This document shows positions 1 to 41,037 of a stretch of 41,037 bases of DNA, piece by piece (the stretch's first letter is position 1; each line of letters starts with the position of its first letter). The notes beneath the pieces were generated by a model. The model was not told the origin of the DNA. It saw nothing but the letters and a program-made list of their open reading frames with translations, and did not search any database. The stretch lies in the NCBI RefSeq assembly GCF_002802985.1, contig NZ_NVPT01000023.1:1-41037 (forward strand). The letters run 5' to 3'. The translations under genes were made by a program, and so were the position numbers. Origin of the DNA: Geodermatophilus chilensis. GTDB lineage: Bacteria > Actinomycetota > Actinomycetes > Mycobacteriales > Geodermatophilaceae.

Positions 1-74
1 AATAGGTTGAGTTCAGTGTAGGGAACGTGTGTGCGAAAGTGTGGATCTTGGATAGATACTGTTTTTATTTTTTT
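1..74. other. Non-native leader sequence at the window edge
   Basis: This stretch is AT-rich, with a T-run near 61-74, whereas everything after about 145 is very GC-rich. It encodes nothing recognisable and leads directly into an adapter-like sequence. It is most likely sequencing-construct or chimeric read sequence. The 7-mer GTTCAGT near position 11 also occurs in a nanopore adapter as I recall it, but that is too short to identify the source. Confidence 0.7.
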
Positions 75-144
75 ACTGACCTGACGAACACCGAAATCCA
101 CAGGTAGAGTGTCGTCGGCGGCGTCATATGTGTATAAGAGACCG
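75..144 (+). other. Illumina P5 / Nextera read-1 adapter remnant
   Basis: Positions 112-144 match the 33-nt Nextera read-1 adapter at 30 of 33 positions; the mismatches are at 120, 127 and 143. The mosaic-end core at 128-142 is exact. Positions about 75-101 resemble the P5 flow-cell sequence with substitutions and a short gap. The 10 nt between them (102-111) sit where an index would be. Translated from the ATG at 128 it starts Met-Cys-Ile-Arg-Asp-Arg, a peptide familiar from adapter-contaminated assemblies. The adapter identity is from memory of published oligos; the match is visible in the sequence. Confidence 0.93.
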
Positions 145-146
145 CC

Positions 147-1448
147 GTCGACCTCGACGCCACCTGTGCCTCCATCGCCGCCGCCTGCGGGCCGGAGGAC
201 GCCGCCGCCTACCGCCGCTTCGTCGGGGTGTGGGCCCCGCGCAGCCGCGCCGTCGTCGACTCCTTCGCGCGGCGGCCGACGGTGGGCGGGCTGGCCCGCT
301 CGTTCTGGCCGCTCGGCGCCCCGGCCGACGGCCGGCCGCGGACCCCCGGCGGCGACCTCGCCGTCGACTTCCTCGGCTCCGGTGACGCGCTGCTGGACCG
401 CTGGTTCACCAGCGAGCGGCTCAAGGCGGCGCTGGCCTGGTTCGGTGCGCAGTCCGGCCCGCCCATGTCCGAGCCGGGCACCGCGGCGATGGTCGCCTGG
501 GCCACGCTGCTGCACGACGTCCCGCCCGGCCACCCGGTGGGCGGCTCGGGCGGGCTCACCCAGGCGCTGCGCCGCCGGCTCGAGGCCGACGGCGGGCACG
601 TGGCCCTCGGGGACGCCGCGGCCCGGCTGCTGGTCGAGGACGGCCGGGTGACCGGCGTCGAGACGGCGTCGGGACGACGCGTCGCGGCCCCGGTCGTCGT
701 CGCCGCCTGCCACGTGCTGGCCACCCGCGACCTGGCCGGGGAGCACGCCCCGCCGTCGCTGGCCGACGCCGCCCCGCCGGTGGGCAACGGCTTCGGCCTG
801 GTGGTCCGGGCGCTGACCGACGCCCCGCCGTCCTACCCCGGGGTGGACCCGGCTGCGGCGCTGGGCGGGCTGCAGCTGCTGTGCACCGACCGTGCGCAGC
901 TGGCCGCCGCGCACGGCGACTGGCTGGCCGGCCGGCTGCCCCGGGAGCCGGTGCCCCTGGCGATGTGCTTCTCGGCCACCGACGACACCCTCGCCCCACC
1001 CGGACAGCACGTGGTCACCGTGTGGGGCCAGTGGTACCCCTACGCACTCGCCGACGGCGGGGACTGGGACGCGCTCGCCGAGGCCGAGGCCGACCGGCTG
1101 ATCGGCGCCGTCGACCGCTTCGCACCCGGCTTCGCCGCCTCGGTGCAGCGGACGTACGTGCAGACCCCGCTGCTGCTGGAACGGGAACTGTCGCTGCTGC
1201 GTGGCAACGTCATGCACGTGGAGATGGGGCTGGCCAGCATGTTCGCCTTCCGGCCGACGCCGGCGCTGTCGGGCTACCGGGTGCCCGGCCTGGCCGGGCT
1301 CTACCTCGCCGGCGCCTCCACCCACCCCGGCGGCGGGGTGTCGGGCAACTCCGGGCGGACGGCGGCCCGCGTCGTGCTCGGCGACCGCGGCGTGCCCGCC
1401 CGCGCCCGCGAGGCCCTCCGGCGCGGGCTGGCCCGGGTCCGCCGGTGA
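147..1448 (+). pseudogene. CrtI-family carotenoid desaturase, 5' end lost at adapter junction
   Basis: FAD-dependent carotenoid desaturase/oxidoreductase of the phytoene desaturase superfamily. The reading frame is open immediately after the adapter at 147 and runs through the ATG-like internal start at 228 to the TGA at 1448, giving about 433 residues. The family is usually near 500 residues. What is missing is the N-terminal FAD-binding Rossmann segment with GxGxxG. The C-terminus keeps the FAD-domain signature (LYLAGASTHPGGGV near residues 385-400), here followed by SGNSG. The stop overlaps the GTG of the CruF gene by four bases, so the two are translationally coupled. That pairing suggests a CrtD-like 3,4-desaturase, but a phytoene-desaturase paralogue is equally possible from sequence alone. 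The truncation is an assembly edge effect, not evidence of gene decay. Confidence 0.82.
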
Positions 1449-2236
1449 GCGGTCTGGTCGTCGCGCGGCCGGACAGCCGGCCGGCCGCGCTGCCGTGGGT
1501 GCCGGCGGCGCCGCTCGTGCTCACCGCCATCGCCTATCCGCTGCTCGACCCGGGCGCCGCCCGCGACGCGGTGAGCTGGGCGATCGTGCTGCTCGGCTCG
1601 ACGGTGTCGGTGGTGCACGCGGGGGTGAGCCGGGGAGTCCGGACCGGAGCCGGCGTCCTGCTGGTCACCGCGGCCACCGCGGTGGTGTTCGAGGCGGTCG
1701 GGCTGGCCACCGGGTTCCCGTACGGCGAGTACACCTACAGCGACGACCTCGGCCCCACGCTGCTCGGCGTCCCGTTCCTCGTGCCGCTGGCCTGGCTGAT
1801 GATGGCCTGGCCGAGCTGGCTGCTGGCCCACCGGCTCACCCGGGGCGGGCGACGCGCGGCCCGCGTGGTCGTGGCCGCTGCGGTGTTCGCCGCGTGGGAC
1901 GTCGTCCTCGACCCGCAGATGGTGCAGGCCGGCTACTGGACGTGGGCGCACCCGCGGCCCTCGCTGCCGGGCATCGACACCGTGCCGCTGACCAACCTGG
2001 CCGGCTGGCTGCTCGCCGGGCTCGTGCTCATGACGCTGCTCGACCTGCTGGTGGCCCGCACCGCGACCGAGCCGCCGCGCACCGGCGACGGCGCTGCCCT
2101 GCTGGTGCTGGGCTGGATGACCCTCGGCGGCGCGCTGGCGCACGCCGGCTGGCTGGGGCTGCCCGGGTCCGCGGTGTGGGGCGTGCTGCTCGCCGTCCCG
2201 GTGCTGGTGGCGCTGGCGATCCAGGCACGGAGGTGA
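1445..2236 (+). CDS. cruF: CruF-type carotenoid 1,2-hydratase (DUF422 membrane protein)
   Basis: Integral membrane protein of 263 residues in the CruF/DUF422 family, which adds water across the 1',2' double bond of acyclic carotenoid ends. It has about seven hydrophobic helices. Family-typical motifs are visible: GFPYGEYTY (around residue 90), a run ending GVPFLVPLAWLMM, and AWDVVLDPQMVQAGYWTW (near 145-162), whose acidic and aromatic residues are conserved in the family. The GTG start at 1445 overlaps the preceding TGA, so the desaturase and this gene are coupled. A GT2 glycosyltransferase follows 65 bases downstream, as CruF and CruG do in some carotenoid clusters. The exact substrate (lycopene or gamma-carotene) cannot be read from the sequence. 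Confidence 0.82.
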   Translation: MSGLVVARPDSRPAALPWVPAAPLVLTAIAYPLLDPGAARDAVSWAIVLLGSTVSVVHAGVSRGVRTGAGVLLVTAATAVVFEAVGLATGFPYGEYTYSDDLGPTLLGVPFLVPLAWLMMAWPSWLLAHRLTRGGRRAARVVVAAAVFAAWDVVLDPQMVQAGYWTWAHPRPSLPGIDTVPLTNLAGWLLAGLVLMTLLDLLVARTATEPPRTGDGAALLVLGWMTLGGALAHAGWLGLPGSAVWGVLLAVPVLVALAIQARR

Positions 2237-2301
2237 GCGAGCTCGCCCACGGGCAGGGCGGACTCCGCGGATGCGGCCGACGAGTACCGCGAGGAGGACC
2301 C

Positions 2302-3441
2302 GTGAGCGGCCGGCTGCTGCGGGTGCTGTCCGGCACCGCGGTCGCCGGGGCGCTGCACGCGGCGGTCAACGTGGCGCTGCTGCGCCGTCCACCGGCAGGA
2401 CCGTCGCCGGTACGCCGGCCGGTGACCGTCGTCCTGCCGGTGCGCGACGAGGAGGCGCAGGTCGGGAGCTGCCTGGCCGCGGTGCTGGCGCAGGCGGGCG
2501 TGCCGGACCTCCGGGTGGTGGTGGTGGACGACGGCTCGACCGACGGCACCGCCGACGTCGTACGCGCGGTCGCCGACCCCCGGGTGCACCTGGTGACCGC
2601 CGCCGACCCGCCGCCGGGCTGGCTGGGCAAGCCGCACGCCTGCGCCACCGGGGCGGACGCGGGCGATCCCGGCGACGACGGCGTGCTGGTGTTCCTCGAC
2701 GCCGACGTCCGGCTCTTCCCCGACGCGGTGGCCGGCGCGGTCGCCGTCCTCGAGGAGCACGGCCTGGACCTGGTCTCGCCGTGGCCGCGGCCGGTCACCG
2801 CCACCGCGGCCGAGCGCCTCGTGCAGCCGCTGGGCCCGTGGCTGTGGATCACCACGCTGCCGGTGCGGCTGGCCGAACGGTCCCGGGAGCCGTCGCTGAC
2901 CGCGGCCAACGGGCAGTTCCTCGTCGTCCGGCGGCCGGCGTACGCGCGGGCCGGCGGGCACGCCGCGGTGCGCGGCGAGGTGATCGAGGACGTCGCGCTG
3001 GCCCGGGCGGTCAAGCGGGCCGGCGGCCGGGCGGTCCCGGTCGACGGGTCGCGGCTGGCCGCCTGCCGGATGTACGACGGCTGGCCGGCGCTGCGGGCCG
3101 GCTACGCCAAGTCGCTGTGGGCCTCGGTCGGCGGGTCACCGGGGGCGAGCGTCGCGGTGGCGGCCGGGCTGACCGCCGTATGGGTGCTCCCCGCGCTGGC
3201 CGCGCTGCGCGGGTCGCGGGCCGGGCTGGTCGGCTATGCGGCGGGCGTGGCCGGGCGGGCGGTGTCGGCCGCGGCGACGGGCAGTCGGGTGTGGCCGGAC
3301 TCGCTGGCGCACCCGGTGTCGATGCTGCTGTTCGACGTCCTGCTGGCCGGGTCGGTGGCCGGGCGGCGGCGGGGCACGCTGTCGTGGCGCGGCCGCCCGG
3401 TCGGCGGGGCGCCGGCGGTCCGGGAGACGATGGCCGGGTGA
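2302..3441 (+). CDS. GT2 glycosyltransferase, CruG/CrtQ-like
   Basis: Membrane-associated family 2 glycosyltransferase, 379 residues, probably glycosylating the hydroxylated carotenoid made by the upstream enzymes. A short hydrophobic segment lies at the N-terminus. The GT-A fold begins with VTVVLPVRDEE (about 36-46), followed by VVVVDDGSTDGT and the metal-binding FLDADVRL. The stretch PPPGWLGKPHACATGA is characteristic of the carotenoid/diaponeurosporenoate GT2 subgroup. Two or three C-terminal hydrophobic helices follow residue about 290. The GTG at 2302 is chosen because GAGGAGGA sits 6-12 bases upstream. The stop overlaps the flavin reductase start by four bases. Sugar and acceptor are inference from the cluster. 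Confidence 0.78.
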   Translation: MSGRLLRVLSGTAVAGALHAAVNVALLRRPPAGPSPVRRPVTVVLPVRDEEAQVGSCLAAVLAQAGVPDLRVVVVDDGSTDGTADVVRAVADPRVHLVTAADPPPGWLGKPHACATGADAGDPGDDGVLVFLDADVRLFPDAVAGAVAVLEEHGLDLVSPWPRPVTATAAERLVQPLGPWLWITTLPVRLAERSREPSLTAANGQFLVVRRPAYARAGGHAAVRGEVIEDVALARAVKRAGGRAVPVDGSRLAACRMYDGWPALRAGYAKSLWASVGGSPGASVAVAAGLTAVWVLPALAALRGSRAGLVGYAAGVAGRAVSAAATGSRVWPDSLAHPVSMLLFDVLLAGSVAGRRRGTLSWRGRPVGGAPAVRETMAG

Positions 3442-4088
3442 CCAGCCCGAACGCGCGCGTGCACTTCGACCCGGCGGCCATGGACGGCGGCGCCTTCTAC
3501 CGGGTGCTCAACTCGGTCGTGGTGCCCCGGCCGATCGCCTGGGTGGCCACCCGCTCGGCCGAGGGCGTGGTGAACCTGGCGCCGCACTCCTTCTACACGG
3601 TGGCGTGCGTGTCCCCGCCGGTCGTGCAGTTCACCTCGGTCGGCCGCAAGGACACCCTGGACAACGTCGAGGCGACCGGTGAGTTCACCGTCAGCCTGAC
3701 CCCGGAGTGGCTGTTCGAGCAGGTGAACGCCACGGGCACCGACTTCCCGCACGGCGTCAGCGAGGCCGAGCAGGTCGGCGTCGCGCTGGAGCCGAGCGAG
3801 CGGGTGGGGGTCCCCCGGGTGGCGGAGTCACCGGTCGCGGTGGAGTGCACGCTGCACTCGACGGTGCGGCTGGGTGACAGCACGGTGGTGTTCGGCCGGG
3901 TGGAGCTGATCAGCGTGTGGGAGAGCGCGGTCGAGGACGGGCGGCCGCGCATCGAGCGCCTGCGGCCGCTGGCCCGACTGGGCGGCAACGAGTGGACGGC
4001 GCTCGGCGAGGTCCGCGAGATCAAGCGGATCTCCTACCGCCGCTGGGCCGAGGACCCGACCATCGGCGAGAACCTGCGTCGGCAGTAG
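3438..4088 (+). CDS. Flavin reductase family protein (FMN-binding split barrel)
   Basis: A 216-residue flavin reductase-like domain protein that binds FMN in a split-barrel fold. Such proteins reduce free flavin with NAD(P)H or act as flavin-dependent partners of oxygenases. Recognisable blocks are VVPRPIAWVATRS (about 23-35), NLAPHSFYTVACVSPP (flavin site) and RKDTLDNVEATGEFTVSL. The GTG start at 3438 overlaps the glycosyltransferase TGA, so it is the last gene of the left carotenoid operon. Whether it serves carotenoid chemistry is unknown, since these genes are often passengers. A hairpin at 4095-4141 follows the stop. Confidence 0.82.
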   Translation: MTSPNARVHFDPAAMDGGAFYRVLNSVVVPRPIAWVATRSAEGVVNLAPHSFYTVACVSPPVVQFTSVGRKDTLDNVEATGEFTVSLTPEWLFEQVNATGTDFPHGVSEAEQVGVALEPSERVGVPRVAESPVAVECTLHSTVRLGDSTVVFGRVELISVWESAVEDGRPRIERLRPLARLGGNEWTALGEVREIKRISYRRWAEDPTIGENLRRQ

Positions 4089-4094
4089 CGACTC

Positions 4095-4141
4095 CCGGGA
4101 ACGTGCTGCCCAGATCGGAGATCAGGGCGCATGTTCCCCGG
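4095..4141. terminator. Bidirectional hairpin between convergent genes
   Basis: GGGAAC at 4097-4102 and GTTCCC at 4133-4138 are the outer parts of a stem of about 14 pairs, with one G-U pair and one bulged T, and flanking CC/GG that also pair. The loop is about 13 nt. It lies between the stop of the flavin reductase and the stop of the minus-strand adenosine kinase, so it could end both transcripts. There is no U-tract, as is usual in high-GC actinobacteria. Confidence 0.55.
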
Positions 4142-4210
4142 AGTTGCGAGCGGAGCAGCTGGAGCCGGGGACGGCCGTTGGCCGCGGTGTCGGCCGGTAG
4201 GCCGACCATG

Positions 4211-5185
4211 TCACGGCAGGTGGGCGGCGATCTCGTCGGCGGCGTCGGTGCCGAAGGCGTCGGCGAAGCGCTCGAGGAACGGCTCGCGCTGCAACTCGTA
4301 CTCCTGGGTGCCGATGACCTCGACGGCCTCGGTGGCGACCGCCGACCCCAGCTGGGTGGCCCGCTCCAGGCCCAGCCCCCACATCCGGCCGGCGATGAAC
4401 CCGGCGCGCAGCGCGTCGCCACCGCCGGTGGGCTCGACCGGCTTGGTCTCCGGGACGGCGATGACCTCGATCGGCTCGGCGCCGGCCTGCCGCACGAGCA
4501 CGCCGTCGGCCGCGCGCGTGGTGACCCAGGTGTCCACCCGGTCGAGCACCTCGGCCTCGCTCCAGCCGGTCTTCTGCAGCAGCAGCGCGGCCTCGTACTC
4601 GTTGGTGAACAGCAGGTCGGCGCCGTCGACGAGGTCGCGGATCATCTCGCCGTCGGCCCAGGCCAGCTGCTGGCTGGGGTCGGCGGCGAAGGCGTAGCCG
4701 CGGTCCCGGCACTCCCGGGTGTGCCGCACCATGGCCGTCGGGTCGTTGGGGCCGACGACGACCAGGTCCAGGGTGCCCACGCGGCCGGCGACCGGGGCCA
4801 GCTCGATGGACGACGCCTCCGACATCGCGCCCGAGTAGAACGAGGCGATCTGGTTGTTCACCGCATCGGTGGTGCAGACGAACCGGGCGGTGTGCTTGAG
4901 CTCCGACCAGTGCACGCTCGCGGTGTCCACGCCGTGCCGGGTGAGCCAGGCGTCGTAGTCGGCGAAGTCGCTGCCGACGGCCCCGACGAGCACCGGCCCG
5001 AGGCCGAGCAGCCCCAGCCCGTAGGCCATGTTGGCGCCGGCGCCGCCGCGGTGCTGCACCAGGTCGTCGACCAGGAACGACAGCGACACGTTCTCCATCT
5101 GCCCCTCGACGAACTGCTCGGTGAACTTCCCCGGGAAGGTCATCAGGTGGTCGGTGGCGATGGAGCCGGTGACGGCGACGGGCAC
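4211..5185 (-). CDS. adoK: Adenosine kinase-type PfkB carbohydrate kinase (Rv2202c-like)
   Basis: Ribokinase/PfkB-family sugar or nucleoside kinase whose best remembered relative is the mycobacterial adenosine kinase Rv2202c, which phosphorylates adenosine to AMP. The GTG at 5185 gives 324 residues, the length I recall for that enzyme, and has AGGGAG 8-13 bases upstream. The longer upstream frame adds a low-complexity tail and is rejected. Visible motifs: VTGSIATDHL with the substrate-binding Asp12, HRGGAGAN at 45-52, TDAVNNQIASFYSGAMSEA, AADPSQQL, FTNEYE and the C-terminal anion hole/catalytic block EPTGGGDALRAGF (catalytic Asp near 257). It is monocistronic with its own upstream region at 5186-5272. 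Confidence 0.85.
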   Translation of the reverse strand: MPVAVTGSIATDHLMTFPGKFTEQFVEGQMENVSLSFLVDDLVQHRGGAGANMAYGLGLLGLGPVLVGAVGSDFADYDAWLTRHGVDTASVHWSELKHTARFVCTTDAVNNQIASFYSGAMSEASSIELAPVAGRVGTLDLVVVGPNDPTAMVRHTRECRDRGYAFAADPSQQLAWADGEMIRDLVDGADLLFTNEYEAALLLQKTGWSEAEVLDRVDTWVTTRAADGVLVRQAGAEPIEVIAVPETKPVEPTGGGDALRAGFIAGRMWGLGLERATQLGSAVATEAVEVIGTQEYELQREPFLERFADAFGTDAADEIAAHLP

Positions 5186-5290
5186 GGGGACGCTCCCTGG
5201 GGACGGCGTGCGGCGGGACGCCCGGTGGACGTCGGTGGACGACCCCAACACCATAGGAGCCGCCCGGGCACCCCGCCGCGCCAGGCTCCG

Positions 5291-5404
5291 GGGTCCCGCC
5301 GGCCCGTCCCGGATCCCGCCCCCGAGCTCGCGAGGGGTGGGCAGGACGGCGCCCCCTGCAGGGTCCCGCCGCGAGCTCGCGAGCGGTGGGGGCAGGGGGT
5401 CCTT
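5291..5404 (-). repeat. Intergenic palindromic repeat, locus 1 (two modules)
   Basis: Read on the minus strand, this begins inside the TAA stop of the CDP-alcohol phosphotransferase as AAGGACCCCC. It holds two related modules, 5352-5404 and about 5306-5346, each with CTCGCGAGCTCG in the middle and flanks rich in GGACCC/GGGTCC. The first module ends in GGCGGGACCCTGCAGGG and is nearly identical to the copy at 29238-29290. Partial copies occur at 6927-6984 and 35920-36017. No protein is encoded. Confidence 0.75.
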
Positions 5405-6059
5405 ACTCGGCCAGCGCCCGCCGCAGCGACGTCCCCAGCTGGGCGACGCCGACGACGCCGAGCAGGCAGCCCACCGCCGTCCCGCAGGTGACCACCGCCG
5501 CGTCCCAGCCGAGGCCGGCCACGACCCCCGCCCCGCCGAGGGTGCAGCCGGTCATGGCGACCCGGGTGGGGCGCTCCCAGACCGACAGCTGCCCGGTCTC
5601 GGCGACGCCGGCCTGCCCGGCGCGGGCGCGCAGGTAGTCCGGCAGCCAGCACAGCGCACCGAACGCCGCGGCCAGCCAGCCGGGGGCGCCGGCGACCCAG
5701 AGCGCGGCGGCGAAGGCGCCCTCGCTGAGCCGGTCGACGGTCGAGTCGAGGACGAAGCCGCGGCGCGAGGCCCGCCCGGTGGCGATCGCCAGCGCGCCGT
5801 CGAGCCCGTCGAGGACCGCGGAGAGCCCGACCAGCACCCCGGCGAGCACGAGCCACGCACCGCCGACCGCGGCCGGGACGACGGCGGCCGCCGCGACGAG
5901 CAGCCCTGCGGCGGTCACCGCGACCGGCGGCAGCCCGGAGACCCGGCGGGCCAGGGCGTAGACCCCGGACAGCCAGCCGTGCACCATCCGGCTGGCCGCG
6001 GGGTCCGCGCCGCCGTGCCAGGTCGACCAGGCGGCGAGGTACTCCTCGCGGCTCAGCAC
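5403..6059 (-). CDS. CDP-alcohol phosphatidyltransferase family membrane protein
   Basis: Membrane enzyme of 218 residues with the CDP-alcohol phosphotransferase fold, which moves a phospho-alcohol from a CDP-linked donor to an acceptor. The family signature D-x2-D-G-x2-A-R-x8-G-x3-D-x3-D is present as DGLDGALAI followed by eight residues and GFVLDSTVD. All four aspartates and both glycines are kept, but the usual Arg after Ala is Ile. Five or six hydrophobic helices are visible. The GTG at 6059 has GGAG 12-15 bases upstream. It diverges from the hydrolase at 6117 across 57 bases. Its product class (phosphatidylinositol-like, cardiolipin-like or other) cannot be assigned. Confidence 0.8.
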   Translation of the reverse strand: MLSREEYLAAWSTWHGGADPAASRMVHGWLSGVYALARRVSGLPPVAVTAAGLLVAAAAVVPAAVGGAWLVLAGVLVGLSAVLDGLDGALAIATGRASRRGFVLDSTVDRLSEGAFAAALWVAGAPGWLAAAFGALCWLPDYLRARAGQAGVAETGQLSVWERPTRVAMTGCTLGGAGVVAGLGWDAAVVTCGTAVGCLLGVVGVAQLGTSLRRALAE

Positions 6060-6116
6060 GGCGCCTGCTCCACGTCCGCAGTCCACCAGGCTCCGCACGA
6101 CGGGGACAGTGGAGGG

Positions 6117-6926
6117 GTGCTCGCCGGTCTCTCCCCCGCCCGCCGCCGCCTCGTCCTCACCGTCCTGGCCCTCGTGGTCGTCGCCGTCCTGGTCACCGGC
6201 GCGACGCTGCTGCTGGGCCGGCCGTCGGGCGCCGCTGGCCGCGAGCCGGTGTCCCAGGAGACCCCCGGCCCGGTGCTGCTCGTGCCTGGCTACGGCGGCT
6301 CGACCGGAGCGCTGCGGTCGCTGGCCGACCGGCTCGCCGCCGAGGGGCGCGACACCACGCTGGTCGACGTCCCCGGCGACGGCACCGGTGACCTGACCGC
6401 CGCCGCCGCCACGCTGGCCGAGGCCGCCGACGCGGCCCTGGCGCGCACCGGCGCGGAGAGCGTGGACGTCGTCGGCTACTCCGCGGGCGGCGTGGTGGCC
6501 CGGCTGTGGGCCGCGGACGGCGGCGCGGCCGTCACCCGGCGGGTCGTCACCCTCGGCTCTCCGCACCACGGCACGTCCCTGGCCGACCTGGCCGGGCAGC
6601 TGGCGCTGGAGCAGTGCCCCGAGGCCTGCCGGCAGCTGGCCACCGGCAGCCCGCTGCTCGCCGGGCTGAACGCGGACGACGAGACGCCGGAGGGTCCGGC
6701 CTGGATCTCGATCTGGACGACGCAGGACCAGACGGTGACCCCGCCGGAGTCCGCCCGGCTGGAGGGTGCGCTGGAGCTGCCGGTGCAGTCGGTCTGCGCC
6801 GACGCGCGCGTGACCCACGGCGAGCTGCCGCGCGACCCGCTGGTGCAGGCGATGGTGCTCGAGCAGCTGGGTGCCGCGCCGCCGGCCGCGCTGGGCCCCG
6901 AGGATTGCGCCCGCCTCGGCGGCTGA
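6117..6926 (+). CDS. Secreted or membrane-anchored alpha/beta hydrolase, lipase-like
   Basis: A 269-residue esterase/lipase-like hydrolase. An N-terminal hydrophobic segment (about 10-35) would anchor or export it. The alpha/beta core follows: VLLVPGYGGSTGAL (oxyanion-loop strand), the nucleophile elbow GYSAGG with Ser122, then TLGSPHHGTSLADL, typical of lipase class 2/PGAP1-like proteins, and a C-terminal THGELP region that probably supplies the catalytic His. Cysteines near 185-190 may pair outside the cell. The GTG at 6117 is preceded by GGAGGG. The stop is followed at once by a palindromic repeat that probably acts as terminator. Confidence 0.8.
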   Translation: MLAGLSPARRRLVLTVLALVVVAVLVTGATLLLGRPSGAAGREPVSQETPGPVLLVPGYGGSTGALRSLADRLAAEGRDTTLVDVPGDGTGDLTAAAATLAEAADAALARTGAESVDVVGYSAGGVVARLWAADGGAAVTRRVVTLGSPHHGTSLADLAGQLALEQCPEACRQLATGSPLLAGLNADDETPEGPAWISIWTTQDQTVTPPESARLEGALELPVQSVCADARVTHGELPRDPLVQAMVLEQLGAAPPAALGPEDCARLGG

Positions 6927-6984
6927 AAGAGGACCCCGTCCTCCCCACCCCTCGCAGGCTCGGGGCGGGGCCCGGGACGGGGCC
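6927..6984 (+). repeat. Intergenic palindromic repeat, locus 2
   Basis: It starts directly after the TGA of the hydrolase. The first 14 bases counted from the stop (TGAAAGAGGACCCC) are identical to those at the chemoreceptor stop at 35917. The ends (GGACCCCGTCC and GGGACGGGGCC) pair to form an outer stem, with inner CCCCACCC/GGGCGGGG pairing, so it should work as a rho-independent-like terminator even without a U-tract. Confidence 0.7.
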
Positions 6985-6985
6985 G

Positions 6986-7013
6986 TTGACACATGCAGGT
7001 GGATACCTGCATG
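6986..7013 (+). promoter_or_regulatory. Promoter with palindromic operator for the ArsR-SRPBCC gene
   Basis: A consensus -35 TTGACA (6986-6991) is followed directly by an inverted repeat, CATGCAGGT (6992-7000), 4-base spacer, ACCTGCATG (7005-7013). The palindrome fills the gap between -35 and a weak -10 at about 7010-7015, so a dimeric repressor there would block RNA polymerase. ArsR-type proteins bind such 9-4-9 operators, and the next gene encodes one, so autorepression is the natural inference. Confidence 0.72.
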
Positions 7014-7829
7014 CTGCTGGTCGTGGGCAGGGACATCCGCGATGTCGACCAGGTCTTCAAGGCCCTGGCCGACGGCACGCGGCGGCTGTTCCTCGACCGG
7101 CTGCGCGAGCAGGACGGGCAGACGCTGGGTGAGCTCTGCGCCCGGCTCGGCATGACCCGCCAGTCGGCCACACAGCACCTCGACGTCCTCGTCCGCGCGG
7201 GCCTGGTCACCGTCGTCCGCCGCGGCCGGGAGCGGCTGCACTTCCTCAACCCCGCGCCCCTGCACGACATCGGGGAGCGCTGGATCTCGTCGTTCGACCG
7301 ACCCCGCCTGGCGGCGCTCTCCGCCATCCGGTCCCGAGCAGAGGAGCTCGCCGTGTCCGAGTCCGTCCCGACGTACGTGTACGTCACCTACATCCGTGCC
7401 AGCGCCGAGCAGGTGTGGCGCACGCTCACCGACGCCGACCTCACCGCCCGCTACTGGGGCCACGCCAACGTCTCGGACTGGCAGCCGGGCTCGCGCTGGG
7501 AGCACCGGCGCGCCGACGGCTCCGGCACCGTCGACGTGGCCGGCCGCGTCATCGAGGCCGACCCGCCACGGCGCCTGGTCATCACCTTCGGCTCCCCCGG
7601 CGGCGAGCAGCCGCCGGACGGCGACTCGGTGGTGACGTTCCGGGTCGAGCCCAACGGCGACATCGTGCGGCTCACCGTCACCCACGAGAACCTGGCCGAC
7701 GAGACCGCGCTCGGGGAGATCTCGCACGGCTGGCCCGCGGTGCTGGCCAACCTCAAGTCGCTGCTGGAGACCGGCGAGGTGCTGCCCGAGGCCCCGTGGG
7801 AGATGGCGCCCGTCGGGCGGTCGTCGTGA
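7011..7829 (+). CDS. ArsR-type HTH regulator fused to an SRPBCC (AHSA1-like) domain
   Basis: A two-domain protein of about 272 residues. An ArsR winged helix comes first (VFKALADGTRRLFLDRL, then LCARLGMTRQSATQHLDVLVRAGLVTVVRRGRERLHFLN). An SRPBCC/AHSA1 ligand-binding domain follows (VYVTYIRASAEQVWRTLTDADLTARYWG to the C-terminus). No metal-binding cysteine pair is evident in the HTH, so the ligand is probably a small hydrophobic molecule sensed by the SRPBCC cavity. The start is uncertain: ATG at 6993 lies inside the operator, ATG at 7011 is used here, and GTG at 7023 would suit a leaderless message. The stop overlaps the next gene by four bases, so the TIGR03086 protein is its functional partner. 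Confidence 0.85.
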   Translation: MLLVVGRDIRDVDQVFKALADGTRRLFLDRLREQDGQTLGELCARLGMTRQSATQHLDVLVRAGLVTVVRRGRERLHFLNPAPLHDIGERWISSFDRPRLAALSAIRSRAEELAVSESVPTYVYVTYIRASAEQVWRTLTDADLTARYWGHANVSDWQPGSRWEHRRADGSGTVDVAGRVIEADPPRRLVITFGSPGGEQPPDGDSVVTFRVEPNGDIVRLTVTHENLADETALGEISHGWPAVLANLKSLLETGEVLPEAPWEMAPVGRSS

Positions 7830-8428
7830 CGGGCACGGTCTCCCCCGAGCTCCCCGCGCAGGTCGCTCTCTTCGCGCGCGCCGCCGGCTACGCGCTGGAG
7901 AGCCTGGCGGAGGTCACCGACGCCGACCTCGACCGGCCGACCCCGTGCGCCGACTGGCCCGTGCGGACCCTGCTGCTGCACCTGGCCGACGCGGCCGACG
8001 GCCTCTCCGGCCTGGCCCGCACCGGCGAGCTCGCCCTGCCGTCCCCACCGCGCACGGGGGACGCCGACCCCGCCGCCGTCGCCCGGGACCGCCTGCTGCG
8101 CCTGCTCGACGTCCTGACGTCGGCCGCCGCGGACGACGGACGGGGCACCACGGACCACGCCGCGCTCGCCCAGGCGGCCGCCCGCGGCGGCGCGATCGAA
8201 CTCGCCGTCCACGGCTGGGACGTCGCCACGGCCTGCGGCTCGGGACACGTCATGGCACCCCGGCTCGCCACCGCGCTGCTGCAGGCGGCGACGTCGCTGG
8301 TCGAGGACGGCGCCCGGCCGGGGCTGTTCGCCGCGCCCGTGGCCCCGCCGCCGGACGCGGGCCCGGAGGACCGCCTGGTCGCCTTCCTCGGCCGTCGCCC
8401 CGCGGCGGGTCCCCACCGCGGGAGCTGA
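7826..8428 (+). CDS. TIGR03086-family metal-binding protein (DinB / mycothiol-dependent isomerase-like)
   Basis: A 200-residue member of the actinobacterial DinB/maleylpyruvate isomerase N-terminal superfamily (TIGR03086 type). These four-helix-bundle proteins bind a divalent metal through histidines, and some act with mycothiol. The hallmark PTPCADWPVRTLLLHL near residue 35 and the HGWDVATA motif near 130 are both present. The GTG at 7826 overlaps the ArsR-SRPBCC stop, so the two are co-translated. ArsR-SRPBCC plus TIGR03086 is a recurring actinobacterial pair of unknown physiological role. Confidence 0.8.
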   Translation: MTGTVSPELPAQVALFARAAGYALESLAEVTDADLDRPTPCADWPVRTLLLHLADAADGLSGLARTGELALPSPPRTGDADPAAVARDRLLRLLDVLTSAAADDGRGTTDHAALAQAAARGGAIELAVHGWDVATACGSGHVMAPRLATALLQAATSLVEDGARPGLFAAPVAPPPDAGPEDRLVAFLGRRPAAGPHRGS

Positions 8429-8492
8429 TGCCTGCGCCGATGAGTCCGCGTGCCCGCGCCGGTCTGCACCCCGAGACCCGAGGAGGCCACCC

Positions 8493-9133
8493 GTGCCGAA
8501 GCTGCGCGTACACGCGATGTCCGTGTCCCTCGACGGCTGTGCCGCCGGCCCGGACCAGGGCCCCGACCACCCGCTGGGGGTCGGCGGCGAGGCACTGCAC
8601 ACCTGGGCGTTCGCCACGGCGACGTTCCACCGGATGCTGGGCCGGGCCGGTGGCACCACGGGCGTGGACGACGAGATGCTGCGCCGCGGCGAGGAGGGCA
8701 TCGGCGCGACGATCATGGGCCGCAACATGTTCGGCCCGGTCCGCGGCCCGTGGGACGGCGACGACTGGACCGGCTGGTGGGGCCCGGAGCCGCCCTACCA
8801 CCACCCCGTCTTCGTCCTGACCCACCACGCGCGCGACCCGGTGGAGATGGCCGGCGGGACGACGTTCACTTCGTCACCGACGGCATCGAGTCCGCGCTGG
8901 AGCAGGCGTTCGCTGCGGCCGGTGGCCTGGACGTCCGGTTGGGCGGCGGACCGGCCACCGTGCAGCAGTACCTGCGCGCGGGCCTGGTCGACGAGCTGCA
9001 CGTCGCCGTCGTGCCGGTGCTGCTCGGCGGGGGCGAGCGGCTCCTCGACGACCTGCAGGGAGCACCGCCGCTGGAGTGCGCCGAGGTCGTCGCGTCGCCG
9101 GCCGTGGCGCACATCCGCCTGGTGCGCCGCTAG
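8493..9133 (+). pseudogene. Dihydrofolate reductase-like (RibD C-terminal) protein with a -1 frameshift
   Basis: DHFR/RibD-C superfamily oxidoreductase. The first part, from GTG 8493 (AGGAGG 7-12 bases upstream), reads LRVHAMSVSLDGCAAGPDQG and includes ATIMGRNMFGPVRGPW. Homology then moves to another frame, continuing HFVTDGIESALEQAF, LDVRLGGGPATVQQYL and the end VAHIRLVRR, stop at 9133. The switch falls at 8865-8869, where TTC-ACT replaces the expected TTC-CAC; one missing C restores a 213-residue protein. Both halves look well conserved, so this is more likely a sequencing indel than decay. The TAG stop shares the CTAG at 9130-9133 with the stop of the opposing ABC permease. Confidence 0.82.
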
Positions 9134-9942
9134 CTGGTGACGTCCTTGGTGGTGAAGTTGGCCCAGGCCGCCGCCAGCAGCACGCCGACGTAGACGCCCT
9201 GCAGCGCCAGCCCGCGGACGACGTCCCGCCACAGGATCGGGTCGCGGAACAGGTCGACGAACGCCAGCCAGTACCGCGTCGGCAGGTAGGGCGCGATCGG
9301 CGAGGCGGCGTCCAGGGTGAACAGCAGCGAGGAGGTCACCAGCACGGCCAGCGCGCCGAGCGCGGCGGCCAGCGGTGAGTCGGTGAGCGTGGAGAAGAAC
9401 AGCCCGAAGGCGGCGACGCCGAGCATGGAGACGGTCACGTAGCCGATGGCCATCAGGCTGCGGCCGGCCAGCTCCTGCTGGCTGAGCGAGGTGCCCGACA
9501 CCGACGTCCCGCCGCCGACGGGCTGGGCGTCGAACAGCGTCGTCCCGACGACGTAGCCCACACCCGCGACCACCAGCACGGTGACCAGCACGAACGCGAT
9601 GACGGCGACCAGCTTGGCCACCAGCAGCCGGGTGCGCCCGGCCGGGCGGGCCAGCAGGTAGCGCAGCGTGCCGGCCTGGGCCTCCCCGGCGACGGCGTCC
9701 CCGGCGACGACGGCGACCGCGATCGGCAGGAACAGCGGCAGCACGATCGCCAGCGCCGCCAGCGGGAACAGCGCGCCGTTGGTGAGGACGGCGGACAGGA
9801 ACGGCGGGCCCTCCCCCGGCCGCGGCGCCAGGTCGGTCAGCTGCAGCAGGACGGCGACCAGCACCGGCAGCGCGTTGAGGACGGCGATCGTCACCCAGGT
9901 CCGCGGGCGGCCGAACAGCTTGCGCAGTTCGACGCCGATCAC
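9130..9942 (-). CDS. ABC-2 type transporter permease
   Basis: A 270-residue integral membrane permease with six predicted helices, of the ABC-2 export type. It starts IGVELRKLFGRPRTWVTIAVLNALPV, typical of these proteins, and includes AGEAQAGTLRYLLARPAGRTRLLVAKL, the cytosolic coupling-helix region. The GTG at 9942 overlaps the stop of the ATPase gene by four bases. Together they form a complete exporter (one ATPase, one permease, each presumably dimeric). The substrate is unknown; the adjoining LolA/RseB-like gene suggests an envelope or lipoprotein-related function. Confidence 0.85.
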   Translation of the reverse strand: MIGVELRKLFGRPRTWVTIAVLNALPVLVAVLLQLTDLAPRPGEGPPFLSAVLTNGALFPLAALAIVLPLFLPIAVAVVAGDAVAGEAQAGTLRYLLARPAGRTRLLVAKLVAVIAFVLVTVLVVAGVGYVVGTTLFDAQPVGGGTSVSGTSLSQQELAGRSLMAIGYVTVSMLGVAAFGLFFSTLTDSPLAAALGALAVLVTSSLLFTLDAASPIAPYLPTRYWLAFVDLFRDPILWRDVVRGLALQGVYVGVLLAAAWANFTTKDVTS

Positions 9943-10859
9943 CGGGCCACCTCCACCCGGTCGGCGCTGGTGCCGGCCGCGGCGAGCACGACCTCCTCGA
10001 GGGTGGGCCGCTGCAGCGCCAGCCCCGTCACCGGCACACCCGCGCCCACGAGCAGTGCGTTGACCTCGGCCGGGTCGTCGCCGCGCACCACCACCCGCCT
10101 GCCCTCGGCGGCCAGCACCCGGCCGTCGAGCACGGCCCGCACCCGGTCGGCGGCGGGGGTGTCGACCACGGTCGCGCCGGTGGGCGCGGTCAGCCGGGCC
10201 AGCTCGTCCTGCAGCACCAGGCGGCCCCGGTCCAGCACGCCGACGCGGGTGCACAGCTGCTCGACCTCGGCCAGCAGGTGGCTGGAGAGGAACACCGTCG
10301 TCCCGCCGCGGTTGAGCTCGAGCAGCAGCTCCCGGATCTCGGTGATGCCCTGCGGGTCCAGCCCGTTGGTCGGCTCGTCGAGCACCAGCAGCTCGGGACG
10401 GCGCAGCAGCGCGGCGGCCAGCCCGAGCCGCTGCCGCATGCCGAGGGAGTAGGCGCGCACCGGCCGGCGGTCGATGCCGCCGAGGCCCACCTGCTCGAGC
10501 ACCTCCTCGATGCGGGCACGGCGGCTGCGTCGGGCGCCGCCCGGCCCGGCCGCGTCGATCAGCGACAGGTTGGCTCGGCCGGACAGGTGCCCGTGGTGCG
10601 CCGGGCCCTCGACCAGCGCGCCGACCCGGGGCAGCACCCGGCGGCCGGCGCGGGGCATCCGCTCGCCCAGCAGCTCGACCTCGCCGGCGGTGGGCAGCAC
10701 CAGGCCCAGCAGCATCCGCACCGTGGTCGTCTTGCCCGAGCCGTTGGCGCCGAGGAAGCCGTAGACGTCGCCGGCGCGGACGTCGAGGTCGATGCCGTCG
10801 ACCGCGCGCAGCCGGCCGTAGCGCTTGACCAGCCCCCGGGTACGGATGACCGCGTTCAC
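9939..10859 (-). CDS. ABC transporter ATP-binding protein
   Basis: A 306-residue DrrA/CcmA-type ATPase. Walker A GANGSGKT is at residues 37-44, the signature is SLGMRQRLGL near 137, Walker B is LLVLDEPTNGLD near 160 (catalytic Glu present) and the switch His lies in SSHLLAEVEQL. The extra roughly 90 C-terminal residues are the usual regulatory tail of ABC-2 exporters. The GTG at 10859 overlaps the stop of the LolA-like gene, and its own stop overlaps the permease start, so the three genes form one tightly coupled operon transcribed leftward. Confidence 0.9.
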   Translation of the reverse strand: MNAVIRTRGLVKRYGRLRAVDGIDLDVRAGDVYGFLGANGSGKTTTVRMLLGLVLPTAGEVELLGERMPRAGRRVLPRVGALVEGPAHHGHLSGRANLSLIDAAGPGGARRSRRARIEEVLEQVGLGGIDRRPVRAYSLGMRQRLGLAAALLRRPELLVLDEPTNGLDPQGITEIRELLLELNRGGTTVFLSSHLLAEVEQLCTRVGVLDRGRLVLQDELARLTAPTGATVVDTPAADRVRAVLDGRVLAAEGRRVVVRGDDPAEVNALLVGAGVPVTGLALQRPTLEEVVLAAAGTSADRVEVAR

Positions 10860-11962
10860 GAGACGGCTCCGGGCAGCCGGCGGGCCGCGTCGGCGAGCGC
10901 GTCGAGGGTGACGGTGCCGGTGAGCACGTAAGCCGGGCCGTCGGGCGGGGTCACCAGCATCAGCCCGAGCGGGCCCGCCGCGACCCGGGTGCCCAGCTCG
11001 TCGGTCACCGCGTCCGGGCTGGCGGTCAGCGCCTCACGCAGTCCCCCGGCCAGCCGGCCCGGCACCGGCGCGGCCGCCAACAGGGTGACGCCGCGGCCGT
11101 ACATGCCGACCGCGTCGGGCACCCCCTCGAAGGTCCGCCGCGGCAGGCCGGCCAGCTCCCCGGGCAGCCGCACGTCCGGCGCCCGCTCCTCGGCCTGCGC
11201 GATCAGCTCCTCGGTGTCGGGGGCGGGGAGCACGGTGGCGTCCGGCGGCGGGGTGAACGCGACGACGTCGGCCGGGGGGACGGCGAGGTCCAGGTCGAGG
11301 AACCGGGTGTCCAGCGCCGGGCGGTCGGCGGCCTCGGCGAAGACCTCGACCTGCAGCGGCAGCCCGCTGGCGGGGTCGACCCAGACGTCGACCCGGCCGA
11401 CGGACGAGGCGGCGTCCGCCGGCGTGAGCCGCAGTCCGAGCGCATCCCGGCCGGCGACCCGGCGGGCGCCGGCGCGGGCGAGCTCGTCGTCGGTGGCCTC
11501 GGACAGCAGCCGCCGGCCGAGCGCGGCGGGCAGCAGGTCCGGCGGGGTGGGCAGCGCGAGGGCCGCCGGAGCGCCGCGGGTGGCGGTGGCGGCCTCGAAG
11601 TCCCAGGTCCAGGTGCCGCCGGGGTCGCGGTGCACGCCGGTCTCCCCCGCCGCGGTCACCACGTCGACCCGGGAGTCCTCCGGTCCACGCCACCACACCC
11701 GCATCAGGGTCCGGTCGCTGAACAGGTCGGCGACGTCGGTGAGCCGGTCGGACACCGGCAGCGCCAGCCCGCCGGCAGAGACCGCGTAGCCGGAGAAGCC
11801 GACGTCCGCACTGGCCAGCACCGCGTCCCGGAGCCCGGCCGCGGGCACGTCCGCGTCGTCCGCGGGCAGGGCGGCCACCACCGAGGGCAGCGCCACCAGC
11901 GCCGCGACGAGCAGGCCGACCGCCGCCCACCGGGCCAGCGCGCCCCGCCCCCGTGCCGCCAT
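10856..11962 (-). CDS. LolA/RseB-like periplasm-facing lipoprotein-binding protein
   Basis: A 368-residue protein with an N-terminal hydrophobic signal or anchor (about 8-32) and an extracytoplasmic beta-rich domain of the LolA/LppX/RseB type. Visible segments include ADVGFSGYAVSAGG, TLMRVWWRGPEDSRVDVV, GTWTWDFEA and VWVDPASGLPLQVEVF, which follow the curved-sheet core of such lipid-binding proteins. It is first gene of the operon with the ABC ATPase and permease, so it may hand a lipid or lipoprotein to or from the exporter. ATG 11962 is used; a slightly upstream GTG is possible. Confidence 0.72.
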   Translation of the reverse strand: MAARGRGALARWAAVGLLVAALVALPSVVAALPADDADVPAAGLRDAVLASADVGFSGYAVSAGGLALPVSDRLTDVADLFSDRTLMRVWWRGPEDSRVDVVTAAGETGVHRDPGGTWTWDFEAATATRGAPAALALPTPPDLLPAALGRRLLSEATDDELARAGARRVAGRDALGLRLTPADAASSVGRVDVWVDPASGLPLQVEVFAEAADRPALDTRFLDLDLAVPPADVVAFTPPPDATVLPAPDTEELIAQAEERAPDVRLPGELAGLPRRTFEGVPDAVGMYGRGVTLLAAAPVPGRLAGGLREALTASPDAVTDELGTRVAAGPLGLMLVTPPDGPAYVLTGTVTLDALADAARRLPGAVS

Positions 11963-12000
11963 GCGCCCCACGGTACGAGCGGAGGGCGAACCGCCGGGCC

Positions 12001-12942
12001 TCAGTGGGACGCGGAGGCCTTGCGCCGGTGCACCGTGAGGTTCATGACGAGCACGATCAGCGCCCCGACGACGAGCCCGACCAGCGCGCTGGCCAGGGTG
12101 TTGACGAGCCACCTCACGACCCCGCCGAGGGCCCCGGTGGCCTCGTGCGCCGCCTCCTCCAGCTGGTGCACGGCGCCGTACACGACGTGCAGGCCCAGCT
12201 CGTCGGAGCCCACCAGCAGGATGTGCCCACCGACCCAGAGCATCGCGGCGGTCCCGATCACGGTGATGATCGCGAGCAGCCGCGGCATCGCCTTCACCAT
12301 CCCGTGGCCGAGCCGGGCCACGACCTTCCCGGGCCGCTCGGACAGGCGGAGTCCGACGTCGTCCATCTTCACGATGAGGCCGACGACGCCGTAGACGAGG
12401 ATCGTGATGCCGACCGCGACGACGGCGAGGATCACCGCCCGGGACCAGAAGCCCTCGTCGACCACCTCGTTCAGCGAGATCACCATGATCTCGGCGGACA
12501 GGATGAAGTCGGTGCGCACGGCCCCGGACACGATGGTGTCCTCGTCCGGCAGCGTCTCCTCGCCCGCGGCGTGGTCGTCGTGGCCGCCGCGGAGCTTGTG
12601 CCACACCTTCTCGGCGCCCTCGTAGCAGAGGTAGGCACCGCCGATCATGAGGATCGGGGTGAGCAGCCACGGCAGGAACTGGCTGAGCAGCAGCACCGCG
12701 GGCAGCAGGATGAGCAGCTTGTTGCGCAGCGAGCCCTTGGCGATGCGCTTGATGATCGGAATCTCGCGCTCGGCGGCCAGGCCGTGCACGTACTGCGGCG
12801 TGACGGCGGTGTCGTCGACGACGACGCCGGCGGCCTTCGCGCTGGCCCGTCCAGCAGCGAGCCCGATGTCGTCGACGGACGCGGCGGCGGCGCGCGCCAG
12901 CGTCGCCACGTCGTCGAGCAGGGCTACGAGTCCACCGGCCAC
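12001..12942 (-). CDS. DUF808 family membrane protein
   Basis: A 313-residue inner-membrane protein of the DUF808 family, conserved in many bacteria and without a known role. It opens GGLVALLDDVATLARAAAASVDD, the family hallmark, and has at least five hydrophobic stretches (about 75-100, 165-195, 215-240, 285-305). A His/Asp-rich cytosolic loop (GGHDDHAAGEETLPDED) precedes the conserved VRTDFILSAEIMVISL. The GTG at 12942 has GGGAGG about 6-11 bases upstream. It diverges from the coiled-coil gene at 13154. Confidence 0.85.
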   Translation of the reverse strand: MAGGLVALLDDVATLARAAAASVDDIGLAAGRASAKAAGVVVDDTAVTPQYVHGLAAEREIPIIKRIAKGSLRNKLLILLPAVLLLSQFLPWLLTPILMIGGAYLCYEGAEKVWHKLRGGHDDHAAGEETLPDEDTIVSGAVRTDFILSAEIMVISLNEVVDEGFWSRAVILAVVAVGITILVYGVVGLIVKMDDVGLRLSERPGKVVARLGHGMVKAMPRLLAIITVIGTAAMLWVGGHILLVGSDELGLHVVYGAVHQLEEAAHEATGALGGVVRWLVNTLASALVGLVVGALIVLVMNLTVHRRKASASH

Positions 12943-13059
12943 GTGACGTCCTCCCAGTTGGTCAGCACTCGTGTGCAGTCTCGGTGATCGTGGTCCGTCC
13001 GGCCGCACCGGGCGACTCCCGTTCGGCATTCCGGGCAGGACTACCCGGCCGGGGACACG

Positions 13060-13076
13060 CCGAACGCACCGTTCGG
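13060..13076. promoter_or_regulatory. Inverted repeat in a divergent upstream region
   Basis: CCGAAC, five bases, then GTTCGG form a short perfect dyad, and another GTTCGG half-site lies at 13021-13026. It sits between the divergent DUF808 gene and the gene at 13154, where an operator would be expected. No regulator is assigned, and in such GC-rich DNA six-base arms may arise by chance. Confidence 0.3.
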
Positions 13077-13153
13077 AGGGGACGTCCTCCGGTGGCCGCG
13101 ACCGGCACCCTGGGGCGACGGCTGCCCACCGGGGGCGGCAGGAGGGCAGGACC

Positions 13154-13894
13154 ATGCGGACGGCGGACGACGAGGGCGCGGCGCTGTGGCCCGGCCGGTA
13201 CCTGACCGAGGGCCGGCTGGTCGTCGTCCGGTCGCCGCGGCCCGGGCCCGTGTCGCGGTGGGCGCGGCTGCGCGCGGCCGCCGTCCGGCTGGACCGGGCC
13301 GCCCGCGCCCGACTGGGACTGCCGTCTCCCCCTCCGGAGGCGCCGCCGCCTTCCCCGGACGCGTCCTTCGCGGCCTGGGACACCACCGAGGCACGGGTCG
13401 CCGCGGCAGCCGGACGGGCGTGGGCGGAGACGGTGCGCGAGCCGTCCTGGTCCTCACCGCTGCTGGCGGCCAGCCGCTTCGACGGCCGGGCCGAGGTCGA
13501 CCGCATCGTCGACCTCGCACTGCGCATCCGCTCCGCCCGCGTCTCCCTCGGCGTGCGCCCGGTCGGGACGGCGGCGGAGTACTGGGACCGCCAGTCCGCC
13601 GCGCTGGAGGCCGCCGCGCTGCGGCTCGGGCACCGCGCCGACGCGCTGATCCGCTACCGCGACCAGGCCGCGCTGCTCTCGGCCGAGCTGCGCCAGCTGG
13701 CCGACCTCGAGCGGCTCGAGCGCAGCGCCGCGGAGGTCGACGGGATCACCGCCGCGACGTCGGCGCTGCCCGGCCGTGGGGACGGCGACCTGCGCGCGGT
13801 GGCCGACGAGATCGCCGCCGTGCGCAGCGCGGTGAGCGAGCTGGTCGAGCTCATGACCCGCACCCGCGCGCCGCTGGCCGTGCCGCCGGACTGA
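13154..13894 (+). CDS. Hypothetical protein with C-terminal coiled coil
   Basis: A 246-residue soluble protein that I do not recognise. It has an Arg-rich N-terminal third, a proline-rich linker (about residues 56-70), a conserved-looking block WSSPLLAASRFDGRAEVDRIVDLALRI, and a long helical region (about 140-230) rich in Ala, Glu, Leu and Arg with heptad-like spacing, so a coiled coil is likely. ATG 13154 has GGAGGG 8-13 bases upstream. Its neighbours are unrelated, so context does not suggest a role. Confidence 0.65.
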   Translation: MRTADDEGAALWPGRYLTEGRLVVVRSPRPGPVSRWARLRAAAVRLDRAARARLGLPSPPPEAPPPSPDASFAAWDTTEARVAAAAGRAWAETVREPSWSSPLLAASRFDGRAEVDRIVDLALRIRSARVSLGVRPVGTAAEYWDRQSAALEAAALRLGHRADALIRYRDQAALLSAELRQLADLERLERSAAEVDGITAATSALPGRGDGDLRAVADEIAAVRSAVSELVELMTRTRAPLAVPPD

Positions 13895-13967
13895 GAGCGC
13901 TGTACCCCAGGGATCCACTCCGCCGCACGAAACGGGCCGTACGGGTACGACGGTCCTCGACAGCCGA

Positions 13968-13983
13968 CGTTCCCGCGGGAACG
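13968..13983. promoter_or_regulatory. Perfect 16-bp palindrome upstream of the nuclease-like gene
   Basis: CGTTCCCGCGGGAACG is a perfect palindrome 32 bases before the ATG at 14016 and lies in the only upstream region of that gene. It could be an operator or a short hairpin. No matching regulator is encoded nearby. Confidence 0.4.
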
Positions 13984-14015
13984 CCCATCGACTCTCCTGC
14001 GTCACAAGTACGGCG

Positions 14016-14876
14016 ATGGCACTGGAGAAGTCCCTTCAGACGCTCATCGAGCACAACATGGAGACGCTCTTCGGTGTCCGCTTCGTCGCCAGCGAGTACT
14101 CCACCGGCACCAGGCACGGCGGCCGGATGGACTCGCTCGGCATCGACGAGAACGGCAACCCCGTCATCTTCGAGCACAAGCGCGCGGTCAACGAGAACGT
14201 GATCACGCAGGGTTTGTTCTACCTGGACTGGCTCATGGACCACCGCGGCGACTTCAAGTTGCTCGTGCAAGAGCGACTCGGGGCGAACGTGGTCGTCGAC
14301 TGGTCCAACCCGCGCCTGGTCTGCGTGGCCGGCGACTTCACGAGATACGACCAGTACGCCGTGGCCCAGATGAACCGCAGCATCGAGCTGGTCCGGTACC
14401 GCTACTACGGCGGACAGCTCCTCGCTCTCGAACTCGTCGCGTCGACGACTGCGAATGCGACGGCGGCCGGCCAGCCGAGCGGCGCGGCCTCTGGGAACGG
14501 CACCTCCGGTGGCGGAACGTCGAAGACGGTGACCCAGTACTACGACGACGCGGACCAGCAAGTGAAGGACCTGTACGACGCCCTCGAGCAGTACCTCGTC
14601 AGCCTCGGTGACGACGTCACGAAGATCGTCAACCGAAACTACATTGCTTTCCGGCGGCTGAAGAACTTCGCCTGCGTGGAGGTCCATCCCCGGACGAAGA
14701 AGCTGCTGGTCTACGTCAAGGTGAACCCGGATGAGGTCTCCCTGGACGACGACTTCACCCGTGACGTGCGAAAGCTGGGGCATTTCGGGACCGGCGACCT
14801 GGAGATCACCATCGGCAGCCTGGAGGCACTTTCCAGGGCCCAGTCGTTGATCGATCTGAGCTACGAGGCCAGCTGA
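14016..14876 (+). CDS. DUF5655 protein with N-terminal PD-(D/E)xK nuclease-like domain
   Basis: A 286-residue two-domain protein. The N-terminal domain has the layout of a restriction-like nuclease: Asp39 in RMDSLGID, then IFEHK with Glu53 and Lys55, and a following Gln in the helix after. It resembles the NucS/DUF91 nuclease core. A Gly/Ser/Thr-rich linker (about 147-172) leads to a DUF5655 domain (about 175-285: VKDLYDALEQYLVSLGDDV, then FACVEVHPRTKKLLVYVKV). Lines through it run near 60 percent GC against about 80 in neighbours, with AT-ending codons, which suggests recent acquisition. There is no clear ribosome site before the ATG. DNA damage repair or defence are the plausible roles. Confidence 0.75.
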   Translation: MALEKSLQTLIEHNMETLFGVRFVASEYSTGTRHGGRMDSLGIDENGNPVIFEHKRAVNENVITQGLFYLDWLMDHRGDFKLLVQERLGANVVVDWSNPRLVCVAGDFTRYDQYAVAQMNRSIELVRYRYYGGQLLALELVASTTANATAAGQPSGAASGNGTSGGGTSKTVTQYYDDADQQVKDLYDALEQYLVSLGDDVTKIVNRNYIAFRRLKNFACVEVHPRTKKLLVYVKVNPDEVSLDDDFTRDVRKLGHFGTGDLEITIGSLEALSRAQSLIDLSYEAS

Positions 14877-14901
14877 AGCACCGGCGCCGGTCGAACGGTC
14901 G

Positions 14902-15306
14902 TCACCCGGCGGGTGGCAAGGCCGGCGTCACGTCCGTGTGGCCGAAGTCGTCACCCTTGAACAGCAGTGGCTCCCCACTCTCGGCGGCCAAGGCATAGGC
15001 GAAGCAGTCTCCGAAGTTCAGCCGAGCCGGATGGCCACTCCCTTTCCCGAAGTCCCGGTAGGCCGCACGCGCGGCCAGGGCATGCGACGCGGTCACCGGC
15101 ACGATGGACAGTCCGCTCTCGGTCACGAACTGGTCGAATCGCCGTGTCGCGACCGGGTCACGGGCGCTCTCGACCACGATCGCCGCTTCGACGTAGTTCA
15201 CCGCCGAGATCTTCGGCCGCTCGGTGCCGGCGATCGCGTCGTTGTACCGGCCGGCGTCGGGCTCCAGTCGGAGGATCGCGACGAGTGCCGATGAATCGAC
15301 GATCAC
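14902..15306 (-). CDS. vapC: VapC-type PIN-domain toxin
   Basis: A 134-residue PIN-domain ribonuclease, toxin of a type II toxin-antitoxin pair. The catalytic acidic residues are in place: Asp4 in MIVDSSAL, Glu40 in NYVEAAIV, Asp100 in [11 protein letters not shown] and Asp119/120 in [17 protein letters not shown] is the usual C-terminal motif of this VapC clade. The start overlaps the antitoxin stop by four bases, the standard arrangement. Its RNA target cannot be predicted. The gene lies in the lower-GC islet next to the DUF5655 gene, convergent with it and separated by 25 bases. Confidence 0.93.
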
Positions 15307-15563
15307 GCCGGGAGGCCGGCGTCGTCGTACAGCAGGTCCCCGTGGTCCCGAACGGCGAACTCTCCCTTCAGCCTGGGCGCGATGTCCCGAGCCAAGGCCA
15401 TGAGCCGCGCCGCCCGTTCTTCTGGGGCTGGCCGATCGGTTCCGAGCCGGTCGAGTCGCTCCCGCACGGCAACAGTCACCGCTGTCGTGAGGGATTCGCC
15501 GGTCAGTACGGCGAGCTCTCGAGCAAGGCGTTCCGTCTCATCGTTCTTGATGTTCAGACTCAT
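15303..15563 (-). CDS. vapB: VapB-type antitoxin
   Basis: An 86-residue antitoxin of the Rv0623/PSK type. The N-terminus ([29 protein letters not shown], broken here only for description) is a ribbon-helix-helix DNA-binding domain that would autoregulate the pair. The C-terminal [14 protein letters not shown] and [13 protein letters not shown] wrap the toxin active site in related complexes. The ATG at 15563 is the obvious start. The upstream bases 15564-15600 contain GGTGGA/TCCACC half-sites that could be its operator. Confidence 0.9.
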
Positions 15564-15808
15564 GGTGGAAGTCTACACCTCCCGTCCACCAGTCCACCCG
15601 GATCGGAATGTCGCAGGGCGTGTCTGTAGGCCCGCCCCCCAGCCCGCGCTGACCACGGGCCATCGTCCTCGGCGTCGTGCTTGCCGCCCTCCCGGTCGAG
15701 CACGAGGTCGGCAACGACACGGTCAGGGTCGCGATCATGGATCCGCTCGTGGCCGGCGGACCCGGCACCGGCGCATGAGACGCGCACCCGGCCGGGTAGA
15801 GCGACTCC

Positions 15809-16456
15809 ATGGCGCCTCCTCTCAGTGACGCGGTCGTCGTCGACGTCCTCCGCCGGGTCGACCGGCTGACCGCCCCGCTGGTCCGCCGGCTCGGCCGCCC
15901 CCCGGAGCTGCCGCAGGCCGAGCGGGAGCAGTGGTGGGCCGACCGGGTCAGCCGGGTCGCCGCCGGCGTCAGCGCCGTCCCCCGCTTCGCCGGCAAGCTC
16001 GCCGACCTGCTGCCGCTGCAGAACACGGTCGGGTCGGCGGTGCAGGCCGTGGTGGTCGGCGGGGTGGCCTCCGAGCACGGCGTCGAGGACGAGGCCGAGC
16101 GGGTGTCGCTGCTGGCGCAGGTGCTGCTCGACCGTGACCTGCCCGCCGAGCGGGTGCGGCCGCTGCTGCAGCGCGCCCCCGGCGCCTACGCCGACGAGGT
16201 CCTCGGCGACGAGGAGGACCGAGGCGTCGGCCGCACCGTGTGGCGGGTCGCCCGGCTGCTCGGCCGCATCGACGACACCCTCGACGCCCGGCCCAAGGGC
16301 AGGCTGCGGCACCGCGCCCTGTCCAACCTGCCGGTGGTGGGCACGCTCGGCGGCTACGCGGCCGAGCGGGAGGGGCTGCGCCGCGCGGCGGCCGAGACGG
16401 CGGCGCTGCTGGCCGGCCGCGCCGCCCGGACCCCCACGGCCGACCCGGCTCAGTGA
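15809..16456 (+). CDS. Conserved hypothetical protein
   Basis: A 215-residue protein, not recognised. It is mostly helical, with a hydrophobic centre ([25 protein letters not shown], residues about 70-95) that may insert in or sit on a membrane, and a basic C-terminus ([26 protein letters not shown]). Codon use is typical of the chromosome. The ATG at 15809 gives a full protein. Its TGA overlaps the convergent metF stop within TCAGTGA (16450-16456). Confidence 0.65.
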
Positions 16457-17352
16457 GCCGTGGGGACCGCCGCGAGGTTGGCGTGGACCTCACGGGTCGC
16501 CGTCGACCGGTTCATGGTGATGAAGTGGATGCCCGGGACGCCCTCGTCGAGCAGCGTCCGGCACAGCTCGGTGGCCACCTCGACGCCGTAGGCCCGCACC
16601 GCCGCCCGCGCCTCGGGGGTGTCGCCGTCCAGTTCGGCGAAGCGGGCGGCCAGGTGCTCGGGGAAGGCCTGCCCCGACAGCTGCACGATCCGGGTGATCT
16701 GCCGGGCGTTGGTCACCGGCATGACCCCGGCGATGATCGGCACCGCGCAGCCGGTGGCGGCCACCCGGTCGCGCATCCGCAGGTAGTCCTCGGCGCGGAA
16801 GAACATCTGCGTGATGGCGAAGTCGGCGCCGGCCCGGCACTTGCGCACGAACATCTCGACGTCGGTGTCGAAGTCCGGCGAGCGCGGGTGCCGCTCCGGG
16901 AACGCGGCCACGCCGACGGAGAAGTCGCCCATCGAGCGGATCAGCTCGACCAGCTCGGCGGCGTAGCTCAGCCCCTCGGGGTGGGCCACCCACTCCGCCT
17001 GCGGGTCCGCGCCGGGCGGGTCGCCGCGCAGCGCCAGCAGGTTGCGCACCCCAGCGGCCGCCAGCCGGCTGACCACGTGCCGCAGCTCCGCGACGCTGTG
17101 GTCGACGGCGGTCAGGTGCGCCAGCGGGGTCATCGTCGTCTCGGTGGCGATGCGCTCGGTGACCGACACGGTGCCCTCGCGGGTCGACCCGCCGGCGCCG
17201 TAGGTGACCGACACGAACGAGGGCTGCAGCCGCTCGAGCTGGCGCAGCGCCGTCCACAGCTGGGTGGCGCCCTCGGGGCTCTTGGGCGGGAAGAACTCGA
17301 AGGACCACGTCGGCCGGCCCTCGGCGAGCAGCTCGCGCACGGTCGGGGTCAT
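16450..17352 (-). CDS. metF: Methylenetetrahydrofolate reductase
   Basis: A 300-residue FAD-dependent TIM-barrel enzyme that reduces 5,10-methylene-THF to 5-methyl-THF for methionine synthesis. The catalytic Glu19 lies in [12 protein letters not shown]. Other family blocks are [63 protein letters not shown] and [11 protein letters not shown]. It matches the position and orientation of Rv2172c beside idsA2 in mycobacteria. ATG 17352 is used. It is divergent from the prenyl synthase at 17531. Role in the same one-carbon network as glyA downstream. Confidence 0.93.
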
Positions 17353-17518
17353 GGACGTCGAGGATACGGACCCGCCGCCGTCCGGCCGCGCTGCATCCGT
17401 GCGGCACCGCCCCGGCGAAGGTCCTCCGGCACCGCCGCACCCCAGGCCCCAGGAGGGCCGCCCGTTGGCCCTGACCGACCCCGCCCGGATCCCGGCCGCG
17501 CCTGATCGAGTCGCGCGC

Positions 17519-17524
17519 GATACT
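17519..17524 (+). promoter_or_regulatory. Possible -10 element of the crtE-crtI-crtB operon
   Basis: GATACT lies seven bases before the GTG at 17531, which would place transcription start on the GTG and make the message leaderless, a common actinobacterial arrangement. No convincing -35 is visible. Confidence 0.35.
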
Positions 17525-17530
17525 CGACCC

Positions 17531-18658
17531 GTGACCGCCGGGGCGCAGCAGCGCGAGACACCCGTCCTCCCCCCGGCTCCCCCGCCGGCCGCCGCCGAGA
17601 TCGACCGCGTACGCGCGGCCGTCTCGACCGCCCTCTCGGACTTCCTCGAGGCGCAGCGGGAGACCCTCGCGGCCATGGACGAGTCGCTGCTGCCGGTGGT
17701 CGACGAGGTCTGCGCCCTGGCCGACGGTGGCAAGCGGCTGCGGCCGCTGTTCGCCTACTGGGGCTGGCGCGGCGTGCGCGGCGAGGGCCCCGGCGAGTCC
17801 GACGCGGCGGTGCTGCGGGCGGTCGCCGCGTTGGAGCTCGTGCACGCCAGCGCGCTGGTCCACGACGACGTCATGGACGGCGCGCTGACCCGCCGCGGCC
17901 GCCCGGCCACCCACGTCGGGTTCGCCTCCCGGCACGGGGACGGCGCACTGGCCGGGGACGGCGACGCCTTCGGCGTGGGCGCGGCGATCCTCGTCGGCGA
18001 CCTCGCGCTGGTGTGGTCCGACGAGCTGCTGCGCTGCTCGGGCATCTCCCCCGCCGCGCTCTCCCGGGCCCGCACGGTGTGGGACACCATGCGCACCGAG
18101 GTGACCGCCGGGCAGTACCTGGACCTGCTGCGCGCCGCGGGCGGCCTGCCCGGCGCGCAGGGGGCCCTCACCGTGGCCCGCTACAAGAGCGCCGGCTACA
18201 CCGTGCAGCGGCCGCTGCAGCTGGGCGCCGCCATCGCCGGCGCGGGCGAGCGCGCCGCGGAGGTCTACACCGCGATCGGCCTGCCGCTGGGCGAGGCGTT
18301 CCAGCTGCGCGACGACGTCCTCGGGGTGTTCGGCGACCCGTCGGTCACCGGCAAGTCCGCCGACGACGACCTGCGCGAGGGCAAGCAGACCCTGCTGGTG
18401 GCGCTGGCCGAGGAGGCCGCGGACGACGACGGACGGCGGCTGCTCACCGAGTCGCTCGGCAACCCCGGGGCCGGGCCGGACGAGTTCCAGGCGCTGCGGG
18501 CGCTGCTGGAGTCCACCGGCGCCCGCGTGCAGGTCGAGCAGCGGATCGCCGAGCGCACGGCGCTGGCCCGGACGGCCATCGCCGAGGCCCCGCTGGCCGA
18601 CGACGCCCGGGCCGCCCTCGACGCGCTCGCCGTCGCCGCGACCACCCGCGCCGCCTGA
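17531..18658 (+). CDS. crtE: Trans-polyprenyl diphosphate synthase (GGPP synthase, CrtE/IdsA type)
   Basis: A 375-residue isoprenyl diphosphate synthase that condenses IPP with allylic primers. The first Asp-rich motif DDVMD is at residues 112-116 and the second, DDVLGVFGD, at 261-269. [10 protein letters not shown] and [14 protein letters not shown] are the other conserved substrate-binding blocks. The residue five places before the first motif is Ser rather than an aromatic, compatible with C20 product length. It starts the operon with crtI and crtB, so GGPP for carotenoids is the likely product. It also occupies the place of mycobacterial idsA2. GTG 17531 is preferred; a TTG at 17465 with an upstream GAGG would add 22 residues. 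Confidence 0.88.
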
Positions 18659-20178
18659 TGGTCCGCACCGTTCCCGGGCGCACCGACCGCGTCGTCGTCG
18701 TGGGCGCCGGCCTCGCCGGGCTCTCGGCGGCCCTGCGGCTGCGCGGCGCCGGCCGCGAGGTCACCGTCGTCGAGCGCGGCCCCGGCCCGGGTGGGCGCGC
18801 CGGGCGGATCGAGGAGCGCGACTACGCCCTCGACACCGGCCCGTCGGTGTTCACCGCGCCGGAGCTGGTCGCCGACACCCTCGCCGCGGTCGGCGAGGAG
18901 CTGGAGGACCGGCTGCAGCTGGTCCCCCTGGAGACCACGTACCGCGCGCAGTTCGCCGACGGCTCGCACCTGGACGTGCACGCCGACGTCGGCGCGTTCG
19001 CCGCCGAGGTGGAGGCGCTGTGCGGGCCGGCCGAGGCCGCGGCGCTGCGGCGGTACCTGGCCGACCTGGCCGAGCTCTACCGGCTGCAGCTGTCGACCTT
19101 CATCGACCGCAACCTCGACACCCCGCTGGACCTGCTGGGCCCCGAGCTGGTGCAGCTGGTCCGGCGCGGCGGGTTCGGCCGGCTGTCGAACCACGTCGCC
19201 CGGTTCTTCACCGACGACCGGCTGCGCCGACTGTTCAGCTTCCAGGCGCTCTACGCCGGGGTCTCGCCGTACCGGGCGATCGCCGCCTACGCCGTCATCG
19301 CCCAGCTCGACATCGGCGCCGGTGTCTGGCACCCGGTGGGCGGGATCGCCGCCGTCCCCCGGGCGCTGGCCGCCGCGGCCGCGGACGCCGGGGTCGGGTT
19401 CCGCTTCGACGCCGGTGTGCGGGAGCTGGAGGTCGGCGGGTCGCGGGTCACCGGCGTGCTGCTGGACGACGGCGAGCGGCTGCCCGCCGACGCCGTCGTC
19501 GTCACCGTCGACCGGCCGGAGACGCTGGTGCCCGGGTTCCGGCGGGTGCGGCGGCCGGTGTACTCGCCGTCCTGCGTGGCGGTGCACGTCGGCGTCCGCA
19601 GCGAGGTGCCCGGGCAGGCGCACCACACGATCAGCTTCGGCGCCGCCTGGCGGGAGGTGTTCGCCGAGCTCACCCGCGACGGCTCCCCGATGGCCGATCC
19701 GAGCCTGCTGGTGAGCATGCCGTCGGTCACCGACCGCAGCCTCGCCCCCGAGGGCGGCCAGGTGTTGAGCATCGTGGCGCCCACCCCGAACCTGGACCCG
19801 CACAGCGGCGGCAACCCCGACCTGGACTGGACGACGCTGGGCCCCCGCTACCGCGACGAGGTGCTCACCGTGCTCGAGGAGCGCGGCTGGACCGGGCTCA
19901 CCGGCGCGATCGAGGTCGAGCACGTCGACACGCCGCTGACCTGGGCGGCGCAGGGCATGGCCGCCGGGACGCCGTTCGCGCTGGCGCACACCTTCGGCCA
20001 GACCGGCCCGTTCCGGACGCCGACACTGCCCCGGCGCGGCCCGGAGAACGTCGTGCTCGCCGGCTCCTCGGTGCAGCCCGGCGTCGGTGTGCCGATGGTC
20101 GTCATCAGCGGCCGGCTCGCCGCCGAGCGGATCACCGGCGATTTCCGCGGAAAACGCCGGACCACCCCGGGACGGTGA
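18658..20178 (+). CDS. crtI: Phytoene desaturase
   Basis: A 506-residue FAD-dependent desaturase converting phytoene to lycopene (or neurosporene) on the membrane surface. The N-terminal dinucleotide fold is VVVVGAGLAGLSAALRL with GAGLAG at 16-21, then ERGPGPGGRAG. DTGPSVFT follows, and a helical FQALYAGVSPYRAIAAYAVI block typical of CrtI. The C-terminal FAD signature is VLAGSSVQPGVGVPMVVISGRLAAERI. The ATG overlaps the crtE stop by one base (TGATG) and crtB starts 4 bases after its stop. It is intact, unlike the CrtI-family paralogue at the left end. Confidence 0.93.
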   Translation: MVRTVPGRTDRVVVVGAGLAGLSAALRLRGAGREVTVVERGPGPGGRAGRIEERDYALDTGPSVFTAPELVADTLAAVGEELEDRLQLVPLETTYRAQFADGSHLDVHADVGAFAAEVEALCGPAEAAALRRYLADLAELYRLQLSTFIDRNLDTPLDLLGPELVQLVRRGGFGRLSNHVARFFTDDRLRRLFSFQALYAGVSPYRAIAAYAVIAQLDIGAGVWHPVGGIAAVPRALAAAAADAGVGFRFDAGVRELEVGGSRVTGVLLDDGERLPADAVVVTVDRPETLVPGFRRVRRPVYSPSCVAVHVGVRSEVPGQAHHTISFGAAWREVFAELTRDGSPMADPSLLVSMPSVTDRSLAPEGGQVLSIVAPTPNLDPHSGGNPDLDWTTLGPRYRDEVLTVLEERGWTGLTGAIEVEHVDTPLTWAAQGMAAGTPFALAHTFGQTGPFRTPTLPRRGPENVVLAGSSVQPGVGVPMVVISGRLAAERITGDFRGKRRTTPGR

Positions 20179-20182
20179 CCCG

Positions 20183-21136
20183 ATGACCCTCGTGGAGCCA
20201 CTCCGCACGCAGGCCGAGCGGCAGGCCCTGCTGGACGCCGCCTACCGGCACTGCGCGGCGATCAACGCCGAGCACGGCAAGAGCTACCACCTGGCCACCC
20301 GGCTGCTGACCCCCGACCGGCGCCCGGCGGTCCACGCGCTCTACGCCGCCGCCCGCACCGCCGACGACCTCGTCGACCACCCCGGCGCCGACCCGGCCGG
20401 CGACCTCGCCGAGTGGTCCCGCGCGGTGCTCGCCGAGCTGGAGGCGGGCTGGTCCGACGACCCGGTGCGGCTGGCCCTGGTGCACACCTACCGCCGCCAC
20501 GGCATCGCCGTCGAGCACCTGGTCGACTTCCTCGCCGCGATGACCAGCGACCTCGACGTCACCGGGTACGCCGACATGGACGCCCTCGACCGCTACATGT
20601 GGGGCTCGGCGTCGGTGATCGGCCTGCAGGTGCTCCCCGTTCTCGGCACCGCGCCCGGCGTGGCCCGCGAGGAGGCCGCCCCGCACGCCATCGCGCTGGG
20701 CGAGGCCTTCCAGCTGACCAACTTCCTGCGCGACGTCGCCGAGGACGTCGACCGCGGCCGGGTCTACCTGCCCGCCGACCTCATGGCCGCCCACGGCGTC
20801 ACCCGCGAGCAGCTGGCCGAGAAGCGGCACGACTCCCGGTTCGCCGCGCTGATGCGCGAGATGGTGGCCATCGTCCGCCGCCGCTACGACGACGCCGCCC
20901 CGGGGACGCCGATGCTCGCGCCGGAGTCCCGCAACTGCGTGCGCGCGGCCACCGATCTCTACGGCGGCATCCTCACCGAGATCGAGCGGGCGGACTACCG
21001 GGTGCTCGACCGCCGCGTGCGGGTGGCCAGGCCGCGGCGCCTGGCGGTGTTCGCCCGCCGGTTGACCGCCGCCCAGCTGGCCAGGGTCAGGGTGACCATG
21101 GCGAAGCCGAACAGCAGGTCCTCGACCGGCGCGTAG
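20183..21136 (+). CDS. crtB: Phytoene synthase
   Basis: A 317-residue squalene/phytoene synthase-type enzyme joining two GGPP to phytoene. Both Mg-binding motifs are present: DDLVD at 61-65 and the NFLRDVAEDVDRGRVYLP block near 180. YAAARTADDLVDHPG and YMWGSASVIGLQVLP are family hallmarks. It is the third gene of the crtE-crtI-crtB operon. Its last 47 codons run 142 bases into the opposite-strand crtYd gene. The final roughly 25 residues beyond FARRLTAA are not typical of the family and read as the antisense of crtYd. Confidence 0.92.
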   Translation: MTLVEPLRTQAERQALLDAAYRHCAAINAEHGKSYHLATRLLTPDRRPAVHALYAAARTADDLVDHPGADPAGDLAEWSRAVLAELEAGWSDDPVRLALVHTYRRHGIAVEHLVDFLAAMTSDLDVTGYADMDALDRYMWGSASVIGLQVLPVLGTAPGVAREEAAPHAIALGEAFQLTNFLRDVAEDVDRGRVYLPADLMAAHGVTREQLAEKRHDSRFAALMREMVAIVRRRYDDAAPGTPMLAPESRNCVRAATDLYGGILTEIERADYRVLDRRVRVARPRRLAVFARRLTAAQLARVRVTMAKPNSRSSTGA

Positions 21137-21342
21137 GCGATCCGCGGGCCCCAGATCGTGTCCGGGTCGTAGGTGACGACCGCCAGCCCGGTCAGCACGC
21201 CGTTCATCAGCAGCTGGAACGTCACGATGATCGCGTAGGCCACCCAGAACACCGGGCGGGTGACCATCCGGGTGCGGTAGACGGCCAGGTCCAGCACGAG
21301 GACGGCGACGACGGCGGTGACCGCGAGGGCGCTGTAGCTCAC
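20995..21342 (-). CDS. crtYd: Lycopene cyclase domain subunit CrtYd
   Basis: The second half of the actinobacterial heterodimeric lycopene beta-cyclase (CrtYc/CrtYd, or CrtYe/CrtYf for epsilon cyclases). 115 residues with three membrane helices. The catalytic-region motif APVEDLLFGFAMVT lies near residue 65-80, corresponding to the PxE(E/D) of this family. The GTG at 21342 overlaps the crtYc stop. The TAG stop at 20995 lies well inside crtB, a 142-base convergent overlap. The tail after residue about 90 is Arg-rich and probably dispensable. Beta versus epsilon ring type cannot be decided by eye. Confidence 0.87.
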   Translation of the reverse strand: MSYSALAVTAVVAVLVLDLAVYRTRMVTRPVFWVAYAIIVTFQLLMNGVLTGLAVVTYDPDTIWGPRIAYAPVEDLLFGFAMVTLTLASWAAVNRRANTARRRGLATRTRRSSTR

Positions 21343-21704
21343 CGGCCGGCCCGCTCTCTCGCCGGCAGGGCTTCCTCGACGGGGTAGCCGGCGTCCCACC
21401 CCGTGACCTTGCGCACCGCCTCCAGGGCCAGCACCGAGCACAGCGGGACGACGAGGAAGAACAGCACCTCCTCGACCGGGATGCCCCCGGGCAGCCGGAC
21501 GCCGAGGGTGAGCTCGCCGGAGTAGTCCCAGTGGCCCTGCGCGATCGCGTACAGCACCCAGACCAGGAAGACGGCGAACTCCGGTGCGACCGCGATGAGC
21601 AGCCGCCGCCAGCGGGGGTACACCCGCACCCGCAGCAGGAGCTCGAGCGGCGCGGTGACGACCAGGCAGCCGGCCAGCAGCGCGAGGTAGGTCAGCTGCC
21701 CCAC
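21339..21704 (-). CDS. crtYc: Lycopene cyclase domain subunit CrtYc
   Basis: First half of the heterodimeric lycopene cyclase, 121 residues, with three membrane helices. YLALLAGCLVVTAPLELLLR opens the protein, and GGIPVEEVLFFLVVPL carries the conserved PxEE motif. The GTG at 21704 has GGAGGGAG 8-15 bases upstream. The stop overlaps the crtYd start, so the halves are co-translated. The pair is inverted relative to crtE-crtI-crtB, and is preceded on the same strand by the Rv2175c-like gene. Confidence 0.88.
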   Translation of the reverse strand: MGQLTYLALLAGCLVVTAPLELLLRVRVYPRWRRLLIAVAPEFAVFLVWVLYAIAQGHWDYSGELTLGVRLPGGIPVEEVLFFLVVPLCSVLALEAVRKVTGWDAGYPVEEALPARERAGR

Positions 21705-21732
21705 GCCACCCGCTCCCTCCACCCGCCCGGGC

Positions 21733-22056
21733 TCAGAACGCCAGGGCCTGGGCGCGCCGGGTGACCTCGGTGTGCCGGTCCCCGCGCAGGGCCTCGACCG
21801 GGGTGCCCGGCAGCGTCTCGTCGACACGGAACAGCCACTCGAACACCTCCTCGTCGCTGTACCCGCCGTCCTTGAGGACGGTGATCAGGCCGGGCAGGTG
21901 CTTGAGGACGGCGCCGTCCTGGAGGAAGTCGGCCGGGATCCGGCTGTTGCCGCTGCCGGGGACGGCCATGAGCTTGTGCTCGCGCAGCAGCTGGCGGACC
22001 CGGTTCGGCGAGACCCCCAGTACGCCGGCGACCTCCGCGGGGGTGAGCGTCTCCAT
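21733..22056 (-). CDS. Rv2175c-like winged-helix DNA-binding protein
   Basis: A 107-residue DNA-binding protein of the Rv2175c family. An HTH (LTPAEVAGVLGVSPNRVRQLLREHKL, about 4-29) is followed by the conserved PGLITVLKDGGYSDEEVFEWLF block. In mycobacteria this protein is a substrate of the adjacent kinase PknL, phosphorylated on an N-terminal Thr. From memory the mycobacterial protein has about 30 more N-terminal residues including that Thr; here ATG 22056 leaves almost none. It sits in the same orientation and order relative to the PASTA kinase as in mycobacteria, with glyA inserted between. Confidence 0.87.
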   Translation of the reverse strand: METLTPAEVAGVLGVSPNRVRQLLREHKLMAVPGSGNSRIPADFLQDGAVLKHLPGLITVLKDGGYSDEEVFEWLFRVDETLPGTPVEALRGDRHTEVTRRAQALAF

Positions 22057-22125
22057 GACGTCCGAGCCTATGACCCCCGCGGTCGGCCGTGCCCGGGACG
22101 CCGACCCGTCGCCCAGCTGCCCCGA

Positions 22126-22131
22126 TACGAT
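22126..22131 (+). promoter_or_regulatory. -10 element upstream of the riboswitch
   Basis: TACGAT matches four of six positions of the -10 consensus and would place the start about seven bases on, at the first G of the riboswitch P1 stem. A GAC-containing -35 candidate lies near 22101-22106. Confidence 0.4.
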
Positions 22132-22136
22132 GGGCC

Positions 22137-22212
22137 GGGGCCGTGACTGGCGCTGCTGAGGTGGACCACCACCGGGGAGCGGCCCGCACCACCCCGCCGG
22201 GCGCCTGGGCAC
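22137..22212 (+). ncRNA. ZTP (pfl-type) riboswitch controlling glyA
   Basis: The conserved strings of the ZTP/ZMP riboswitch occur in order and spacing: GGGCCGTGACTGGCG at 22138-22152, a small GGTGG/CCACC hairpin, ACCGGGGAGCGGCCC (22171-22185), whose GGCCC closes P1 with GGGCC at 22138-22142, and then CGCCTGGGCA (22202-22211). It ends 35 bases before the glyA ATG. This class senses ZTP/ZMP, the alarm for 10-formyl-THF shortage, and turns on folate and one-carbon genes, which fits glyA. Recognition is from remembered consensus; no covariance model was run. Confidence 0.9.
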
Positions 22213-22246
22213 CCACCCGTCGTCCCCTCGCGCTGGAGCCCCCACC

Positions 22247-23734
22247 ATGACCGACGCTGCCACGACCGACGCCACCGCCTCCTCCGACGCGGCCATGCCC
22301 CACGCCGACGTCGCCTCCGCCGCCTACCGCAGCGCGCTGCAGGTCATCGGGGCGGTCGAACCCCGGGTGGCCGAGGCGATCGGCGCCGAGCTCGCCGACC
22401 AGCGGGCCTCGCTGAAGCTGATCGCCAGCGAGAACTACGCCAGCCCCGCCGTGCTGCTCACCATGGGCAACTGGCTGTCGGACAAGTACGCCGAGGGCAC
22501 CGTCGGGCACCGCTTCTACGCCGGCTGCCAGAACGTCGACACCGTCGAGGCGCTGGCCGCCGAGCACGCCCGCGAGCTCTTCGGCGCCTCGCACGCCTAC
22601 GTGCAGCCACACTCGGGCATCGACGCCAACCTGGTCGCGTTCTGGGCGGTGCTCGCCTCCCGCGTCGAGGCCCCCGCGCTGGAGAAGGCCGGCGTCCGGC
22701 ACGTCAACGAGCTCACCGACGGCGACTGGTCGGCGCTGCGGCGCCAGCTCGGCGACCAGCGGATGCTCGGCATGTCCCTGGACGCCGGCGGCCACCTCAC
22801 CCACGGCTTCCGCCCGAACATCAGCGGCAAGATGTTCGAGCAGTCCTCCTACGGCACCGACCCGGCTACCGGGCTGCTGGACTACGACGCCGTCCGCGCG
22901 CGGGCCCGCGAGTTCCGCCCGCTGATCCTCATGGCCGGCTACTCCGCCTACCCGCGGCGGGTCGACTTCGCCCGGATGCGGGAGATCGCCGACGAGGTCG
23001 GCGCCACGCTGGTGGTCGACATGGCCCACTTCGCCGGCCTGGTCGCAGGGAAGGTGTTCACCGGCGACTTCGACCCGGTGCCGCATGCGCACGTCGTCAC
23101 CACGACCACGCACAAGTCGCTGCGCGGCCCGCGCGGCGGCATGGTGCTGGCCCAGCCGGAGTACGCCGACGCCGTCGACCGCGGCTGCCCGATGGTGCTC
23201 GGTGGCCCGCTGCCGCAGGTCATGGCCGCCAAGGCCGTCGCCTTCGCCGAGGCCCGTCAGCCGGCCTTCGCCGGGTACGCGCAGCGCGTCGTGGACAACG
23301 CCGTCGCCCTCGCCGACGGGCTCACCCGTCGAGGCGCGACGCTGGTCACCGGCGGCACCGACAACCACCTGGTGCTCGTCGACGTCTCCGGCTTCGGGCT
23401 GACCGGCCGGCAGGCGGAGTCCGCGCTGCTGGATGCCGGCATCGTGACCAACCGCAACGCCGTCCCGGCCGACCCGAACGGCGCCTGGTACACCTCGGGC
23501 GTCCGGCTGGGCACCCCCGCGCTGACCACCCGGGGGTTCGGGGCGGACGAGTTCGACCGCACCGCCGAGCTGATCGTCGACGTGCTGTCGAACACCACCC
23601 CGACCGCCACCCGCGACGGGTCGCCGTCCAAGGCGAGGTACGCCACCGCCGACGGCCTGGCCGACCGGACCCGCGCCGCGGCGGCCGAGCTGCTGGACCG
23701 CCACCCCCTCTACCCGGGCCTCGAACTCTCCTGA
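22247..23734 (+). CDS. glyA: Serine hydroxymethyltransferase
   Basis: A 495-residue PLP enzyme interconverting serine and glycine while loading THF with a one-carbon unit. The PLP lysine is Lys290 in [15 protein letters not shown]. Other blocks: [18 protein letters not shown]-like LSDKYAEG with [23 protein letters not shown], and [13 protein letters not shown]. It is longer than the roughly 420-residue enterobacterial enzyme, with extra sequence around 135-190, as in other long actinobacterial SHMTs. ATG 22247 has GGAG 9-12 bases upstream. It is preceded by a ZTP riboswitch and followed by a strong hairpin. It is inserted between the Rv2175c-like and pknL genes. Confidence 0.94.
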
Positions 23735-23743
23735 GCCCCCGTC

Positions 23744-23812
23744 CTCACGGGAGATCGGCGGTCTCGTGGCGATCAACCGCTGATGGCCACGAGATCGCCG
23801 ATCTCGTGTGAG
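23744..23812. terminator. Long hairpin after glyA
   Basis: A 27-base arm (23744-23770) pairs with 23786-23812 at 24 of 27 positions around a 15-base loop. Each arm is itself near-symmetric, built from GAGATCGGCG and GATCTCGT. It begins nine bases after the glyA stop, so termination is the simplest role, but the arm length and internal symmetry suggest a dispersed palindromic repeat. Confidence 0.7.
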
Positions 23813-23826
23813 GAGCTGCACCGCGT

Positions 23827-23860
23827 GGCCGGTGTGACGGGTGAACCCGTCACACCGGCC
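23827..23860. promoter_or_regulatory. Perfect 16-bp inverted repeat upstream of the PASTA kinase
   Basis: GGCCGGTGTGACGGGT (23827-23842) and its exact reverse complement (23845-23860) are separated by two bases. It ends 54 bases before the kinase GTG and 41 before the likely -10. It could be an operator or a second terminator hairpin. A perfect 16-base arm is unlikely by chance even at this GC content. Confidence 0.65.
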
Positions 23861-23901
23861 GGCGCTCCGCGTGTACGGACGGCGCAGCACGGACCCGCTC
23901 C

Positions 23902-23907
23902 TACACT
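23902..23907 (+). promoter_or_regulatory. Probable -10 of the PASTA kinase gene
   Basis: TACACT sits eight bases before the GTG at 23915, suggesting a leaderless transcript. No good -35 is seen. Confidence 0.4.
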
Positions 23908-23914
23908 CGGCCGG

Positions 23915-25909
23915 GTGGACACCGCAGTGACCGACCCCGTGGTCGGCCTCGTCCTCGAGGGGCGATACCTGCTCGAGGAGCGCCTCGCCCGGGGTGGGAT
24001 GTCCACCGTCTACGCCGCCACCGACCTGCGGCTGCACCGCACCGTCGCGGTCAAGGTGATGGCCGAGCACCTGGCGCACGACCCGACGTTCGTCGACCGG
24101 TTCACCCGCGAGGCGCGGGCCGCGGCCATGCTCAGCCACCCCAACGTCGTCTCGGTCAGCGACCAGGGCAGCGACCAGGGCCTGGTGTTCCTGGTGATGG
24201 AGCTGGTCCGCGGCCGCACGCTGCGCGACCTGCTGCAGGCCCGCGGCCGGCTCACCGTCGCCGAGGCCTTCGCCGTCCTGGAGCCGGTGCTCTCCGGGCT
24301 GACCGCCGCGCACCGCGCCGGGATCGTGCACCGCGACATCAAGCCCGAGAACGTGCTCATCGGCGCCGACGGCGTGGTGAAGGTCGCCGACTTCGGCCTG
24401 GCCCGCGCGCTGACCGGCACCGGCCAGACCAGCCACACCGGCGGGGTGCTCATCGGCACGGTCGCCTACCTCTCCCCCGAGCAGCTCGAGCGCGGCAAGG
24501 CCGACGCCCGCAGCGACGTCTACGCCGCCGGGGTCGTGCTCTACGAGATGCTCACCGGCCACCCGCCCTACGGCGGGGACACCCCGCTGGCCGTGGCCTA
24601 CCAGCACGTGCACCACGACATGCCGCGGCCGTCGGAGGAGGTGGCCGGCCTGCCGTGGGAGGTCGACGAGCTGGTCGCGCGCACCACCCGCCGCGAGCCC
24701 GCCGTCCGCCCGCTGGACGCCGGCGCGTTCCTCGCCGACCTCGAGGACGTGCGCAACGACGTGGGCATCGAGCGCGTGCCGGTGCCCACCGGCCGCAGCA
24801 CGGCCACCGCCGAGACGCTGCGGCCGACCAACCGGCCCAGCCGCCCGACCCGGCACACCGGCGACCCGGCCGCCCCGCGCACGGAGGTGCTCGGCCCCGG
24901 CGGCACCCGGCCCGGCCGCGGCAGCAGCCGCACCTCGATGCTGCCCGGCACCGTGTCCGGCACCGACCCGGGTGCCCGGCGGCCCGTGCCGGAGCGCATC
25001 CGCCCCGGCGTGCCGGCGCGCATCCGCCGCCGTCGCGCCCGGCTCGCCGTCGCCCTCGTGCTGCTCACCGCGATCACCATCGGCGCGGTGGGCTGGTGGC
25101 TGGGGTCCGGGCGGTGGACGACGGTGCCGCAGCTGGCCGGCACGGAGCAGGCAGCCGCGATCGACCTGCTGCAGGAGGCCGGGCTGACCCCCGACTGCTG
25201 CGAGGAGCAGTTCAGCGAGGACGTCCCCGAGGGCGTGGTCATCGCCGCGGAGCCCGACGGCGGTGAGGCCATCCGCGGCTCCGACGTCCGGCTGGTGGTC
25301 TCCAAGGGCCCGGAGCGCTTCGAGGCCGAGCCGACCCTGGTCGGCCTCCCGCTGGAGGAGGTCCGCACCGAGCTGCAGGACGTCCCGGTGGTCACCCGCG
25401 AGGTGCAGGACTACGACAACGACGTGCCGGTCGGCCACGTGACCGGCTTCGAGCCGAAGGCCGGCACCGAGCTCAAGCGCGGCCAGGAGCTGGTGATCTA
25501 CGTCAGCCGCGGGCACGAGCCGGTGACCGTGCCGGCCGTCGTCGGGCTCTCGCCGGAGGAGGCGACGGCCAACCTGTCGGCGCTGGGCTTCACCGTGGAG
25601 CGCACCGAGGGCCGCACCGCCGACGTCGACCCCGGCGAGGTCATGGCGGTCACCCCGGCCACCGGCGCGCAGGCGCCGTACCAGAGCACGGTGACCCTGC
25701 AGGTGTCTGTGGGGCTGCCGCAGGTGCAGGTGCCCGACGTGGTCGGCCGCAGCCAGCCGGAGGCGACCGCGCTGCTCGAGCAGGCCGGGCTGAAGGTGCA
25801 GGTGAGCCAGTTCTTCGGCGACCGGGTGTTCCGGCAGAGCCCGGCCGCCGGGCAGACGGTCGACATCGGCACCCCGGTGACGATCCTGGTGACGTTCGGA
25901 CAGGACTGA
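23915..25909 (+). CDS. pknL: PASTA-domain Ser/Thr protein kinase, PknL-like
   Basis: A 664-residue receptor-type Hanks kinase. The cytosolic kinase domain spans about 15-285: Gly-loop LARGGMSTVY, Lys47 in VAVKVM, HRD at 139-141 in HRDIKPEN, DFG at 159-161, and the activation-loop Thr-rich GTGQTSHTGG. A linker rich in Pro, Arg and Thr follows, one membrane helix (about 376-397), then four extracellular PASTA repeats (about 400-664) that bind peptidoglycan fragments or lipid II. The placement near an Rv2175c homologue identifies it as the PknL counterpart rather than PknB. GTG 23915 is preferred; GTG 23927 is an alternative. Confidence 0.92.
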   Translation: MDTAVTDPVVGLVLEGRYLLEERLARGGMSTVYAATDLRLHRTVAVKVMAEHLAHDPTFVDRFTREARAAAMLSHPNVVSVSDQGSDQGLVFLVMELVRGRTLRDLLQARGRLTVAEAFAVLEPVLSGLTAAHRAGIVHRDIKPENVLIGADGVVKVADFGLARALTGTGQTSHTGGVLIGTVAYLSPEQLERGKADARSDVYAAGVVLYEMLTGHPPYGGDTPLAVAYQHVHHDMPRPSEEVAGLPWEVDELVARTTRREPAVRPLDAGAFLADLEDVRNDVGIERVPVPTGRSTATAETLRPTNRPSRPTRHTGDPAAPRTEVLGPGGTRPGRGSSRTSMLPGTVSGTDPGARRPVPERIRPGVPARIRRRRARLAVALVLLTAITIGAVGWWLGSGRWTTVPQLAGTEQAAAIDLLQEAGLTPDCCEEQFSEDVPEGVVIAAEPDGGEAIRGSDVRLVVSKGPERFEAEPTLVGLPLEEVRTELQDVPVVTREVQDYDNDVPVGHVTGFEPKAGTELKRGQELVIYVSRGHEPVTVPAVVGLSPEEATANLSALGFTVERTEGRTADVDPGEVMAVTPATGAQAPYQSTVTLQVSVGLPQVQVPDVVGRSQPEATALLEQAGLKVQVSQFFGDRVFRQSPAAGQTVDIGTPVTILVTFGQD

Positions 25910-25932
25910 GGACACTGCGTACTGCTGCAGGC

Positions 25933-26808
25933 GTGCCGCCGATCGGGGCGCACATCCAGATCAAGGGCGGGCTGGCCACGGGCGGTCTGGCCTACACCGA
26001 CGCCGTCGCCGCGCGGGCCGTGCAGGTCTTCGTCGGCAACCCCCGCGGCTGGCGGCTGACCGCCGGCGACCCGAGGCAGGACGCGCGGTTCACCGCGGGC
26101 TGCGCCGAGCGCGGGGTGCCCTCGTTCATCCACACGCCGTTCCTGGTCAACGTCGGCTCCCCCACCGAGGCCACCGTCGAGCAGTCGATCGCGACCATCG
26201 CGCACAACCTGGCCCGCGGTGCCCAGCTGGGCTGCCAGGGCGTCGTCGTGCACGCCGGGTCCGCCGTCGGCGAGGACCGCTACGAGGACGCGCTGCGCCA
26301 GCTGCACGAGCGGCTGCTGCCTGTGCTCGAGGCGGCACCGGACGACGGCCCGCGGCTGCTGGTCGAGCCGACGGCCGGTGGCGGGAAGTCCCTCGCCGCC
26401 ACCGTCGAGGACCTCGGCCCGTACTTCGCCGCGCTCGAGCACCACCCGCTGCTCGGCGTCTGCTTCGACACCTGCCACGCCTGGGCGGCCGGCCACGAGC
26501 TCACCGCGCCCGGCGGCATGGCCGCGACCCTGGACGTGCTGGAGGCCACCGTCGGCCCCGGCCGGCTGGGCCTGGTGCACGCCAACGACTCGCTCGACGG
26601 GTGCGGCTCCAAGCGCGACCGGCACACCACCATCGGCGCCGGCTCGATCGGGGTGGCGCCGTTCGCCGAGCTGCTGGCCCACCCGTCGATGGCCGGCGTC
26701 CCGGTCGTCGTGGAGACCCCCAGCAAGGACGACGGGCACGCCAAGGACATCGCGCTGCTGTGCTCGCTGCGCGACGGCACGACGGACGCCGAGGCCACCG
26801 CCGCCTGA
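25933..26808 (+). CDS. nfo: Deoxyribonuclease IV (AP endonuclease, Xylose isomerase-like barrel)
   Basis: A 291-residue AP endonuclease family 2 protein, repairing abasic sites with a trinuclear zinc centre. Metal-binding blocks in order: GAHIQIKGGL, FIHTPFLVNVGSP, VVVHAGSAVGED, LLVEPTAGGGKSLA, GVCFDTCHAWAAGHEL, LVHANDSLDGCGSKRDRHTTIGAGSIG and VVETPSKDDGHAKD. The VEPTAG segment has Pro where most family members have Asn. GTG 25933 begins 23 bases after the kinase stop, so it may be read through from pknL. A small hairpin follows the stop. Confidence 0.9.
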   Translation: MPPIGAHIQIKGGLATGGLAYTDAVAARAVQVFVGNPRGWRLTAGDPRQDARFTAGCAERGVPSFIHTPFLVNVGSPTEATVEQSIATIAHNLARGAQLGCQGVVVHAGSAVGEDRYEDALRQLHERLLPVLEAAPDDGPRLLVEPTAGGGKSLAATVEDLGPYFAALEHHPLLGVCFDTCHAWAAGHELTAPGGMAATLDVLEATVGPGRLGLVHANDSLDGCGSKRDRHTTIGAGSIGVAPFAELLAHPSMAGVPVVVETPSKDDGHAKDIALLCSLRDGTTDAEATAA

Positions 26809-26826
26809 TCCGCCGTCCAACCCTCG

Positions 26827-26845
26827 GCGTGTCGGCGTGACACGC
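26827..26845. terminator. Hairpin after the endonuclease IV gene
   Basis: GCGTGTC and GACACGC pair around GGCGT, nested within ATCCGC (26808-26813) and GCGGAT (26844-26849). It lies just past the nfo stop and ahead of the subtilisin gene, a likely terminator. Confidence 0.45.
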
Positions 26846-26955
26846 GGATATGACGCTGTGGACTCGCGTGCTCACTTGCGGTGAGCCCCGTCAGGACGTT
26901 GGCTGCAGGCACCGCGGTCGCCGGGCCGCGGGGAGCCCGTCCGAGGAGCCGTCCT

Positions 26956-28134
<1,179 letters not shown>

Positions 28135-28142
28135 CCCCGGCC

Positions 28143-28207
28143 GGCGACGGTGTGCGCCGGCGCGCAGTTCTCCCCGCGGGAGCCACGCATCAGCGCACAC
28201 CGTCGCC
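28143..28207. repeat. Left flanking hairpin of the DUF559 gene
   Basis: Perfect 15-bp arms GGCGACGGTGTGCGC (28143-28157) and its complement (28193-28207) enclose 35 bases that contain GCGCAGTTCTC. The right arm overlaps the last five codons of the DUF559 gene. Bases 28186-28205 are repeated exactly at 29215-29234. Confidence 0.8.
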
Positions 28208-29110
28208 GCGCAGCAGCCGCAACCGGCCGGCGTGCACGGCGCGGACGTCCTGCCGGCAGGCCTCGGGCGAGCCGGTCATGCGGCGGTAGCTGAACCGCAG
28301 GGTCTGCCAGCCGACCGTCGCGACCAGGGCGTCGCGCCGGATGTCGGACTCGCGCTGGGCCCGCGACCCGTGCCAGGCCGCACCGTCCATCTCGACGGCG
28401 AGCATCGACTCCTCGCAAGCGGCATCGAGCAGGAAGGTCTCGCCACCCACCGTCACCGGCCGCTGCTGGACGAAGGCGGGCATGTCCGGTGCCCGCAGCA
28501 CCTGCAGGCACCCCCAGATCTCCAGCTCGCTCCGGCAGCCGTCGGCGAGCAGGCCGACCAGCTCTGCCAGCTCCGCGCGGCCGGGCAGCCGCGTGTTGCG
28601 CGCGAGCTCGTACCGCAGCTCGCGGGGCGAACACAGCCGTTGACGAACGGCGGTGATCGCCGCAGCCCTGACCTGCACCCGCGGGAGGAGAGCCGGACGG
28701 CCCCAGGTGTCGACGACGGCACGCTCCACGGCGCTGATCGCCAGCCCGTCGACCCGGCGCCGGTCGGCGTAGGCGTCCGCCGCCCGGTGCACCACCACCC
28801 CCGGCGAGCCGCGACCGCTCTTGCCGAGGTCGACCGTGACGTGCACCGGACCAGGCGGGTGGTCGGTCAGCTCCCACAGGGCGAGGGCGGTTGCGTGACT
28901 CGCGACGGCCTCCCTCCCGTGTAGTGCCGCCGCCACCCTGACGCGCCAGTCCCCCGCGGCGACCGGCAGGGCGAGGACCCCGGGCTCGAGCCGGACCAGT
29001 CTGCCCGCCGCCACCCAACTGCGGAGGGTGCTCCGGCTGACCTCCCTGAGGAGCTCGGGAGCAGGGACCCAACCGGCCTCGCCCACGAGTTGCCTGGGGT
29101 CTCGCGCCAC
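28190..29110 (-). CDS. DUF559 endonuclease-like protein with AbiEi-type N-terminal domain
   Basis: A 306-residue protein. The N-terminal part (ELLREVSRSTLRSWVAAGRLVRLEPGVLALP) is the winged-helix domain seen in AbiEi-like antitoxins. The middle AVERAVVDTWGRP and a helical RCELE-like region lead to a C-terminal Vsr/DUF559 nuclease-like core (FLLDAACEESMLAVEMDG, then W, then RRDALVATVGWQTLRFSYRRM) with the Asp, Glu-x-Asp acidic residues expected for cleavage. No AbiEii partner is adjacent. GTG 29110 is used. The gene is flanked by related hairpins and a direct repeat. The function of these multicopy actinobacterial proteins is not established. Confidence 0.78.
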   Translation of the reverse strand: MARDPRQLVGEAGWVPAPELLREVSRSTLRSWVAAGRLVRLEPGVLALPVAAGDWRVRVAAALHGREAVASHATALALWELTDHPPGPVHVTVDLGKSGRGSPGVVVHRAADAYADRRRVDGLAISAVERAVVDTWGRPALLPRVQVRAAAITAVRQRLCSPRELRYELARNTRLPGRAELAELVGLLADGCRSELEIWGCLQVLRAPDMPAFVQQRPVTVGGETFLLDAACEESMLAVEMDGAAWHGSRAQRESDIRRDALVATVGWQTLRFSYRRMTGSPEACRQDVRAVHAGRLRLLRGDGVR

Positions 29111-29172
29111 CGCCTCAGCCTCGCCGAGGTCGAACCTCCACGACCGCGGTTCGCGAGACGTGTGGACAGCCG

Positions 29173-29235
29173 CCGACGCTGTGCACGGATGCGCAGGCCG
29201 CGGACCGAGAACTGCGCATCAGCGCACACCGTCGG
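29173..29235. repeat. Right flanking hairpin of the DUF559 gene
   Basis: Arms 29173-29196 and 29212-29235 pair at 21 of 24 positions around 15 bases. The right arm carries the same CGACGGTGTGCGC-type sequence as the left flank, and 29215-29234 equals 28186-28205. Read on the minus strand it resembles the gene's own 3' end (GDGVR, stop, then TGCGCAGTTCTC). Confidence 0.75.
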
Positions 29236-29237
29236 CC

Positions 29238-29290
29238 TCCCTGCAGGGTCCCGCCGCGAGCTCGCGAGTGGCGGGGGCAGGGAGGTCCTT
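29238..29290 (-). repeat. Intergenic palindromic repeat, locus 3
   Basis: Single module, nearly identical to 5352-5404. On the minus strand it starts two bases after the ltaE stop as AAGGACC and ends in GGCGGGACCCTGCAGGG. The centre CTCGCGAGCTCG is identical to locus 1. Confidence 0.78.
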
Positions 29291-29292
29291 CG

Positions 29293-30308
29293 TCAACGGT
29301 CGAGCAGCTCCGCCAGGACGTCGGCGGCGCGCTCGACGCCGGCGCGGTCGACGCCGAGGTTGGTCACCAGCCGCAGCCGGCGGTCACTGACCTGGGAGAC
29401 GAGGACGCCCTGCGCCTTGGCGGCCTCGGCCACGACCGGCGCGGGGACGTCGTCCAGCCGCACGATGTTGGTCTGCACCGTGGCCGGGTCGACCCCGAGC
29501 CGCTTGGCCAGCAGCTGCGCGTGCTCGTGGTCCTCGGCCAGCCGGTCGAGCTGGGTGTCGAGCGCGTACCGCCCGGCCGCGGCCAGCACCCCGGCCTGCC
29601 GCATCCCGCCGCCGAGCCGCTTGCGCCACAGCCGGGCGGCGGCGATCCGCTCGGCGGAGGCGACGAGCACCGAGCCGACCGGCGCGCCCAGCCCCTTGGA
29701 CAGGCAGACCGAGGCGGTGTCGGCCAGCCCGCCGTAGGTGGCCAGGTCCACGCCGGTGGCCACGGAGGCGTTCCAGATCCGCGCGCCGTCGAGGTGCACG
29801 TTGACGCCGGCCTGCCGCGACCAGTCCCACAGCGCCTGCAGCTGGTTCAGCGGCTGCACCAGCCCACCGCCGCGGTTGTGCGTGTTCTCCACGGCGACGG
29901 CGGCGGTCGCGGTGAGGTGCCAGTTGCCGTGCGGGCGCACCTGGTCGACCAGCTGCGCCGCGTCGAGCCGGCCGCCGTCCGAGACCACGGTGCGGGTGGA
30001 GATGCCGAACAGCACCGCGGCCGCACCCATCTCGTAGGTGACGATGTGCGCCTCGGAGTCGCAGAGCACCTCCTGGCCCGGCTCGCAGACCAGCCGCAGG
30101 CCGATCTGGTTGCCCATCGTCCCGGAGGGTACGAACAGCCCCGCCTCGTGGCCGAAGAGGCCCGCGACCCGCTCCTCGAGCGCGTTGACGGTCGGGTCCT
30201 CGCCGTAGACGTCGTCCCCCACCTCGGCCTCGGCCATCGCCTGGCGCATGCCGGGCGAGGGCTTCGTGACCGTGTCCGACCGCAGGTCGACCAGCTCGGC
30301 GGTGCCCA

Positions 30309-30309
<1 letters not shown>
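29293..30309 (-). CDS. ltaE: Low-specificity L-threonine aldolase
   Basis: A 338-residue PLP enzyme of the beta-eliminating lyase family that cleaves L-threonine or allo-threonine to glycine and acetaldehyde. It begins VDLRSDTVTKPSPGMRQAM, then GDDVYGEDPTVNALE and FVPSGTMGNQI. NVHLDGARIWNA binds the cofactor and the PLP lysine is in SVCLSKGLGAPVGSVL. The ATG at 30309 overlaps the DAHP synthase stop by one base, making pfkA-aroG-ltaE a likely operon. A palindromic repeat closes it. Confidence 0.92.
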
Positions 30310-31682
<1,373 letters not shown>

Positions 31683-32705
31683 TCAGCCGAAGAAGACCTC
31701 GACCTCCGCGTAGCGCTCGACGGGCACCAGCTTCAACTGGGCGGTGGCCTCGGCCAGCGGCACGCGCACGATGTCGGTGCCGCGCAGCGCCACCATCACG
31801 CCGGTCTCGCCGGCGTGCACCGCCTCGAGGGCGGCCAGCCCGAAGCGGGTGGCCAGCACCCGGTCGAACGGCGAGGGGGTGCCGCCGCGCTGGATGTGCC
31901 CGAGGACGACGGCCCGCGCCTCCCGGCCGGTGCGCTGCTCGATCAGCGAGGCCAGCGCCGTGCCGATGCCGCCGAGGCGGACGTGGCCGAACGCGTCGCG
32001 CTCCCCCGTCGCCAGCACCAGGTCGCCGTCCAGGGGCTTGGCTCCCTCGGAGACCACCACGATCGGTGAGTAGCCGGAGTCGAAGCGGCGCTGGCAGTGC
32101 GCGACGACGGCGTCGACGTCGAAGGGCTGCTCGGGGATGAGGACGACGGTGGCGCCGCCGGCCATCCCCGCGTGCAGGGCGATCCACCCGGCGTGCCGGC
32201 CCATCACCTCGACGACGAGCGTGCGGTGGTGGCTGTCACCGGTGGTGTGCAGCCGGTCGATCGCCTCGGTGGCCACGCCGAGGGCGGTGTCGAAGCCGAA
32301 GGTGTAGTCGGTGGCGTCGAGGTCGTTGTCGATGGTCTTGGGGACGCCGACCACCCGCACGCCGGCCTCGGCGATCCGGGTGGCCACGCCGAGGGTGTCC
32401 TCGCCGCCGATCGGGATCAGCGCGTCGACGCGGAGCCGCTCGAGCGTGGCGAGCACCCGGTCGGCGCCGCCCTCCAGCGCGTAGGGGTTGGTGCGGGACG
32501 TGCCCAGGACGGTGCCGCCGCGGGGCAGGATGCCGCGGACGGCGGCGAGGTCCATCGGCACGGTGTCGCCCTCGAGGGCACCGCGCCAGCCGTCGCGGAA
32601 GCCGACCACCTCGTCGCCGCACTGCACGCTCTTGCGGACGATGGCGCGGATGACCGCGTTGAGACCCGGGCAGTCGCCGCCGCCGGTCAGGATTCCGATG
32701 CGCAT
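31683..32705 (-). CDS. pfkA: 6-phosphofructokinase, predicted pyrophosphate-dependent
   Basis: A 340-residue PFK that phosphorylates fructose-6-phosphate. MRIGILTGGGDCPGLN binds the phosphoryl donor; PKTIDNDL contains the catalytic Asp; EVMGRHAGW and HIQRGGTPSPFDR bind sugar phosphate. In PIGGEDTLG, Asp103 takes the place of E. coli Gly104, and Lys123 in PKTIDND that of Gly124. In the literature on this family Asp104/Lys124 marks PPi-dependent enzymes such as that of Amycolatopsis methanolica, while ATP enzymes have Gly104. PPi use would make the step reversible. ATG 32705 has GGAGGA upstream. First gene of pfkA-aroG-ltaE. Confidence 0.9.
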   Translation of the reverse strand: MRIGILTGGGDCPGLNAVIRAIVRKSVQCGDEVVGFRDGWRGALEGDTVPMDLAAVRGILPRGGTVLGTSRTNPYALEGGADRVLATLERLRVDALIPIGGEDTLGVATRIAEAGVRVVGVPKTIDNDLDATDYTFGFDTALGVATEAIDRLHTTGDSHHRTLVVEVMGRHAGWIALHAGMAGGATVVLIPEQPFDVDAVVAHCQRRFDSGYSPIVVVSEGAKPLDGDLVLATGERDAFGHVRLGGIGTALASLIEQRTGREARAVVLGHIQRGGTPSPFDRVLATRFGLAALEAVHAGETGVMVALRGTDIVRVPLAEATAQLKLVPVERYAEVEVFFG

Positions 32706-32724
32706 GGGGTCGTCCTCCGGGAAG

Positions 32725-32738
32725 GTCCGCGCGCGGAC
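32725..32738. promoter_or_regulatory. Palindrome in the pfkA / NmrA divergent region
   Basis: GTCCGCGCGCGGAC is a perfect 14-bp palindrome 20 bases before the pfkA ATG. It may be an operator or a leader hairpin; alternating GC content makes chance possible. Confidence 0.3.
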
Positions 32739-32783
32739 GGTCGTTGGCGGTGTCGTGGTGCTGCAGGTGAGGGGCCGGATCGT

Positions 32784-33671
32784 ATGCCCGGCGTGATCGC
32801 TGTCACAGGGGCGACGGGCGCGCTGGGCCGACGTGTCGTCGAGCGGCTCGCCGGGCGGCCGGACGTCGGCCTGCGCCTGGTGGTGCGCGACGCCGCCCGC
32901 GCCCCGCGGGTGCCCGGCGCCGAGGTTGCCGCCGTCCCGGCGGGCTACGCCGACGGGTCGGGCCTGACCTCGGCGCTCGCCGGGGTGCGCACCCTCTACC
33001 TGGTGTCCGCCGCGGAGGCCGAGGACCGGCTGCAGCAGCACCTGACCGCCGTCTCCGCGGCGGCCGCGGCCGGGGTGCAGCGCGTCGTCTACACCTCCTT
33101 CCTCGGCGCCGCGCCGGACGCCGTCTTCACCCTCGCCCGCCAGCACGCGGCCACCGAGGAGGCCCTCGCCGCGACCGGCGTGCGCACCACGGTGCTGCGG
33201 CACGCGATGTACGCCGACTTCGTGCCGTTCTTCGCCGTCCTGGAGGACGGGCAGGCGGTGATCGCGGCGCCCGCCGACGACGGGCGGGCCTCCTTCGTGT
33301 CCCGCGACGACCTCGCCGACGTCGCCGCCGCCGTCCTGGCCGACGACTCCCCCGCCCTGGACGGCGCCGTGCTCGACGTGACCGGCCCCGAGGCGCTCTC
33401 GCTGGACGACGCGGCCGCCGTCCTGGCCGAGGTGACCGGCCGGCCCGCCGTCTACCGCCGCCAGACGGTGGAGGAGGCGTGGGCCACCCGGCGCCCGTCC
33501 GGGCACCCGGACTGGGAGGTCGAGGGCTGGGTCACCAGCTACCGGGCGATCGCGGCGGGCGAGATGGCCCGCGTCACCGACGTCGTCCCCACGCTGACCG
33601 GGCACCCGGCGCGCACGGTCGCCGAGCACCTGCGCAGCCACCCGGAGGACTGGGCACACCTGCGTCCCTGA
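32784..33671 (+). CDS. NmrA-like NAD(P)-binding atypical SDR
   Basis: A 295-residue Rossmann protein of the NmrA/HSCARG or quinone oxidoreductase-2 type. [18 protein letters not shown] is the nucleotide-binding loop (about 4-21). [12 protein letters not shown] and [11 protein letters not shown] follow the atypical SDR pattern, with no classical Tyr-x3-Lys pair. Such proteins act as redox sensors or quinone/azo reductases. It diverges from pfkA over 78 bases. The substrate is not predictable. Confidence 0.85.
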
Positions 33672-33734
33672 GTCCCCGGAGACCTGCGGCGACGCGGACC
33701 GTGGGGTCCGGAACTGCCATTGTCCCGTTCCGGT

Positions 33735-33759
33735 TGACAACAGGGCGTTTCCTGCCGAT
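33735..33759 (+). promoter_or_regulatory. Possible sigma-28-type (flagellar) promoter of the chemoreceptor
   Basis: TGAC (33735-33738), 15 bases, then GCCGAT (33754-33759). The -10 matches the first six bases of the FliA/WhiG consensus and the spacing fits; the -35 is only partly like TAAA. The same bases include TTGACA at 33734-33739, so a housekeeping promoter is an alternative. Confidence 0.4.
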
Positions 33760-33810
33760 GTGCGTCGCAACGGCTGCGACCGGGCCGTCAGGACGAACAG
33801 GAGCAGACCC

Positions 33811-35919
33811 GTGCGCTGGGACATCAGGACCAAGGTGGTGGCGCTGGCGACCGCGTGCGTCGCCGCCACCGGCATCACGGTCGGCGGGGTGAGCGCCTGG
33901 CAGAGCAGCGCGTTCGCCGACGACGCCCGTGCCGACGTCGAGACCCTCGTCGCCCAGGACCTCACGCAGACCGCCAGCGGCGTCTACGACGTGGTGGCCA
34001 CCCAGGGCGCGTCGACCGCGGCCAAGGTGGACTCCGACCTCGCCGTCGCCCAGCACGTGCTGGCCCAGGCCGGCGGCTTCCGGCTCGACCGCGGCACGGT
34101 GACCTGGCAGGCCAAGAACCAGTACAGCGGCGAGGTGACGCCGGTCGAGCTGCCGCGCGCCTCCGCCGGCGGCACGTGGTTCGGCCAGAACACCGACCCG
34201 GGAAGCCCCACCCCGGTGGTCGACCAGGTGCAGGCGCTGGTCGGCGGCACCGCGACGGTCTTCCAGCGGACGAACGCCGCCGGCGACATGCTGCGCGTGG
34301 CCACCAACGTCGTGGGGACGACGGGCGCGCGGGCGATCGGCACCTACATCCCGGCGACCAACCCCGACGGCGCGGCCAACCCGGTGCTCGCCGCCGTCCT
34401 GGCCGGTCAGACCTACCGCGGCAACGCCTTCGTCGTCGACTCCTGGTACGTCTCGGCCTACGCGCCGCTGTTCGACGGCGCCGGCCAGGTGATCGGCATG
34501 GTCTACGTCGGCCAGAAGCAGCAGAACCTGCCCGCGCTGCGGGAGAGCCTGGAGGAGACCACCGTCGGCGAGAACGGCCGGGTCGAGGTCTTCGGCGGCA
34601 CCGGCGACCTGCGCGGCCAGGTCGTGGTCAGCCAGGGCGGGGTCCGCGACGGGGAGTCGCTGCTGGACACCACGGACGCCGCGGGCACCCGGTGGGTGGA
34701 GCAGGTGGTCGACGCCGCCGTCGAGCTGCAGCCGGGTGAGCAGGCCACCGTCCGGTACGTCGACGCCGAGACCGGATCGCACACGGTGCGCGTCTCCTAC
34801 TACCAGCCGTGGAACTGGGTGATCGCGACGATCGCCCGGGACAGCGACTTCGCCACCCCGGTCGAGCGCCTCGACGCCGGCCGCGCCTCGATGCTCACCG
34901 GCGTCGTCGTCGCCGTCCTGCTGGTCGCCGCGGCCGGAGGTGCCGTGGCCTGGCTGGTCGGCCGCCGGCTGACCGCCCCGCTGGAGCGGCTGCGGGCGCG
35001 GATGGCGGAGATCGCCGACGGCGAGGGCGACCTGACCCAGCGGATGGACGAGTCCGGCCGCGACGAGGTCGGCGACCTGTCCCGGGCGTTCAACCGCTTC
35101 GTCGAGAAGGTCGCCGGCACCATCCGCGACATCGGCGAGTGCGCCCGCACGCTGGCCGCCTCGGCCGGCACGGTCGCCACGGTGGCCGAGGGCCTCGGTG
35201 ACCGGGCCGCCCGCAGCCGCGACCAGGCCCGCACCGCCCATGAGGCCGCCGGCGAGATCAGCGCGGGCGTGACCTCGGCGGCGGCCGGCGCCGAGCAGAT
35301 GGGCGCCTCCATCGCCGAGATCGCCCGCAGCGCCACCGAGGCCGCCCGGGTGGGCCGCAGCGCCGCCGACCTCGCCCGGCAGACCGAGACCACGGTGGCC
35401 ACCCTGGGCGCGAGCTCGGCCGAGATCGGTGACGTCGTCAAGGTGATCGCCGCGGTGGCCGAGCAGACCAACCTGCTCGCGCTCAACGCGACCATCGAGG
35501 CCGCGCGGGCCGGCGAGGCGGGCAAGGGCTTCGCCGTCGTCGCCAACGAGGTCAAGGAGCTGGCGCAGGAGGCCTCGCGGGCCAGCGAGGAGATCGCCCA
35601 GCGGGTGCAGGGCATCCAGGCCGACACGTCCGCGGCGGTGGGCTCCATCGGACGGATCGCCGAGGTCGTGCGCGACATGAACGACCACCAGACCACGATC
35701 GCCAGCGCGGTCGAGGAGCAGACGGCGGTCACCAACGAGCTCACCCGCAGCGTCGGCGCCGCCGCCGACGGGGCGACCGCGTTCACCACCACGCTCACCG
35801 CGGTCAGCGAGGACGCCGAGCGCAGTGCCGAGGACGTGGACAGCGCGCGCACCGCGGCCCGGGAGCTCGACCGGCTCTCGCACGAGCTGACCCGCCTGCT
35901 GGGGGCCTTCACCATCTGA
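33811..35919 (+). CDS. Methyl-accepting chemotaxis protein with Cache sensor domain
   Basis: A 702-residue transmembrane chemoreceptor. TM1 (about 8-30) is followed by a large extracellular Cache-type (Cache_3-Cache_2 like) sensor up to about 360, including [23 protein letters not shown] and [15 protein letters not shown]2 is about 366-390, HAMP about 390-445 and the signalling helices run to the C-terminus. The hairpin tip is [19 protein letters not shown], intact for CheA/CheW contact. GTG 33811 has CAGGAG 9-14 bases upstream. No other chemotaxis gene is in the window, so it is an orphan receptor; it implies flagellar motility elsewhere in the genome. Confidence 0.93.
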
Positions 35920-36017
35920 AAGAGGACCCCCTGCCCCTCGTAGAAGGACCCCGTCCTCCCCGCCCTCCGCAGGCTCAGGGCGGGACCCGGGACGGGGCCG
36001 GCGGGACCCTGCAGGGG
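35920..36017 (+). repeat. Intergenic palindromic repeat, locus 4 (composite)
   Basis: Starts directly after the chemoreceptor TGA with the same AAGAGGACCCC seen at 6927. A first short piece (to about 35942) is followed by a second unit beginning AGAAGGACCCCGTCC with GGGACGGGGCC closing it, and it ends in GGCGGGACCCTGCAGGGG, the tail found at loci 1 and 3. It thus links both module types in one array. Confidence 0.75.
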
Positions 36018-36025
36018 ACCACCGT

Positions 36026-36075
36026 CGACGGCCCCTGCCGACGCCCTCCTCCACGGGCGCCGGCAGGGGCCGTCG
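36026..36075. terminator. Strong bidirectional hairpin terminator
   Basis: A 21-base arm (36026-36046) pairs with 36055-36075 at 20 of 21 positions around an 8-base loop. It lies between the convergent chemoreceptor and exoribonuclease genes, five bases short of the latter's stop, and should end both transcripts. Confidence 0.75.
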
Positions 36076-36080
36076 GCGTC

Positions 36081-36566
36081 TCAGCGGCGGGAGCCCTCCA
36101 TCGCCTGCCAGCGGGCCAGGTTGTAGCGGGCGTCGACCAGGGCGTCGTGGGTGCCGCTCGGACGGGGCGGCAGCGGCGGCTGCCCGAGGTCGTCCCAGCG
36201 CTGGCGCAGCTCGCGGGTGAACCGCGGGATCGGCCGTGGCAGCGCCGGCATCGCCCCCCACAGCTGGCACAGCGCCACGTGGTCGTAGGCGGCGTACCAG
36301 GCCCACAGCTCGATCTCCTCGCCCGGGCCGGTGAGGAAGGCAAGCAGGTCGTCGCGGATCCGCTGGCGGCTGCGCCAGGCCCGGTCGGCCGGCGGCGGCA
36401 GCTGGTCGAGCACGTTGCGCCGCACCCACGGGATCGCCGGGCGCTCGTCGAACTCGGTGCTGACGGCGTAGAACTCCCGGCCGGTCTCGTCCACGACGCC
36501 GATGGAGACGAGGTCGATGGTGGTGCCGTCCTCGATGAACTCGGTGTCGTAGAAGAAGCGCCGCAC
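36081..36566 (-). CDS. 3'-5' exoribonuclease, Rv2179c-like
   Basis: A 161-residue DEDD-superfamily exonuclease like mycobacterial Rv2179c. FYDTEFIEDGTTIDLVSIGVV holds the first Asp and Glu. LWAWYAAYDHVALCQLWG supplies the second Asp, and the C-terminal THDALVDARYNL the final His and Asp. GTG 36566 starts VRRFFYDTEF, which matches the family N-terminus, with GAGGG 4-8 bases upstream; a longer frame from 36659 adds an unrelated tail. Known relatives degrade 3' RNA overhangs. It lies in the Rv2172c-Rv2179c-like block on the same strand as aroG, but separated by five genes' length. Confidence 0.9.
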   Translation of the reverse strand: MRRFFYDTEFIEDGTTIDLVSIGVVDETGREFYAVSTEFDERPAIPWVRRNVLDQLPPPADRAWRSRQRIRDDLLAFLTGPGEEIELWAWYAAYDHVALCQLWGAMPALPRPIPRFTRELRQRWDDLGQPPLPPRPSGTHDALVDARYNLARWQAMEGSRR

Positions 36567-36644
36567 GCCCTCACGGTAGGTGGCCGCCGCCGGCACCTCC
36601 CGCATCGCGGTGCCGGGCGGGGGACGCCGGGCTGGCGTGCCCCG

Positions 36645-36946
36645 GTGAGCCCGCCGCACCCGGACCTGCCGACCAGCATCCGCAACGAGGACCTGGTCGA
36701 CTTCCTGCTCACCCGCTTCGACGAGGACGAGGAGGCCGCGCAGTTCGTCGCGCTCAGCGCCTCCCGCTCCAACGCCTCACTGGTGGCGCACGTGCTGCGC
36801 GACGTCCGGGCCAAGCGCGACCTGGTGCGCTACTCCCGCGACCTGGAACGGCAGGGCCGCGCGGCGCCACCATGGAGCGGGCGCTGCGGCTGATCGGCCA
36901 GACCTACGCCGACCACCCGCACTACCGCGAGGACTGGCGCCCCTGA
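36645..36946 (+). pseudogene. Small DUF6221-like protein with a -1 frameshift
   Basis: A small helical protein of about 100 residues. GTG 36645 opens SPPHPDLPTSIRNEDLVDFLLTRFDEDEE. The frame is lost near 36866 and would stop at 36892, but a second frame continues MERALRLIGQTYADHPHYREDW, ending RP at the TGA at 36946. The ending YxDHPxYREEWRP is what I recall for DUF6221 proteins. One missing G in GCGGCG-CCACC at 36861-36871 restores a single frame. This looks like a sequencing indel. The family has no known function. Its end overlaps the convergent SDR gene by 25 bases. Confidence 0.65.
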
Positions 36947-37824
36947 CCCCGTGAGTTGCGGCCGAACTCCTGCCCCTTCAGCGCGGCGATGTCGCGCTCG
37001 AGCTGCGGCACCCGCGTCGCCGCGACCCGCATCACCACCCGCTCGGCCAGCGCGCCGGTGACGGCCTGCCGCAGCGCCGCCACCACGCCCACCGAGCGGG
37101 GCACGAAGACCCGGCGGCGCCGGGTCTCCAGGTTCTCCACCAGCGCCTCCGCGCAGGCCTCCACCGAGGTCCAGGCGCCCAGCGGACCGGGCAGCTGCCG
37201 CCGGGTCGCGGCGAACGTCGGCAGCGCCGTCTCGATGTCGCGGACCAGGTCGGTGTCGATCCACGTCGGGTGCGCGCTGGCCACGGTGACCCCGCGGTGG
37301 GCGACCTCCAGCCGCAGCGCGTCGCCGAAGCGCTCGAGCCCGGCCTTCGCCGCGCAGTAGGCGCTCATGCCGGGCAGCACGGTGAACGCCGCTGCCGAGC
37401 TGACCAGCAGCACGTGCCCGCGCCGCACCGCGAGCTCCGGCAGCGCCGCGTGCACGGTCAGCATCGCCCCGGTCAGGTTCACCTCGATGGTGCGCGCCAG
37501 CGCGTGCGCCGAGCTGGTCATCACCGTGGTCAGCGGCGCGATGCCGGCATTGGCGACGACGACGTCCAGGCCGCCGAAGGTCTCCACGGTCCGGCGGACG
37601 GCGGTCTGCAGCGCCGCCGGGTCGGTCACGTCGCACTCGACCCACAGGTGCTCGGGGCCCAACCCGTCGGCCACCTGGGCCAGCAGCTGCGGTTCCAGGC
37701 CGGCGAGGGCCACGCGGGCGCCCCGGGCCGCGGCGCGGCGGGCCAGCTCGGCGCCGATCCCCCGGGCCGCACCGGTGACGAGCACCGACCGTCCGGTGAG
37801 CGGGGTGCGGGAACGGCGGGTCAT
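36922..37824 (-). CDS. Short-chain dehydrogenase/reductase
   Basis: A 300-residue classical SDR. NAD(P) loop VTGAARGIGAELARR (about 15-30), VANAGIAP at about 88-95, catalytic Ser in LLVSSAAAF and Tyr-x3-Lys in MSAYCAAKAGLERFG. The C-terminal 60 residues form an Arg-rich extension resembling the SadH-like group. It is divergent from the BVMO gene, with a shared 87-base control region. It could oxidise an alcohol to the ketone used by the BVMO, or an alcohol released by the hydrolase. ATG 37824 is used. Confidence 0.88.
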   Translation of the reverse strand: MTRRSRTPLTGRSVLVTGAARGIGAELARRAAARGARVALAGLEPQLLAQVADGLGPEHLWVECDVTDPAALQTAVRRTVETFGGLDVVVANAGIAPLTTVMTSSAHALARTIEVNLTGAMLTVHAALPELAVRRGHVLLVSSAAAFTVLPGMSAYCAAKAGLERFGDALRLEVAHRGVTVASAHPTWIDTDLVRDIETALPTFAATRRQLPGPLGAWTSVEACAEALVENLETRRRRVFVPRSVGVVAALRQAVTGALAERVVMRVAATRVPQLERDIAALKGQEFGRNSRGQGRQSSR

Positions 37825-37850
37825 GGCGTCTCCTCGGCGTCGTGTCGAGC

Positions 37851-37882
37851 GTGCTCAACGGCGGTTGTAGCGTGTTGAGCAC
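37851..37882. promoter_or_regulatory. Inverted-repeat operator between SDR and BVMO genes
   Basis: GTGCTCAAC (37851-37859) and its exact complement GTTGAGCAC (37874-37882) are separated by 14 bases in the divergent promoter region; a further GCTCAGC half-site lies at 37884-37890. It is well placed for the TetR-type regulator encoded at 40379 to control both directions. The pairing of regulator and site is inference. Confidence 0.62.
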
Positions 37883-37911
37883 CGCTCAGCAAACACACGG
37901 GAGGCCGACCG

Positions 37912-39444
37912 GTGACCAGCACGCTCGAGAACCCGGCCACGACCGCGGCCGGCGCCGTCCGCGAGGTCGGGGTGGCCGTCATCGGGACCGGCTTCGCCGG
38001 CCTGGGCATGGCGATCACCCTGAAGCGGCGCGGCGACACCGACTTCGTGCTGCTGGAGCGGGCCGGGGACGTCGGCGGCACCTGGCGGGACAACGCCTAT
38101 CCCGGTGCGGCCTGCGACGTGCAGTCGAACCTCTACTCGTTCTCCTTCGCGCCCAACCCCGACTGGCCGCGCACCTACTCCGAGCAGCCGGAGATCCAGA
38201 GCTACCTGCGGTCGGTCGCCGACCGGTTCGGCGTCCGGGAGCACTGCGTCTTCGGCGCCGAGGTCACCGCCGCCCGGTGGGACGACGACGCCCGCCGCTG
38301 GCTGGTCAGCACGACCGCCGGCGACTACCGCGCCCGCGTGCTGGTCTCGGCCGCCGGTGCGCTGGCCGACCCGAGGCTGCCCGACATCCCCGGCCTGGAC
38401 TCCTTCGCCGGCACCGTCGTGCACTCGGCCCGCTGGGACGCCGGCCACGACCTCACCGGCGAGCAGGTCGCGGTCATCGGCACCGGCGCCTCGGCGATCC
38501 AGATCGTGCCGGCCATCCAGCCGCAGGTCGCCGGCGTGGCGGTCTACCAGCGCACCGCGCCGTGGATCGTGCCGCGCACCGACGCGCCGGTGCCCGCCTG
38601 GCGGCGGCGGCTCTACCGGCGGGTCCCCGCCCTGCAGAAGGCCGTCCGGGGCGCGCTCTACGGCGTCCGCGAGCTCCTGGTCGTCGGGATGGCCAAGGAC
38701 CGCCGCTTCCTGCGCCCGGCCGCCCGGCTGGCCCGCGCACACCTGCACTGCCAGGTCCGGGACCCGAGGCTGCGGGCGGCCCTCACGCCGGACTACACCA
38801 TCGGCTGCAAGCGCATCCTGATCAGCAACGACTACTACCCGGCGGTCAGCGCCCCCAACGCCGAGCTGGTCACCGCCGGCATCGCCGAGGTCCGGCCGCA
38901 CTCGATCGTCACCCGGGACGGCGTCGAGCGGCCCACCGACACGATCGTGCTGGCCACCGGCTTCCACGTCACCGACCTCCCGATCGCCGAGCGCATCGCC
39001 GGGCGGGACGGGCGCACCCTCGCCGAGGTCTGGGCCGACGGGATGGTGAGCAACCGCAGCACCACCGTGGCCGGCTTCCCGAACCTGTTCCTGCTGGTCG
39101 GACCCAACGTCGGCGTCGGGCACACGTCGATGGTCTACATGATCGAGTCGCAGCTGGCCTACGTCGACGACGCGCTGCGCACCATGGCCGAGGAGGGCCT
39201 GGAGGTGCTGGAGACGACGGCGGGAGCCCAGCGGGCCTACCGCGATCTGATCGCCGCGAGGTCGCGGGACACGGTGTGGCTGTCGGGCGGCTGCTCGAGC
39301 TGGTACCTCGACGCCCGCGGGCACAACACGACGCTCTGGCCCGACTTCACCTTCCGGTTCCGTCGGCTCACCCGCCGGCTGGACCGGGAGAACTACGTCG
39401 GCACGCCCGCCGGCCGCCAGGCGCGCGAGGAGGTGGCGGCATGA
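37912..39444 (+). CDS. Flavin-containing Baeyer-Villiger monooxygenase
   Basis: A 510-residue class B flavoprotein monooxygenase. FAD-binding VIGTGFAGLGMAI with GTGFAG at 25-30, then GGTWRDNAYPGAACDV, the BVMO fingerprint F-x-G-x3-H-x3-W at 165-175 (FAGTVVHSARW), and the NADPH loop VIGTGASAIQ near 187. The ATGFHVTD block lies near 345. It would insert oxygen next to a ketone carbonyl to give an ester or lactone. GTG 37912 has GGGAGG 9-14 bases upstream. The hydrolase overlaps its stop by four bases. It resembles mycobacterial MymA/EthA-type enzymes; the substrate is unknown. Confidence 0.9.
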   Translation: MTSTLENPATTAAGAVREVGVAVIGTGFAGLGMAITLKRRGDTDFVLLERAGDVGGTWRDNAYPGAACDVQSNLYSFSFAPNPDWPRTYSEQPEIQSYLRSVADRFGVREHCVFGAEVTAARWDDDARRWLVSTTAGDYRARVLVSAAGALADPRLPDIPGLDSFAGTVVHSARWDAGHDLTGEQVAVIGTGASAIQIVPAIQPQVAGVAVYQRTAPWIVPRTDAPVPAWRRRLYRRVPALQKAVRGALYGVRELLVVGMAKDRRFLRPAARLARAHLHCQVRDPRLRAALTPDYTIGCKRILISNDYYPAVSAPNAELVTAGIAEVRPHSIVTRDGVERPTDTIVLATGFHVTDLPIAERIAGRDGRTLAEVWADGMVSNRSTTVAGFPNLFLLVGPNVGVGHTSMVYMIESQLAYVDDALRTMAEEGLEVLETTAGAQRAYRDLIAARSRDTVWLSGGCSSWYLDARGHNTTLWPDFTFRFRRLTRRLDRENYVGTPAGRQAREEVAA

Positions 39445-40376
39445 CCGACCTGGTGCTCCACCGCACCGCCGCCGTCCGCACGCCGGACGGCGCCCTGCTG
39501 CACGCCACGGTGGACGGTGCGGACGACGCCGCGGTGACCGTGGTCCTCGCCCACGGCTGGACGCTCTCCCAGGCCGCGTGGGACGACCCCGCCCGGCTGC
39601 TCCGGCCGCGGGTCGCCGCCGGGGAGGTGCGGCTGGTGCGCTACGACCAGCGGGGGCACGGACGGTCGAGCTGGGGCAGCGCGGAGCCGGTCTCCGTCGA
39701 CCGGCTCGGGACCGACCTGGCCGCCGTGCTGGACGCGCTGGCGCCCCGCGGCCCGGTCGTGCTCGGCGGCCACTCGATGGGTGGCATGACGATCATGTGC
39801 CTGGCCGCCGCCCGGCCGGAGCTCTTCGGGGACCGGGTGCGCGGCGTGGCCCTGGTGTCCACCTCCGCCGGCGACCTGCAGCGCGCGCCCCGGACCCGCG
39901 CCGAGCGCGTCCGCCGGCGGCTCACCCCGGCGGCGCTCACCGCCGCGCTGGCCGGTGCCCGGGTCGTCGAGCGCCTGCGGCAGCTGGTGCCGCCGGAGCA
40001 CCCGCGGCACCGGGCGGTCGTGCGCGACCTGCTCTACGGCGTCGACGCCACCGAGGAGATGGTCCGCGCCGGGGCGGAGATCATGCACGCGTCCACCGTG
40101 CGGGCCTTCACCGCGTTCCTCCCCGCGCTCGGCGACCACGACAAGCGCAGCGAGCTGGCCGCGCTCATCCGGGTGCCGGTGGAGGTGCTCGTCGGCGACA
40201 GCGACCGGCTCACGCCGGTGCGGCACAGCCGGCAGCTGGCGCAGGCCCTGCCCCACGCCCCCCTCGTCGTCGTCCCGCGGACCGGGCACATGCTGCCCCA
40301 GGAGCGGCCCGGGCCGGTGACGGCGGCACTGGAGCGGCTGGTCGCCGCGGCCGCCGGCGACCGGGCCGCGGCCTGA
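39441..40376 (+). CDS. Alpha/beta hydrolase
   Basis: A 311-residue cytosolic alpha/beta hydrolase. VVLAHGWTLSQAAWDD holds the oxyanion HG, YDQRGHGRSSWG follows, and the nucleophile elbow is GGHSMGGM with Ser112. The acid is Asp in VLVGDSDRLTP and the His is in PRTGHMLPQE. The ATG overlaps the BVMO stop by four bases, so it most likely hydrolyses the ester the BVMO forms. A TetR gene starts two bases after its stop. Confidence 0.9.
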   Translation: MTDLVLHRTAAVRTPDGALLHATVDGADDAAVTVVLAHGWTLSQAAWDDPARLLRPRVAAGEVRLVRYDQRGHGRSSWGSAEPVSVDRLGTDLAAVLDALAPRGPVVLGGHSMGGMTIMCLAAARPELFGDRVRGVALVSTSAGDLQRAPRTRAERVRRRLTPAALTAALAGARVVERLRQLVPPEHPRHRAVVRDLLYGVDATEEMVRAGAEIMHASTVRAFTAFLPALGDHDKRSELAALIRVPVEVLVGDSDRLTPVRHSRQLAQALPHAPLVVVPRTGHMLPQERPGPVTAALERLVAAAAGDRAAA

Positions 40377-40378
40377 GC

Positions 40379-40949
40379 GTGCCGGCCTCGCCGCGCACCC
40401 GCCGCTCGGCCGGGGACCGGCGCGCGCAGCTGGTGGCGATCGGGCTGGAGCTGCTGCCCACCACGCCGGTGCAGGAGCTGACCATCGACGAGGTGGCCCG
40501 CCGCGCCGGGATCAGCCGCAGCCTGCTGTTCCACTACTTCCCGAGCAAGCGCGACTACTACACCGCCGTCACCCGCGCCGCGGCCGACGTCCTGCTGGCC
40601 CACCTCGCGCCGCGGGCCGACAGCACGCCGGAGGAGCAGGCCGCGGGGATGCTCGACCGCTACGTCGGCTGGGTGGAGACCTACCGGGAGAGCCACATCG
40701 CCTTCGTCAGCGGGGCCGTCGGTGGGGACGCCTGGGTCGCGGAGGTCTACGAGGAGACCCGCGAGGCCCTGGCGGACGTCGTGGTCGAGGCGCTGGGCCT
40801 GCCCGACGACGCCTCGCGCCGGCAGCTGGTGCGCGCCTGGTTCGCGTTCACCGAGACGCTCGTGCACCAGTGGGTCCGCGAGCCGACGACGTCCCGCGAC
40901 GAGCTGCTGGCCCTGCTCATCGACGTCCGCGACCGCCTGCTCGCCCGAC
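40379..40949 (+). CDS. TetR/AcrR family regulator, 3' end disrupted
   Basis: TetR-type repressor of about 190 residues as far as it can be trusted. The N-terminal HTH is LTIDEVARRAGISRSLLFHYFPSKRDYYTAV (about 32-62), followed by a helical ligand domain (WVETYRESHIAFVSGAVGGDAW and on to ALLIDVRDRLLA). No stop is seen: the frame runs on past about 40945 into bases that in another frame encode a PlsC-like acyltransferase, so the true C-terminus is lost. The GTG at 40379 is two bases after the hydrolase stop, so it belongs to the BVMO operon and probably controls it and the divergent SDR. Confidence 0.82.
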
Positions 40950-41037
40950 GGCCGGCTCTACCGCGGCAAGGCCGGCGTGGCCCGGATGACGCTGGAGACC
41001 GGGGTGCCCGTCGTGCCGGTCGCGATGATCTACCGGC
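40941..41037 (+). pseudogene. PlsC-like acyltransferase fragment at window edge
   Basis: In the frame starting TCG at 40941 the translation is SPDGRLYRGKAGVARMTLE followed by TGVPVVPVAMIYR. This is the central block of 1-acyl-glycerol-3-phosphate acyltransferases, where EGTRSPDG usually leads into R-x-K-x-G. Nothing upstream in this frame is acyltransferase-like, so only about 32 residues survive and they run off the window. They begin exactly where the TetR homology stops. Confidence 0.75.

Follow-up and report, generated by a model that had tools for sequence, protein, structure and literature searches.

Does a DUF559 gene that lies between two hairpins in a soil actinobacterium form a mobile unit together with these hairpins, or does it simply stand beside them? 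The question is raised by a 41,037-nucleotide stretch of Geodermatophilus chilensis DNA, here called the window, in which the arrangement is suggestive of an uncommon type of mobile DNA. The gene is located between two convergent neighbours, which we take from their translations to be a subtilisin-like gene and ltaE, and the left hairpin begins 8 bases past the stop codon of the former. The features are collected in Table 1.

Table 1. Features around the DUF559 gene, in positions of the window
Feature	Position	Strand	Remarks
Subtilisin-like gene	26881-28134	plus	
Downstream palindrome (left hairpin)	28143-28207		Covers the 3' end of the DUF559 gene, whose stop codon falls within it
AbiEi-like/DUF559 gene	28190-29110	minus	306 codons, GTG start as listed; further-upstream start possible
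DUF559/nuclease-like domain	28247-28528	minus	Residues 195-288
DnaA-box-like 9-mer CTGTCCACA	29161-29169	minus	Just inside the upstream palindrome
Upstream palindrome (right hairpin)	29172-29236		Separates the DUF559 gene from the stop codon of ltaE
ltaE	~29293-30309	minus	

The first-pass annotation, made from the letters of the DNA, had described an AbiEi-type part and a DUF559 nuclease-like core in the encoded protein, and the searches recover both. PADLOC AbiEi models cover residues 24-173 at E 2e-21, and Pfam DUF559 is matched with 34 bits against a cut-off of 20.6, while MTES_1575 REase, a family described as Vsr-like (PMC3710099), stays slightly under its cut-off (37.4 vs 38.2) and AbiEi_4 gives a weak match below its own. 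Over 21 homologues, Pfam reports solely MTES_1575 (21/21), DUF559 (21/21) and AbiEi_4 (13/21); a Y1 (HUH) transposase domain was not found by Pfam in the bracketed gene or in these homologues. Residues E195, E197, D242, H247, D256 and D260 are invariant across the 21 aligned proteins. Relatives of the AbiEi-DUF559 protein are common in the class, as profile A2 matches 145 of 246 sampled genomes at E 1e-10.

An AlphaFold2 model built on the 21-homologue alignment (pLDDT 90.8, pTM 0.84) was compared with the PDB by Foldseek. The best matches are the AbiEi antitoxin 6y8q (E 7e-6) and Rv2827c 1zel (E 4e-5), the only two to reach E 0.001. The weaker ones, which sit among some unrelated-looking matches of similar E-value, include PvuRts1I 4oq2 (E 0.0085), 3hrl (TM by target 0.72, E 0.1) and, as a fold-level comparison, the I-Bth0305I domain 3r3p (TM by target 0.68-0.72, E 0.021-0.036), whose best-TM match is chain A with 0.72 by target, 3.1 A and E 0.036. 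In a profile search, 3hrl was matched with an E of 0.006 and PvuRts1I with about 0.7. The modelled protein consists of an AbiEi-like part and a domain resembling the homing endonuclease I-Bth0305I. No AbiEii partner was evident by eye among the open reading frames from 25500 to 32000. Carriage by a phage or a plasmid was discarded: the protein has no phage match and two weak plasmid matches, which cover 44% and 22% of it.

The two hairpins are real. As RNA, either strand folds with z-scores between -5.7 and -7.2, a stability that 0 of 200 shuffles reach. The perfect 20-bp direct repeat that had been reported between them is also confirmed (28186-28205 equals 29215-29234) and is far above the shuffle expectation, with four window matches at up to three mismatches, one per arm, vs a mean of 0.06. 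The GCGCAGTTCTC unit alone is not beyond chance at one mismatch (four window matches against 1.11 expected, a number reached by 2 of 100 shuffles). The two 66-bp hairpin copies are 74% alike, and both are members of one dispersed palindrome family of ~61 bp (span ~61-65 bp). The suggestion that the right copy stems from a tandem duplication of the gene finds no support, since a coding remnant was not seen at the upstream palindrome and the ends pair in other genomes as well. A known RNA family was rejected as the identity of the palindrome, the nine microRNA-type matches all lying below gathering scores (E 0.07-0.6).

The family extends beyond the window. Allowing up to two mismatches, its core pattern has six sites in the same genome (G000): the two hairpins, which bracket the gene, and four sites on contigs C7, C24, C159 and C344, on which no DUF559 match was found. 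By the letter, the refuting condition named in the first-pass annotation, repeats located mainly away from DUF559 genes, thus applies in this genome; we regard the four sites as solitary members of a REP-like family and do not take them to refute the idea. Across 26 genomes, which we infer to represent the genus Geodermatophilus, the core pattern matches 13, several of these matches being without a second arm (e.g. L018, L019, L029, L030, L037), and the reversed control matches none. An alignment of 22 copies (A1), picked for having both arms so that its stem pair counts are biased, has a 26-bp stem with 86% of cells paired vs 23-51% when slid; 12 pairs are changed on both sides, and 0 of 500 shuffles are as good. 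The covariance model built from these copies (R1, type A) includes both window copies and a cassette copy of G012, and so finds its own members in the left hairpin (28145-28205, 73 bits) and the right one (29174-29234, 75.6 bits). With 150 candidates scored in each genome, at least 24 of the 26 genomes have a type-A palindrome at E 0.01 among the matches listed.

Within the genus, the gene and the palindromes go together. Sixteen clade-A genes, with 59-100% identity to P0001, are located at several places, beside ltaE/subtilisin, beside genes that we take from their translations to be clpX, cimA and ctaB/ctaA, and at others. An R1 palindrome stands on both sides of 14 of them (flank matches accepted at E up to 1, the weakest being 0.015); the remaining two (G012, G025) have it on one side. 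The offsets are alike in most cases. In most of the other DUF559 clades that were examined, the arrangement recurs with a palindrome type of their own, namely GGTGATGTGCGG... in clade B, GTTGAACGCC... in clade C (clear on both sides in G000 only), GATCATGAAGTC... in clade D and GGCATAGGAAGC... in clade E.

We compared 76 of the 80 named DUF559 loci (L200, L233, L242 and L267 were dropped for short flanks) with 152 control intervals drawn from the flanks. Palindromes of at least 44 bp occur on both sides in 45/76 loci vs 1/152 controls, and 31/76 have no detected pair; counted by side, they are present upstream in 52/76 vs 7/152 and downstream in 60/76 vs 19/152. The 76 loci are not independent, because they share sites and some of their genomes also appear under G numbers. 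The two palindromes of a locus also resemble each other, with a mean similarity of 29.9 vs 15.0 and 17.5 in controls and values above the 99th percentile of the controls in 39/76 loci; a shuffled-pair control was left out, since homologous flanks contaminate it (maximum 145). Among 27 loci of the wider class and four of the window's own genome, the palindrome is on both sides in 11/31 and a pair is missing in 20/31, and at L277 the pair is unlike at its two ends. The wider-locus counts of palindromes and of the 9-mer described below leave out L291 and L292. No rule was found for the relative orientation of the left and right palindromes (19 inverted, 19 direct, 15 ties, n=53).

The third recurrent part is the short site CTGTCCACA, one mismatch away from TTRTCCACA, the DnaA-box consensus. 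Within 160 bases upstream of the gene, GTCCACAG or TGTCCACA is found on the gene strand in 59/76 loci and on the other strand in 0/76, vs 8/2508 forward and 0/2508 reverse control windows. At up to one mismatch, the 9-mer is present in 40/76 named loci vs 22/4408 control windows and in 19/27 wider loci vs 2/289, a test that is partly after the fact because the motif was noticed in the loci that were then counted, 8 of the 27 wider ones among them. In many cassettes the site is on the gene strand, at the inner edge of the upstream palindrome (L192-L271, L273-L301). It may serve as a promoter component, bind DnaA or belong to the end of the element.

Of 25 cassettes entered into a comparison by clade and site, 18 have both palindromes; for L085 the downstream pick is the clpX terminator. 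Similarity is 27.3 within the same cassette (n=18), 15.5 for the same clade at another site (n=90) and 17.5 for the same clade at the same site in another genome (n=81). Between clades it is 8.7 at the same site (n=85) and 8.1 at other sites (n=188). On the similarity of these letters, the palindromes track the DUF559 clade, not the site.

Cassettes change from genome to genome downstream of clpX, which was found in 25 of the 26 genomes; all 25 downstream stretches were read, 12 of them by eye. Ten hold clade A in one orientation; six hold B and three hold C in the other. G017 has an internally deleted B cassette, consisting of two B palindromes around a short remnant (L153, G017:C10, about 440-633). 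By tblastn with representative queries only, no DUF559 match was obtained at clpX in G013, G014, G018 and G025, and the stretch of G001 stops at a contig edge. Broken copies are present in G002, G005, G010, G019 and G024. On a tree made from ltaE, clpX and valS, five rows of which are less than half filled, the cassette type requires at least 12 changes over 24 rows, and at least 10 among the 20 occupied rows when the deleted B is scored as B. Tree neighbours carry different cassettes: G009 and G011, both with A, are grouped with G008, which has B, and G012 (A) is grouped with G022 (C). At the right end of L152 (G000:C39), where the contig ends, a frame begins beside the clade-C palindrome that, read by eye, resembles the start of an IS630-type transposase.

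Occupation of the ltaE site varies as well. The other refuting condition of the first-pass annotation, a gene at the same place in all relatives, does not apply: a clade-A gene adjoins ltaE in 3 of 25 genomes with a clear ltaE (G000, G012, G023), homologues with related palindromes stand at other loci, and in nine further genomes subtilisin is the direct neighbour of ltaE and the clade-A gene is missing. Three of these nine (G017, G025, G005) have one type-A palindrome at the site. G018 holds a different DUF559 clade there (L185, 1084-1905, minus) with a TGATCACCACGC-type palindrome beside it. An exact empty counterpart junction or a target duplication was seen for none of the insertions. Between G000 and G023, the fourfold-site identity of the DUF559 gene (69.3%) is comparable to the values for the adjacent genes (64.4% and 73.5%), so that the insertion looks old and not evidently transferred, and a recent transfer at this site is unsupported. 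The idea that the ltaE palindromes are one inherited target was also set aside, as they are not significantly more alike than palindromes elsewhere (p 0.089).

Palindromes also recur alone. From 38 type-A contexts away from listed DUF559 genes, seven of which repeat the same site, 31 are distinct. Classed by their neighbouring genes in a crude reading-frame test, 16 are convergent, 3 tandem, 0 divergent and 5 in an ORF-like frame, and 7 were left unplaced. Type-A palindromes also occur where no clade-A gene was listed, e.g. in G022 and G001. Cassette ends included, type-E palindromes are present in 11 of the 26 genomes (37 copies in G018 and 10 in either of G002 and G010), and 13 genomes of another family (f21), chosen for having several DUF559 matches, contain 10-118 CATGATCAT palindromes each; the reversed control is 0 for both.

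The lone copies were then compared with the cassettes. For all 30 lone E palindromes compared in G018, the resident cassette is the nearest of four candidates; the other seven of the 37 copies are two cassette ends, three 60-base copies, one other and one unprinted. The resident cassette is the best match for 5/10 in G002 and for 2/5 in G006, whose sixth copy adjoins its gene. Hand-picked family-f21 subsets (G242, 13/46; G179, 10/15) were kept out of this comparison. Ten lone copies of G159, selected by eye for a shared core from 27, agree at 49-52 of 53 positions with the ends of a single resident cassette. By the crude reading they are 4 convergent, 5 tandem and 1 divergent, so that the preference for convergent genes in the genus does not extend to all genomes. 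The palindromes thus recur scattered through genomes and, as far as their letters tell, are similar to a resident cassette in some of them.

Comparison between the genomes shows that the parts go together and that a single site can hold one clade in one genome and another clade, also in another orientation, in the next; from the same comparison we infer mobility. We assign a probability of about 0.6 to the reading that the gene and its two palindromes constitute one mobile, selfish-type cassette, nuclease-driven dispersal included. The earlier idea of a palindrome-bracketed single-gene mobile cassette was largely right: the bracketing is supported across relatives, although lone repeats exist as well.

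Such a cassette would run in the order palindrome, DnaA-box-like site, AbiEi/DUF559 gene, palindrome. Its AbiEi-like part may bind its own palindromes, the Vsr/EDxHD nuclease part may cut at or beside one, and repair of the break would copy the cassette or a lone palindrome into the cut. The route might be homing onto a dispersed palindrome or a REP/RAYT-like dispersal, and lone palindromes could be non-autonomous copies, targets, or scars after gene loss. Since strong hairpins at gene ends may terminate transcription, insertions there could be harmless. More tentatively, and with somewhat less than even confidence, we suggest that AbiEi-DUF559 genes across actinobacteria are the enzymes of an undescribed class of mobile DNA, in which the nuclease would spread the cassette and lone palindromes alike by cutting its own palindromes, DnaA perhaps opening the element.

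An autoregulated gene is the strongest competing explanation, although we consider it unlikely. Here, the AbiEi-like part would bind the palindromes as operator-terminators and so regulate its own gene and perhaps others too, the cassette would spread passively by ordinary recombination, and the nuclease would do another task, e.g. defence. AbiEi of Streptococcus agalactiae is reported to autoregulate by binding inverted repeats (PMC7319586), which supports palindrome binding in the cassette and also this regulatory alternative, and the PADLOC matches of the protein fit it too. So does the position of the palindromes, which are strong hairpins often found at gene ends: one stands close after the clpX stop codon in G000 and G022, and the other 10 of the 12 stretches read by eye have a short hairpin there. 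However, a downstream copy with a shared core is not readily explained by autoregulation, nor are lone sets that match one resident cassette or the turnover of clades at one site.

Less probable still is that the palindromes are host repeats moved by a RAYT or an insertion-sequence transposase, and that DUF559 genes settle in them. Insertion sequences have been reported to target REP palindromes (PMC1525189), and the palindromes are retained in genomes for which no matching gene was listed. Nevertheless, the palindrome type tracks the DUF559 clade, and in some genomes the core variants track the individual cassette, which argues against independent host repeats. That chance or ordinary terminators flank an ordinary gene is very improbable. 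Short terminator-like hairpins at several of these sites and single long palindromes in some control intervals speak for it; against it stand the long pair in just one of 152 controls, the sequence shared by the two ends, and the recurrent 9-mer.

Of the known systems, the nearest in organisation are REP/RAYT systems (REPtrons, REPINs), with an unrelated enzyme. In both, an enzyme gene lies between palindromes, copies are dispersed and the palindrome type is tied to the gene, although not all DUF559 loci have a detected pair. RAYT genes are described as flanked by GTAG palindromes, CGTC palindromes apparently being without a dedicated transposase (PMC3733652). The cassette enzyme, in contrast, is AbiEi plus DUF559 (Vsr/EDxHD-like) without a Pfam Y1 match, the cassettes have a DnaA-box-like site, and their palindromes are mostly about 45-75 bp long vs the 20-40 bp given for REPs (PMC3733652). 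Because no Y1 domain was found by Pfam, we do not count the cassettes among REP/RAYT systems. The main text of a 2025 REP survey is without mention of transposase, DUF or endonuclease (PMC12306157).

For the nuclease domain, EDxHD homing endonucleases are the closest named match. The modelled fold of the putative catalytic domain weakly resembles that of I-Bth0305I, whose target spans nearly 60 bp according to a review (PMC3943268), and a single nuclease gene occupies variable sites in both cases; the cassettes differ in their AbiEi-type N-terminal part, their paired palindromic ends and their scattered further copies. The N-terminal part is shared with AbiE type IV toxin-antitoxin systems (by PADLOC and by the 6y8q fold), whereas the AbiEi-like part here is fused to a nuclease-like domain. 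Elements of the IS200/IS605 type carry one gene between hairpin ends, as the cassette does, but a Y1 (HUH) domain was not found in the cassette gene.

DUF559 is still a domain of unknown function in Pfam, and searches of openly licensed papers found nothing that links it to palindromes, homing endonucleases, inverted repeats or actinobacterial transposases. If the cassette reading is true, DUF559-type genes would gain a role as selfish palindrome mobilisers, comparable but unrelated to RAYT. Actinobacterial palindrome families would gain a dedicated enzyme, and palindrome-driven mobile DNA a second, unrelated enzyme type.

The vicinity of ltaE contains further palindromes. One long type, GAACACACGTCAGG..., carries no assigned DUF559 clade and is located at the ltaE site in L179 (G008; 1046-1102, ltaE-oriented) and in L048 (G011; 2597-2651). 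In the window, another palindromic stretch (CCTCCCTGCAGGG..., 29236-29285) adjoins ltaE and looks like a separate repeat family, and letters similar to it are found near ltaE in G008, G009 and G011.
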